DNA from: Neoroseomonas soli
Lineage (GTDB): Bacteria; Pseudomonadota; Alphaproteobacteria; Acetobacterales; Acetobacteraceae
NCBI RefSeq assembly: GCF_018129065.1
Contig: NZ_JAAEDM010000029.1
Span: 1 to 49,054 of the forward strand
Length of the DNA: 49,054 nucleotides
Reading direction: 5' to 3'
The notes below the pieces were generated by a model, which made no database searches, was not told where the DNA came from, and saw only the letters and a program-made list of their open reading frames with translations. Shown in pieces: positions 1 through 49,054 of this stretch (its first letter is position 1; each line of letters opens with the position of its first letter). A program made the position numbers and the translations under genes.

Positions 1-1296
1 GACCTGCCGGGGCGGCCGCACCGGCTGCTGGTGGGGCTCGGCAAGGACCGCACGCAACGCGCCGCCGAGACCGCCGGCGCGGCCGCCGCCCTGGCCGCCG
101 GGGAGGCGACCGAACTCGACCTCGCTGCCGAGGGGCTTTCGCCCGAGGAGGCGGCGGCGGTGGCGGCCGGCGTGGCGCTCGGCGCGTGGCGCTTCGACGG
201 GCTGCGGACGAAGGATGTGGCGAAGCGCCTGTCGCGCCTGACCGTCCACCTGCCACAGGCAGAGGTGGCGGCGGAGGCGGCCTATGCGCGCCTGGCCCCC
301 GGCGTGGCCGGCTGCCTCCTTGCGCGCGACCTGACCGCCGAGCCCGCCAACCGCCTGACCACGCGCGCCTTCGCCGAGCGGCTCGAGGCGCTGGCGGATG
401 AGGGGCTCGAGGTCGAGATCCACGGCCGGAAATGGCTGGAGCGCCACGGCTTCGGCGCGCTGCTCGCGGTGGGCGGCGGCAGCGACAGCCCGCCGCGTCT
501 CGCGGTGCTGCGCTGGCGCGGCGTGCTGCCTGTGCCCCCCGTCGCTTTCGTCGGCAAGGGCATCGTCTTCGACACCGGCGGCGTCTCGATCAAGCCGGCC
601 GCCGGGATGGAGGCGATGCGCGCCGACATGGCGGGCGCGGCCGCCTGCGCGGGGGCGATGCTGGCCCTGGCCCGGCGGAAATCCCCCGCGCCGGCGGTGG
701 CGGTGCTCGCCATCGCGGAGAACGCGACCGGTGCGCGCTCCTATCGCCCGGGCGACGTGATCCGCACCTCCTCGCGCCGCACGGTGGAGGTGATCGACAC
801 CGACGCGGAGGGGCGGCTGGTCCTCGCGGATGCGCTGCACCATGCCATCGCGCGCTTCCGTCCGCGCGCGATGATCGACCTCGCGACCCTGACCGGCGCG
901 GTGATCTCAACACTCGGCCACCATCGCGCCGGGCTGTTCGGGACGGAGGCGGCCCTCATGGCGGCAGCCGCCGCGGCGGGGGAGGCCGTGGGCGAGAGGC
1001 TTTGGCCGTTGCCGATCGGCGAGCGGCACCGGGAGGACCTGAAGTCCGACATCGCCGACCTCAGGCAATGCGTGCCGGCCGGGGGCGATGGTTGGGCGGG
1101 ACGCTTCGTTCCCGATGCCTGCCACGCCGCCGCCTTCCTGCGCGAATTCGTCGGCCAGACGCCCTGGGCGCACCTGGACATCGCCGGGATGGACACGGCG
1201 GAGGCGGCGCATGACCTCGGCCCGGCGGGGCCGACCGGCTTCGGCGTCCGGCTGCTCGACCGCCTGGTCTCGATGCGCTTCGAGCAGGAGCCATGA
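1..1296 (+). CDS. pepA: Leucyl aminopeptidase (peptidase M17), 5' end missing
   Basis: Cytosolic metallo-aminopeptidase removing N-terminal residues from peptides. The frame is open from the first base, so the N-terminus lies outside the window; 431 residues are visible against roughly 480-500 for the family. The M17 catalytic region is intact: GKGIVFDTGGVSIKP carries the metal-binding Lys and Asp, MRADMAG the next Asp, and DTDAEGRLVLADAL is the family signature with its Asp and Glu. The signature usually begins with Asn; here that residue is Asp. The stop codon overlaps the start of the next gene (ATGA), so the two are probably translated together. holC follows 417 bases later, and pepA-holC is a common proteobacterial neighbourhood. 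Confidence 0.93.
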   Translation, partial: DLPGRPHRLLVGLGKDRTQRAAETAGAAAALAAGEATELDLAAEGLSPEEAAAVAAGVALGAWRFDGLRTKDVAKRLSRLTVHLPQAEVAAEAAYARLAPGVAGCLLARDLTAEPANRLTTRAFAERLEALADEGLEVEIHGRKWLERHGFGALLAVGGGSDSPPRLAVLRWRGVLPVPPVAFVGKGIVFDTGGVSIKPAAGMEAMRADMAGAAACAGAMLALARRKSPAPAVAVLAIAENATGARSYRPGDVIRTSSRRTVEVIDTDAEGRLVLADALHHAIARFRPRAMIDLATLTGAVISTLGHHRAGLFGTEAALMAAAAAAGEAVGERLWPLPIGERHREDLKSDIADLRQCVPAGGDGWAGRFVPDACHAAAFLREFVGQTPWAHLDIAGMDTAEAAHDLGPAGPTGFGVRLLDRLVSMRFEQEP

Positions 1297-1709
1297 AGGC
1301 GCTGTTGCTGCCGGCCCTGCTGGCGATGGCGACGGCGCCCGCGCCGGCCTCGGCCCAGGCGCTGCTGCCCTGCGAGCAGATCGAGGCGACCTCGCGCCCC
1401 GGCATGGTCCCGGCGACCGGCTACGCGGCGGTCATCGAGGGCGGGATGCTGCGCCGCATCGTGCTGACGCTCGCCAACGGCCAGCGCACCACCACGGAAT
1501 TCACGCCCATGGGGGATGGCGTCTCGGTCCGTCTGGTGACCTTTCCCGACCCGCGCGAGGCAGCCCGCGTCACGGCCGTGTTCAATCGCGCGACGGTTTC
1601 CACCGACGGCACGGTCCTGGTCGAGACCTGGCTTCGGCGTGCCGAGGACTCCGTCCCGGCACACAACTTCTATCGCCTGCGATGCGCGCCGGGCGGGGTT
1701 TCCAAGTAG
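1293..1709 (+). CDS. Small secreted protein of unknown function
   Basis: 138 residues. The first 21 form a classical signal peptide (MKALLLP, hydrophobic core, ASAQ cleavage), so the product is probably periplasmic. The mature part has two cysteines (about residues 28 and 133) that could form a disulfide, and alternating beta-type sequence such as TVSTDGTVLVETW. I recognise no family. The start overlaps the aminopeptidase stop by four bases, and holC starts 4 bases after its stop, so it sits inside a pepA-holC transcription unit without an obvious functional link to either. Confidence 0.72.
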   Translation: MKALLLPALLAMATAPAPASAQALLPCEQIEATSRPGMVPATGYAAVIEGGMLRRIVLTLANGQRTTTEFTPMGDGVSVRLVTFPDPREAARVTAVFNRATVSTDGTVLVETWLRRAEDSVPAHNFYRLRCAPGGVSK

Positions 1710-1713
1710 CGGC

Positions 1714-2163
1714 ATGGCGGAGATCGGCTTCTACCACCTGACCCGCACGCCCCTGGAGCAGGCCCTGCCGCGGCTGCTCGGCCGCATGCTGCAATCGGGT
1801 GGCCGCGCCTATGTCCTGTGCGGGGAGACGGAGCGCGCCAAGGCGCTCGACGCCGCACTGTGGACGGCGCCGGAACCGGACTGGCTGCCGCACGGCCAGG
1901 CGGGCGGGGAGAACGACGCGCTGCAGCCGATCCTGCTCGGCACCGCCGACATCGCGCCGGGCAATGGCGCGCGCTTCCTGTTCCTGGTGGACGGCGCGGA
2001 CAGCGCGCGGCTGGCGGAGTACGACCGCGTGCTCGACCTTTTCGACGGCGGCGACGAGGCGGCGGTGGCGGCCGCCCGCCGCCGCTGGGTGGCGGCGAAG
2101 GCGGCCGGGCACGCGCTCGCCTACTGGCAGCAGGGCCCCGGGGGGTGGGAGAAGAAGGCCTGA
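1714..2163 (+). CDS. holC: DNA polymerase III chi subunit
   Basis: 149 residues, the usual size for HolC, which links the clamp-loader complex to single-stranded DNA-binding protein in the replisome. The family pattern is visible: EIGFYHLTRTPLEQALPRLL at the N-terminus, then GRAYVLCG, DWLPHG and a hydrophobic strand (ARFLFLVDGA). The reading frame opens further upstream, but the ATG at 1714 fits the family N-terminus and lies 4 bases after the preceding stop. It ends 16 bases before the convergent Bug-type gene. Confidence 0.85.
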   Translation: MAEIGFYHLTRTPLEQALPRLLGRMLQSGGRAYVLCGETERAKALDAALWTAPEPDWLPHGQAGGENDALQPILLGTADIAPGNGARFLFLVDGADSARLAEYDRVLDLFDGGDEAAVAAARRRWVAAKAAGHALAYWQQGPGGWEKKA

Positions 2164-2179
2164 CGGGCCCTCCTCCCGT

Positions 2180-3148
2180 TCAGCCTTCCAGCCGGATCCC
2201 GGTCAGTTCCACCAGGCGGCGCCAGCGCGCCACTTCCTCCCGCTGGAAGGCGGCAAAGGGTTCGGCCGGCAGCGGCGCGGCGACGAAGCCCTGGCCGGTC
2301 AGGCGCTGCTGCATCTCCGGCTGGGCCAGGATGCGTTGCAGCGCGTCCGAAAGGCGCGCGACGATCTCCGCCGGTGTGCGCGCCGGCGCCCAGAGACCGA
2401 ACCAGGCATCGACGGCGAGATCCTGCGCATTCAGTTCAGCGAAGGTCGGCACGTCGGGCGTTTCCGGCAGGCGGGCCGGGGCGCCGATGCCGAGCGCCCG
2501 CAGCCGCCCCTCGCGCACCAGCGCCACCACCTGCGGCCAGGTCGAGACGAAGAAGTCCACGGTGCCCGCGACCGTGTCCGTCGTCGCCTGCGCGCCGCCG
2601 CGGTAGGGCACGTGCGTCGCGTCCATGCGCTCGCGCCGGACGAAGGTTTCCGCGATCACATGGCTCGCCGAGCCGACGCCGGAGGAGGCATAGGTCACGC
2701 GCCCGCCGTTCTTCCCCTTCGCCGCGAGTTCGGCCAGCGTCCGCGGCCCGTTGGCCGGCACCACCAGCGCGTGGTGCACCGCGGCGAGCCGCGCGATGGG
2801 CGCGAAATCCGCAACAGGATCGTAGGGCAGGGAGGACAGCATCGCCGCATTGGCCGCATGCGTCTGGTTGTTGCCGAGCGACAGCGTGTAGCCGTCCGCC
2901 GCCGCCTGCGCGACCGCCTGGGTGCCGACGACGGCGGCGCCGCCCGGGCGGTTGTCCACCACGAAGGTGCTGCCCGGGATCGCATCCTGCAGCGCGGCCG
3001 CGAGGGTGCGTGCCAGCACGTCGGTCGATCCGCCCGGCGGATAGGCGAGGACGACGCGCACCGGGCGCGACGGCCAGGCCTGCGCCCGCGCGGCGGCAAC
3101 GGGCAGGGTGAGAGCGGGGGCAGCGAGCAAGGCGCGGCGACGGATCAT
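2180..3148 (-). CDS. Bug/TctC-family tripartite tricarboxylate transporter substrate-binding protein
   Basis: 322 residues with an N-terminal export signal containing an arginine cluster (RRRALLAAP), cleaved near ARAQ. The mature part is typical of the Bug family: WPSRPVRVVLAYPPGGSTD near the start, the VVDNRPGG segment, and GPRTLAELAAKGK and VPTFAEL further on. Bug proteins are periplasmic receptors for carboxylates and related small molecules feeding TctAB-type permeases. No tctA or tctB is in the window, so it is an orphan receptor, as is usual in Acetobacteraceae and Burkholderiales genomes with many paralogues. The ligand cannot be read from the sequence. Confidence 0.9.
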   Translation of the reverse strand: MIRRRALLAAPALTLPVAAARAQAWPSRPVRVVLAYPPGGSTDVLARTLAAALQDAIPGSTFVVDNRPGGAAVVGTQAVAQAAADGYTLSLGNNQTHAANAAMLSSLPYDPVADFAPIARLAAVHHALVVPANGPRTLAELAAKGKNGGRVTYASSGVGSASHVIAETFVRRERMDATHVPYRGGAQATTDTVAGTVDFFVSTWPQVVALVREGRLRALGIGAPARLPETPDVPTFAELNAQDLAVDAWFGLWAPARTPAEIVARLSDALQRILAQPEMQQRLTGQGFVAAPLPAEPFAAFQREEVARWRRLVELTGIRLEG

Positions 3149-3244
3149 GGCGGTTCCTCCCGGGAGGTGGCGGCGCCGGCGCGCCGGCCTTCGCCGCCCT
3201 GTTGGCCGATCCCGCGCCTTCGGTCCAGAGCGACCCAGAATTGT

Positions 3245-3283
3245 AACCGATCAGTTCATTGAATTCCGCCGCGGCGGCGGAAT
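3245..3283. promoter_or_regulatory. Two adjacent palindromes in a divergent promoter region
   Basis: Between the Bug-type gene (leftward) and the small gene at 3317 (rightward). AACCGATCAGTT at 3245-3256 is a palindrome with one mismatch, of the kind seen in TetR-type operators. Seven bases on, ATTCCGCCG (3263-3271) and CGGCGGAAT (3275-3283) form a perfect 9-base inverted repeat around 3 bases. No regulator gene is adjacent. Operator function is inferred from position and symmetry only. Confidence 0.3.
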
Positions 3284-3316
3284 AGGTTGGACTGCATCGG
3301 ACGAAGGAGGGGCGTG

Positions 3317-3502
3317 ATGGAAGGCATCAACTCGCCCCGGCCGGCCGAGTTGGCCGACCGGACCCATGTGCGCAGCGCCGCGGGGGTCGAGGAACCGCCG
3401 ACCGGCCGCGCGCTGTGGCCGACCTTCATGCGCCGCACGCTGGACGAGGAAGACCTGCGCCGCCGCCTGCCGGCGCTTCGCCCGGCGGCCAAGCCCCGCT
3501 GA
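3317..3502 (+). CDS. Small hypothetical protein (61 residues)
   Basis: The ATG at 3317 is preceded by AAGGAGG at 3304-3310, one of the best Shine-Dalgarno sites in the window, which is the main reason for calling it. The product is hydrophilic, has no signal or membrane segment, and carries LWPTFMRRTLDEEDLRRR, which could form an amphipathic helix. No family is recognised. It converges on the ABC-F gene with an 18-base gap. Confidence 0.5.
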   Translation: MEGINSPRPAELADRTHVRSAAGVEEPPTGRALWPTFMRRTLDEEDLRRRLPALRPAAKPR

Positions 3503-3520
3503 ACCTCCGCGCGCCGCGCG

Positions 3521-5383
3521 TCAGGCGGCGTCCAGCCGGGCGGAGAGCTCCAGCCATTCCTCCTCGAGCGCCGCGACCTCCTTCGCGATAGCGGCACGGC
3601 GCGTGTTGGCCCAGGCGATGTCCTCGGGCTTGAAGCGCGCATAGGTGTCGGGGTCGGAAAGCCGCTTCTCGATCAGGCCATCCTCGCGCGAAAGGCGGTC
3701 GAGCGCGGCTTCGACTTCCTTGAGGCGGGCGCGCAAGGGGGCAGTGGCGATGCGCGCGCCGGCCCGCTCGCGGCGAGCCTCGGCGCGGGCATCGGGGGTT
3801 TCCGGACGCGGGCCGCGGGCGCGCTCGGCGAGCAGCGCGCGGTATTCGTCGAGGTCCCCGTCGAAGGGCGTCACCGCGCCATCGGCCACCAGCCAGAGCC
3901 GATCCGCCGCCAGTTCCACGAGATGCGGGTCGTGGGTGATGAGCACCACGGCACCGGAAAATTCCGCCAGCGCCTTCACCAGCGCCTCGCGCGCATCGAT
4001 GTCGAGGTGGTTGGTCGGTTCGTCGAGGATCAGCAGTTGCGGCGCGTCGCGGGTGGTCAGCGCCAGCAGCAGCCGTGCCTTCTCCCCGCCCGAGAGCGCG
4101 GTCACCTTGTTGTCCGCGCGATCGGCATCGAGGCCGAAACGGGCGAGCTGGCTCCGGCACTGCGTCTCGGTGGCCTTGGGCAGCGCCGCCTGCATGTGGG
4201 TCAGCGGCGTGCCGTCGAGGTTCAGTTCCTCGGCCTGGTGCTGCGCGAAGTAGCCGACCCTCAGTGAACGGGCGCGGAAATGCGTGCCGCCTTCCGGCTC
4301 CAGCCGCCCCGCGAGCAGTTTCGCCAGCGTGGACTTGCCGTTGCCGTTGGCGCCGAGCAGCGCGATGCGGTCGTCCGGGTCGAGGCGCAGGTTCATGTTG
4401 CGCAGGATCGGCGGGCCGCCGTAGCCGACCGCGCAGCCGTTCAGCGACAGGATGGGGGGCGACAGCGGCTCGGGGGCGGGGAAGGCGAAGCGGACGGGGG
4501 TGTCCTCGACCACTGCCTCGATCGGGGGCAGGCGTTCCAGGGCCTTGAGGCGGGACTGCGCCTGCCGCGCCTTGGTCGCCTTGGCGCGGAAGCGGTCCAC
4601 GAAGGATTGGATGCGGGCGCGTTCCGCCACGACCTTGGTATTGAGCGCCGCCTGCTGCGCCTGGCGCTCTGCCCGGATGCGCACGAAGTCCGCGAAATTG
4701 CCCGGGTAGAGCGTGATCCCGCCGCGATCGAGATGCGCGATGGAATCGACGCAGCGTTCCAGCAGGCCGCGGTCGTGGCTGACGACGATCGCCGCGCCGG
4801 GGAAGCGCTGCAGCCAGGTCTCGAGCCACAGCGCGGCTTCGAGGTCGAGATGGTTGGTCGGTTCGTCCAGCAGCAGCAACTCGGGCTCGAGGAACAGCGC
4901 GCGCGCCAGCGCCACGCGCATCCGCCAGCCGCCGGAGAATTCCCGCGACGGCCGGGCCTGCGCCGCGGCGTCGAAGCCGAGGCCCGAGAGGACCGCCCCC
5001 GCCCGCGCCGGCGCGCTGTCGGCGCGGATGGCGATGAGGCGGTCATGGATCTCGGCCAGCCGGTGGGGGTCGGGGTGGCTGTCGGCCTCGGCGAGCAGGG
5101 CGGCGCGCTCGGTGTCGGCCGCGAGCACGATGTCGAGCAGGCTGACATCCCCGCCGGGGGCTTCCTGCGCGACATGGCCGAGCCGGGCGCGGGCGGCGAG
5201 GCGGATCTCCCCGCCATCGGGCTGCAATTCCCCGGTGATGGCGCGCAGCAGGGTGGACTTCCCGGCGCCGTTGCGGCCGACCAGGCCGACCTTCCGGCCG
5301 TCGTCGATCTGCAGGTTCGCCCCTTCCAGCAGCGGCCGGCCGGCGATGCGGATGGTGAGGTCACGGATGGAAAGGACGGTCAT
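3521..5383 (-). CDS. ABC-F family ATPase (YheS/Uup-like)
   Basis: 620-residue soluble protein with two ABC ATPase domains and no membrane segments, the hallmark of ABC-F translation factors that act at the ribosome. First domain: Walker A GRNGAGKST (residues 36-44), signature SGGWRMR, Walker B LLLLDEPTNHLD. An Arg/Lys-rich helical linker (ERARIQSFVDRFRAKATKA) follows, as expected for the P-site tRNA-interaction motif. Second domain: Walker A GANGNGKST, signature LSGGEKAR, Walker B LLILDEPTNHLD. The last 90 or so residues are a charged predicted coiled coil (LKEVEAALDRLSREDGLIE). The C-terminal coiled coil favours YheS or Uup over EttA; the exact subgroup is uncertain. Confidence 0.93.
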   Translation of the reverse strand: MTVLSIRDLTIRIAGRPLLEGANLQIDDGRKVGLVGRNGAGKSTLLRAITGELQPDGGEIRLAARARLGHVAQEAPGGDVSLLDIVLAADTERAALLAEADSHPDPHRLAEIHDRLIAIRADSAPARAGAVLSGLGFDAAAQARPSREFSGGWRMRVALARALFLEPELLLLDEPTNHLDLEAALWLETWLQRFPGAAIVVSHDRGLLERCVDSIAHLDRGGITLYPGNFADFVRIRAERQAQQAALNTKVVAERARIQSFVDRFRAKATKARQAQSRLKALERLPPIEAVVEDTPVRFAFPAPEPLSPPILSLNGCAVGYGGPPILRNMNLRLDPDDRIALLGANGNGKSTLAKLLAGRLEPEGGTHFRARSLRVGYFAQHQAEELNLDGTPLTHMQAALPKATETQCRSQLARFGLDADRADNKVTALSGGEKARLLLALTTRDAPQLLILDEPTNHLDIDAREALVKALAEFSGAVVLITHDPHLVELAADRLWLVADGAVTPFDGDLDEYRALLAERARGPRPETPDARAEARRERAGARIATAPLRARLKEVEAALDRLSREDGLIEKRLSDPDTYARFKPEDIAWANTRRAAIAKEVAALEEEWLELSARLDAA

Positions 5384-5624
5384 GCGGTGGCGCTTCTAGC
5401 GGGCCTGGGGCCGGCTGTCATACGCTCGGCGGCGGTCGCGCCGACCCGTGGCAGCATCTCGCCGCCGACGGTATCCCCCTTGTCCTGCACGCGACCGCCC
5501 CACGGCCCGGCGTCCGGGTGCGCCGGCCATGATGCCGGGCGTATCCGTCATCGGCCGGGGGTTGCGCGCGGGGCCCATCCCGCCTATCGGGCGCCCCGAT
5601 CCCGAAAAGACCGAGGACAGACCC

Positions 5625-6047
5625 ATGGCCACCGAGCGCACTTTCTCCATCATCAAGCCCGACGCGACCCGCCGCAACCTGACGGGCGCCATCAATGCCA
5701 TCTTCGAGAAGAACGGCCTGCGCATCGTGGCCCAGAAGCGCATCTGGATGTCCCGCGCGCACGCGAAGAAGTTCTACGAGGTGCATGCCGCCCGCCCGTT
5801 CTACAATGATCTGGTGGACTTCATGGTCTCCGGCCCGGTCGTCGTGCAGGTGCTGGAAGGCGAGAACGCCGTGGCCAAGAACCGCGAGCTGATGGGCGCC
5901 ACCAACCCGGCGAATGCCGACGAGGGCACCATCCGCAAGCTCTTCGCCGAGAGCATCGAGGCGAATTCCGTGCATGGCTCCGACAGCGCGGAGAACGCGG
6001 CGGCCGAGATCGCCTACTTCTTCGCCGGCTACGAAATCGTCGAGTGA
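5625..6047 (+). CDS. ndk: Nucleoside diphosphate kinase
   Basis: 140 residues, the exact family size. Ndk transfers the gamma phosphate from ATP to other nucleoside diphosphates through a phosphohistidine. The N-terminus [14 protein letters not shown] and the active-site NSVHGSD with His117 are intact. The frame is open upstream, but the ATG at 5625 gives the conserved N-terminus and is preceded by GAGGACAG. A clear hairpin terminator follows, so the gene probably ends a monocistronic transcript. The 241 bases before it, divergent from the ABC-F gene, must hold both promoters, but I see no convincing -35/-10 pair there. Confidence 0.97.
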
Positions 6048-6090
6048 ATCGCCCGCGCCGCCCCGGCGGCGCAGCCTGACCGTCGAGCAG

Positions 6091-6119
6091 CGCCCCCGGG
6101 GAGAGAGCCTCCGGGGGCG
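6091..6119 (+). terminator. Hairpin terminator after ndk
   Basis: CGCCCCCGG (6091-6099) and CCGGGGGCG (6111-6119) form a perfect 9-base stem around 11 bases, 43 bases after the ndk stop. It is followed by a weakly T-containing stretch rather than a T run, as is common in high-GC genomes. Confidence 0.65.
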
Positions 6120-6139
6120 TTCGCGTTTGCGTCCGTCGT

Positions 6140-6376
6140 TCAGCCGGCGACGCCGAGCACCACGGGACGGTTCTCGTCGCCGTGCTCGAAGCCGACCCAG
6201 ACCTCGGCGCCGATCGGTGTGGTGGAGCCCGGCGTCGCGCCGAAGGGCGTGCAGACCGAGGCCCATACCCCGCCCGAGCCGGCCAGTGCCGGCAACTGGA
6301 TACGGACCCGGCCCGCCCCGGAGGGGTCCGATGTATCGGTGACGATCCCGCGTGCCAGTCCGTGCATGGTGGCCAT
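6140..6376 (-). CDS. Stand-alone gp5/VgrG-type OB-fold protein (baseplate assembly protein V-like)
   Basis: 78 residues that read as a complete OB-fold domain of the phage baseplate V / gp5 / VgrG N-terminal type: GLARGIVTDTSDPSGAGRVR, a strand with VWASVCTPFG, then the turn TPIGAEVWVGFEHGD and the closing strand RPVVLGVAG. The ATG at 6376 (MATMHG) is preceded by AGGAG and gives the natural domain start, although the frame is open further upstream. In contractile injection systems this domain sits in the central spike, usually with a needle, lysozyme or PAAR partner. No such partner or any phage or T6SS gene is nearby, so its role here is unknown. Confidence 0.72.
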   Translation of the reverse strand: MATMHGLARGIVTDTSDPSGAGRVRIQLPALAGSGGVWASVCTPFGATPGSTTPIGAEVWVGFEHGDENRPVVLGVAG

Positions 6377-6951
6377 GTGCCCTGCTCCTGTCCTTCCCGC
6401 GCACCGGCCTCGCGCCCGCCCGGCACGGTCCGGCGGGCGGGTGCGGCGCCCTGCGCGGACCCCCAGGCTACACCTGGGGCCGCGCCATTCGGAGCATGCA
6501 GGTCGCGCAGCGGCAATGACCGCGCTCACGCGGCCTTAAGGGCGCGCGCCGGCTCCGGTGGACAAAGGGGCTGGGCGTGGACGGCATCGCGACGCGCGCC
6601 GTCGCGCGCGCGGGAGGGGGCGCATGCCGGGGGGGGCACATGACGCGGGGGCGGATCTCGCCGCGGTGAAGCCGGACCCGGCCCCGACGGCGGGGATCGA
6701 GGGCAGCGGCCCGGGCGCGGATCGCACCCGCACCACTGTCGCCGTGGTGGCGGCCATGGCCCATGCGCCGGGCGCCACCGTCATCGCCGAGGCAGTGGCG
6801 AGCGCCCCCCCCCTCGGATGCGCGCGCATGCGCCATGCGGGCTGTGACGACCGGCAAGGCAGGCTGCCCGGCCGCCCCAACCCGCCGCCGTCACGGCGCG
6901 CGGTCGGGCCGGGCCCGAATCGGTTCGGCGGGGCCGCTCGCGGCCCGACCG
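6377..6951. other. 575-base stretch without a confident gene
   Basis: Overlapping reading frames occur on both strands and none resembles a known family. On the plus strand an ATG at 6624 follows GGGAGG at 6612-6617 and opens a frame to 7013, but its C-terminal part is Arg/Pro-rich and overlaps the better-supported gene at 6952-7107. On the minus strand the frame covering about 6640-6850 has mostly G or C in third positions. A run of nine C residues lies at 6804-6812, where a one-base change would join two minus-strand frames. It may be a decayed gene or simply GC-rich spacer. Confidence 0.4.
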
Positions 6952-7107
6952 TCAGCCCCAGATGGCGTAGATCAGGACCAGCAGGATCGCGATGGTCACG
7001 AGCGACCAGGTGAGGAAGGAGGTGAAACCGCCCCAGGTCTGCTGGCGCTCCGCGAGAATGTCCGCGGCCTTCACCTCTACGAATTCATAAGTCTGCTGTT
7101 CGGCCAC
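6952..7107 (-). CDS. Small membrane protein resembling aa3-type cytochrome c oxidase subunit IV
   Basis: 51 residues starting with GTG at 7107. The N-terminal half is soluble and acidic (AEQQTYEFVEVKAADILAER), followed by WGGFTSFLTW and one transmembrane helix (SLVTIAILLVLIYAIWG) at the C-terminus. Size, a single C-terminal helix and the F-x-x-F-x-x-W approach to the membrane match the bacterial aa3 oxidase subunit IV family (COX4_pro_2). No other oxidase gene is in the window. The ribosome site is weak. The start lies 33 bases beyond the purN stop on the same strand. Confidence 0.55.
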   Translation of the reverse strand: MAEQQTYEFVEVKAADILAERQQTWGGFTSFLTWSLVTIAILLVLIYAIWG

Positions 7108-7139
7108 GGTAGCGATCCCCAACCACTCTTTCTCTACCC

Positions 7140-7823
7140 TCAGCGTTTAGAAAGCCCTGGCGGGAACGGCAAGGGGTTGGTGAGCACTCCCTCCGCCGAC
7201 GCAGCCGCCGCGACGGTGGCCCGGCCGTCCCGGATCGTCACGCAGCCGGCGGCGAGCCAGGCCAGCGCGGCGGGATAGAGCCGGTGCTCCTGCGCCAGCA
7301 CCCGCGCGGCGAGGCTCGCTTCGGTGTCCTCCGGCAGCACCGGGACGGCGGCCTGGGCGAGGATCGGGCCCTCATCCACGCCCGCCGTGACCATGTGCAC
7401 CGTGCAGCCATGCAGCCGCACGCCCGCGGCGATCGCGCGGGCATGGGTGTCGAGGCCGGGGAAGGCGGGCAGCAGGGACGGGTGGACATTGATCATGCGG
7501 CCTTCCCAGCGCGCGACGAAGCCTTCCGTCAGCACCCGCATGAAACCGGCCAGGGCAATGATCCCGGCGCCGTGGCGGGCGATCTCGGCCTCCATTGCCG
7601 CCTCGAACCCCGCGCGGTCGCCCTTGAAGGCGCGGCTTTCCACCACCGCCGTCGGCACGCCGCGCGCGGCGGCATGGGCGAGGCCCGCGGCGCCGGCGCG
7701 GTTCGACAGCACGAGCGCGATCTCGGCCGGGTAGGCGGGATCGGCGGCGGCCTCGATCAGCGCCGCCATGTTCGACCCGCGCCCGGAGATCAGCACCGCG
7801 ACGCGGCGGCGCGCGGCGCTCAT
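7140..7823 (-). CDS. purN: Phosphoribosylglycinamide formyltransferase
   Basis: 227 residues. PurN formylates GAR from 10-formyl-THF in purine synthesis. The substrate loop [17 protein letters not shown] is near the start. The catalytic core shows [20 protein letters not shown] (Asn, His) and [14 protein letters not shown] with the catalytic Asp. The ATG at 7823 overlaps the purM stop (ATGA), the classical purM-purN coupling. The frame runs far upstream inside purM in another phase, which is a shadow. Confidence 0.96.
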
Positions 7824-8899
7824 GCCACGCGCGGCCAGGAGGCGGGCAGGTTGTCGATGCGGATGCCGGCCGGGCCTTCGGAGGATTCCAGCACGCCGAT
7901 GCGGAAGACGCGCTCGCCCGCCGCTTCCAGCATCGCGGTGGCGTCCGCCGCGCGCGCGGCCGGCACGGCGATCACCATGCCGAGGCCGCAGTTGAAGACT
8001 CGCAGCATCTCGTCCGCCGCGACGTTCCCGGCTTCGGCGAGGAAGGCGAAGACGGGCGGCACGGGCCAGGAGGTCGCGTCCAGAACGGCCGTCAGGCCCG
8101 TCGGCAGCACGCGCGGAAGGTTGCCCGGCAGCCCGCCGCCGGTGATGTGCGCGGCGGCCTTGAGCAGCCCGGCGCGGTGCAGCGCGAGCAGCGGCTTCAC
8201 ATAGATGCGCGTCGGTTCCAGCAGCGCCGCGCCGAGCGTCTTCCCCGGCGCGAAGGGCGCGGCATCGTGCAGCGACAGCCCGCGCGCCTCCAGCACCCGC
8301 CGCACCAGCGAGAATCCGTTGGAATGCACGCCGGAGGAGGCGAGGCCGAGCAGCACGTCCCCCGCGCCGAGCCCCACCGGCAGCAGCGCGCCGCGTTCCG
8401 CCGCACCCACCGAGAAGCCGGCGAGGTCGTAGTCGCCCTTGGCATACATGCCGGGCATCTCGGCCGTCTCGCCGCCCACCAGCGCGCAGCCGGCCTGGCG
8501 GCAGCCCTCGGCGATTCCCGCGATGACGTCCTTCGCGGCCGCGACCTCGAGCTTCCCGGTGGCGAAATAATCGAGGAAGAAGAGCGGCTCCGCCCCCTGC
8601 ACGATCAGGTCGTTCACGCACATGGCGACAAGGTCGATGCCGACGGTGGCGTGGATGCCGGCCTCGATGGCGACGCGCAGCTTCGTTCCGACGCCGTCGG
8701 TCGAGGACACCAGCACGGGATCCTTGAACCCCGCCGCCCTGAGGTCGAACAGCGCGCCGAAGCCACCGAGTCCGCCCATGGTGCCGGTGCGGTCGGTGGA
8801 TTTGGCGAGCGGCTTGATCGCCTCGACCAGCGCGTCGCCGGCCTCGATGTCCACGCCCGCCGCGCGATAGGTGAGGGAGGGAGACGGGGAACTGGTCAG
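7820..8899 (-). CDS. purM: Phosphoribosylformylglycinamidine cyclo-ligase (AIR synthetase), probable CTG start
   Basis: Cyclises FGAM to AIR, the step that closes the imidazole ring. Conserved segments include [47 protein letters not shown] and [13 protein letters not shown]. An ordinary start is available only at GTG 8854, but it would delete LTYRAAG, which belongs to the conserved PurM N-terminus ([15 protein letters not shown]) and is encoded in frame upstream. No ATG, GTG or TTG lies in frame above it. CTG at 8897-8899 has a perfect GGAGG (8905-8909) 5 bases upstream, so I place the start there, giving 359 residues. The GTG start remains the conservative alternative. Confidence 0.95.
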
Positions 8900-8973
8900 G
8901 GCGGCCTCCGATCGGCTATGGCAAGGGGCGGCTTGGCGCCGCGACGCGGCCGGCCTCGGCCGCTGGCAGGGAA

Positions 8974-9708
8974 ATGGGGATGGCTATGCCACACAAGGGT
9001 CGTCTCGCGCGGGCGCGCGGAAAGAACCATGTGGCGGCGCTCATCGCAACCGCCCTGCTGGCGCTTGCCGTGCCTGCCGCGGCGCAGGAGGCCCCGGCCG
9101 CACCTGCCGCCATCTCCTTCACCCAGCGCGGCGTGCCCGCCGAGGCGACTGCCGAGAACGGCGTGATCGCGCGCGAAAGGGCCTTCGTCGCCGGCCGCCG
9201 CGCCGCCTGGGAGCGCATCGCCGGCGCCGCCGGCGTGACCCGCCAGCTCAGCGACGCGCAGATCGAGGCGATGGTGACCTCCATCATCATCGAGGAGGAA
9301 CGCACCACCCCCACGCGCTATGCCGGCCGCATCACGGTGAATTTCAACCCGGGCCGGGCGCGCGCCTATACCGGCGGCGCCGGCACGGCCGAGGGCGGCG
9401 GCGGGCACGGTGGCACTGAGGGCGACGCCGTGCCGCGCCCGACCGCGCCGGTGGCGGTGGCTTCGACCGTCGAGGCGGTCGCGCTCTACGGCTCGCTCAA
9501 CGAATGGCTCGAATTGCGGCGGCGGCTACGCGGCGCGGCGCGGATCGAGGTGACGGCGATCTCCACCGACCGGGCGCGGCTGCGCCTTGGCCTGCGGGCG
9601 CCGCCGGCAGTGGCGGCGGAGGAACTGGGGCGGCAGGGCGTCAGCCTCGTCCCGGGTTCGGGAGCGCCCGGCGACGCCTGGCGCGTCGGCCTTGCCGGAC
9701 GCTCCTGA
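8974..9708 (+). CDS. DUF2066 domain-containing exported protein
   Basis: 244 residues with an N-terminal hydrophobic signal ([20 protein letters not shown]). The mature part has the DUF2066 pattern: [19 protein letters not shown], a [18 protein letters not shown] helix, [12 protein letters not shown], and a C-terminal part with [11 protein letters not shown] and [20 protein letters not shown]2066 genes typically lie beside purM and hdaA in alphaproteobacteria, as here; their function is not established. A Gly-rich insert (about residues 131-149) separates the two halves. Starts at 8974, 8980 and 8986 are all possible. It diverges from purM across 74 bases. Confidence 0.82.
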
Positions 9709-9745
9709 CCGCGTCCGCCGAACGGGGCCTCCGGCCTCGGCCGAT

Positions 9746-10300
9746 GTGGAGGCGGGGCTCTTCACCCTGCCGAACCTCATCACCCTCGGGCGGCTCTTCG
9801 CCGTGCCGGCGGCGGTGTGGCTGATGCTGCAGCACAGGCTGGACTACGCCTTCCTGGTCTTCGTCGGCGCCGGCATCTCGGATGCGGTCGACGGCTGGCT
9901 GGCGCGGGTGCGCAATGCGCGTTCGGCGCTCGGCGCCCTGCTGGATCCGATCGCGGACAAGGCGCTGCTGGTCTCGGTCTATGTCACGCTCGCGGCCATC
10001 AACGTGCTGCCGGACTGGCTCGCCATCCTGGTGGTGTTCCGCGACCTGCTGATCGTGGGGGGCGTGATCCTGCTCTGGGTGCTCGGCGTGCCGACGCGGA
10101 TCAGGCCGCTGATGATCTCCAAGGCGAATACCTTCGCGCAGCTCGCGCTGGCGGCGCTGGCGCTGCTGCTGGCGGGCTTCGGGCTCCAGGCGCCGACGCT
10201 GCTGGAAGTGGCGATCTGGATTGTCGCCGTCACCACGGCCGCCTCGGGCGCCGCCTATGTGGTTCAGGCCGCCAGGCTGACGGGCGGCGGCGCACCGTGA
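9746..10300 (+). CDS. CDP-alcohol phosphatidyltransferase family membrane enzyme
   Basis: About 184 residues with several transmembrane helices. The family catalytic motif D-x2-D-G-x2-A-R-x8-G-x3-D-x3-D is intact in DAVDGWLARVRNARS followed by LGALLDPIAD. The N-terminus LFTLPNLITLGRLFAVP is typical of PgsA-like or cardiolipin-synthase-like members that join CDP-diacylglycerol to an alcohol. The start is uncertain: GTG at 9746 gives VEAGLFTLPN, while a TTG near 9689 would add about 19 residues and overlap the DUF2066 gene. Neither has a strong ribosome site. The stop overlaps the GTG of the permease gene by 4 bases. Confidence 0.85.
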   Translation: MEAGLFTLPNLITLGRLFAVPAAVWLMLQHRLDYAFLVFVGAGISDAVDGWLARVRNARSALGALLDPIADKALLVSVYVTLAAINVLPDWLAILVVFRDLLIVGGVILLWVLGVPTRIRPLMISKANTFAQLALAALALLLAGFGLQAPTLLEVAIWIVAVTTAASGAAYVVQAARLTGGGAP

Positions 10301-11478
10301 GCGAGGCGCCGCCCCGCCCGCCCGCCAAGGCCGACCTGTCCCGCGCCGGGTCGCCGTCAGCGCTCGCCGGCGGGCGCTTCCCGCCGCCGTCGGCGCCGCG
10401 CACGGCGACGCCGCGGCAGCGGCTCGGGCTGGTGCTTGGCTTCGGGGGGGCGCTGCTGTTCTCCCTCTGGCTGTTCCAGGGGATCCTGACGCCCTTCGTG
10501 CTGGCCGCCGTCGTCGCCTATTTCCTCGACCCGGTGGCGACGCACCTGTCGCGCATCGGCGTGCGGCGGGGCCTCGCCGCCTTCCTGCTGATCTTCCTGC
10601 TGATGGCGCTGGCCCTCGCGGCAGGGCTCCTGCTCTATCCGCTGATCCTCTCGCAGATCGGCGTGCTGGTGCAGCGGCTGCCGGCCTATGTCTCGGGCGT
10701 CGCCGCGCTGCTGCAGGAAGGGCTGATGCATCTCGAGGAAGCGCTGGGCCCCGAGATGGTGGACCAGCGCCTGCGCGACCTCGCGATCAACCAGGCGGGC
10801 ACCATGCTGTCCTGGCTCGGCACGGCGGCGACGCGGCTGATCGGCGGCGGTTTCGCGCTGTTCCAGGTCTTCACGCTGGTCATCGTGGTGCCGGTGGTCG
10901 CGTTCTACCTGCTGCGGGACTGGCAGGCGATGCTGGGGCGCATCGAATCCTGGCTGCCGCGGCGCAACTCGGCCGTGCTGCGGCAACTGGCGCGGGACAC
11001 GGACCGCGTGCTCGCGGCCTGGTTGCGCGGCCAACTGTTATGTTGCGCGGCGCTCGGCCTCTTCTATGCCATCGCGCTGCAACTGGTGGGGCTGGAACTG
11101 GGCCTGACCGTCGGGCTGATGGCGGGCATCCTGACCTTCATCCCCTATGTCGGCTCGCTGACCGGCTTCGTCGCCGCGGTGCTGCTGGCGATGGGCCAGT
11201 TCGGCACCTGGAACGAGGTGCTGATGGTGGTCGGCATCTTCCTGGTCGGCCAGACGATCGAGGGCTACGTCATCTACCCCTACCTGCTCGGGGACAGGGT
11301 GGAACTGCACGCGGTCTGGGTGATCTTCGCCCTGTTTGCCGGCGGCGTGGCGTTCGGCTTCCTGGGCGTGCTGCTGGCGGTGCCGATGGCCGCGGCACTC
11401 GGCGTCGTCGCGCGCTACTGGCTGCGGCGGTATCTCGAAAGCCCCCTCTACCTCGACCCGCCGCGGACGGGGACATGA
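10297..11478 (+). CDS. AI-2E/PerM family permease
   Basis: 393-residue integral membrane protein. About 50 polar, Pro-rich residues precede the first helix (LGLVLGFGGALLFSLWLFQG). The family fingerprint is present: LTPFVLAAVVAYFLDPV, the central RLPAYVSGV region, PVVAFYLLRDW, and GILTFIPYVGSLTGF, followed by a C-terminal helix pair. Family members export small molecules or act as Na+/H+ antiporters; specificity cannot be read. It starts with GTG overlapping the upstream stop and ends overlapping the hdaA start (ATGA), an arrangement well known for perM-hda pairs. Confidence 0.9.
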   Translation: MSEAPPRPPAKADLSRAGSPSALAGGRFPPPSAPRTATPRQRLGLVLGFGGALLFSLWLFQGILTPFVLAAVVAYFLDPVATHLSRIGVRRGLAAFLLIFLLMALALAAGLLLYPLILSQIGVLVQRLPAYVSGVAALLQEGLMHLEEALGPEMVDQRLRDLAINQAGTMLSWLGTAATRLIGGGFALFQVFTLVIVVPVVAFYLLRDWQAMLGRIESWLPRRNSAVLRQLARDTDRVLAAWLRGQLLCCAALGLFYAIALQLVGLELGLTVGLMAGILTFIPYVGSLTGFVAAVLLAMGQFGTWNEVLMVVGIFLVGQTIEGYVIYPYLLGDRVELHAVWVIFALFAGGVAFGFLGVLLAVPMAAALGVVARYWLRRYLESPLYLDPPRTGT

Positions 11479-12233
11479 TGTCCGGCGCGCCCGCGCACCG
11501 CACGGCGCGGCAATTCGCCCTGCCGTTGCCCATCGCCACCTCCTGCGCGCGGGCCGACCTGCTCGAGGACGCTTCGAACGCGGAGGCGCTCGCCTGGCTC
11601 GACCGGCCGGAGACCTGGCCGGGCCGACGGCTCGCCATCTTCGGGCCGGAGGGGGTGGGCAAGACCCACATGGCGCACGCCTTCGCCGCCGAACGGGGCT
11701 GGCGCTTCCTGGAAGGACCCTCGCTGCGCGGGCTGCCGGCCCCGGCGGCCGGCGGCACGGTGCTGGACGATGCCGATGCGGTGGCCGAGGAACCGGCCCT
11801 GCTGCACCTGATCAACCTCTGCGCCGAGCGGGGGGAGGGGCTGCTGCTGGTGGGTAGGGAGGCGCCCGCGCGCTGGAAGGTGGCGCTGCCGGACCTCGCC
11901 AGCCGGCTGAGGGCGACGACCGCGGTCGGCATCGGCCGCCCGGGTGATGCGCTGCTGGCCGCGCTGCTGGCCAAGCTCTTCGCCGACCGGCAGTTGCGCG
12001 TCGCGCCCGAGGTGCAGGCCTGGCTGCTCGCCAGGCTGCGGCGGGAGGCGGCGGTGCTGGCCGAGGCGGTGGCGCGGCTCGACCGCGCCGCGCTGATGGC
12101 TGCCGCAGCGGTCACCCGCCCCCTGGCGCGCGCGGCCCTGGCCGACTGGGAGGGCTTCGGGGAAGGCGCCGACGATGATGCTTCCGAGACATTCCCCGCT
12201 GCAGCCTCGCCCCCCATGCCCGCACTGCTGTAA
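11475..12233 (+). CDS. hdaA: HdaA, DnaA-related regulatory inactivator (AAA+)
   Basis: 252 residues. The N-terminal [12 protein letters not shown] resembles the clamp-binding segment with which Hda proteins reach the replication clamp. The DnaA-type AAA+ domain follows, with Walker [15 protein letters not shown] (about residues 58-71) and a short Walker B ([10 protein letters not shown]). Hda with the clamp stimulates ATP hydrolysis by DnaA after initiation. It lacks the DNA-binding domain IV of DnaA, as expected. The 4-base overlap with the permease gene implies coupling. Confidence 0.85.
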
Positions 12234-12265
12234 ATTCGCCATATGACCATTCCAGGCACGCCCGC

Positions 12266-14425
12266 ATGAACGACGCGCCGACGCCCCCGCCGGAGGATGC
12301 CCTCCTCACCAGCCCGGCCCGCTACATCAACCGCGAACTCTCCTGGCTCGCCTTCAACCAGCGCGTGCTGGAGGAGGCGACCAACCCGCATCACCCGCTG
12401 CTCGAGCGGCTGCGCTTCGTCGCCATCTCGGCCTCGAACCTCGACGAGTTCTATTCGGTGCGCGTCGCCGGCCTGGTGGGGCAGGAGAGGGCCGGGATCG
12501 GCAAGCTCTCCCACGACGGGAAGACGCCGGCGCGCCAGCTTGCCGCCATCCACGACCGCGCCGAGGCGCTGATCGAGGGGCAGCAGGCGGCCTGGCGGGA
12601 GTTGCGCGGCCTGCTGCGCGACGCCGGCGTGATGGTGTGCGAGCAGGCCGAGCTGGACGCGGCCGACCGGGAATGGCTCGAAGGCTACTTCATGGACCGG
12701 GTCTTCCCGGTGCTGACGCCGCTTGCGGTCGATCCGGCGCATCCCTTTCCGTTCATCTCCAACCTCTCGCTCTGCATGGTGCTGAAACTGGTGCGGGAGG
12801 AGGATGGCGGCACGATGCGCGCGCTGCTGCCGCTCTCGCCCCAGGTGCAGCGCTTCGTCCGCCTGCCGGCGCGCGAAGGCGTGCCCGGCATCCGCTTCGT
12901 GCAGCTCGAGGACCTGATCCAGCTCTTCCTCGACCGGCTCTTCCCGGGCTTCATCCCCGCGGAGAACGGGCTGTTCCGCCTGATCCGCGACACCGACGTG
13001 GAATTCGAGGAAGAGGCGGAGGACCTGGTGCGGTCCTACGAGACGGCGCTCAAGCGCCGCCGCCGCGGCCGGCCGATCCGGCTGTCCGTCACCGCCGCCA
13101 CGCCCGCGGATATGCTGGACTTCGTCGCTGACGAGCTCGAGGCGCCGCGTGCGGAGGTGTTCCTGGTCGATGGCCTGCTCGGGCTTTCGGACCTGACGCA
13201 GCTGATCGTGGACGACCGGCCGGACCTGCTCTTCACGCCCTACACGCCGCGCTTCCCGGAGCGCATCCTCGACTATGGCGGGGATTGCTTCGCGGCGATC
13301 AAGGCGAAGGAGATCGTCGTCCACCACCCCTACGAATCCTTCGACGTGGTGGTCCAGTTCCTGCGCCAGGCGGCGCGCGACCCCAACGTCGTCGCGATCA
13401 AGCAGACGCTCTATCGCACCACGCGCGACAGCCCGATCGCCAAGGCGCTGATCGAGGCCGCGGAGGCCGGCAAGTCCGTCACCGGCATCGTGGAACTGAA
13501 GGCGCGCTTCGACGAGGAGCGCAACATCGCCCTCGCGCGCGAGCTTGAAGCCGCCGGCGTGCAGGTGGTCTACGGCTTCGTCGAGCTGAAGACGCACGCC
13601 AAGGTTTCGCTGGTGGTGCGGCGGGAGGGCAACCAGCTTCGCTCCTACGCGCATTTCGGCACCGGCAACTACCATCCGGTCACCGCGCGCATCTACACGG
13701 ACCTGTCCTACTTCACCGCCGACCCGGCGCTGACGCGGGACGCCGCCAAGCTGTTCAACTTCATGACCGGCTATGCGCGGCCGGAGACGATGGAGAAGCT
13801 CGCCTTCTCGCCGCTCACGATCCGCCCGACGCTGCTCGGCCTGATCGAGCAGGAGATCGCCTTCGCCAAGGAAGGCAAGCCGGCGGCGATATGGATCAAG
13901 ATGAACTCGCTGGTGGACGAGACGCTGATCGACGCGCTCTATGCCGCATCGCGCGCGGGCGTGAAGGTGGATGCCGTGGTGCGCGGCATCTGCTGCCTGC
14001 GCCCTGGCGTGAAGGGACTGTCCGAGAACATCCGCGTGAAGTCGATCGTCGGGCGCTTCCTCGAGCATTCGCGCATCTGCGTCTTCGGCAACGGGCACCG
14101 GCTGCCGTCGCGGCGCGCGCGCGTCTACATCAGCAGCGCGGATTGGATGGCGCGCAACATGGACTGGCGCGTCGAGACCATGGTGCCGGTCGAGAACCCC
14201 ACCGTGCACGCGCAGGTGGTCGACCAGATCATGGTGGTGAACCTCAAGGACACGATGCAGTCCTGGCAACTCGGGCCGGACGGCGAGTGGACGCGCCTCG
14301 CGGCCGGTGAGAAGCCGGTCTCGGCGCACGAATACTTCATGACCAACCCATCCCTGTCCGGCCGGGGCAGCGCGCTCAAGGGCGCGCCGCGGCGGCAGCG
14401 GCAGGACCGGGTGATGCAGGACTGA
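12266..14425 (+). CDS. ppk1: Polyphosphate kinase 1
   Basis: 719 residues. PPK1 polymerises the gamma phosphate of ATP into polyphosphate at the membrane. The N-domain is recognisable by [19 protein letters not shown] and [14 protein letters not shown]. The catalytic domains contain [13 protein letters not shown], where His444 is the predicted phospho-histidine, [10 protein letters not shown], and [12 protein letters not shown] near the C-terminus. The gene is followed after 4 bases by ppx, so synthesis and breakdown of polyphosphate are encoded together. It starts 32 bases after hdaA and may share its transcript. Confidence 0.97.
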
Positions 14426-14429
14426 CACG

Positions 14430-15950
14430 GTGAACACGCTTCTTCGCGACGGCCCCGCCTGGACGGGTGGCGGGTTCGCCCGGGCACGCTCGGCGGTGGT
14501 CGATCTGGGCTCCAACTCCGTCCGCCTCGTGGTCTTCGAGGGGCGCGGGCGCAACCCGGTGACCATCTTCAACGAGAAGGCGGTGCTCGGCCTCGGCCGC
14601 GGGCTGGTTTCGACCGGCAAGCTGAACGAGGAGGCGGTCGAGCAGGCCGTCACCGTCATGGTGCGCTACCACACGGTCGCGCGCGCCATGGGCGCCGATC
14701 CGGTGGAGGTGCTGGCGACCGCCGCGGTGCGCGACGCGGCGAACGGATCCGCCTTCGTCGCCGCCCTGCGCGCGCGCCTGCCCGACCTCGGCATCCGCGT
14801 CCTGACGGGGCAGGAGGAAGGGCTGCTGTCGGCCGACGGCGTGCTGCTCGGCTTCCCCGGCGCCGACGGCGTGTTGGGCGACATCGGCGGCGGCTCGCTC
14901 GAACTGGTGGAGCTGGCCCAGGGGCGCGCCGGGCGGGCGATCAGCCTGCCGCTCGGCGCCATCCGCCTGTCCGAGCGTTCCGGCGGGGACATCCAGCGCG
15001 GCCGCGCGCTCGCCACCGAGGAACTCGGCCGCGCCACCTGGCTGGATGAGGGCTCGGGCCGGGACCTCTACCTGGTCGGCGGCGCCTGGCGCGCGCTGGC
15101 GCGGATGCACATCGCGCAGACCGCCTATCCGCTATCGATCGTGCACCACTACGTGCTGTCGCGGGAGGAAGCGCGGGACCTTTCCGGCGTGGTGATGGCC
15201 GCGACGCGCCGCACCCTCGAACGGATGCCCGGCGCGCCGACCAAGCGCCTGCAGGACCTGCCCTGGGCGGCGATGGTCATGCGCCGCCTGCTGCGCGCGA
15301 CCGGCGCCCGCCGCGTCGTGTTCAGCGCCAACGGCCTGCGCGAGGGCTGGTACGCCCGCCATATCGAGGCCGCCGAGCGGCGCCGCGACCCGCTGATCGC
15401 CGCCGCGCGGGACCTTGCCGAACGCTTCGGGCGCGACCCGCGCCTGCCGCCCGCCCTGGCGCAATGGACAGCCGGCCTCTTCGAGCGCGAAGGCGTGGCC
15501 GAGGCATCGCTGCGCGCCGCGGCCTGCTGGGTCAGCGATACCGGCAGCCACGACCACCCGGACTACCGCGCCGAGCACGCCTATTTCCGCGTGCTCCGCC
15601 AGGCGGGGGCGGGGCTCGACCACCATGAGCGCGCCTTCCTCGCACTCGCCGTGGCGCTGCGCTACGACGCGGCGCCCGACGCGGCCTTCCTGCAGGCGGC
15701 GCGGGTGCTGCTGGACGTCGCGGTGGTGCGGCGAGCCGAGACGCTCGGGGCGGCGCTGCGGCTCGCCTACACCCTTTCGGGCGGCACGCCGGAATTGCTG
15801 GCGGGCACGGCGCTGGAACGCAGCGGGGGCCGGCTGGTGCTGCGCCTGGTGGAAGGCAGCGGCGTCTTCGCGGGGGAGAGCGTGATGCGGCGCGTGGAGG
15901 CCCTGGCGGCGGTGCTGGGGCTGGAGGCGGTGGTGGAGGTCGCGGGGTAG
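14430..15950 (+). CDS. ppx: Exopolyphosphatase (Ppx/GppA family)
   Basis: 506 residues starting with GTG 4 bases after ppk1. The ASKHA phosphatase domain shows the first phosphate loop VVDLGSNSVRLVVFEG, ATAAVRDAANG, LTGQEEGLLSADGV and the second phosphate loop GDIGGGSLELVEL. The C-terminal part contains HHYVLSREEARDL and a helical extension with SDTGSHDHPDYRAEHA, similar to the HD-like domain of long Ppx proteins. It releases terminal phosphate from polyphosphate and may also hydrolyse pppGpp. The gene ends immediately before the inverted-repeat element at 15959. Confidence 0.94.
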   Translation: MNTLLRDGPAWTGGGFARARSAVVDLGSNSVRLVVFEGRGRNPVTIFNEKAVLGLGRGLVSTGKLNEEAVEQAVTVMVRYHTVARAMGADPVEVLATAAVRDAANGSAFVAALRARLPDLGIRVLTGQEEGLLSADGVLLGFPGADGVLGDIGGGSLELVELAQGRAGRAISLPLGAIRLSERSGGDIQRGRALATEELGRATWLDEGSGRDLYLVGGAWRALARMHIAQTAYPLSIVHHYVLSREEARDLSGVVMAATRRTLERMPGAPTKRLQDLPWAAMVMRRLLRATGARRVVFSANGLREGWYARHIEAAERRRDPLIAAARDLAERFGRDPRLPPALAQWTAGLFEREGVAEASLRAAACWVSDTGSHDHPDYRAEHAYFRVLRQAGAGLDHHERAFLALAVALRYDAAPDAAFLQAARVLLDVAVVRRAETLGAALRLAYTLSGGTPELLAGTALERSGGRLVLRLVEGSGVFAGESVMRRVEALAAVLGLEAVVEVAG

Positions 15951-15958
15951 GGCGCGGC

Positions 15959-16177
15959 GGGGAGGGCGCTGCCCTCCCCGGATCCCACCCGCGAGAGGCC
16001 GAAAGGCCTCTGGACACCAGCTTTCGGTCGGGAGTTCGGAGTAGAGGCTTGCGGGCGCGCGTTCGATGGAGCGGCGCGCCCGCCCCTCCTCGAAGTCCCC
16101 AATTGAATCTCATGGGTTCCAAGGGCCTTTGGGCCCTTGGCGGGGAGAGGCCCGGAGAGGGGCAGCGCCCCTCTCCG
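15959..16177. repeat. REPIN-like inverted doublet, copy A
   Basis: Two modules of about 60 bases face each other. The left one (15959-16019) starts with GGGGAGGGC-gct-GCCCTCCCC (15959-15979) and holds GAGGCC-GAAA-GGCCTC (15995-16010). The right one (16113-16177) is an imperfect reverse complement of the left and contains a 10-base perfect stem (16154-16163 with 16167-16176). It fills the space between the convergent ppx and rnd genes. Copies B (18445) and C (35165) share the plan. It may also act as a bidirectional terminator. Confidence 0.8.
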
Positions 16178-16185
16178 CTGCGCCC

Positions 16186-17373
16186 TTACCCTGCCGGGAT
16201 CAGCTTCACCCGCTTCCCGTCCACCCCCAGCGCCAGCCGCCCCGTCTTCAGCGCCAGCGCGGCCTCGCCGAACACCTCGCGCCGCCAGCCGTGCAGGGCC
16301 GCGACTTCGGTGCCGTCGCCGGCGGCCAGGCGGTCGAGGTCGTCGCTGCTGGCGAGCAGGCGCGGGGCAACGTTGTGTTCCTCGCTCTTGGCCGCGAGCA
16401 GGACCTTGAGCAGGGAGACCAGCGCGGGGGAGGGCGGCGGGCCGTGCCGGTCCTTGGGCGCCTCCGGCAGCGCCTCGTCCGGCACCTCCTTGCCGGCCTT
16501 CACGGCGGCGAGCAGCCCGGTGCCGGAGCGCCCCTTGGCGAAGCCTTCCGAGATGCCGCGGGCGCGGGCGAGGTCGGCCGGCGTCTCGGGCATGGTGGCG
16601 GCGATCTCGAGAAGCGTCTCGTCCTTCACCAGGCGCTGGCGCGGGATGTTGATGCGCTGGGCCTCGCGTTCCCGCCAGGCGGCGACGGCGCGCAGCATGC
16701 CGAGGAAGCGCCGGTTGCCGGTGCGCGGCCGCAGCCGTTCCCAGGCGCTTTCGGGGTCGAGCCGGTAGGTCGCGGGGTCGGCCAGCGCGCCCATCTCCTC
16801 CGCCACCCAGGCGAGGCGCCCTTCGCGGCGCAGCCTGGCGTCGAGCGCGGTGTAGATCTTCCGCAGATGCGTCACGTCCGCCGCGGCATAGGCCATCTGG
16901 GCGGCGGAAAGCGGCCGGGCCGACCAGTCGCTGAAGCGGTGCGCCTTGTCGATCTGCGTGCCGGCCAGGGACCGGCACAGCCCGTCATAGGAGACCTGGT
17001 CGCCATAGCCCGCGACCATCGCCGCGACCTGGGTGTCGAAGAGCGGCGTCGGCACCGCGTCGAACTTCAGCAGGAAGATTTCCACGTCCTGGCGGGCGGC
17101 ATGGAAGACCTTCGTCACCGCCTGGTCGGCCAGCAATTCGCCGAGCGGGGCGAGATCCAGCCCCGGCGCCAGCGCATCCACCAGCGCGACCTCGGTGTCG
17201 GAGGCGAGCTGGACCAGGCAGAGTTCGGGCCAATAGGTCCGTTCCCGCATGAATTCGGTGTCCACCGTGACGAATGTCTCGGTCCGGAGCCGCGCGCAAA
17301 GGGCGGCGAGGGCCTCGGTCTCGGTGATCAGGACAGGGGTGGGTTCGGCGGCAACGGCGGGACGACGGCTCAT
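16186..17373 (-). CDS. rnd: Ribonuclease D
   Basis: 395 residues from the ATG at 17373; the frame extends 14 codons further, but those encode a Pro-rich stretch not expected in the family. RNase D is a 3'-5' exonuclease that trims tRNA and other small RNA precursors. The DEDD catalytic residues are visible: Exo I VDTEFMRERTYWPELCLVQL with Asp38 and Glu40, Exo II FHAARQDVEIFLL, Exo III YAAADVTHL. The HRDC domain follows at about residues 205-285 (LRAVAAWREREAQRINIPRQ). It converges on ppx with element A between them. Confidence 0.94.
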   Translation of the reverse strand: MSRRPAVAAEPTPVLITETEALAALCARLRTETFVTVDTEFMRERTYWPELCLVQLASDTEVALVDALAPGLDLAPLGELLADQAVTKVFHAARQDVEIFLLKFDAVPTPLFDTQVAAMVAGYGDQVSYDGLCRSLAGTQIDKAHRFSDWSARPLSAAQMAYAAADVTHLRKIYTALDARLRREGRLAWVAEEMGALADPATYRLDPESAWERLRPRTGNRRFLGMLRAVAAWREREAQRINIPRQRLVKDETLLEIAATMPETPADLARARGISEGFAKGRSGTGLLAAVKAGKEVPDEALPEAPKDRHGPPPSPALVSLLKVLLAAKSEEHNVAPRLLASSDDLDRLAAGDGTEVAALHGWRREVFGEAALALKTGRLALGVDGKRVKLIPAG

Positions 17374-17486
17374 CGCCGGCGCTTCTAGACCCGGGGGGCG
17401 GGGAGGAAAAGGCAAAGCAGGGCCGGGGCTGGCCCCGGGCCGGACGCGGGGGCATGCTCCGGCACCCGAACAGGAGGGGTTCCCCC

Positions 17487-18437
17487 ATGCAGATGCGCGC
17501 GCTCGGCCGGTCCGGCCTGCAGGTTCCGCCGGTTGTCTTCGGCGGCAATGTCTTCGGCTGGACGGCGGATCGGGCGGCGTCCTTCCGGCTGCTCGACGCC
17601 TGCCTGGAGCATGGCCTGGTCGCGATCGACACCGCCGACGTCTATTCGGCCTGGGCCGAAGGCCATCGCGGCGGCGAATCGGAGGCGATCATCGGCGAAT
17701 GGCTGAAGGCCCGGCCCGGCGCGCGGGACAAGGTGCTGATCCTGACCAAGTGCGGCATGGAGATGCCGGGGCAGGGGAAGGGCCTCTCGCCGGCCTGGAT
17801 CGCTACGGCCTGCGAGGCGTCCCTCAAGCGGCTCGGGATCGAGCGTATCGACCTCTACCAGGCGCACAAGGATGACGAGGTGACGCCGCTCGCCGAGACG
17901 CTCGGTGCCTTCCAGAAGCTGATCGAGGCCGGGAAGGTCCGGGCGATCGGGTCGTCCAACTACTCGGCGGCGCGGCTGAAGGCGGCGCTAGACCTCAGCG
18001 CGGCACAGGGCCTGCCGCGCTTCGAGAGCCACCAGCCCGTCTACAACCTGATGGACCGGGGCATCGAAGCGGACCTCCTGCCGCTTTGCCGGGCGGAGCA
18101 GGTGGGGATCATCACCTATTCCGCGCTGGCCTCGGGCTTCCTGACCGGCAAGTACCGGGCGGAAGGGGACCTGTCGAAATCCGTCCGCGGGCCGCGCAGC
18201 GTGGCCAAGCACATGGGCGCGAAGGGGGACCGGGTGCTGGCGGCGCTCGATGCGGTGGCGAAGGCGCGGGGCGTGACGCCGGCGGCCGCGGCCCTGGCCT
18301 GGCAGATCGCCCGGCCGGGCATCACCGCGCCGATCGCCAGCGCGACCAGCCCGGAACAACTGGCGGAACTGGCGAAGGCGGCGACGCTGGCATTGAACAC
18401 AGCGGAGATGGCCGAACTGGATGCGGCCAGCGCGTGA
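17487..18437 (+). CDS. Aldo/keto reductase
   Basis: 316 residues with a strong ribosome site (AGGAGGGG at 17472-17479) before the ATG at 17487. The AKR catalytic tetrad is complete: Asp48 and Tyr53 in IDTADVYSAW, Lys88 in LTKCG, His127 in QAHKDD. NADPH-binding elements GSSNYSAARL and the C-terminal SATSPEQLAEL are also typical. AKRs of this YajO-like kind reduce aldehydes and ketones; the substrate is unknown. Element B begins 8 bases after the stop. Confidence 0.92.
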   Translation: MQMRALGRSGLQVPPVVFGGNVFGWTADRAASFRLLDACLEHGLVAIDTADVYSAWAEGHRGGESEAIIGEWLKARPGARDKVLILTKCGMEMPGQGKGLSPAWIATACEASLKRLGIERIDLYQAHKDDEVTPLAETLGAFQKLIEAGKVRAIGSSNYSAARLKAALDLSAAQGLPRFESHQPVYNLMDRGIEADLLPLCRAEQVGIITYSALASGFLTGKYRAEGDLSKSVRGPRSVAKHMGAKGDRVLAALDAVAKARGVTPAAAALAWQIARPGITAPIASATSPEQLAELAKAATLALNTAEMAELDAASA

Positions 18438-18444
18438 CGGCTGC

Positions 18445-18666
18445 GGGGGAGGGCGCTGCCCTCCCCCGGACCCCCGCCCGCCAGAGGCCGAAAGGCCTCT
18501 GGACACCATGACCTGGTCGGCGATTTCGGGGAGGGGGCAGGTGCGCCGGCGATAACGGGTGCGCGGGTGAGTCCCTTCCCCGAAATCGCCGATGAAAAAC
18601 TCGGTTTCCAAAGGCCCCTAGGCCTTTGGCGGGGAGAGGTCCGGAGCGGGGCAGCGCCCTTCTCCG
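18445..18666. repeat. REPIN-like inverted doublet, copy B
   Basis: Left module 18445-18508 starts with the palindrome at 18445-18467 and contains CCAGAGGCC-GAAA-GGCCTCTGG (18481-18502), a 9-base stem with a GNRA-type loop. Right module 18602-18666 is its imperfect reverse complement. Between them, 16 bases at 18517-18532 (TCGGCGATTTCGGGGA) are exactly the reverse complement of 18577-18592, so the whole element folds as one hairpin of about 220 bases. It lies between the aldo/keto reductase gene and aspS. Confidence 0.82.
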
Positions 18667-18678
18667 CCCGCCCTCGGC

Positions 18679-18707
18679 TTGACAGCGCCGGGCCGGTCGG
18701 TCCCTTT
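18679..18707 (+). promoter_or_regulatory. Probable sigma-70 promoter for aspS
   Basis: A perfect TTGACA at 18679-18684 is followed 17 bases later by a poor -10 (18702-18707, CCCTTT). Transcription would start near 18714, leaving about 30 bases before the preferred aspS ATG at 18744 and only about 6 before the alternative ATG at 18720. The weak -10 keeps confidence low. Confidence 0.4.
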
Positions 18708-18743
18708 GCGCGGCTTCCCATGGCATCGAGTACGGTTTCCGAC

Positions 18744-20546
18744 ATGCACGCCTATCGCACCCATACCTGCGCCGCGCTTCGCGCCTCCGACGCCGGCACG
18801 ACCGTGCGGCTGTCCGGCTGGGTGCACCGCAAGCGCGACCATGGCGGGCTGCTCTTCGTGGACCTGCGCGACCACTACGGGATGACGCAGTGCGTGGTGG
18901 CGGCCGGCTCGCCGATTCTGGCGACGCTGGAGGAGACCCGTCCCGAGAGCGTCATCACCGTCACCGGCGAGGTGGTGCTGCGCGAGGCAGGCACGGTGAA
19001 CGCGAAGCTGCCGACCGGCGAGGTCGAGATCCGCGTGCGCGAGATCGCGATCCAGTCCGCCGCCGAGATGCTGCCCATCCAGGTGGCGGGCGAGCAGGAA
19101 TTCCCGGAAGACCTACGCCTGCGCTACCGCTTCCTCGACCTGCGGCGCGAACGCCAGCACCGCAACATCATGCTGCGCGCAGGCGTCATCGCCTCGATCC
19201 GCCGTCGTATGATCGAACAGGGCTTCATCGAGTTCCAGACGCCGATCCTGACGGCGTCCTCGCCCGAAGGCGCGCGCGACTTCCTGGTGCCGGCGCGCAA
19301 CCACCCCGGCAAGTTCTACGCGCTGCCGCAAGCGCCGCAGCAGTTCAAGCAGCTGGCGATGGTCGCGGGCTTCGACCGCTACTTCCAGATCGCGCCCTGC
19401 TTCCGCGACGAGGCCTCCCGCGCCGACCGCAGCCCTGGCGAGTTCTACCAGCTCGACTTCGAGATGAGCTTCGTCACGCAGGAGGACGTCTTCGCCGCCA
19501 TCGAGCCGGTGATCGCCGGTGTCTTCGAGGAATTCGCGGGCGAGCGGAAGGTCTATGGCGCGCCCTTCCCGCGCATCCCGTATGACGAGGCGATGCTGGT
19601 CTATGGCTCGGACAAGCCGGACCTGCGCAACCCGCTGAAGATCACGGATGTCACGGAACACTTCGCGGGTTCGGGCTTCGGGCTCTTCGCCAAGATCGCG
19701 GCCTCGGGCGGCATCGTGCGCGCCATCCCGGCGCCGGGTGCGGCGGACAAGCCGCGCGGCTTCTTCGACAAGCTGAACGAATGGGCGCGCGCCGAGGGTG
19801 CCGGTGGCCTCGGCTACATCCAGTTCGCTGCCGACGGCCCGAAGGGCCCGATTGCGAAGAACCTGGAAGCCGACCGCGTGGAAGCAATCCGCGCCGCCTG
19901 CGGCCTGAACCCCGGCGATGCCGTCTTCTTCGCCGCCGGCAAGAAGGACGAGGCGCCGAAGTTCTCCGGCAAGGTGCGCACGCGCATCGGCGAGGACCTC
20001 GATCTCATCGCGTCGAACGAGTTCCGCTTCTGCTGGATCGTCGATTTCCCGATGTACGAGCTGAACGAGGACACCGGCGGGATCGACTTCAGCCACAACC
20101 CGTTCTCGATGCCGCAGGGCGGGCTCGAGGCGCTGAACACGATGAACCCCTTGGACATCAAGGCGTTCCAGTACGACATCGTTTGCAACGGTGTCGAACT
20201 GTCGTCGGGCGCGATCCGCAACCATCGCCCGGACATCATGATCCGCGCCTTCGAGATCGCCGGCTACAGCGAGCACGAGGTCGAGGCCCGCTTCGGCGGC
20301 ATGCTCAACGCCTTCCGCTACGGCGCCCCGCCGCATGGCGGCTCGGCCCCGGGCATCGACCGTATCGTCATGCTGCTGGCCGATGAGCCCAACATCCGCG
20401 AGGTGATCCTCTTCCCGCTCAACCAGCAGGGCGAGGACCTGATGATGCAGGCCCCCGCCCCGGTGCCGCCGGCGCGGCTGAAGGAACTGCACATCCGGCT
20501 CGACCTGCCGCCGGCGAAGGGTGCGGCGGGACCCAAGACAGCCTAA
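18744..20546 (+). CDS. aspS: Aspartyl-tRNA synthetase
   Basis: 600 residues, the bacterial length. The OB-fold anticodon-binding domain opens with MHAYRTHTC and [19 protein letters not shown]. The class II core has motif 2 around [20 protein letters not shown] and motif 3 near the end ([15 protein letters not shown]). The bacterial insertion (GAD-type) domain lies between, about residues 290-420. I prefer the ATG at 18744 because it matches the usual N-terminus and the TTGACA spacing; 18720 is an in-frame alternative. Whether it also charges tRNA-Asn cannot be read here. Confidence 0.96.
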
Positions 20547-20581
20547 GTTGAGCGCCTGGTCCTAAGACTCGGGAGCCCGCG

Positions 20582-21442
20582 ATGCGGCTGAGCCTCTTCT
20601 CCATCCTGGTTGCCGGCGGCCTGCTCGCAGCGCCCGCGATCCAGGCGCAGGCGCCAGCGCCGGCCCCGGCGGCCTCCGTGCCTCTCGGCCAGGCGCTGGA
20701 GGCGCGGCACCTGCTGGCGCACCGGGCAGCCTACCGGCTCAGCCTCTCCCGCGCGCGGGAACCGGGGAACATCGCCAACGCCCAGGGCGCGATGGTCTAT
20801 GAGATGGTGGACGCCTGCGACGGCTGGGCCTCCCGCCAGCGCTTCTCGCTGACGCTGACCGACCGCGACGGGACCGAGGTGGAGACAGCCTCGGACTACT
20901 CGACCTTCGAGACCAAGGACGGGCGCCGCCTGCGTTTCACCCTGACGCAGATGACGCAGGGTGCCGTCACCACCCGCGTCGCGGGAGAGGCGGAACTCGC
21001 CGCCGACGGCACGGGCGTGGTCCGCTACACCGAGCCCGAGGTGAAGGAGGAGCGGCTGCCCCCCGGCACGCTGCTGCCCAATATCCACACCCTCGCCACC
21101 CTCAACGCGGCGCGAGGCGGGCAGCGGCTGGTCGTGGCGCCGCTCTTCGACGGCACCTCGGCGGACGGGGCGCAGGACAGCACGACCGTGCTTTCGGCCT
21201 GGGAAGGCCCGCGGGAGGTGGCGGAGTTCCCGCTCCTTTCTCCGCTCGGCTCGGTGCGGATGCGCATCGCCTTCTTCGACCGCGACGCCCAGCAGCAGGG
21301 CGGGGGCGCGACGACGCCGTCCTACGAGGTTTCCCTGCGCTACTGGGAGAACGGCGTCGCCGACCAGATGCTGATGGACTTCCGTGAGTTCGTCGTGGAC
21401 GGCCGGATGGTGAAGCTCGAGGAACTGTCCGGCGGCTGCTGA
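20582..21442 (+). CDS. eipB: EipB-family periplasmic envelope-integrity protein (DUF1849)
   Basis: 286 residues with a signal peptide ending near IQAQ. DUF1849 features are clear: LLAHRAAYRLSLSRA, GAMVYEMVDACDGW, TASDYSTFETKDGRRLRF, LPPGTLLPNIHT and a final GGC. In Brucella EipB a spiral beta-structure is locked by one disulfide between an early and a C-terminal cysteine; here Cys79 and Cys286 are the only cysteines of the mature protein and match that pattern. EipB supports the alphaproteobacterial cell envelope. It sits 35 bases after aspS and 18 bases before an SMR efflux gene. Confidence 0.85.
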   Translation: MRLSLFSILVAGGLLAAPAIQAQAPAPAPAASVPLGQALEARHLLAHRAAYRLSLSRAREPGNIANAQGAMVYEMVDACDGWASRQRFSLTLTDRDGTEVETASDYSTFETKDGRRLRFTLTQMTQGAVTTRVAGEAELAADGTGVVRYTEPEVKEERLPPGTLLPNIHTLATLNAARGGQRLVVAPLFDGTSADGAQDSTTVLSAWEGPREVAEFPLLSPLGSVRMRIAFFDRDAQQQGGGATTPSYEVSLRYWENGVADQMLMDFREFVVDGRMVKLEELSGGC

Positions 21443-21460
21443 CGGCGGCTGGGGCCGGTC

Positions 21461-21790
21461 ATGACCTATCTCTATCTGACGATCGCGATCGTCGCGGAGG
21501 TCATCGCGACCTCGGCGCTGAAGGCTTCGGACGGTTTCGTCCGCCTGTGGCCGAGCGTGGTGACCGTGATCGGCTACGGCATCGCCTTCTATTTCCTGGC
21601 GCTCACGCTGCGCACCATCCCGACCGGCATCGCTTATGCGATCTGGTCGGGCGTCGGGATCGTGCTGATCTCGGCCGTCGGCTGGATCTGGTTCCGCCAG
21701 TCGCTGGATCTGCCGGCGATCATCGGCATGGTGCTGATCATCGCCGGCGTCCTGGTGGTGAACCTGTTCTCCAGATCGGCGGCCCACTGA
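21461..21790 (+). CDS. Small multidrug resistance (SMR) family transporter
   Basis: 109 residues and four transmembrane helices. The essential membrane-embedded glutamate is Glu13 (IAIVAEVIATSALK) and the conserved aromatic is Trp62 (GIAYAIWSGVGIV), equivalent to Glu14 and Trp63 of EmrE. It works as a proton-coupled dimer exporting quaternary cations or guanidinium-type compounds. The IPTGIAYAIWSG region favours an EmrE/QacE-like drug exporter over a guanidinium exporter, but this is not decisive. It lies 18 bases after eipB and converges on the family-5 binding-protein gene. Confidence 0.93.
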   Translation: MTYLYLTIAIVAEVIATSALKASDGFVRLWPSVVTVIGYGIAFYFLALTLRTIPTGIAYAIWSGVGIVLISAVGWIWFRQSLDLPAIIGMVLIIAGVLVVNLFSRSAAH

Positions 21791-21805
21791 ACCCGGGGCG
21801 CGTTG

Positions 21806-23383
21806 TCAGGCGCGCCTGAGGTTCCACACGAAGGGGTTCGGCCCCTGGAGCACGCCGGTCAGGTCGCTGCGGAAGGCCGTGCGCAGGCGGAACAGGCCGG
21901 TCGGCGCGAAGGGCACGGCATCCCACGCCAGTTCCTGCAGGCGCTGCATTGCGGCCGCCTGGGCCTCGGCATCGGTCGCCATGATCCAGGCCTCGACCTG
22001 TTCCTCGACGGCCGCATCCGTGGGCCAGCCCGGCCAGGCGGCCTGGCCGTTCATGCGGATCGCGAAGGACACCGCCGGGTTGGCGATCGTCGCCGCCGGC
22101 CCGTTCGTGTTGTGCAGGTTCCACCCACCCTGGGAAGGCGGGTTGCGGTTGCTGCGGCGCGCCAGGATCGAGGCCCAGTCGCTCTCCACCACCTGGATGT
22201 TGACGCCGAGGCGGCGCATCAGATCGACGGTCAGCCGCCCCTGCTGGGTCACGGCGTTGAAGTCGGACGGGTTGATGTGAACGATCGGCTCGCCGTTGTA
22301 GCCGGCCTCCCGCAGGGCGGCGCGGGCGCGATCCATCGCCTTCGGGCCGCGCCGGGCGGGTGGGAACTCGATGACGCCAGGCAGGCCGCAGGGGAACATG
22401 GCGTGGCATTCCTGCCAGTCTCCTTCGAGCGCGACGGAGGCCATGAAGTCCGGCTGCACGATCACGTCGCGGATGGCGCGGCGGACCCGCACGTCGTCGA
22501 AGGGCGGGTGGAGGTGGTTGAAGCGCAGGAAGCCGAGGAAGCCGTTCGGGTCGTAGATCTGCGTCCGCGTGTTGCGGTCGCGTTCGAGCACCGGCACGAG
22601 GTCGGGCAACGGGTATTCGATCCAGTCGATCTCCCCGGTGCGCAGCGCGGCCGCCGCGGTGCCGCCATCGGGGATCCACACGAGTTCCAGCCGGTCGAAA
22701 TGCACGCGCTTGCCCCCCGTCGCGCCTTCGGCCGGCTCGTCGCGCGGGACGTAGTCCTCGTTGCGGACGTACGCGCTGAGGCTGCCCTGTACGTACTCGC
22801 TGCCGACGAAGCGCCAGGGGCCGGAACCGATCATGTGCTCGACGCCGAGCGGCCGGTCGGCCGGGAGGGAGGCGATGCGCTCCGGCATCATGAAGCAGGG
22901 CGAGGACCCAGGCTTGGCCAGCGCGTCGAAGAGCGCGGGGAAGGGACGGTGCAGGCGGAACAGGATGGTGCGATCGTCCGCGGCGGCCAGTTCGGCGGTG
23001 GCGCGCAGCAGCACCTGGCCGAAGCCGTCCCTGCTGCCCCAGCGCCGGATCGAGGCGACGCAGTCGGCGGCGCGGACCGGCTCGCCATCATGCCAGCGCA
23101 GCCCGTCGCGCAGGCGGATGCGCACGGTGCGGCCATTGTCCTCGATGCTATGCCCTTCGGCCATCTGCGGGCGCGGATGCAGCGCTCGGTCCGCGCCGTA
23201 GAGCGTGTCGAAGACGCAATAGGCGTGGGTCGTGATGATGGTGCTCGGGCTGAACACCGGGTCCAGCGAGGCGAGCGCCGCCTGCGGCACGAAGCGCAGG
23301 GTGCGTGCGCGGGCGGGCTGGGCTGCAACGGGCCGCGCGAAGGGCGTGGCGATGGCGGTGGCGAGCAGCGTGCGGCGATGCAT
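21806..23383 (-). CDS. Family-5 ABC transporter substrate-binding protein, TPP-riboswitch controlled
   Basis: 525 residues with an export signal (HRRTLLATAIATPFARPVAA). The SBP_bac_5 fold is evident: SLDPVFSPSTIITTHAYCVF, IRLRDGLRWHDGEPVRAADC, a GSGPWRFVG segment, and VRRAIRDVIVQPDFM. These receptors normally bind peptides, opines or metal chelates for a Dpp/Opp-type importer. No permease or ATPase gene is nearby. Uniquely in this window it has a canonical TPP riboswitch upstream (23488-23578), pointing to a ligand linked to thiamine. A purine-rich GGGGGAA precedes the start. Ligand assignment is inference. Confidence 0.9.
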   Translation of the reverse strand: MHRRTLLATAIATPFARPVAAQPARARTLRFVPQAALASLDPVFSPSTIITTHAYCVFDTLYGADRALHPRPQMAEGHSIEDNGRTVRIRLRDGLRWHDGEPVRAADCVASIRRWGSRDGFGQVLLRATAELAAADDRTILFRLHRPFPALFDALAKPGSSPCFMMPERIASLPADRPLGVEHMIGSGPWRFVGSEYVQGSLSAYVRNEDYVPRDEPAEGATGGKRVHFDRLELVWIPDGGTAAAALRTGEIDWIEYPLPDLVPVLERDRNTRTQIYDPNGFLGFLRFNHLHPPFDDVRVRRAIRDVIVQPDFMASVALEGDWQECHAMFPCGLPGVIEFPPARRGPKAMDRARAALREAGYNGEPIVHINPSDFNAVTQQGRLTVDLMRRLGVNIQVVESDWASILARRSNRNPPSQGGWNLHNTNGPAATIANPAVSFAIRMNGQAAWPGWPTDAAVEEQVEAWIMATDAEAQAAAMQRLQELAWDAVPFAPTGLFRLRTAFRSDLTGVLQGPNPFVWNLRRA

Positions 23384-23487
23384 TCGTCATTCCCCCAAAT
23401 CGGCGTGGAGGACGGGACCCGGGCGTGACCGCGCGCGCATCCCTGCGCATGACGGCGCATGGAATCCGGGCGCGGACGAACGGGTGG

Positions 23488-23578
23488 CACCGTTCCCTTC
23501 GCCGGTCCGAACCGGATCAGGTTCCATGGGTCGCGGGTGAAGCCCGCCTCTCAGCCCCCGATGGGGCTCCCCAAGGTG
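23488..23578 (-). promoter_or_regulatory. TPP (THI-box) riboswitch
   Basis: Reading the minus strand, the core elements come in the proper order: CACC (23578-23575) opening P1, GGGGAGCC of P2, GGCTGAGA (CTGAGA at 23554-23549), a variable GC-rich P3 arm, ACCTGATC (23522-23515), the P5 arm, GAAGGGAA (23500-23493), and GGTG closing P1 (23491-23488). These are the thiamine pyrophosphate aptamer signatures. The aptamer ends 104 bases before the start of the family-5 binding-protein gene; that leader must hold the expression platform, but I cannot tell whether it stops transcription or translation. A weak promoter candidate (TTGCAC at 23616-23611) lies just upstream. Confidence 0.92.
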
Positions 23579-23678
23579 TCCGGGGCCTACATGCGCCCGG
23601 TGGGGTCCGAGTGCAAGCGCTGGGCCGGGCGTGGTGCTGCCGCTACAGTCCTGGCAGGGACCGTCCAGGGAAGCCGCC

Positions 23679-25214
23679 ATGAGCAGCACGACACTCTCCC
23701 CCGTGATCCGCCTGCATCCGGAGGACGGGGTGGTGATCGCCCGTTCCGTGCTGGTGCCGGGCACGGAGGTGGCGCCGGGCGTCACCGTCGGCGCGCGGCG
23801 CATCCCCGCCGGGCACAAGGTCGCGGTGCGCCCGCACGCGAAGGGGGAGCCGATCCGCCGCTACGGCCAGATCATCGGCTTCGCGACGGATTCCATCGAC
23901 CCCGGCGCCTGGGTCCACACCCATAACTGCGAGATGGGCGACTTCGCCCGCGACTACGCCTGGGGCGTGGACGCGAAGCCGACGCAGCACGTCGATGCGC
24001 CCGCGAGTTTCATGGGCATCCGCCGCGCCGATGGGCGCGCGGCGACACGCAACTACATCGGCATCGTCACCAGCGTGAACTGCTCGGCGCACGTGGCGGA
24101 GCTGATCGCCCGGCAGTTCGAGCGCAATCCGATCACCGGGCATGACCCGCTGGCGGAATGGGGGAACGTCGACGGCGTGGTGGCGCTGACGCACAAGACC
24201 GGCTGCGGCATGACGATGGACGAGCCGCTGCGCGTGCTCCGCCGCACGCTCGCGGGCTTCGCGCGCCATGCGAATTTCTCCCACGTCATCGCCATCGGCC
24301 TCGGCTGCGAGGTGAACCAGCTCGGCCCGATGCTGGAGGAGCAGAAGCTTTCCGGCCGGCTGCGGAGCATGGACATCCAGGACAGCGGCGGTTCGCGCGC
24401 CACCGTGCTGAAGGGCATGGACTTCGTGAAGGAGGTGCTGGCGGAAGCCAACGCCGTCACGCGCGTGCCCGTGCCGGCAAGCGAGTTGTGCGTCGCGCTG
24501 CAATGCGGCGGGTCGGACGGGTATTCGGGCATCACGGCGAACCCGGCGCTGGGTGCGGCCTCGGACCTGCTGGTGCGGCATGGGGGCACGGTGATCCTGT
24601 CGGAATCGCCCGAGACCTACGGCGCGGAACACCTGCTGACGCGCCGCGCGGTCTCGCAGGAGGTCGGGCAGAAGCTCGTCGACGTGATGAAGTGGTGGGA
24701 GGACTACACGGCGCGCGAGGGTGCGGAGATGAACGCCAACCCCTCGCCGGGCAACAAGGCGGGCGGGCTGACGACCATCCTCGAGAAGTCGCTCGGCGCC
24801 ATGGCGAAGGCGGGCACGACCAACCTGGTCGATGTCTATCGCTATGCCGAGCCGGTCACCGCCAAGGGCTTCGTCTTCATGGACACGCCAGGCTACGATC
24901 CCGTCGCCGCGACGGGCCAGGTGGCGGGCGGGGCGAACCTCGTCTGCTTCACCACAGGGCGCGGATCGGTCTTCGGGATGAAGCCGGCGCCCTCGATCAA
25001 GCTCGCGACCAATTCCGCGATGCATGAGCGGCTGTCCGAGGACATGGACATCAACTGCGGCACGATCGTCAGCGGGCAGGAGAGCGTGGAGCAGTGCGGC
25101 CAGCGCATCTTCGACCTCATGCTGCGCACCGCCTCGGGCGAACGCACCAAGAGCGAGGCCATGGGCTTCGGCGCGCAGGAATTCGCGCCCTGGGTGCTCG
25201 GGGCGACGATGTGA
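23679..25214 (+). CDS. UxaA-family dehydratase (altronate/galactarate dehydratase-like)
   Basis: 511 residues. An N-terminal SAF domain (IRLHPEDGVVIARS to THNCEMGDFARDYAWG) is fused to the full catalytic part, as in UxaA and GarD, which remove water from sugar acids using iron. Conserved pieces: RRADGRAATRNYIGIVTSV, LTHKTGCGM, IGLGCEVNQ, LQCGGSDGYSGITANPALG, ILSESPETYGAEHLL and FTTGRGSVFGMKPAPSIKLA. The start at 23679 gives the normal N-terminus. A small membrane gene and a class II aldolase gene follow with overlaps, suggesting a sugar-acid catabolic operon. The substrate (altronate, galactarate or another) cannot be fixed. Confidence 0.9.
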   Translation: MSSTTLSPVIRLHPEDGVVIARSVLVPGTEVAPGVTVGARRIPAGHKVAVRPHAKGEPIRRYGQIIGFATDSIDPGAWVHTHNCEMGDFARDYAWGVDAKPTQHVDAPASFMGIRRADGRAATRNYIGIVTSVNCSAHVAELIARQFERNPITGHDPLAEWGNVDGVVALTHKTGCGMTMDEPLRVLRRTLAGFARHANFSHVIAIGLGCEVNQLGPMLEEQKLSGRLRSMDIQDSGGSRATVLKGMDFVKEVLAEANAVTRVPVPASELCVALQCGGSDGYSGITANPALGAASDLLVRHGGTVILSESPETYGAEHLLTRRAVSQEVGQKLVDVMKWWEDYTAREGAEMNANPSPGNKAGGLTTILEKSLGAMAKAGTTNLVDVYRYAEPVTAKGFVFMDTPGYDPVAATGQVAGGANLVCFTTGRGSVFGMKPAPSIKLATNSAMHERLSEDMDINCGTIVSGQESVEQCGQRIFDLMLRTASGERTKSEAMGFGAQEFAPWVLGATM

Positions 25215-25477
25215 GCGGGATCCTCTGGGCCGTCGCGGTGCTGCTCGGCGCGGCAACGGCCGGGTTTGCGGTGGCGGCGCTCGCCTCGGGCTATCGCGCG
25301 GTGAGGATCGGCGGGGCGGGGCTGCTGTTCAGCGGCTGGCAGTGGATCGCGGCATCGGACCGCATTCCCGCTGAGGCGCGCCCGCACATGCTCACGGCGC
25401 TGCGGCGCTGGGTCTATGCGGGGTCCTGCATGGTGCTCGCGGCCTTTTCCGGCATCGCGGCGGATCTGGCGCGGTGA
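25211..25477 (+). CDS. Small two-helix membrane protein in the UxaA/aldolase operon
   Basis: 88 residues starting with GTG that overlaps the UxaA stop by 4 bases. Two hydrophobic segments (ILWAVAVLLGAATAGFAVAA and VYAGSCMVLAAFSGIAADL) flank a polar stretch with a conserved-looking WQWIAASDRIPAEARPH. No family is recognised. Its own stop overlaps the aldolase GTG by 4 bases, so all three are translationally coupled, which is the best evidence that it is real. It could be a membrane anchor or an accessory transport subunit. Confidence 0.72.
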   Translation: MSGILWAVAVLLGAATAGFAVAALASGYRAVRIGGAGLLFSGWQWIAASDRIPAEARPHMLTALRRWVYAGSCMVLAAFSGIAADLAR

Positions 25478-26106
25478 GCGCGGCGGACCTGATCGCCGCG
25501 GCGCGGCGGCTCGATGCGGCAGGGTTCATGCCGTCCAAGTCCGGCAACCTTTCGCTGCGCGACGGGGACGGCTTCGTCGTGACGCCCTCCGCGCTGCCCT
25601 ATGCCGGAATGACGGAGGCCGACCTGGTGCGGGTCGGCCCCGAGGGCGCGGTCGCGCCGGGCGCGCGGCATCGTCCGTCCTCCGAATGGCGCCTGCATGC
25701 TGCGATCTACGCCGCGCGGTCCGAGGCGAAGGCGGTGGTGCACACGCACAGCCCGCGCGCCACGGCGCTCGCCTGCACGCGCCGCGGCATCCCGCCCTTC
25801 CACTACATGGTGCTGGCGGCCGGCGGGCCTGTGCGCTGTGCGGAGCACGCGACATTCGGCACGCAGGAACTGGCTGAGAACTGTGTCGCCGCGCTCGACG
25901 GCCGCCGCGCCGTGCTGCTGGCGAATCATGGCGTGGTGACGATCGGCGCGACGCTCGCCGCGGCCGTCACGCTGGCGATGGAGGTCGAGAACCTGGCCGG
26001 CCAGTATCTCGACCTGCTTGCCGCCGGACTGAAGCCGGTGCTGCTGAACGATCGCGAGCTGGAAGAAGCGGCGGCGCAGTTCGCCGGCTACGGGCGCGCG
26101 GTCTGA
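25474..26106 (+). CDS. Class II aldolase/adducin family protein (fuculose-phosphate aldolase-like)
   Basis: 210 residues. The zinc-dependent aldolase fold is complete: the phosphate loop SKSGNLSLRDG, SSEWRLHAAIY with the catalytic Glu71, HTHSPRATALA with zinc ligands His90 and His92, and ANHGVVTIG with His152. Such enzymes cleave sugar phosphates to DHAP and an aldehyde, or decarboxylate ketoacids. Coupling to a UxaA dehydratase suggests it works on a dehydrated sugar-acid product. The GTG start overlaps the upstream stop. Confidence 0.9.
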   Translation: MSAADLIAAARRLDAAGFMPSKSGNLSLRDGDGFVVTPSALPYAGMTEADLVRVGPEGAVAPGARHRPSSEWRLHAAIYAARSEAKAVVHTHSPRATALACTRRGIPPFHYMVLAAGGPVRCAEHATFGTQELAENCVAALDGRRAVLLANHGVVTIGATLAAAVTLAMEVENLAGQYLDLLAAGLKPVLLNDRELEEAAAQFAGYGRAV

Positions 26107-26112
26107 CGCGCT

Positions 26113-26697
26113 TCAGGCGCGGCGCGGCGGCACCACATCGGCGAAGATCTCGAAGCCCTTCCAGGCGGGTTCGACCCTCGGCTCCCCGCAGCGCGGGACG
26201 TAGGGGGAGGCCTCCTGCAACGCATAGCGCGGGATGTTGCGCGGGCAATTGGGGAAGATGTCTTCAGGCGTCACCCGCACCAGCGCCTGCGCGCCCTCGA
26301 ATTCCGCCATCAGCGGGTCGTCCAGCACGACGCGCGCGGTGCCGTTCACGCGCAGCCGGCGCGGACGGTCCTCCATGGCGATGAAGAGCAGCCCGACATG
26401 CGGGTTGGCGCTGATGTTCCCGAGGCTCTTGAACATCCCGTTGCCGTCGTAGTCGGGGAAGGCGAGCAGATCCGGCGCGACCACGCGCGCGAAGCCGGGA
26501 TCGCCGCCCTTGAAGGAGCAGTCGGGCCGCCCTTCCGCATCCGCGGTCGCGAGGAAGAAGAAGCGGCAGGAGGCGATGAAACCCGCGTCTTCCTCCGTGA
26601 AGGCCGAGCGGCGGAGACGTTCCACCAGCCGGTCGGCGAGGCGGCGCGAGCCGAAGGCGTCCTGAAGGTCCCGGTTGCCCTGATGGTACATGGCCAT
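26113..26697 (-). CDS. Pyridoxamine 5'-phosphate oxidase-like FMN-binding family protein
   Basis: 194 residues. The split-barrel pattern is visible: a helical N-terminus (LADRLVERLRR), then FIASCRFFFLATADAEGRPDCSF, PDLLAFPDYDGNGMFKSLGN, NPHVGLLFIAME and LRVNGTARVV. Members bind FMN or F420 and reduce small substrates or haem; the exact role is unknown. It converges on the class II aldolase gene with a 6-base gap and starts at the MAMYHQ methionine. Confidence 0.85.
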   Translation of the reverse strand: MAMYHQGNRDLQDAFGSRRLADRLVERLRRSAFTEEDAGFIASCRFFFLATADAEGRPDCSFKGGDPGFARVVAPDLLAFPDYDGNGMFKSLGNISANPHVGLLFIAMEDRPRRLRVNGTARVVLDDPLMAEFEGAQALVRVTPEDIFPNCPRNIPRYALQEASPYVPRCGEPRVEPAWKGFEIFADVVPPRRA

Positions 26698-26761
26698 GGA
26701 CGGAGTTCCACGCTGGAAGCAGCGGAACGTTACGCCTTCGGGTGGGCGGCGTGGTGCGAAA

Positions 26762-27076
26762 TCAGCGGACCGGGCCGCGCGTGATCTCGGTCAAAGGGCC
26801 CATGATCTCGCGGTAGGCGGCCTCGATGCCGGTGATGCCCATGGCAGCCAGGCGCGCGGCGTGCTTGCGGTGATAGGCCTCGGCCGAGGTGCGGTCGGCG
26901 AAGAGGTAGACGCCGCCGGCGCGCTGCTCCGCCGCGCTCTCGGTCCAGATCTTCCACAGCAGGCCCTTCTCCTGCGCGATGTCCTCGGCGAGGGTGCGCA
27001 GGGCGGCCGCGTCGTCCGGCCCGCCGGGCGGGCGGGCCGGGAAGTCGAAGATCAGCAGGATCGGGCCGTCGCTCAA
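26762..27076 (-). CDS. YdhR-like putative monooxygenase (dimeric alpha/beta barrel)
   Basis: 104 residues, the YdhR size, with ILLIFDFPARP at the start, a helix AAALRTLAEDIAQEKGLLWKIW, TESAAEQRAGGVYLFADRTSAEAYH and a C-terminal helix. The start codon is TTG (27076), overlapping the upstream stop as TTGA; no better start exists and the coupling supports it. YdhR-type proteins are assumed to act on small aromatic or quinone-like molecules, but activity is not well established. It closes the minus-strand operon. Confidence 0.8.
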   Translation of the reverse strand: MSDGPILLIFDFPARPPGGPDDAAALRTLAEDIAQEKGLLWKIWTESAAEQRAGGVYLFADRTSAEAYHRKHAARLAAMGITGIEAAYREIMGPLTEITRGPVR

Positions 27077-27537
27077 CGGCGCTGCTGCTGCCGCTGCTGC
27101 GGCGGCGGGGGCGGCGGTTCGAGCAGCCGTTCGATCTCCACCGTGCGGCCGAGATCGAACTGCAGGTAGCAGGCCGCACGGTCCGCGGCGGCGTCCGCGC
27201 CGCGCTCCGGGTTGGTGCCGGCGAAGTCGCAGCGCCGGTCGCGATAGGCGACCCAGGCGGCCTGCACATCCGCCAGCGCCGCGCGGCGCTGAGGGTCCTG
27301 CTGGGTCGCGAGCAGCCGCTCGACGGCGCGCTCGAGCCGCGGCGCCACCACGCCCCGCTGCCCGTCCATGCAGCGCGCGGCGAGCGCCGTGTCCTGCGAA
27401 TTGCCCAAGCAGGTGCGCATGTTGCGCTCCACCTGCTGGGAGAAGTCGTCCTGGCGTGGCTGCTGCTGCTGCCGCTGCTGCGCCATGGCGACACCCGGCA
27501 CGAGCAGCGCCAGGGCGAGGAGCGCCGCCGCCCTCAT
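27073..27537 (-). CDS. LprI-like (DUF1311) secreted protein with Gln/Pro-rich ends
   Basis: 154 residues with a signal peptide cleaved near AMA-QQ. The core (about residues 36-140) has the DUF1311 layout of helices with four cysteines at 43, 56, 103 and 123, including VAYRDRRCDF and ACYLQFDLGRTVEIE. LprI-type domains inhibit lysozyme in some bacteria. Both ends are unusual: a Gln run after cleavage and a terminal PPPPPP-QQRQQQRR tail, encoded by CTG/CAG-rich DNA. The ATG overlaps the upstream stop (ATGA) and the stop overlaps the YdhR TTG. Confidence 0.78.
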   Translation of the reverse strand: MRAAALLALALLVPGVAMAQQRQQQQPRQDDFSQQVERNMRTCLGNSQDTALAARCMDGQRGVVAPRLERAVERLLATQQDPQRRAALADVQAAWVAYRDRRCDFAGTNPERGADAAADRAACYLQFDLGRTVEIERLLEPPPPPPQQRQQQRR

Positions 27538-28382
27538 GACGAGGGCACCAGCTTCTGCTGCTGCTCGCCGAGGCCGGCGATGCCCAGCTTCATCACCTGC
27601 CCCGCCTTGAGGAAGACCGGCGCCGGCTTCTTGCCCAGGCCCACGCCCGGCGGCGTGCCGGTGAAGATCACGTCGCCCGGGTTCAGCGTGATGCACTGGC
27701 TGACATAGGCGATCACCTGCTTCACGCCGAAGATCATCGTGCGCGTGGAGCCGTCCTGCTGCCGCACGCCATCGACGTCGGTGAACATGGCGAGGTTCTG
27801 CGGGTCGGGGATCTCATCCTTCGTGACCAGCCACGGGCCGAGCGGGCCGAAGGTGTCGAAGCCCTTGCCCTTGTCCCAGGCGCCGCCGCGCTCGGCCTGC
27901 CATTCGCGCTCGGAGACGTCGTTGCCCACCGCGTAGCCGGCGACGTGGTCGAGGGCGTTCTCCTCGCTGACATACTTCGCGCGGGTGCCGATGATGATGG
28001 CGAGCTCGACCTCGTAATCCGTCTTCACGCTGTTGCGCGGGATGACGACGTCGTCATTCGGGCCCGACAGCGCGTTCAGCGACTTGAGGAAGACGATCGG
28101 CTCCTTGGGAATCGGGGAGCCGGTCTCGGCCGCATGGTCGGCGTAGTTCAGGCCGATGCAGACCAGGTTCTTCATCCCCGTCACCGGCGGGCCGAGGCGC
28201 GGGTTGCCCGTCACCTTCGGCAGCGAGGCCGGGTCGATCGCCGCGATCTTCGCGAGCGCACCCGGGGCGAGCGCATCGCCCGCCAGGTCGGGGATCACGC
28301 CGGAGAGGTCACGGATGGCGCCGTCCGAATCCAACAGGCCCGGCTTTTCCTGCCCGGCCGGCCCGTAGCGCAGAAGCTTCAT
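27534..28382 (-). CDS. Fumarylacetoacetate hydrolase family protein (2,4-diketo-3-deoxy-sugar-acid hydrolase-like)
   Basis: 282 residues. The FAH fold cleaves C-C bonds of beta-diketo acids with a divalent metal. The motif DYEVELAIIIG holds Asp122, Glu124 and Glu126. Other typical pieces are IGLNYADHAAETG, IVFLKSLNALSGPND, GNDVSERE, KGFDTFGPLGPW and GDVIFTGTPPGVG. With the adjacent SDR and dehydratase it fits the last step of a non-phosphorylative L-fuconate- or L-rhamnonate-type pathway yielding pyruvate and a hydroxyacid (inference from neighbours). The ATG at 28382 gives the family N-terminus. Confidence 0.93.
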   Translation of the reverse strand: MKLLRYGPAGQEKPGLLDSDGAIRDLSGVIPDLAGDALAPGALAKIAAIDPASLPKVTGNPRLGPPVTGMKNLVCIGLNYADHAAETGSPIPKEPIVFLKSLNALSGPNDDVVIPRNSVKTDYEVELAIIIGTRAKYVSEENALDHVAGYAVGNDVSEREWQAERGGAWDKGKGFDTFGPLGPWLVTKDEIPDPQNLAMFTDVDGVRQQDGSTRTMIFGVKQVIAYVSQCITLNPGDVIFTGTPPGVGLGKKPAPVFLKAGQVMKLGIAGLGEQQQKLVPSS

Positions 28383-28455
28383 CGGCGTGTTCCTGAACTG
28401 TTCGTTGGTGGCGGGAGAATGCCAGGGATTGGCCGGGGCCGGAAGCGCCCCCCCC

Positions 28456-29205
28456 TTACAGCGTCCAGCCGCCGTCGATGACGATGGCCTGGCCGGTGAC
28501 GAAGGCGCTCTCCTCGGCGGCGAGATAGACGACCAGCGCGGCCATCTCCTCCGCCGTGGCGAGCCGGCCCATGGCCTGGCGGGCGACGAAGGCGGCGTGG
28601 GCGGCCTGCACGGACCCCGCGGCGGCGGCATTGGCCGCGATGCGCTCATGCAGGGAGGGCGTTTCCACCGTGCCGGGACACAGGCAATTGCAGCGGATTC
28701 CCTGGCCTACGTATTCGGTCGCGATGGATTTCGTCAGCCCGATCACCGCTGCCTTGGTGGTGCCGTAGAGGAAGCGGTTCGGCGCGCCCTTCACGGAGGA
28801 ACAGGCGCTCGACATGTTGACGATGCTGCCGCGCCCGCGCTCGACCATGCCGGGGATGAAGGCGCGCGCCACCTTCCACATGGCGCGCACGTTCAGCGCG
28901 AAGCCGAAATCCCATTCCTCGTCGGTGCAGGTGAGGATGGTGTTCTGGTGCACGAAGCCCGCGCAGTTGAACAGCACGTCGATGGGGCCGGCTTCCTTCG
29001 CCGCGCGGTCCACCGCCGCGTCGTCCAGCACGTCGAGCGGCACATGGGTGATGCCACGCGCACCGAGGTCACCGACCTTGTGCGCGTCCCGGTCGGTGGC
29101 GATGACGGTGGCACCTTCCGCGGCCATCGCCAGGGCGGCGGCGCGGCCGATGCCCTGGCCCGCGGCGGTGACGAAGCAGCGCTTGCCGGCGAGGCGTCCG
29201 CTCAT
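28456..29205 (-). CDS. SDR dehydrogenase, 2-keto-3-deoxy-L-fuconate dehydrogenase-like
   Basis: 249 residues. Cofactor motif TAAGQGIG (residues 13-20), NCAG, the catalytic Ser in NMSSACSSVKG, and Y-x-x-x-K in FLYGTTKAAVIGLTKS are all intact. The sequence closely recalls DHRS6/BDH2-type SDRs (FVHQNTIL, GIRCNCLCPGTVETPSL, IDGGWTL), whose bacterial relatives oxidise 2-keto-3-deoxy-L-fuconate or -rhamnonate. That matches its place between the dehydratase and the FAH-fold hydrolase. It lies 11 bases after the dehydratase gene and 73 before the hydrolase gene. Confidence 0.92.
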   Translation of the reverse strand: MSGRLAGKRCFVTAAGQGIGRAAALAMAAEGATVIATDRDAHKVGDLGARGITHVPLDVLDDAAVDRAAKEAGPIDVLFNCAGFVHQNTILTCTDEEWDFGFALNVRAMWKVARAFIPGMVERGRGSIVNMSSACSSVKGAPNRFLYGTTKAAVIGLTKSIATEYVGQGIRCNCLCPGTVETPSLHERIAANAAAAGSVQAAHAAFVARQAMGRLATAEEMAALVVYLAAEESAFVTGQAIVIDGGWTL

Positions 29206-29216
29206 GGGCGCGTCCT

Positions 29217-31007
29217 TCAGTGGTTGTGGCGGCTCTCGCCGCGCGTCTCGAGGATGTTGAGGTAGAGCGTCGCAGGTTCGAGGCAGCCGCCCGTGCCCTT
29301 GCTGCCGACCATGGAGCGGTAGATCTCCTCCCACGGCGTCTTGTTGATGAGTTCGGGCGCTTTCCAGGCGGCGCGGCGGGCGGCGAGTTCCTCGGCCGGG
29401 ATCAGCACATCCACGCGGCGCGCATTCAGGTCGATGCGGATCGGGTCCCCGTCCTTCAGCAGCGCGAGCCCGCCGCCGACCGCGGCTTCCGGCGACACGT
29501 TCAGGATGGAGGGCGAGCCCGAGGTGCCGGATTGCCGCCCGTCGCCCATGGTCGGCAGCGCCGTGATGCCCCTTTTGATCAGGGCGGCGGGGGGCTGCAT
29601 GTTCACCACTTCCGCCCCGCCCGGATAGCCGACCGGGCCGCAATTGCGGATCACCAGCACCGTCTTCTCGTCGATGCCGAGGGCCGGGTCCTCGATGCGC
29701 GCGTGATAATCCTCGGGGCCTTCGAAGACGGCGACCTTGCCCTCGAAGACATCGGGCGGGTCGGAGAGGAACCGCGCGCGGAAGGCCTTGTCGATGACGC
29801 TGATCTTCATCACCGCATTGTCGAACAGGTTGCCCGAGAGCACGACGAAGCCGGCGCGTTCCTTCATCGGCTTGGACAGGGGCCGGATCACCTCGCGGTC
29901 CGGTTCGGGGATGGAGGCGAGGTTCTCGGCAAGGGTCCTGCCCGTCGCGGTCATGACGTCGCCATGCAGCAGGCCCGCGTCCAGCAACTCCTTCATCACC
30001 GCAGGCACGCCGCCGGCGCGATAGAAGGCCTCGCCGAGGAAGCGGCCCGCCGGCTGGCAATCGACCAGCAGCGGGATGTCGGCGCCGACGCGCTGCCAGT
30101 CCTCGACCGTATGCTCCACCCCCATGTGGCGCGCGATGGCGACCATGTGGATCGGGCAGTTGGAGGAAGCGCCGATGGCGGAGGCGACGGCCACCGCATT
30201 CTCGAAGGCCTTCTGCGTCATGATGTCGGAGGGGCGGAGGTTTTCCTCCACCATCCGCACGATGCGCCGCCCGGTCTCGTAGGCCATCTGCGCGCGCTGG
30301 CGATAGGGGCCGGGGATGGCGGCGCAGCCGGTCAGCGACATGCCGACCGCCTCGGCCAGCGAGTTCATCGACAGCGCCGTGCCCATGGTCGAGCAATGGC
30401 CGACGGAGGTGGAACTAGCCGCCACCATCTCGATGAAGGTGTCGTTGTCGATCTCGCCGGCGGCGAGCTTCTTGCGCGCTTCCCACACGATGGTGCCGGA
30501 ACCGGCGAGCCGCCCCTGCCAATACCCGTCCAGCATCGGCCCGCCGGAGAGCGCGATGGCCGGGATGTTCACCGTCGCCGCGCCCATGAGCTGCGCCGGC
30601 GTCGTCTTGTCGCAGCCCGTGGTCAGCACCACGCCGTCGATCGGGTAGCCGTGCAGGATCTCGACCAGCGAGAGGTATTGTAGGTTGCGGTCCAGCGCCG
30701 CGGTCGGGCGCTTCAGCGTTTCCTGGATCGGATGGATCGGGAATTCCAGCGGCACGCCGCCGGCGTCGCGGATGCCCGCCTTCACGCGGTCCGCCAGCGC
30801 GATGTGGTGCCGGTTGCAGGGGGAGATGTCGGAACCGGTCTGGGCGATGCCGATGATCGGCCGGCCTGACTGCAATTCCCCGCGTGTCATGCCGAAGTTG
30901 AGCTGCCGCTCGATGTAGAGCGAGGTCATGCCCGGGTCGGTCGGGTCGTCGAACCAGCGCTGGCTGCGCAGCCGGAAGGGCCGTTTGGTCTGGTCGTGTT
31001 CGGCCAT
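29217..31007 (-). CDS. IlvD/Edd family sugar-acid dehydratase (arabinonate/xylonate dehydratase-like)
   Basis: 596 residues. Iron-sulfur dehydratase converting an aldonate to a 2-keto-3-deoxy acid. Likely cluster cysteines are Cys64 ([10 protein letters not shown]), Cys132 ([11 protein letters not shown]) and Cys205 ([11 protein letters not shown]). The N-terminus [20 protein letters not shown] and the [14 protein letters not shown] segment are those of sugar-acid dehydratases rather than of IlvD or Edd. It heads the operon: SDR and FAH-fold genes follow in the order of reactions. Substrate candidates are L-fuconate, L-rhamnonate, L-arabinonate or D-xylonate; the DHRS6-like partner favours a 6-deoxy acid. 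Confidence 0.93.
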
Positions 31008-31084
31008 CGCGCTTCCCCCTGTTGGTTGGGGGAAGCGTGGGCGGGCGCCGCCGGGCCTGTCAATCGGCCCGGCGGCGGATCACA

Positions 31085-31423
31085 TCAGGGGTAGTTGATG
31101 TCGGTCAGGTTGCAGGTGTTGACCTGCATCCGCTCGATCGGCCGCCCGCCATCCGGCACGATGCGGATGTCGTTCACGCACTGGCCGTCGGGCAGGCGCA
31201 CGATGAAGGACTGGCCGGGCGCCAGCACGTTGGTCCCGAGCAGGTCGCGCCCCCAGTTGCTGACGGAGGAGGAGGAGACATAGAGCTCCATGACCGTCTG
31301 GTTCGACCGGTTGTTGAGCCGGAAGGACGGATCCGTGGTCTGGGCCTGGGCGGCACCGCCGAGGCAGATGGCGAGCGCGGCAGCAAGCGCGGGGAGCGCG
31401 CGACGAGTGGTCATGTGGGTCAT
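31085..31423 (-). CDS. Small secreted protein of unknown function
   Basis: 112 residues (or 109 from a second ATG at 31414). A signal peptide with TTRR start and AAQAQ cleavage precedes a compact mature domain: FRLNNRSNQTVMELYVSSSS, NWGRDLLGTNVLAPGQSFIVRL and two cysteines in GQCVNDIRI and VNTCNL that probably pair. The pattern suggests a small beta-sandwich. Similar short exported proteins occur in multiple copies in Acetobacteraceae as I recall them; no function is known to me. It stands 77 bases before the sugar-acid operon. Confidence 0.75.
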   Translation of the reverse strand: MTHMTTRRALPALAAALAICLGGAAQAQTTDPSFRLNNRSNQTVMELYVSSSSVSNWGRDLLGTNVLAPGQSFIVRLPDGQCVNDIRIVPDGGRPIERMQVNTCNLTDINYP

Positions 31424-31493
31424 CCGTAAGGTGTCGCCGATTCGACGGCGGCCGGACTTTCGCCCGCGCCTGCCTTCCCGTCCATGAAGGCAT

Positions 31494-32540
31494 TCACGCG
31501 GGCGGCGCTTCCTCCAGGAAGGCCTGCACCGTCGCGAAGAGCGCGCCGCGATTGCGCTCCATCAGCATGGTGTGGGTGCCTTCCCCGAGCACCACGAGGC
31601 GCTTGCCGGAACTGTTGACCAGCAGCGGGAAGATCGCCGCGGCCATGGCGGGCGGCGTCTCGCGGTCCCATTCCGCCACCACCAGCAGCGTGGGCGCGCG
31701 CAGCTTCGCCGGGTCCCAGCTCGCGCGACCGGCCAGTTCGTGCTCCCGCAGATCCTGCAGACCGCCGTTCGGCACACGCAGCACGTTCGGGTTGCGGCGC
31801 AGCCCTTCCGGGTCGGTGGCCCAGGTGACGCCGGCCCAGTGCTCGAACCAGCCGGGCGGGATCAGCGCGGCGCGGCGTGTTTCCGGCACGCCGGCGATCC
31901 ATTGCCGCCGCGCCTCGGCTTGCGTCACCAACCGATAGGCGCCGAGCGGCCCTTCCGTGCCGGCCACCGGTGCGGCGGCGCCGGCCGGAGGCCAGGGTGG
32001 CGCGACCAGCACCAGGCGCTCCACCTGTGCCGGGCTGTCCGCGGCGAAGCGCGCCGTCAGCGTGCTGCCCCAGGACCAGCCCATCAGGACCAGGCGCGGG
32101 ACGCTGCGGTGCTGGCGCACGAAGCCGGCCGCGGCGGCGATGTCGGCGAGGGCGGTGTCGCCGCGCACGATGGGCGGGTTGGCCTCGGGCGGCTGGTTCA
32201 TCTCGGGCGGGCGCGTGCTGCGGCCATAGCCGCGGATGTCCATGCACCAGACGTCGAAGCCGCGCCCGGCGACGTAGTCCATCCAGGACAGCCCGCCGAG
32301 CGGCAGGTCGAAGGAAGTATGCGCCGGATAGGTCGCGCCATGCACGAAGAGCAGCGTTCGCGCCGGCGAGAAGGCGTTCATCCCCTGCGGCCGCTTGTTG
32401 CGCACGAAGATCTCGATCCCCGGGTCGCCGGAGGGGACCATGTATTCCTCGGTCACCAGTTCAACGCCCTGCGCGGAGGCGGAGGCGGCGGCCAGCAGCG
32501 TGGCGGCGAGCGGAAGGGCGATCGCGGTGCGTCGGTGCAT
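31494..32540 (-). CDS. Secreted alpha/beta hydrolase
   Basis: 348 residues with a signal peptide (HRRTAIALPLAATLLAAASASAQ). The alpha/beta-hydrolase triad is visible: nucleophile elbow GWSWGST, the acid in VAEWDRETPP, and the His in GEGTHTMLM. LLFVHGATYPAHTSFD carries the oxyanion-hole HG. A cap region contains several tryptophans (QWIAGV, WFEHWAGVTWAT), suggesting a hydrophobic substrate. The frame continues upstream, but the ATG at 32540 opens the signal peptide and follows GAGGACACC. It diverges from the MATE gene. Confidence 0.9.
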   Translation of the reverse strand: MHRRTAIALPLAATLLAAASASAQGVELVTEEYMVPSGDPGIEIFVRNKRPQGMNAFSPARTLLFVHGATYPAHTSFDLPLGGLSWMDYVAGRGFDVWCMDIRGYGRSTRPPEMNQPPEANPPIVRGDTALADIAAAAGFVRQHRSVPRLVLMGWSWGSTLTARFAADSPAQVERLVLVAPPWPPAGAAAPVAGTEGPLGAYRLVTQAEARRQWIAGVPETRRAALIPPGWFEHWAGVTWATDPEGLRRNPNVLRVPNGGLQDLREHELAGRASWDPAKLRAPTLLVVAEWDRETPPAMAAAIFPLLVNSSGKRLVVLGEGTHTMLMERNRGALFATVQAFLEEAPPA

Positions 32541-32619
32541 GGTGTCCTCGGTCCCGGGTTCGGGGAGTTGATAGCCTGCCCTGTGGCCGCGCGCACCGTC
32601 CGGGGATAGACGGGGCCCC

Positions 32620-34023
32620 ATGGATGCCGGGAACATGACGGTGGCGGCAGGCCCGGCATCGTCCGATTGGCGCGGGGAGGCAAGGGCGACCCTCGCCCTC
32701 TCGCTGCCGATCGTCTTCACGAATCTGTCGCAGATGGCGCTCGCGCTGACCGAGACGGCGCTGCTCGGCCACCTCGGGACCGAGGCGCTGGCGGCGAGCA
32801 TGCTGGCGGTCAGCCTCTACTTCGCGCTGCTCGCGCCCGGCTTCGGCCTGGCGCTGGCGGCGGCGCCGCTGCAGGCGCAGGTGCGCGGGGCAGGGCGGTT
32901 GCCTGGCGGTGCGGGGCGCGGCTGGGTGCGGCGCATGCGGCGGGCGACGCGGGCGGCGTTCTGGGCGGCGGGGCTGGCCCTGCTGCCCTGCTGGGCCGTG
33001 CTGTGGGAATCGGCCGCGGTGCTGCGCGCGCTCGGGCAGGATGCGGCGCTCGCCGACCTGGCGCAGGAGTATGCGCGCGCGGCGATGTTCGGCATCCCCG
33101 CCTTCTGCGGCTTCATCGTGCTGCGCGGTTTCCTCGCGGCCATGGAGCGGCCGGCGGCGGCGATGTGGGTGTCCTTCGCCGCGGTCGCGCTGAACCTGCC
33201 CCTCGCCTGGGCGCTGATCTTCCCGGCGGGGCTCGGCGTGTTCGGGGCGGGTCTCGCGATCGCCCTCGCGAATACGGGGATGCTGGTCGTGACGCTCGTG
33301 CTGATCCGGCGCGACAGGGTATTCCGGCGGTTCCGGCTGCTTGGCCGCGTCTGGCGGCCGGAGGTCGTGCGCATGCGGGAGGTCCTCGCCGTCGGGCTGC
33401 CGATCGCCGCGTCGATGCTGCTCGAGATCGGCGTGTTCAGCGCCGCGGCCCTGGTGATGGGTTGGTTCGGCGCGGCGGCGGTGGCGGCGCATGCCATCGC
33501 CATCCAGACGGCCTCGGCGACCTTCATGGTGCCGATGGGGATCGGCCAGGCGGCGACGGCGCGGGTCGGGCTCGCGGCGGGCGCGGGCGATGCCGAGGGC
33601 GCGGCGCGCGCGGGGTGGGTGGCGATCGCGCTCGGCGCCGGCTTCATGGCCGGGATGGCCGTGCTGCTGGTGACGATGTCGCCCGGCATCGCCTGGCTGT
33701 TCCTCGACCGCGGCGATGTACACGCGGCGGAGGTCGCGGCACTCGGCGCCGCGCTGCTGGTCGTGGCGGGGTTCTTCCAGCTCGGCGACGGCATCCAGGT
33801 GGTGGCGGCGGGCGCGCTGCGCGGGCTCAAGGACACGCGCATCCCGATGATGTTCGCCGCCCTCGGCTATTGGGGGATCGGGCTGCCCTTTGGCCTGCTG
33901 GTGGCGCATGCGGGCGGGCTTGGGCCGCAGGGGATCTGGGTCGGCCTGGGCACGGGGCTCGCGATCGTGGCGGGGCTGATGCTGCGGCGCTGGCGGATCA
34001 TCTCCCGCCGCGCGTCAGCCTGA
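32620..34023 (+). CDS. MATE family efflux transporter
   Basis: 467 residues (462 from an ATG at 32635) with twelve predicted helices in two similar halves, each opening with a family-type segment: LALSLPIVFTNLSQMALALT and EVLAVGLPIAASMLLEIGVF. The loop FGAAAVAAHAIAIQTASATF and MGIGQAATARVGLAAGAG in the second half and FQLGDGIQVVAAGALRGLKD near helix 10 are typical of NorM-like cation-coupled drug exporters. The 3' end overlaps the convergent acyl-CoA dehydrogenase gene by 9 bases. Confidence 0.93.
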   Translation: MDAGNMTVAAGPASSDWRGEARATLALSLPIVFTNLSQMALALTETALLGHLGTEALAASMLAVSLYFALLAPGFGLALAAAPLQAQVRGAGRLPGGAGRGWVRRMRRATRAAFWAAGLALLPCWAVLWESAAVLRALGQDAALADLAQEYARAAMFGIPAFCGFIVLRGFLAAMERPAAAMWVSFAAVALNLPLAWALIFPAGLGVFGAGLAIALANTGMLVVTLVLIRRDRVFRRFRLLGRVWRPEVVRMREVLAVGLPIAASMLLEIGVFSAAALVMGWFGAAAVAAHAIAIQTASATFMVPMGIGQAATARVGLAAGAGDAEGAARAGWVAIALGAGFMAGMAVLLVTMSPGIAWLFLDRGDVHAAEVAALGAALLVVAGFFQLGDGIQVVAAGALRGLKDTRIPMMFAALGYWGIGLPFGLLVAHAGGLGPQGIWVGLGTGLAIVAGLMLRRWRIISRRASA

Positions 34024-35151
34024 GAACAGGCCGCGCGCCACCACCATCCGCTGGATCTCGGATGTGCCGTCGAGGATGCGCAGCAGCCGCACGTCGCGAT
34101 AGAGCCGTTCGACCGCGCTGCCGGTCATGTAGCCCTCGCCGCCATGGACCTGCAGCACGCGGTCCGCAACGCGGCCGAGGGCCTCCGTGGCAAAGAGCTT
34201 CGCGGCGGCCGCATCGGCGGGGCGCAGGGTGCCGTCGTCCCGCGCACGGGCGAGCTCGAGCGCCATGCAGCGCGCGGCCAGTGCCTCCGCCACGCTGTCG
34301 GCGAGCAGCGCGGCGACCGCCGGCTGGTCGGCGAGCGGCTTGCCGAACTGGCGGCGGCCCAGCGCGTGGCGGCGGCCTTCGTCGAGCAGCCGTTCCATCA
34401 GCCCGGCGGAGAGCGCGGCGAGATGCAGCCGAACCTTGTCGAGCCCGGCGAGTGCGAGCTTCAGCCCCTCGCCCTCGGCGCCGACCAGCGCATCGGCCGG
34501 CACGCGGCAATCCTCGAAGACGATGTCGGCGACCTGGGCGCCGCGCATGCCCATCTTGCCCTGCGCGGGCTGGACGCGGACGCCCTGGGTGGCGGGGTCG
34601 ATGGCGAAGGCGGAGATGCCGCGCGCGCCTTCGCCACCGGTCCGGGCCATCACCATCAGCATGCCGGCCTCGGGTGCATTGGTGACCCAACGCTTGCGGC
34701 CGTCGATGCGCCAGGTATCTCCTTCGCGCCGCGCGGTGGTGCGAAGCGAGGCGGCGTCGGACCCTGCCTCTGGCTCGGACAGGCAGAAGCAGGCGATGAG
34801 ATCCCCGCGCGCGAGGCCCGGCAGCCAGCGGGACTTCTGCGCATCGCTGCCCGCGCGCAGCAGGATCTGCGCCGTGCCGCCGCTGTTCAGCGCATAGACC
34901 GCGCGATAGGCGGGCGCGGTGCGGCCGAGGACGAGCATCAGCCCGGCCTCCTCCTCCATCGTCAGGCCGAGGCCGCCGAAGGCCTCGGGGATGGAGATGC
35001 CGAACAGTCCATGCGCACGCAGCGCGGCGCGCGCCTCCTGCGGCATGCGGTCCTCGGCGTCCATGCGCGCTTCGGCGGGGATGAGGATGTCCTCGACGAG
35101 GGTGCGCGCGGCGCCGAGGCGGGTGGCATGGGCGTCGGGGTTGCGGATCAT
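34015..35151 (-). CDS. Acyl-CoA dehydrogenase family protein
   Basis: 378 residues, standard ACAD length. FAD and substrate motifs: CFCLSEPEAGSDAASLRT, GRKRWVTNAPEAG, GMRGAQVADIVFEDCRVP, RRQFGKPLADQPA, VLQVHGGEGYM and the C-terminal YRDVRLLRILDGTSEIQ. In medium-chain-type enzymes the last motif reads YEGT and its Glu is the catalytic base; here it is LDGT, so Asp occupies that place or the base lies elsewhere. It has no other beta-oxidation genes beside it, and its substrate is unknown. Confidence 0.92.
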   Translation of the reverse strand: MIRNPDAHATRLGAARTLVEDILIPAEARMDAEDRMPQEARAALRAHGLFGISIPEAFGGLGLTMEEEAGLMLVLGRTAPAYRAVYALNSGGTAQILLRAGSDAQKSRWLPGLARGDLIACFCLSEPEAGSDAASLRTTARREGDTWRIDGRKRWVTNAPEAGMLMVMARTGGEGARGISAFAIDPATQGVRVQPAQGKMGMRGAQVADIVFEDCRVPADALVGAEGEGLKLALAGLDKVRLHLAALSAGLMERLLDEGRRHALGRRQFGKPLADQPAVAALLADSVAEALAARCMALELARARDDGTLRPADAAAAKLFATEALGRVADRVLQVHGGEGYMTGSAVERLYRDVRLLRILDGTSEIQRMVVARGLFSG

Positions 35152-35164
35152 GATGTCCTGGCCT

Positions 35165-35403
35165 TCGGGCTGCGGGTGGGGCGGAGGGGCTCCGCCCCTC
35201 CGGACCTCCCCGGCAATGGCCTAAGGGCCTTTGCAAACCTCGATTCCGCCCTGCGGAGATGCAAGGCACCATCTTCGCGGGCCTGCCGGGCGCAAGTGCA
35301 GGCTTCGGTGTTGTTCCCGGCAGTGACGCGCGGTGCCAAGTCAAGGTTTCCAAAGGCCCTTCGGCCTTTGGTGGGGAGGTTTGGAGGGGCAAGGCCCCTC
35401 CAA
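35165..35403. repeat. REPIN-like inverted doublet, copy C
   Basis: Left module (about 35180-35242) contains GGAGGGGC-tcc-GCCCCTCC (35183-35201) and an inner GCAATGGCC/GGCCTTTGC pair. Right module 35343-35403 is its imperfect reverse complement, with GGTTTCCAAAGGCC and a perfect 10-base stem (35381-35390 with 35394-35403). The spacer is about 100 bases. It lies between the acyl-CoA dehydrogenase gene and the hydroxyacid dehydrogenase stop. The inner sequences differ from copies A and B, while the module plan is the same. Confidence 0.78.
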
Positions 35404-35431
35404 CCCGCCAGCGGCCGCCTCGCAACGACCA

Positions 35432-36442
35432 TCAATCGCTTTCGGGCGGGATGACGTTGGTATTCAGCCCTTCGACGAGCACGTCGCGCATCGTCTCGGC
35501 GGATTTCAGGCGGATGTCGTCCCAGGCCTCGGGCGTGTGGAAGGCGATGTGCGGGCAGATGATGAGGCGGCCGTTCAGCCATTCCTCCTTGTCGCGATAG
35601 GCGCGCAGCAGGGAGGGGATGGGCTCGACCGGCGGCTCCACGGGGATGACGTCGAGGCCCGCGGCGGCGACGTGGCCCTCGCGCAGCACGCGCTCCAGCG
35701 CGTCGATGTCGAGGATCGGCCCGCGTGCCGTGTTGATGACCACGGCGTTCTGCGGCAGCAGGCGCAGCTCGCGCTCGCCGATCAGCCCGCGCGTGTTGCG
35801 CGTCAGCGGGCAATGGATGGAGAGCACGTCGGCCTGCGCCAGCATCTCGTCCATGGTGCGGCAGCGCGTGACGCCGATGGCGCGGTCCGCCCCGTTGGGC
35901 AGCGCGGGATCGTAGAACACCACGCGATAGCCGAGCGCCTTCGCCCGCAGCGCGGCCGCCGTGCCGATGCGCCCGAGGCCGAGGATGCCGAAGGTCTGCG
36001 CCTCCTGCCGACGCACCGCGGGGTGGGGCATCACGCCCCAGCGCGCCGGGTTCGGGCCGCGCTGCGTGTCGTGGTACAGCGTCAGGCCGCGCCGCAGGCC
36101 GAGCGCCATCAGCACCGCGAATTCGGCCACTTCCTGCGTGCCGTAGTCGGGCACGTTGCAGACCTTGATGCCGCGCGCGGCGGCGGCGGCGCGGTCCACG
36201 CGGTCGTAGCCAACGCCCATGCGGATGATGACCTTGAGCTTCGGGAAGCGCGCGATCTGGTCGGCGGGGACGGCCATGCGCAGTGTCATCAGGCCCTCGG
36301 CCTGCTGGCAGAGTTCGTCCGGAAGTTCGGCGAGGGAGGCCTTGCAGGCGCCCTGCAGGATACGGACCGAAGGACCCATGATCCGCTGCTCGAGCGAGGT
36401 GTCGGGATAGAGCCCCTCGGGCTCGAGCACGGTCAGCGTCAC
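35432..36442 (-). CDS. D-isomer 2-hydroxyacid dehydrogenase (CtBP-like)
   Basis: 336 residues. NAD-binding motif GILGLGRIGTAAALRA in the Rossmann domain. Catalytic residues sit in NTARGPILD (Arg), LDVIPVEPP (Glu) and CPHIAFHTPEAW (His). RMGVGYDRVDRAAAAARGI and NVPDYGTQEVAEFAV are typical of the C-terminal-binding-protein-like branch. The C-terminal EGLNTNVIPPESD closes the fold. The substrate is probably a short 2-hydroxy or 2-keto acid; this cannot be refined. No partner genes are evident. Confidence 0.92.
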   Translation of the reverse strand: MTLTVLEPEGLYPDTSLEQRIMGPSVRILQGACKASLAELPDELCQQAEGLMTLRMAVPADQIARFPKLKVIIRMGVGYDRVDRAAAAARGIKVCNVPDYGTQEVAEFAVLMALGLRRGLTLYHDTQRGPNPARWGVMPHPAVRRQEAQTFGILGLGRIGTAAALRAKALGYRVVFYDPALPNGADRAIGVTRCRTMDEMLAQADVLSIHCPLTRNTRGLIGERELRLLPQNAVVINTARGPILDIDALERVLREGHVAAAGLDVIPVEPPVEPIPSLLRAYRDKEEWLNGRLIICPHIAFHTPEAWDDIRLKSAETMRDVLVEGLNTNVIPPESD

Positions 36443-36505
36443 TTGGTTTCCCCCATCGTCCTTGGAGCGCGGAGGATGCGTGCGCCGTGCCGGGCGCGCA
36501 ACCCG

Positions 36506-37843
36506 TCAGCGCATGGCGAAGAGTTCCTGGTGGAAGCGGGAAGGCGGCAGGTCGTGGGCAGCGAAATCCTGGCGCAGCGCCTGGCCGAAGCCGCCGGGGC
36601 CGCAGAACCAGATGCTCGCTTCCCGCCAGCCGGGCACCTCGGCACGGATGCGCTCGCCGTTGAGCCGGCCGTGGCGGGCATCGTGCAGCACGTGAAGGCG
36701 GACCCCGGCGCGCGCCGCATCGGCGGTGAGTTTCGCGATGGCTTCCGCGCTGTAGTCGGCAGTGGGGTGGAAGAGGTGAATTTCCTGCCGGACGCCGGGG
36801 CGTTCCAGCGCGATCTGCTTCATCCGCGCGATGAAGGGCGTGATGCCGATGCCGGCGCCGACCCAGATCTGGCGCGGACGGTCGTCCTCGAAGGTGAAGC
36901 AGCCATAGGGACCTTCGATCTTCACCTCCTGGCTGACCCGCAGCCTGTCCCGCAGGGTGCGCGTGTGGTCGCCGAGTTCCTTGGTGATGAAGGTGACGCG
37001 CCGCTCGGCGTCGCTCCAGGCGGAGGCGATGGTGTAGGGATGCGCGCCCTCTGCGGTGTCCGAGGTGACGAAGGCGAACTGCCCGGCGCGGTGCCCCGGC
37101 CAGCCCTGCGGCACCGAAACCTCGCCTTCCAGCACCCGCAGTTCGGGATAGTAGGTGAGGGAGGCGATGCTGCCCTGCACCTGCCGGCCCGCGCCCACGC
37201 GACGCAGCAGCACGATGACGGCGGCGACCGAGCCGTAGGCCATCAGCATCGCCATCGCGATCCCCAGCGGCGTGGTCCAATAGCCGAACTGCGTGAGAAC
37301 GATCGCGTGGAAGACCAGCACGAGGAAGACGGCCGCCAGCCAGCGATGCGTCTTGTAGAAGAGGCGGTAGGGAATGCGCTGGATAAGCGCGACCGCGATC
37401 AGCAGGACCGCGGCGTAGAACGCCCATTCGCCGATGTCCTCCGCCGTGCCGCGCAGCGAGCGGAGCGCCTGCTCGATGGCGCTGTCCGGCACCGGCCGCG
37501 GGCCGCGCGCCGGCCGCGTGAGCCAGCCGTAGCCGACGGCCCATTTTGGCCCCTGCGACCACAGCCAGTGGACCACCGCGAGGACCAGCCCACCGATGCC
37601 GAGCCACTTGTGCAGCCGGTACATCTTGTCGAGGCCGCCGAGCCAGCGCTCGGGCCATCGCGGCCGCAGCGAAAGGATCATCGCCGCGCTCATGCAGGCC
37701 ATGCCGAGGATGCCGGTGATCTGCACCATGCCGTCGCGGAAGGGGAAGAAACCGACCGGGGCGAGCGCGAAAGGGTCCGCGGCGACCCATAGCATGGTGA
37801 GCACCGCCAGAAGGCCCCAGAAGCCGATCTTCACCTTCGTCAC
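36506..37843 (-). CDS. Ferric reductase/NOX-like membrane flavocytochrome
   Basis: 445 residues from GTG at 37843, which has GGAGG 5 bases upstream. About six membrane helices come first; His78 and His92 in one helix (YRLHKWLGIGG to VVHWLWS) and His166 and His179 in another (YKTHRWLA to VFHAIVL) give the bis-haem pattern of ferric reductases and NADPH oxidases. The soluble part has FAD motifs HRAGQFAFV and HPYTIAS, the NAD(P)H loop VGAGIGITPF and CGPGGFGQAL. It should move electrons from cytosolic NAD(P)H across the membrane to iron or oxygen. An FNR/CRP-like box lies 92 bases upstream of the start. Confidence 0.9.
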   Translation of the reverse strand: MTKVKIGFWGLLAVLTMLWVAADPFALAPVGFFPFRDGMVQITGILGMACMSAAMILSLRPRWPERWLGGLDKMYRLHKWLGIGGLVLAVVHWLWSQGPKWAVGYGWLTRPARGPRPVPDSAIEQALRSLRGTAEDIGEWAFYAAVLLIAVALIQRIPYRLFYKTHRWLAAVFLVLVFHAIVLTQFGYWTTPLGIAMAMLMAYGSVAAVIVLLRRVGAGRQVQGSIASLTYYPELRVLEGEVSVPQGWPGHRAGQFAFVTSDTAEGAHPYTIASAWSDAERRVTFITKELGDHTRTLRDRLRVSQEVKIEGPYGCFTFEDDRPRQIWVGAGIGITPFIARMKQIALERPGVRQEIHLFHPTADYSAEAIAKLTADAARAGVRLHVLHDARHGRLNGERIRAEVPGWREASIWFCGPGGFGQALRQDFAAHDLPPSRFHQELFAMR

Positions 37844-37934
37844 GGCGCCTCCCCAGGCACGTCGCCAGCCCGTTTCGGCGCGCGCAGGCAACCGCGGCCG
37901 CCACGAACTCATACCCTGAATTCCTGCCGCGGCA

Positions 37935-37948
37935 TTGATGTGCATCAG
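37935..37948. promoter_or_regulatory. FNR/CRP-family-type binding box
   Basis: TTGAT-gtgc-ATCAG matches the TTGAT-N4-ATCAA consensus of Fnr/FixK/Dnr-type regulators at nine of ten defined positions. It lies in the divergent space between the flavocytochrome gene (start 92 bases to the left) and the SDR/WD40-cytochrome pair (start 117 bases to the right), both redox-related. Function is inferred. Confidence 0.45.
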
Positions 37949-38064
37949 CCCATGGCGGTCCAATCCGCGCGGGAGCGTCTTCAAGGGCTTTCCCCCGCGA
38001 GTATAGTGCCCGCGCGGCGATGTTCGCCGGCGGGACACGGTGAAGCGGCGCGGAGCGGGTGGTG

Positions 38065-38814
38065 ATGACGAAGCGGAGAATTCTCGTGACCGGCGCGGCG
38101 AGCGGCATCGGCGCGGCAACCTGTCGCGCGCTGGCCGCCCCTGACGTCGCCATCGCCGTGCACACCCGCGGCAACCGTGAAGGCGCGGCACGCACGGCGG
38201 AAGCCGTGCGTGCCCGCGGAGGCACGGCCCACGAGATCTTCTGCGACCTCGCCGAGGCTGGCGCGCCGGAGCGTGCAGTGTCGGAGGCAGCGGGCCTGCT
38301 CGGCGGCCTCGATGTCGTCGTCTCCAATGCCGGCTTCGCCGACCGCACGCCGGTCGCGGCGCTGACCGACGAGGCCTTCGCACGCAGCCACGATGCCATC
38401 GCGCTTGCCTTCCTGCGCCTCGCGCGCGCGGCGGGGCCGATCCTGCGGGAAGGGACCGATCCGCGCCTCGTCGCCGTCTCCTCCTTCGTCGCGCACCTGT
38501 TCCGCAATGACGTGGCGCTCTTCCCGGCTTCTGCCGCGGCCAAGGCGGCGGTGGAGGCGCTGGTCAGGACGCTGGCGCTGGAATGGGCGCCGGCGGTGAC
38601 GGTCAATGCCGTGGTGCCGGGCTACACGCGCAAGGATCCCGGCGCGCACGCCGCGCTGACGCAGGCGCAGTGGGACGAGATCGCGGCGCGCATCCCGCTG
38701 AAGCGGCTCGGCACGCCGGACGAGGTCGCGGCGGCGATCGCCTTCCTTGCCTCTCCGGCCGCGGGGTACGTCACGGGGCAGGTCATCCACGTCAGCGGCG
38801 GAGTGGTGGTGTGA
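38065..38814 (+). CDS. SDR-family protein lacking the catalytic tyrosine
   Basis: 249 residues. The cofactor motif TGAASGIG (residues 9-16) and SNAG are intact, as is the Ser pair SS at 139-140. The Y-x-x-x-K motif is broken: the expected Tyr position, four before Lys160, is Ser156 (FPASAAAKAAVEAL). The C-terminus (GYVTGQVIHVSGG) is normal. The enzyme may be inactive as a reductase, use another residue, or act as a binding protein. GGAG at 38052-38055 favours the ATG at 38065 over GTGs at 38059 and 38062. Its stop overlaps the start of the WD40-cytochrome gene, suggesting linked function. Confidence 0.88.
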   Translation: MTKRRILVTGAASGIGAATCRALAAPDVAIAVHTRGNREGAARTAEAVRARGGTAHEIFCDLAEAGAPERAVSEAAGLLGGLDVVVSNAGFADRTPVAALTDEAFARSHDAIALAFLRLARAAGPILREGTDPRLVAVSSFVAHLFRNDVALFPASAAAKAAVEALVRTLALEWAPAVTVNAVVPGYTRKDPGAHAALTQAQWDEIAARIPLKRLGTPDEVAAAIAFLASPAAGYVTGQVIHVSGGVVV

Positions 38815-40070
38815 TCCGGTGGCTCGCCGCCCTGGTCCTTCTCGCGCTGCCTGCGGCGGCGCAGGACCGGGCCGCGGTGCACGGGGGGCCGGTGCGGGCA
38901 CTGGCGGTGCTGGCGGAAGGCGGCGCGCTGGCCTCGGCCGGCTTCGACCAGTCGGTCATCTTCTGGGACCTTGGGACCGGGCGCGCGCGGGCGGTGGTGC
39001 GTTGGCATGCGGGGGCGGTGAACGCGCTGGTCGCGCTGCCCGGTGGTGGCGTGGCCTCGGGCGGGGAGGACGGGCGCATCGCGATCTGGCCTGCCGAGCC
39101 GCGCGACGGCGCGCCGCTTCGCGTGCTGGAGGGGCATGAGGGGCCGGTCGCCTCGCTCGCCTGGCGCGACGGCGTGCTGGCCTCGGCCGCGTGGGACGGG
39201 ACGGTGCGGCTTTGGGCCGAGGGCGTGCCGACGCGCGTGCTGGAAGGGCATCGCGGCAACGTCAACGCGGTGGTGTTCCGCGACGACGGCGTGCCCGTCA
39301 GCGCCGGCTTCGACGGCACGGTGCGGGCCTGGGGCGCGGATGGCGTGTCCCAGGTGATCGCGGAATTCGCCCTGCCGCAGAACGCGCTTGCCGCGCTGCC
39401 CTCGGGCGGGGTGGCCGTGGGCGGCGTGGAGGGCGCCGTGCGGCTGATCACCGCGAACGGCGCGGTGCGGGACCTGCATGCCGGCAGCCGGCCGGTGGTC
39501 GCGCTGGCGGTGAACGGTCCGGGGACCTTGCTCGCGGCGGCGACGCTCGGCGGCAGCGTGGCGGTGATCGGCCTGCCGGAGGGGCGGCTGCTGCATACGC
39601 TGGACGGGCCGGGCACGCCGGTCTGGTCGGCGGTCTTCGCGCCGGACGGGCGGACGCTGTGGACCGGCGGGGCGGACCGGCGCGTGCGGCGCTGGGACGC
39701 GGCGGCGGGCCGGGCGATCGGCCCTGTGGAGGCGGAGCGGGAAGCCCCGCCGCGCGCCGGCCTCGATGCGCACGGCGCGCGCGTCTTCCGCGCCTGCTCG
39801 GCCTGCCATGCCCTGACGGCCGAGGCCGGCAACATGGCCGGCCCGCATCTGCATGGCCTGTTCGGCCGGCGGATGGGCAGCGTGGCCGGCTACGCCTATT
39901 CCGGGCGCCTGGCGCGCGGCGACATCGTCTGGACACCGGAGACGGTCGCGGACCTTTTCACGCGTGGCCCGGACGTGGTGACGCCGGGGACCAGGATGCC
40001 GGTGCAGCGCGTGGAGAATCCCGAGGACCTGGCGGCGCTACTGCGCTTCCTCGAGCAGGCGACGCGATAG
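38811..40070 (+). CDS. Exported WD40-repeat/cytochrome c fusion protein
   Basis: 419 residues starting with GTG that overlaps the SDR stop by 4 bases. A signal peptide (WLAALVLLALPAAAQ) leads to about 300 residues of WD40 repeats (SAGFDQSVIFWDLGTG, SGGEDGRIAIWPAE, SAAWDGTVRLWAEG, TGGADRRVRRWDAA), enough for six or seven blades. The last 100 residues are a class I cytochrome c with the haem site CSACH (329-333), AGPHLHGLFGRRMG, and Met396 in PGTRMPVQ as likely sixth ligand. A periplasmic electron carrier fused to a scaffold propeller is implied; the partner is unknown. Confidence 0.9.
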   Translation: MIRWLAALVLLALPAAAQDRAAVHGGPVRALAVLAEGGALASAGFDQSVIFWDLGTGRARAVVRWHAGAVNALVALPGGGVASGGEDGRIAIWPAEPRDGAPLRVLEGHEGPVASLAWRDGVLASAAWDGTVRLWAEGVPTRVLEGHRGNVNAVVFRDDGVPVSAGFDGTVRAWGADGVSQVIAEFALPQNALAALPSGGVAVGGVEGAVRLITANGAVRDLHAGSRPVVALAVNGPGTLLAAATLGGSVAVIGLPEGRLLHTLDGPGTPVWSAVFAPDGRTLWTGGADRRVRRWDAAAGRAIGPVEAEREAPPRAGLDAHGARVFRACSACHALTAEAGNMAGPHLHGLFGRRMGSVAGYAYSGRLARGDIVWTPETVADLFTRGPDVVTPGTRMPVQRVENPEDLAALLRFLEQATR

Positions 40071-40175
40071 CATCCTGCCCGCGACTCTCGCGCCGGGCCG
40101 GCGGGCGACTGAAGGTAAGGGCCGCGACCCGGGAACGAAGTCCGTGGGCGGTCGCGATCGGGACGCGGGGCACGC

Positions 40176-40595
40176 TCAGCGAGACGAACTGCCGGACAGC
40201 CTTCCCTTGTCGTCATAGGAGCGGACGGTGCCGCCGCTGCGCTCGCTGCTGCCGGTGATCCGGCCCTCGGCGTCGTAGCGCCGCGTCACCGTGCCGGTCT
40301 GGTCGCTGCGGCCGGTCAGCCGGCCCTGGGCGTCGTAGTGCTGCGTCGTGCCGGCGAGGCCGCGCTCGCTGCTGCCGGTGATGCGGCCCTGGGCGTCATA
40401 GTGCCGCATCATGTTGCCGCTGCGCTCGCTGTAGCCGCTGATGCGCCCCTGCGCGTCGTAGCGCGTGACGCGGTCGCCGTTGCGCTCCGTATGGCCCATG
40501 TAGCGGCCCTGCGCGTCGTACTGGTTCTGGCGCTGCGCCGCGGCGGGCATGGCGAGCAGCAGGATCGGGAGCAGGAGAAGGGCATGGCGGCGCAT
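40176..40595 (-). CDS. Secreted YD-type tandem-repeat protein
   Basis: 139 residues: a signal peptide ending near PAAAQ, then six near-identical units of 20 residues (one of 21) with consensus YDAQGR-hxG-xSERxG-xxx-R (residues about 25-139). The unit resembles the YD repeat of Rhs proteins, which builds beta strands, but the protein has no Rhs core, toxin or membrane anchor. At DNA level it is a 60-base tandem repeat over about 40180-40525, so copy number may vary. Function unknown; a short periplasmic or surface beta-solenoid is possible. Confidence 0.8.
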   Translation of the reverse strand: MRRHALLLLPILLLAMPAAAQRQNQYDAQGRYMGHTERNGDRVTRYDAQGRISGYSERSGNMMRHYDAQGRITGSSERGLAGTTQHYDAQGRLTGRSDQTGTVTRRYDAEGRITGSSERSGGTVRSYDDKGRLSGSSSR

Positions 40596-40643
40596 GGCGG
40601 CGGTCCCTCGTGGACATGCTCATTTTCGCATGGCGGGCGCCCC

Positions 40644-41285
40644 TCAGGGAAGCAGGCGGAACAGCGTCACCTCGCGCAGCGTGCGGTCCTCGAGTTCCAG
40701 TGTCGTCGGCACGGCATGGCGGGCGAGGGGCTCCAAGCCCTGCCGCGGCAGGTAGGCGCGGCCGGGATCGGCGAGCAGCACCTCCGCCCCCGTCGCGGCG
40801 AGGCCGCGCAGCCAGGGCAGGATATGGGCCGTCATCGGCGCCTCGTAGCAGACATCCCCGGCGAGGATCACGTCCCACCGGCAGGGGGTGCCGACGATGT
40901 CGCCCTCGGGGGTTTCCACATGCACGCCGTTCAGCGCCGCGTTCAGCCGTACCGAGGCGAGGGCGAGGGGGTCGATCTCGGCGGCTTCCACCACCGCCGC
41001 GCCGGCCATGGCGGCGGCGACGGCGGCGATGCCGCAGCCCGCGGCGAAATCCAGCACCCGCTTGCCGGCGACGCGTGCCGGATCGTCCAGCAGCAGCCGC
41101 GCGGTGGCCTGGCCGCCGGGCCAGGCGAAGGCCCAGAAGGGCGGCTCGATGTTGTGTTCCTTCAGCCAGGTCTCGGTCGCCTGCCAGATCGGCGTGATCT
41201 CGCTGGCCAGGTGCAGGGCGATCTCCGGCACCAGAGCCGCGCGCGTGACCGTGGTGTGGGCGGTGACGAACTCCTCCGGCGTCAC
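40644..41285 (-). CDS. Class I methyltransferase, prokaryotic METTL20-like (EtfB lysine methyltransferase family)
   Basis: 213 residues from a GTG overlapping the ubiA stop by 4 bases. The N-terminus FVTAHTTVTRAALVPEIALH and PPFWAFAWPGGQATARLLLD match the METTL20/MTF16 family. The SAM site is VLDFAAGCGIAAVAAAMAGA followed by AAEIDPLAL, and the post-II motif is GDVCYE, fitting the D-x-x-Y of lysine methyltransferases. Bacterial METTL20 modifies the beta subunit of electron-transfer flavoprotein. Such proteins are often mislabelled as ribosomal L11 methyltransferases. Family placement is from motifs only. Confidence 0.82.
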   Translation of the reverse strand: MTPEEFVTAHTTVTRAALVPEIALHLASEITPIWQATETWLKEHNIEPPFWAFAWPGGQATARLLLDDPARVAGKRVLDFAAGCGIAAVAAAMAGAAVVEAAEIDPLALASVRLNAALNGVHVETPEGDIVGTPCRWDVILAGDVCYEAPMTAHILPWLRGLAATGAEVLLADPGRAYLPRQGLEPLARHAVPTTLELEDRTLREVTLFRLLP

Positions 41286-42181
41286 AGGCGGCCGACCAGG
41301 AAGGCGAGGGCGATGGCGAGGCCGACCTCCCGGTTCGCCTTGAACAGCCGCAGGCAGAGCGCGGGGTCGCGGATGTCCAGCATCGCGATCTGGCGGATCA
41401 GCAGCGCGGCGGGCAGCGCCAGCGCCGGCAGGAACCAGGCCGACAGTCCGGCGAGCCAGCCGGAGAGCGCCAGCAGCGAGACCGTCGCGGCGTAGCAGGC
41501 CGCCAGGAAGGGCCGCGTCCGCTCCCCGAAGTGCAGCGCGGTGGAGCGGATGCCGACCAGCGCGTCGTCTTCGCGGTCCTGGTGCGCGTAGATCGTGTCG
41601 TAGCCGAGGATCCAGAAGAAGCCCGCCGCCCAGAGGGCGATCGCCGCCACATCCAGTCCGCCCGTCACCGCCGCGTAACCCATCGGCGCAGCCCAGGAGA
41701 AGACCAGCCCGAGCATCGCCTGCGGGAAGTCCGTCACGCGCTTGGCGAGCGGATAGAGCGCGATGGGCACCAGCGACAGCACGCCGAGGATGATCGCCGC
41801 CCGGTTCAACTGGAGCAGGATCAGGAAGGAGACCAGCAGCACGCCGAGCAGGAAGGCCAGCGCCTGCTTCGGCCGCACCGCGCCCGAGGCGAGCGGCCGC
41901 CCCGCCGTGCGTTCCACCTTCCGGTCGAGGTCGCGGTCCCACAGGTCGTTCACCACGCAGCCCGCGCCGCGCATCAGCACTGCGCCGAGGCCGAACAGGA
42001 AGGTCAGCCACAGCCCGGTTCCCCAGGAAGGCGCGACCATGGCGAAGGCCCAAAGCCCCGGCAGGAACAGCAGCCAGGACCCGATCGGGCGGTCGAGGCG
42101 CATCAACAGCGCATAGGGGCGCCAGGATTCTGGCAGGCGCGCGACCCAGCCGCCGGCGCGGATGTCTGTGTATCCACTCAC
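41282..42181 (-). CDS. ubiA: 4-hydroxybenzoate polyprenyltransferase
   Basis: 299 residues, multi-helix membrane enzyme attaching the polyprenyl tail to 4-hydroxybenzoate in ubiquinone synthesis. Both Asp-rich prenyl-diphosphate/Mg motifs are present: VVNDLWDRDLDRKVERT and GYDTIYAHQDREDD. MRLDRPIGSWLLFLPG is the family N-terminal signature. It starts with GTG at 42181 and is divergent from rsmE with only 29 bases between, so their promoters must overlap the coding regions or each other. Confidence 0.96.
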   Translation of the reverse strand: MSGYTDIRAGGWVARLPESWRPYALLMRLDRPIGSWLLFLPGLWAFAMVAPSWGTGLWLTFLFGLGAVLMRGAGCVVNDLWDRDLDRKVERTAGRPLASGAVRPKQALAFLLGVLLVSFLILLQLNRAAIILGVLSLVPIALYPLAKRVTDFPQAMLGLVFSWAAPMGYAAVTGGLDVAAIALWAAGFFWILGYDTIYAHQDREDDALVGIRSTALHFGERTRPFLAACYAATVSLLALSGWLAGLSAWFLPALALPAALLIRQIAMLDIRDPALCLRLFKANREVGLAIALAFLVGRL

Positions 42182-42210
42182 GGGCCGTATAAGGGGTAGG
42201 GAGCCCCAGC

Positions 42211-42936
42211 ATGTCCACCCCGCGACTCTTCCTCGACGAATTCCTGGCCGAAGGCGCCGAGATCCCCGGCACGCCCGCCCAGGCCCACCACCTTGGCACC
42301 GTGCTGCGGCGCGCGGCGGGGGATGCCGTGGCCGTGTTCAACCCGCGGGACGGGGAATTCGCCGCGCAGATCGTCGCCTTGCGCAAGGATCGTTGCGTCT
42401 TCGCACTCGGCGCGCGGCTGCGAGCGCCGAGGGACGAGCCGGACCTGCGCCTGATGGTCGCCGCGTTGAAGCGGGATGCGCTCGACTGGGTGGTCGAGAA
42501 AGCGACGGAACTGGGCGCCGGCGTGATCCAGCCCGTCTTCACCCGGCGGACGGTGGTGGACCGGGTGAACGGGGAGCGCCTGGCCGCCATCGCCCGTGGC
42601 GCGGCCGAACAATGCGAGCGGCTCTCGGTGCCGGAGATCCGCCCGGCCCTGCCGCTCCATGCCGCGCTGGACGCCTGGGACGGCGCCCCCCTGCTGGTCG
42701 CGGCCGAGCGCCGGGGCGCCATGCCCGTTGGCCGCGCCGCCGCGGGGCTGAGCCTGCCCTGCGGTTGGCTGGTCGGCCCCGAGGGCGGGTTTGACGGGGC
42801 TGAGCTTGACGACGCGACCCGGCGTCCCTTTGTTACCGCGGTCGCCCTCGGCCCCCGCATCCTGCGGGCGGAGACGGCGGCGGTTGCGGGCCTTGCGGTG
42901 CTCCAGGCGCTGGCGGGGGACTGGACCGCGAATTGA
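42211..42936 (+). CDS. rsmE: 16S rRNA (uracil1498-N3)-methyltransferase
   Basis: 241 residues. SPOUT-class enzyme modifying U1498 of 16S rRNA. A PUA-like N-terminus (PRLFLDEFL, HHLGTVLRRAAGD) precedes the knotted domain with KRDALDWVVEKATELG, AAEQCERLSVPEI, the SAM loop LVGPEGGFDGAE and ALGPRILRAETA. rsmE next to ubiA and a glutamate-cysteine ligase gene is a frequent alphaproteobacterial arrangement. Confidence 0.96.
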   Translation: MSTPRLFLDEFLAEGAEIPGTPAQAHHLGTVLRRAAGDAVAVFNPRDGEFAAQIVALRKDRCVFALGARLRAPRDEPDLRLMVAALKRDALDWVVEKATELGAGVIQPVFTRRTVVDRVNGERLAAIARGAAEQCERLSVPEIRPALPLHAALDAWDGAPLLVAAERRGAMPVGRAAAGLSLPCGWLVGPEGGFDGAELDDATRRPFVTAVALGPRILRAETAAVAGLAVLQALAGDWTAN

Positions 42937-42972
42937 ACGTGCCGCGTCCTGCGGCGCCATCGGAAGGGCTGC

Positions 42973-44319
42973 ATGTCGAATCCTGGCGAGTCGGATCCCA
43001 CGCCGATCACCTCGGCGCGTCAGCTTGCCGGGTGGTTCGCCGCCGGATCCAAGCAGCGCGCGCAATGGCGCATCGGCACGGAGCACGAGAAATTCGGCTT
43101 CCGGCGCGACGACCTCTCCCCGCCGCCCTACGAGCCGGGCGGCATCCGCGCCATGCTGGAAGGGCTGACGGCCTTCGGCTGGGAGCCGATCCTCGACCGC
43201 GGCAACCCGATCGGGCTGAAGCGGGGCGAGGCCTCGGTCAGCCTGGAGCCGGGCGGTCAGTTCGAATTGTCCGGCGCGCCGCTCGCCACGCTGCATGAGG
43301 TGCGGGACGAGATCGCCGACCATCTGCGCGAGGTGCGGGAGGTCGCGGGACCGCTCGGCCTCGGCTTCGCGCCGCTCGGCTTCCACCCGCTCGCGACGCG
43401 CGAGCAGATGCCGTGGATGCCCAAGGGCCGCTACGCGATCATGCGGGAATACATGCCGCGGGTCGGCCACATGGGCCTCGACATGATGCTGCGCACCTGC
43501 ACGGTGCAGGTGAACCTCGACTTCGGCGACGAGGCCGACATGGTCGAGAAGCTGCGCGTCTCGCTCGCGCTGCAGCCGCTCGCCACCGCGCTGTTCGCCA
43601 ATTCGCCCTTCGCGGAAGGCAAGCCCAACGGGTACCGCACGCTGCGCGGCAAGGTCTGGACCGACACCGACCCCGACCGCACCGGCATCCCCGCCGTGGC
43701 CTTCGAGGACGGTTTCGGCTTCGAGCGCTTCGCCGACTGGGTGCTCGACGTGCCGATGTACTTCATCATGCGCGAGGGCCGCTGGATCGACGCCGCGGGC
43801 ATTCCCTTCCGCGCCTTCCTCGAAGGCAAGGCCGCCGACCGGCTGGACGGCGAGACCGCGACGATGGGCGACTGGGCCGACCACGTCACCACCGTCTTCA
43901 CCGATGTGCGGGTGAAGCGGTTCCTGGAAATGCGCGGTGCGGATGCCGGCGCGCCCGTGTATCTCACCGCGCTGCCGGCCTTCTGGGTCGGGCTGCTCTA
44001 CGACGACGCGGCGCAGAAGGCGGCGCGGGCGCTGACCAAGGGCTGGAGCGTGGACGAACTCCGCGCCCTGCGGGACATGGTGCCGGCGCAGGCGTTGCAG
44101 GCCACCATCGGCGGCCGCAGGCTGCAGGACGTGGCGCGCGACGTGCTCGCCATCGCGCGGGACGGGCTGAAGGCGCGCGGGCTGGGCGAGGAGATCCACC
44201 TGGATCCGATCGATGCCATCGTCGCCACCGGCCAGACCCAGGCCGACCGCTGGCTCGAACGTCACGCCACCGCCTGGGGCGGCGACGTGTCGAAGATCTT
44301 CGCCGAAGCGGCGGCCTGA
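42973..44319 (+). CDS. gshA: Glutamate-cysteine ligase (alphaproteobacterial type)
   Basis: 448 residues, the size of the alphaproteobacterial/plant-type enzyme for the first step of glutathione synthesis. Features: QWRIGTEHEKFGFRRDDL with metal-binding Glu residues, EASVSLEPGGQFELSGAPL, MPWMPKGRYAIMREYMP, TCTVQVNLDF and DVPMYFIMREGRWID. It begins 36 bases after rsmE and is likely co-transcribed. No gshB is in the window. Confidence 0.95.
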   Translation: MSNPGESDPTPITSARQLAGWFAAGSKQRAQWRIGTEHEKFGFRRDDLSPPPYEPGGIRAMLEGLTAFGWEPILDRGNPIGLKRGEASVSLEPGGQFELSGAPLATLHEVRDEIADHLREVREVAGPLGLGFAPLGFHPLATREQMPWMPKGRYAIMREYMPRVGHMGLDMMLRTCTVQVNLDFGDEADMVEKLRVSLALQPLATALFANSPFAEGKPNGYRTLRGKVWTDTDPDRTGIPAVAFEDGFGFERFADWVLDVPMYFIMREGRWIDAAGIPFRAFLEGKAADRLDGETATMGDWADHVTTVFTDVRVKRFLEMRGADAGAPVYLTALPAFWVGLLYDDAAQKAARALTKGWSVDELRALRDMVPAQALQATIGGRRLQDVARDVLAIARDGLKARGLGEEIHLDPIDAIVATGQTQADRWLERHATAWGGDVSKIFAEAAA

Positions 44320-44485
44320 CCGCCGCCGGAGCGGTTTCCGCAGGGTTGGAAATCGCTTTCGCCGTGCCGGAGCGGGCCTCTTCACGCAGACGGCTGGTTC
44401 TGGCCGCCTGCGATCCGCGCTTGCCGTTCAGCCGCGGCTCCCGGCGCTGCGGCCTGGGCCGGGGGAGCGGTCCTTCGAGCAGATA

Positions 44486-44511
44486 CCGATCAGGTGAAAT
44501 CACCTGATCGG
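44486..44511. repeat. Perfect 12-base inverted repeat in intergenic space
   Basis: CCGATCAGGTGA (44486-44497) and TCACCTGATCGG (44500-44511) form a perfect palindrome around AA, in the 284-base space between the convergent gshA and ornithine cyclodeaminase genes. The flanks (GGAAATCGCTTT near 44347, GTAAGGATGCTC after it) look like parts of a longer intergenic repeat of a kind I recall from other alphaproteobacteria. Only one copy is in this window. It may serve as a bidirectional terminator or a dispersed repeat. Confidence 0.6.
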
Positions 44512-44603
44512 GTAAGGATGCTCTCGAAGACATAGGTTTGGAGCGGCTGCCGTGAGCTCTTGCGAACGGAATCCACTCTAAGGCCAAGGCCGGGCCGACG
44601 GGA

Positions 44604-45653
44604 TCATCGCGCGCGCTGGAGCATGCCGTAGAGGTCTCGCGGATCGTCGGGATCGGCGATCATGTCGAGATCCTCGTGGAAGTCCGTCCCGCGGATGCGC
44701 TCACGCAGGTAGCGCAGCGCCGAGAAATCCTCGATGGCGAAACCGACACTGTCGAAGAGGGTGACCTGGCGCTCGTCGTGGCGCCCGGGCCGTTCCCCGG
44801 TGACCACCTGCCAGAGCTCGGTGATCGGATAGTCCCTGCCCATCTGCTGGATCTCGCCCTCGATCCAGGTCTGCGGCGCATATTCCACGAAGGTGTCGGC
44901 ACGCAGCAGGATGTCGCGGTGCAGCTCCGTCTTGCCTGGGCAGTCGCCACCGATGGCGTTGATGTGGACTCCCGCGCCGATCATGTTGTCGGTCAGGATC
45001 GTCGCGAACTGCTTGTCGGCGGTGCAGGTGGTGATGATGCCCGCACCCTCGATCGCGGCCTGCGCCGAGGCGCAGGGCAGGACGGCGAGCCCCGAGCCCA
45101 CGAGGTTGCGGCGCGTCTTCTCGGTCGCCCGCGGGTCGATGTCGTAGAGGCGGACGGTGTCGATGCCGCAGACGGTCTTCATCGCGAGGACCTGGAATTC
45201 CGCCTGCGCGCCATTGCCGATCAACGCCATGGTGCGCGCGCCCTTCGGCGCCAGGTGCCGCGCGGCCATCGCCGAGGTCGCCGCGGTCCGCAGCGCCGTC
45301 AGCAGCGTCATCTCGGTCAGCAGCACGGGATAGCCGGTGGAGACTTCGGCCAGCATGCCGAAGGCGGTGACGGTCTGCAGGCCCTCGGCGATGTTCCTGG
45401 GATGGCCGTTGACGTACTTGAACCCGTAGATCGTGCCATCCGAGGTCGGCATCAGTTCGATGACGCCGTCGCGCGAATGGCTGGCGAGGCGCGGCGTCTT
45501 GTCGAAGCTTTCCCAGCGGCGGAAGTCGTCCTCGATGAGGTCGGCGAGTTCGCGCAGCATCGTCTCGATGCCCAGGTGATGGATCAGCCGCATCATGTTG
45601 TGCACGCTGACGAAGGGCACCATTGCCTTTTCGGAGGCGAGGGGGGCGGTCAC
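44604..45653 (-). CDS. ocd: Ornithine cyclodeaminase
   Basis: 349 residues from GTG 45653 (339 from an internal ATG). Converts ornithine to proline and ammonia with bound NAD. The match to Pseudomonas-type OCD is close: DDFRRWESFDKTPRLASHS, GVIELMPTSD, YGFKYVNGHP, ALIGNGAQAEFQ (NAD loop), TTCTADKQFAT, NAIGGDCPGKTELH and EGEIQQMGRDYPI. This is the true OCD branch rather than the shorter alanine-dehydrogenase-like relatives. The frame continues well beyond the start on the antisense of folE and is a shadow. Divergent from folE across 222 bases. Confidence 0.93.
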   Translation of the reverse strand: MTAPLASEKAMVPFVSVHNMMRLIHHLGIETMLRELADLIEDDFRRWESFDKTPRLASHSRDGVIELMPTSDGTIYGFKYVNGHPRNIAEGLQTVTAFGMLAEVSTGYPVLLTEMTLLTALRTAATSAMAARHLAPKGARTMALIGNGAQAEFQVLAMKTVCGIDTVRLYDIDPRATEKTRRNLVGSGLAVLPCASAQAAIEGAGIITTCTADKQFATILTDNMIGAGVHINAIGGDCPGKTELHRDILLRADTFVEYAPQTWIEGEIQQMGRDYPITELWQVVTGERPGRHDERQVTLFDSVGFAIEDFSALRYLRERIRGTDFHEDLDMIADPDDPRDLYGMLQRAR

Positions 45654-45875
45654 GTCCGAGTCCTGTCCCGTCGTTGAACCAGGGCCGATCCTAGGGCAGC
45701 GGAGGTGCCGGTTGGAATCTCCGCGCGCGCCGGCCGGACTGCGCCGGCCTGCCATCGGCGTTGATGCGCCAGGCCCGTGCATGTCCCCCGAGACAGCGCG
45801 GAACGTTTTCGTCCTCCGCCGCATCCAAGTGACTGCCCACGGCGCAAAGCCCGTAATGGCACCAGGAGGACAGGC

Positions 45876-46541
45876 ATGGATGCTCTCGTCACATCGATCG
45901 TCGATGCGCCCGGTTTCAGGGAGGACGCCGGCGGCGCCCTCCGGCCCTCTCGCGACGAGGCCGAGGCAGCCGTGCGGACGCTGATCCGCTGGGCCGGCGA
46001 CGATCCCGGCCGCGAGGGGCTGGCAGGCACGCCGGACCGCGTCCTCCGTGCCTATGGGGAGTGGTTCGGCGGCTACGAGGAGGACCCGGTCGCGCTGCTC
46101 GAGCGGACCTTCGGGGAGAGCGGCGGCTATGATGGGATCGTGCTGCTGCGCGACATCCGCTTCGTGTCCCACTGCGAGCACCACATGGCGCCAGTCCTCG
46201 GCCGGGCGCATGTCGCCTACCTGCCCGGCGCCCGGGTCGTCGGCATCTCCAAGCTGACCCGGATCGTCGAGCTCTACGCCCGCCGGCTGCAGATCCAGGA
46301 ACGGATGACGGCGCAGATCGCCGACGCGATCGAGACCGTGCTGCGGCCGAGGGGCGTCGCCGTCGCCGTCGAGGCCACCCATGGCTGCATGGTCACCCGC
46401 GGCGTCCACAAGCCCGGCGCGGTGATGGTCACGAGCCGCATGCTCGGCGCCTTCCGGGACCGGCCCGAGATCCGGGCGGAATTTCTCTCCGCTGCCGGGC
46501 TCGATCGGCGCGAGACTGCGGCCGGAAACCTTTTCGGCTGA
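45876..46541 (+). CDS. folE: GTP cyclohydrolase I
   Basis: 221 residues. Zinc enzyme making dihydroneopterin triphosphate for folate synthesis. AGGAGGA at 45864-45870 identifies the ATG at 45876. Zinc and catalytic residues are in [19 protein letters not shown] (Cys100, His103) and [12 protein letters not shown] (Cys171); [16 protein letters not shown] and [18 protein letters not shown] are family-typical. It is followed after 37 bases by an ECF sigma factor gene, an unusual neighbour, so this could be a condition-specific copy. Confidence 0.95.
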
Positions 46542-46578
46542 CCGGCATCGAATGCAGGGACGAGCGGGGAGTGAGCAG

Positions 46579-47301
46579 ATGCGAGGACACCAGCATCCCA
46601 AGGCCGCGGGCGAAGCCGCCGATGCCGGGCTATCGGACGGCGAACTCGTCAGCCAGGCGCGCCGGGGCGAGGCGGGGGCGTTTCGCGAAATCATCCGACG
46701 CAACAACCGCCATCTGTTCCGCGCCGCGCGCAGCGTGCTGCGCGACGACGCCGAGGCCGAGGACGTGGTGCAGGAAGCCTATGTGCGCGCGTTCCGCGGG
46801 CTCGCCGGCTTCCGGGGCGACGCCAGCCTTTCGACCTGGTTGACGCGCATCGCGCTCAACGAGGCGTTCGGGCGGTTGCGTCGCCGGCGGACCACGGTCG
46901 ATCTGGAACAGATCGAGGTGGCGCAGAAGGGCGGGGGGGCCAGCATCCTCATGTTTCCGACGGCGCTGGGAGGCGATCCCGAAGGCGCGGCGGCGCGGCG
47001 CGAGATCCGGCGGTTGCTGGAGCAGGCGATCGACGGCCTGCCCGAGGTCTATCGGCCGGTGCTCGTGGCCCGCGATGTCGATGGGCTGAGCGTCGAGGAG
47101 ACGGCCCGGATCCTCGGCATCCGGCCGGAGACGGTCAGGACGCGCCTGCACCGCGCCCGGCGCCTTCTCCGAGCGGAACTCGACCAGCGGCTTGGAGATG
47201 CCTTGGGGGACGCCTTCCCCTTCGACGGCGCGCGTTGCACGCGGATGGCCGAGACGGTGCTGTCGCGACTTGGCCTCGCCGTGCCGGCGCCGCGAGGGTG
47301 A
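46579..47301 (+). CDS. ECF-type RNA polymerase sigma factor
   Basis: 240 residues from ATG 46579, which has GGGGAG nearby; an ATG at 46552 would add 9 residues. Region 2 spans about 37-103 (FREIIRRNNRHLFRAARSVL, AEDVVQEAYVRAFRGL, STWLTRIALNEAFGRLR) and region 4 about 150-205 (LPEVYRPVLVARDVDGLSVE, ILGIRPETVRTRLHRARRLL). An extra C-terminal tail holds FPFDGARCTRMAETVL with one Cys. No anti-sigma factor gene lies beside it, so how it is controlled is unclear. The folE-sigma spacing allows co-transcription. Confidence 0.92.
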   Translation: MRGHQHPKAAGEAADAGLSDGELVSQARRGEAGAFREIIRRNNRHLFRAARSVLRDDAEAEDVVQEAYVRAFRGLAGFRGDASLSTWLTRIALNEAFGRLRRRRTTVDLEQIEVAQKGGGASILMFPTALGGDPEGAAARREIRRLLEQAIDGLPEVYRPVLVARDVDGLSVEETARILGIRPETVRTRLHRARRLLRAELDQRLGDALGDAFPFDGARCTRMAETVLSRLGLAVPAPRG

Positions 47302-47454
47302 CGGCGCCCGGCGGGCCCCAGGGCCGGTCGCCCTGAGCAACCCGCCGCCGCGTTTGCGATCGGAGGCGGCCAGGGTGCGGCGATGCGCCGGCGCCCCGGC
47401 CTTGCCCCCCTCCCGCAGTGGCCGCACGCTGCGCGCGGATGCGGGAGGATGCGC

Positions 47455-48207
47455 ATGGATCTCAAGGGTGCGGTCGCACTGGTGACCGGCGGCAATGGCG
47501 GGCTCGGGCAGCGCATCTGCCATGCCCTCGCGCACGAGGGCGCGCACCTCGCCGTCACCTGCGCGCAGAACCGCGACCAGGCCGAGGACGTCGCCCGCGA
47601 CCTCGCCGCGCGCCACGGGACCGAGGCGGCCGCCTTCGCCTGCGACGTCACCGACCAGGCCGCGGTGGAGCGGCTGGTGTCGGACGTCACCGCCCGTTTC
47701 GGCCGGATCGACATCCTCGTGAACGACGCCGCCTTCAACAAGGCGATCCCGTTCGACGACCTCGACGGCCTGACGCTCGATCTCTGGGACCGGATCATGG
47801 CGGTGAACCTCACCGGGCCGCTGCGCCTGATCAAGGCGGTGGCGCCGGTGATGAAGGCGCAGGGGCGCGGCCGCATCGTCAACATCTCCTCGGTGGCGGG
47901 GCTGGGGCCGAGCGGATCGTCCATCGCCTATGCGGTGTCGAAGGCGGGGCTCATCCACCTGACGCGCTGCATGGCGGTGGCGCTGGCGCCGACGACGCTG
48001 GTGAATTGCGTCGCACCCGGCTTGCTCGAGGGCACGCGCGCGACCGCCAACCTGCGGCCGGAGCAGGTCGAGCGGTCCGCCGCCGGATCCCTGCTGAAGA
48101 AACCCGCCGACAAGGACGACTGCGCCGACATGGTGGTCGCCATGTGCCGCACCGGGACCATGACGGGGCAGACGGTCGTCATCGATTCCGGCCGCGTCTT
48201 CCACTGA
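47455..48207 (+). CDS. SDR family oxidoreductase
   Basis: 250 residues. GGGAGG at 47443-47448 favours the ATG at 47455 over 47449. Cofactor motif TGGNGGLGQ, catalytic Ser in NISSVAGLG, and Y-x-x-x-K in IAYAVSKAGLIHLT are present. The usual NNAG is NDAA here. The C-terminal segment (TGTMTGQTVVIDSGRVF) is standard. It is preceded by a 153-base space after the sigma factor gene, so may have its own promoter. Substrate unknown. Confidence 0.92.
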   Translation: MDLKGAVALVTGGNGGLGQRICHALAHEGAHLAVTCAQNRDQAEDVARDLAARHGTEAAAFACDVTDQAAVERLVSDVTARFGRIDILVNDAAFNKAIPFDDLDGLTLDLWDRIMAVNLTGPLRLIKAVAPVMKAQGRGRIVNISSVAGLGPSGSSIAYAVSKAGLIHLTRCMAVALAPTTLVNCVAPGLLEGTRATANLRPEQVERSAAGSLLKKPADKDDCADMVVAMCRTGTMTGQTVVIDSGRVFH

Positions 48208-48406
48208 TCCGCAGGCCGGGGAGCGGCGGGGCCGATGTCGCGCAAGGCCTGCGCGCCGCTGCGCGGGGAGCCGGACTGCCGCCTCCCGATATTCCGGCGC
48301 CTCGCGGTCGGGCCCGGCGTGGCGGTGCCTGGCGCCTGCCGCGGCACGCATGCCTGTCCCGACCGCGGCCCGCCTTTTCCCCCGGCGCGGACCCGCTAAA
48401 GAGCGA

Positions 48407-49054
48407 ATGATGACGATGGAACGCCCTGCCGCGCATGGCCTCGACGCCCGCGCGCGGACCAACCTGCTGCTGCTGGCCTGCTGCCAGGCGACCGGGCAGG
48501 CCGCCAACACCATGATGTTCGCGGCGACGGCGCTGTCCGTCGTCACCTTCTACCCGGACCGCGAACTCGCCACGCTGCCGATGACGCTGCAGCACCTCGG
48601 CATCATGCTGTGGGTGTTCCCGGCCTCCATGCTGATGCAGCGGATGGGGCGGCGCTTCGGCTTCCGCGTCGGCTCGGTGTTCGGCATGGCGGGCGCGGCG
48701 GTGGTCGGCATCGGGCTCTACAACGCCAATTTCGTGATGATGTGCCTGGGCGGCGTCATCCTCGGCTACGCTGTGGCCGCCCTGCACATGTACCGCTTCG
48801 CGGCGGTGGAACTGGTGCCCGTATCGCACCGCGCCAAGGCGATCTCCTGGGTCACGGCGGGGGGTGTGCTCGCGGCGGTGATGGGGCCGTCGCTGGTGCG
48901 CTGGTCGCATGACCAGTGGGTGCCGATCTACCTCGCGACCTATGTGGTGATGGGGTTCATGCACCTCGTCGTCTTCATCGTGATGGGCTTCATCCGTTTC
49001 CCGGCGGCGCACGAGGCGCTGGCCGCGGGCGGCGGCGCCGGCGCCGAGCCCCCC
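48407..49054 (+). CDS. MFS transporter, 3' end missing
   Basis: 216 codons visible, open to the end of the window. At least five hydrophobic segments are seen: NLLLLACCQATGQAANTMMF, HLGIMLWVFPASMLMQ, FGMAGAAVVGIGLYNANF, VILGYAVAALHMYRF and YLATYVVMGFMHLVVF. The loop MQRMGRRFGFRVGS between helices 2 and 3 is the major-facilitator A-motif position. The start is one of three close ATGs (48407, 48410, 48416). Substrate cannot be inferred. The 199 bases before it hold no recognisable signal. Confidence 0.85.
   Translation, partial: MMTMERPAAHGLDARARTNLLLLACCQATGQAANTMMFAATALSVVTFYPDRELATLPMTLQHLGIMLWVFPASMLMQRMGRRFGFRVGSVFGMAGAAVVGIGLYNANFVMMCLGGVILGYAVAALHMYRFAAVELVPVSHRAKAISWVTAGGVLAAVMGPSLVRWSHDQWVPIYLATYVVMGFMHLVVFIVMGFIRFPAAHEALAAGGGAGAEPP

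Follow-up and report, generated by a model that had tools for sequence, protein, structure and literature searches.

What does a solute-binding protein of family 5 capture when its gene lies behind a thiamine pyrophosphate (TPP) riboswitch and no permease gene adjoins it? The question is posed by a locus of Neoroseomonas soli (contig NZ_JAAEDM010000029.1), which was analysed within a stretch of 49,054 nucleotides, hereafter termed the window. A first-pass annotation of this DNA had described a canonical TPP aptamer at positions 23488-23578 (minus strand) with only one gene behind it, encoding a 525-residue SBP_bac_5 protein without a linked permease, and had proposed that the protein may serve as a receptor of thiamine, of one of its precursors or breakdown products, or of a thiamine-containing conjugate. 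TPP-regulated transporters of vitamin B1 are of the ThiBPQ, ThiXYZ, YkoEDC, ThiT, ThiV, CytX, PnuT, ThiPerm and Omr1 types and, to our knowledge, no family-5 receptor is among them. Table 1B of PMC10881298 gives thiB, thiT, thiY, thiV, cytX, ykoF, thiPerm and omr1 as B1 transport genes, and the accessible part of PMC3766115 puts the number of transporter ortholog groups controlled by TPP riboswitches at 19. A literature search covering few subscription journals returned no case of a TPP riboswitch paired with a family-5 or peptide receptor, and no TPP-controlled family-5 receptor was found in the available excerpts of PMC3284542, PMC12452182 and PMC12442306.

The TPP aptamer and the receptor gene

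The covariance-model check proposed in the first-pass annotation was performed with Rfam cmscan and placed the aptamer, slightly extended, at 23476-23583 (minus strand). RF00059 was matched over its full length (model positions 1-105) with 68 bits, above the gathering score of 54.3, and an E-value of 2.4e-11. This is the sole Rfam match within the window and the one TPP riboswitch match found in the genome (5.24 Mb, 99.3% complete). Over 48 distinct ortholog leaders, taken from the survey described below, the aptamer helices covary, with 97.9% of cells paired and seven pairs changed on both sides; none of 500 shuffles scored as high, in an alignment that was fitted to a custom model (R1) and leans towards the structure, and with related sequences that can exceed shuffles. 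Model R1 was built from 24 sequences, 17 of which are the window and 16 ortholog loci. Since its helices covary among orthologs the aptamer is not a chance match, and a real, well conserved TPP aptamer is thus confirmed.

The aptamer is separated by 92 bases from the ATG of the receptor gene, which extends over 21806-23383 (minus strand, stop codon included) and encodes 525 residues. SBP_bac_5 (PF00496) is the only Pfam family matched by the protein, with 192.6 bits against a cut-off of 32.4, and the N-terminus, judged by eye, resembles a signal peptide. Downstream, the transcript is bounded by a convergent gene of the small multidrug resistance family (21461-21790, plus strand; PF00893), while a divergent gene of the altronate/galactarate dehydratase family (23679-25214, plus strand; PF20629 and PF04295) lies upstream; both are outside the unit. 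With one neighbour convergent and the other divergent, the transcript should carry the receptor gene alone, in agreement with the single gene described previously behind the aptamer.

Predicted control of the receptor gene

A terminator-type expression platform was considered and rejected, as no terminator-like site was detected on the minus strand over 21400-23900. Since none lies between the aptamer and the start codon, repression is probably exerted by hiding the ribosome-binding site. Reading of the leader identified a candidate Shine-Dalgarno sequence, GGGGGA (23391-23396, minus strand), 7 nt before the ATG, and a candidate anti-Shine-Dalgarno arm, TCCTCC (23407-23412, minus strand), which pairs with GGGGGA in a fold of the leader from which the aptamer is left out. 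In that fold the Shine-Dalgarno site is 2% unpaired. When the whole leader is folded, TCCTCC pairs with the 3' end of the aptamer (23493-23497) and the Shine-Dalgarno site is 30% unpaired. The switch logic modelled from this one sequence with one energy model is that the formed aptamer would free the anti-Shine-Dalgarno arm to hide the ribosome-binding site.

The pairing probability of the Shine-Dalgarno site in ortholog leaders has a mean of 0.81 versus 0.70 in shuffled leaders (12 of 51 leaders at 0.1 or less), and the energy of the Shine-Dalgarno/anti-Shine-Dalgarno duplex lies beyond the shuffle median in 28 of 32 leaders (5/32 at 0.05 or less), for which a sign test that ignores relatedness gives 2e-5. 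The short anti-Shine-Dalgarno hairpin is less stable than shuffles in the window (z 0.86), more stable at L083 (z -2.33) and level with them at L090 (z -0.30), and the window leader as a whole does not exceed its shuffles in stability (z -0.67). Translational control of the receptor is therefore rated likely but weakly supported by these folding models.

Conservation of the riboswitch-receptor pairing

Relatives of the receptor protein were searched for in one genome per species over 84,980 species, and the best 80 of 89 relatives gave 79 loci (L062-L140). Among the matches listed, 72 loci (L062-L133) encode orthologs displaying 70-91% identity to the receptor, of which the nearest named one is from N. 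nitratireducens (91%), and seven loci (L134-L140) encode paralogs of 42-46% identity. In a quick maximum-likelihood tree of 103 rows, a branch with an SH-aLRT of 99 splits 71 ortholog rows, in which the window protein is counted twice, from 32 paralog rows, some with flagged long branches.

A conserved upstream riboswitch, as expected of a TPP-regulated transporter of B1 or a vitamer, was found in 56 of 69 evaluable orthologs at the Rfam gathering score, in each case immediately upstream of the receptor gene; L097, L124 and L133, where the contig begins at or near the gene, were excluded. Model R1 adds L086, L091 and L094, raising the count to 59/69. These three aptamers fall under the Rfam cut-off despite the presence of the core motifs, and an insertion near the CTGAGA core is seen in the Roseococcus-type aptamers (L084, L086, L088, L089, L091 and L094). 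The aptamer-bearing orthologs comprise ten named genera of Acetobacteraceae (Neoroseomonas, Roseomonas, Rhodovarius, Roseococcus, Rubritepida, Roseicella, Siccirubricoccus, Crenalkalicoccus, Plastoroseomonas and Paracraurococcus), plus metagenome bins with doubtful labels. Within Neoroseomonas the aptamer directly precedes the ortholog in 33 of 35 genomes (G000-G034); of the two exceptions, the aptamer of G006 lies at the edge of a contig, and no TPP match was obtained in G017 (85% complete). A sample of 200 genomes of the family contained the ortholog (at least 61% identity) in 27, with the aptamer directly upstream in 22 of these; orthologs without it are those of G082, G169, G178 and G228 and a fragment in G146, and in one pass linking aptamer and receptor in this sample, tighter filtering caused some weak matches to be missed.

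The ten evaluable orthologs without an aptamer (L109, L110, L112, L115, L116, L117, L120, L123, L127 and L130) belong to Roseicella, Paeniroseomonas, Belnapia, Paracraurococcus and Siccirubricoccus, and none of the seven paralog loci has an aptamer. A relaxed search (E up to 10) of 27 loci, comprising these ten orthologs and 17 paralog loci (the seven above plus ten more), gave scores all below 10 bits. On the tree, aptamer absence requires at least three changes, counted over nine aptamer-less rows that do not include L130. At L130 (Siccirubricoccus sp. G192) the receptor gene, which has no aptamer, is not open throughout, with five stops in the stretch examined.

The homologue survey suggested in the first-pass annotation thus upholds the pairing in most orthologs, none with an adjacent permease, and departs from it in 10 of 69. 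That annotation had also named homologues lacking the riboswitch and linked to peptide or opine operons as evidence against its proposal. Such a description fits in part the 42-46% paralogs, all of which lack the aptamer and six of seven of which stand before a DppB-type permease, and it applies only outside the ortholog clade. The repeated absence of the aptamer, with the gene itself not lost, is what would be expected if the aptamer were a remnant of some earlier TPP regulon, such as that of ThiXYZ or thiC, and preceded the receptor only incidentally. Against this, paired and covarying helices are kept over receptors of 70-91% identity and ten named genera, and the aptamer is retained at ortholog loci while the neighbouring genes change, making an incidental placement very improbable.

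Neighbouring genes and a possible shared permease

The lack of a linked permease noted previously extends well beyond the window, where none adjoins the receptor gene. Dpp-type and ThiX/ThiZ queries were compared with the called genes in flanks of up to 6 kb, shorter in small contigs, and revealed no adjacent permease homologue at any of the 72 ortholog loci; the dppBCDF-type linkage of dipeptide and oligopeptide receptors was likewise not found there. A permease homologue anywhere in these flanks occurs at one locus only (L111), more than 5 kb away and on the opposite strand, and ATPase homologues lie near the receptors of L114, L127, L128 and the window, none of them adjacent. Of the 70 ortholog loci for which a gene was called, L110 and L133 being left out, 59 have a downstream gene on the opposite strand and 9 have one on the same strand; in the other 2 the next gene lies beyond the contig. 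As conserved operon partners, a Uma2 gene behind the receptor (L099 and L113, one of them checked), a histidine kinase (L086) and a second family-5 receptor (L128) were each rejected as isolated cases. The last of these, in Plastoroseomonas hellenica (L128:7544-9220), is a distant family-5 receptor that begins 41 bases after the riboswitch-controlled one and may be on the same transcript.

The paralog loci display a different arrangement. In six loci of the Roseomonas group (L134-L139), three or four tandem family-5 receptors precede one DppB-type permease, which in L138 and L139 is followed by DppC and an ATPase; the three tandem receptors of L138 (5989-13536) were confirmed as family 5 by Pfam. 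Tandem receptors before a single permease indicate that this receptor subfamily may share one permease and, by analogy, the riboswitch-controlled receptor is inferred to work through a shared Dpp/Opp-type permease encoded elsewhere. The literature search returned no report of orphan receptors sharing a permease.

Of 70 ortholog loci, 37, from several genera, have a gene related to the divergent altronate/galactarate dehydratase-type gene close to the receptor, and in 28 it is directly adjacent. This proximity is probably old synteny, and the two may also be functionally linked. It is a point in favour of a receptor that imports another ligand connected with TPP status, for example a sugar acid processed by the divergent dehydratase, or else a peptide or opine, as is the annotation of family 5 for peptides, nickel and opines. 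Against such a ligand, 25 of the 59 aptamer-bearing loci have no dehydratase-type gene in the stretch covered, which includes some short contigs, and the receptor sequence departs from the characterised families, as described below; this reading is accordingly considered improbable.

Clues to the ligand in the receptor sequence

Nine NCBIfam families match the receptor at E 0.001, all with scores far below the equivalog cut-offs. The best of these is GsiB (83.7 bits against a cut-off of 594), while DppA (36.9 against 1005) and OppA (34.6 against 947) score lower, and no ThiB model is among the nine. The nearest solved chain is that of a bacterial extracellular solute-binding protein (PDB code 8vdx; E 1.3e-108), and the single paper returned for this code seems to concern another subject. 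In the one alignment viewed, a low-scoring HMMER alignment near the end of which the position falls, the peptide-anchoring Asp of OppA (Asp419, the residue binding the peptide N-terminus) is not kept and is faced by Asn425. Leu423, His424, Asn425 and Asn427 are invariant across 33 ortholog rows, and none of them occurs in 7 paralog rows. These residues are also kept in six of the ten aptamer-less orthologs, those six being the ones present in the protein alignment (A2). The Asn facing Asp419 and the ortholog-specific columns count, without proof, against the protein being an ordinary peptide receptor.

Family-5 receptors typically have large pockets and bind larger ligands, and the thiamine pyrimidine HMP is small for such a pocket. 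This is one of the points favouring thiamine itself or its phosphates as the ligand, in which case the family-5 protein would play a part like that of ThiB.

The thiamine pathway in Neoroseomonas and its relatives

The pathway was surveyed in 34 Neoroseomonas genomes, host included. ThiC was found in four (G001, G020, G021 and G032), which are exactly the Neoroseomonas genomes with two TPP riboswitches, the second preceding thiC in each, and was not found in the other 30, among them the single-contig genome G010. ThiG is present in all 34, as is the ThiE family (with a weak match in G005), and ThiD is above its cut-off in 33 and below it in G005. Members of the TENA_THI-4 family were detected in 32/34, sorted into subfamilies in the host (G000) only; of its two members one is PqqC and the other, beside a cysteine-desulfurase-like gene, reaches 126.4, under the TenA cut-off of 130. 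The gene calls display no transporter gene beside either. Thiamine pyrophosphokinase (TPK) was found in 0/34 genomes.

With ThiC undetected and ThiG, ThiE and ThiD detected, a typical member of the genus should make the thiazole, join it to the pyrimidine and need the pyrimidine from outside. Judged from gene content, most Neoroseomonas look like pyrimidine (HMP) auxotrophs whose sole detected TPP-regulated gene is the receptor, and this gap gives the receptor a job. The pathway data therefore favour the pyrimidine half of the vitamin over the thiazole.

In the family sample, ThiC is present in 15 of the 22 genomes with the riboswitch-receptor unit; the remaining seven (G000, G004, G102, G177, which is 80% complete, G181, G198 and G244) have one TPP match each. 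Pyrimidine hunger thus cannot be the sole reason to keep the receptor, and the 15 ThiC-positive genomes, together with the large pockets of the family, keep thiamine and its phosphates among the candidate ligands. In addition, imported thiamine monophosphate could be used by ThiL. On the other side, the gap shared by the congeners is that of ThiC and, as TPK was detected in none of the 34, free thiamine would have no known one-step route to TPP there. Uptake of thiamine or its phosphates is, on balance, unlikely, if more probable than that of a sugar acid, peptide or opine.

The targets of TPP riboswitches were viewed in 29 of the 56 ThiC-less genomes of the family sample. The target is the present receptor in seven, a ThiXYZ-type operon in at least 12 and a TonB-type receptor in at least four, six genomes (G087, G098, G128, G173, G193 and G235) having no assigned target. 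The ThiXYZ-type operon comprises an ATPase, a permease and an NMT1/THI5 receptor (one full operon and one further receptor were checked by Pfam), and the TonB-type targets were assigned by like length and place, with one checked by Pfam. At L193, L194, L195 and L204, from ThiC-less Acetobacteraceae, the riboswitch precedes a TonB-type receptor gene and a gene of ~310-320 residues. None of the 12 genomes with a ThiXYZ-type operon has an ortholog of the present receptor. A ThiY query found proteins of only 25-33% identity in 31 of 34 Neoroseomonas genomes and none at E 1e-10 in the other three, compared with 64-84% identity to 11 other riboswitch-linked ThiY proteins. From this distribution the family-5 receptor looks like a replacement of ThiXYZ, but the pattern follows lineages.

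Proposed function

The aptamer linkage, the orphan loci and the ThiC gap support the protein as the candidate receptor that was first proposed, and its ligand is probably a B1 vitamer of some kind. We consider it somewhat probable that the locus encodes a TPP-repressed, stand-alone periplasmic receptor for such a vitamer, most likely a pyrimidine. When TPP is plentiful it would bind the leader aptamer and, repression being presumed, receptor synthesis would be shut off; when TPP falls the receptor would be made and would capture the vitamer in the periplasm. The loaded receptor would then pass its ligand to a Dpp/Opp-type permease whose genes lie elsewhere and which also serves other family-5 receptors. 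Given that the host genome yielded ThiG, ThiE, ThiD and a TenA-like protein but no ThiC, the most likely vitamer there is one bearing the pyrimidine moiety, be it HMP, the aminopyrimidine AmMP or formylaminopyrimidine (FAMP).

A broader proposal, put forward tentatively and with rather less than even confidence, is that these proteins form a new class of B1-salvage receptor, in which a TPP-controlled orphan family-5 protein redirects a shared Dpp/Opp-type permease to HMP, AmMP or FAMP and replaces ThiXYZ in part of the Acetobacteraceae. If so, the annotation of B1 auxotrophy in these genera would change, and uptake would be under vitamin control through the receptor alone. The riboswitch-tagged receptor is in any case a concrete protein to test for vitamer import. 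The importers of FAMP and AmMP are posed as an open question in the accessible text of PMC10470507, and the receptor could be one of those missing.

Comparison with known systems

ThiXYZ, which serves pyrimidine salvage, is likewise an ABC uptake system with a receptor under a TPP riboswitch and fills the same slot in at least 12 related ThiC-less genomes. It differs in that ThiY belongs to the NMT1/THI5 family (PF09084) and has its own permease and ATPase in the operon, while the present receptor matches PF00496 alone and is an orphan, lacking both the NMT1/THI5-type family assignment and the linked ThiX/ThiZ of such systems. ThiB of ThiBPQ is a periplasmic B1 receptor, to whose NCBIfam model no match was obtained at E 0.001. 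GsiB, DppA, OppA and NikA share family PF00496 with the receptor, GsiB being the closest in NCBIfam; this is in contrast with the absence of a linked dpp operon, the Asn that faces the peptide-anchoring Asp in the low-scoring alignment and the TPP riboswitch of the receptor described here. ThiV is treated in the available part of PMC11452348 as the HMP importer of SAR11. The closest parallel in regulation is from C. difficile, where, according to the accessible portion of PMC11477304, a TPP riboswitch precedes an ABC operon of unknown specificity, described as showing no homology to the B1 transporters already known. That system is a complete ABC operon of another phylum, whereas the TPP riboswitch of Neoroseomonas soli precedes a lone receptor.
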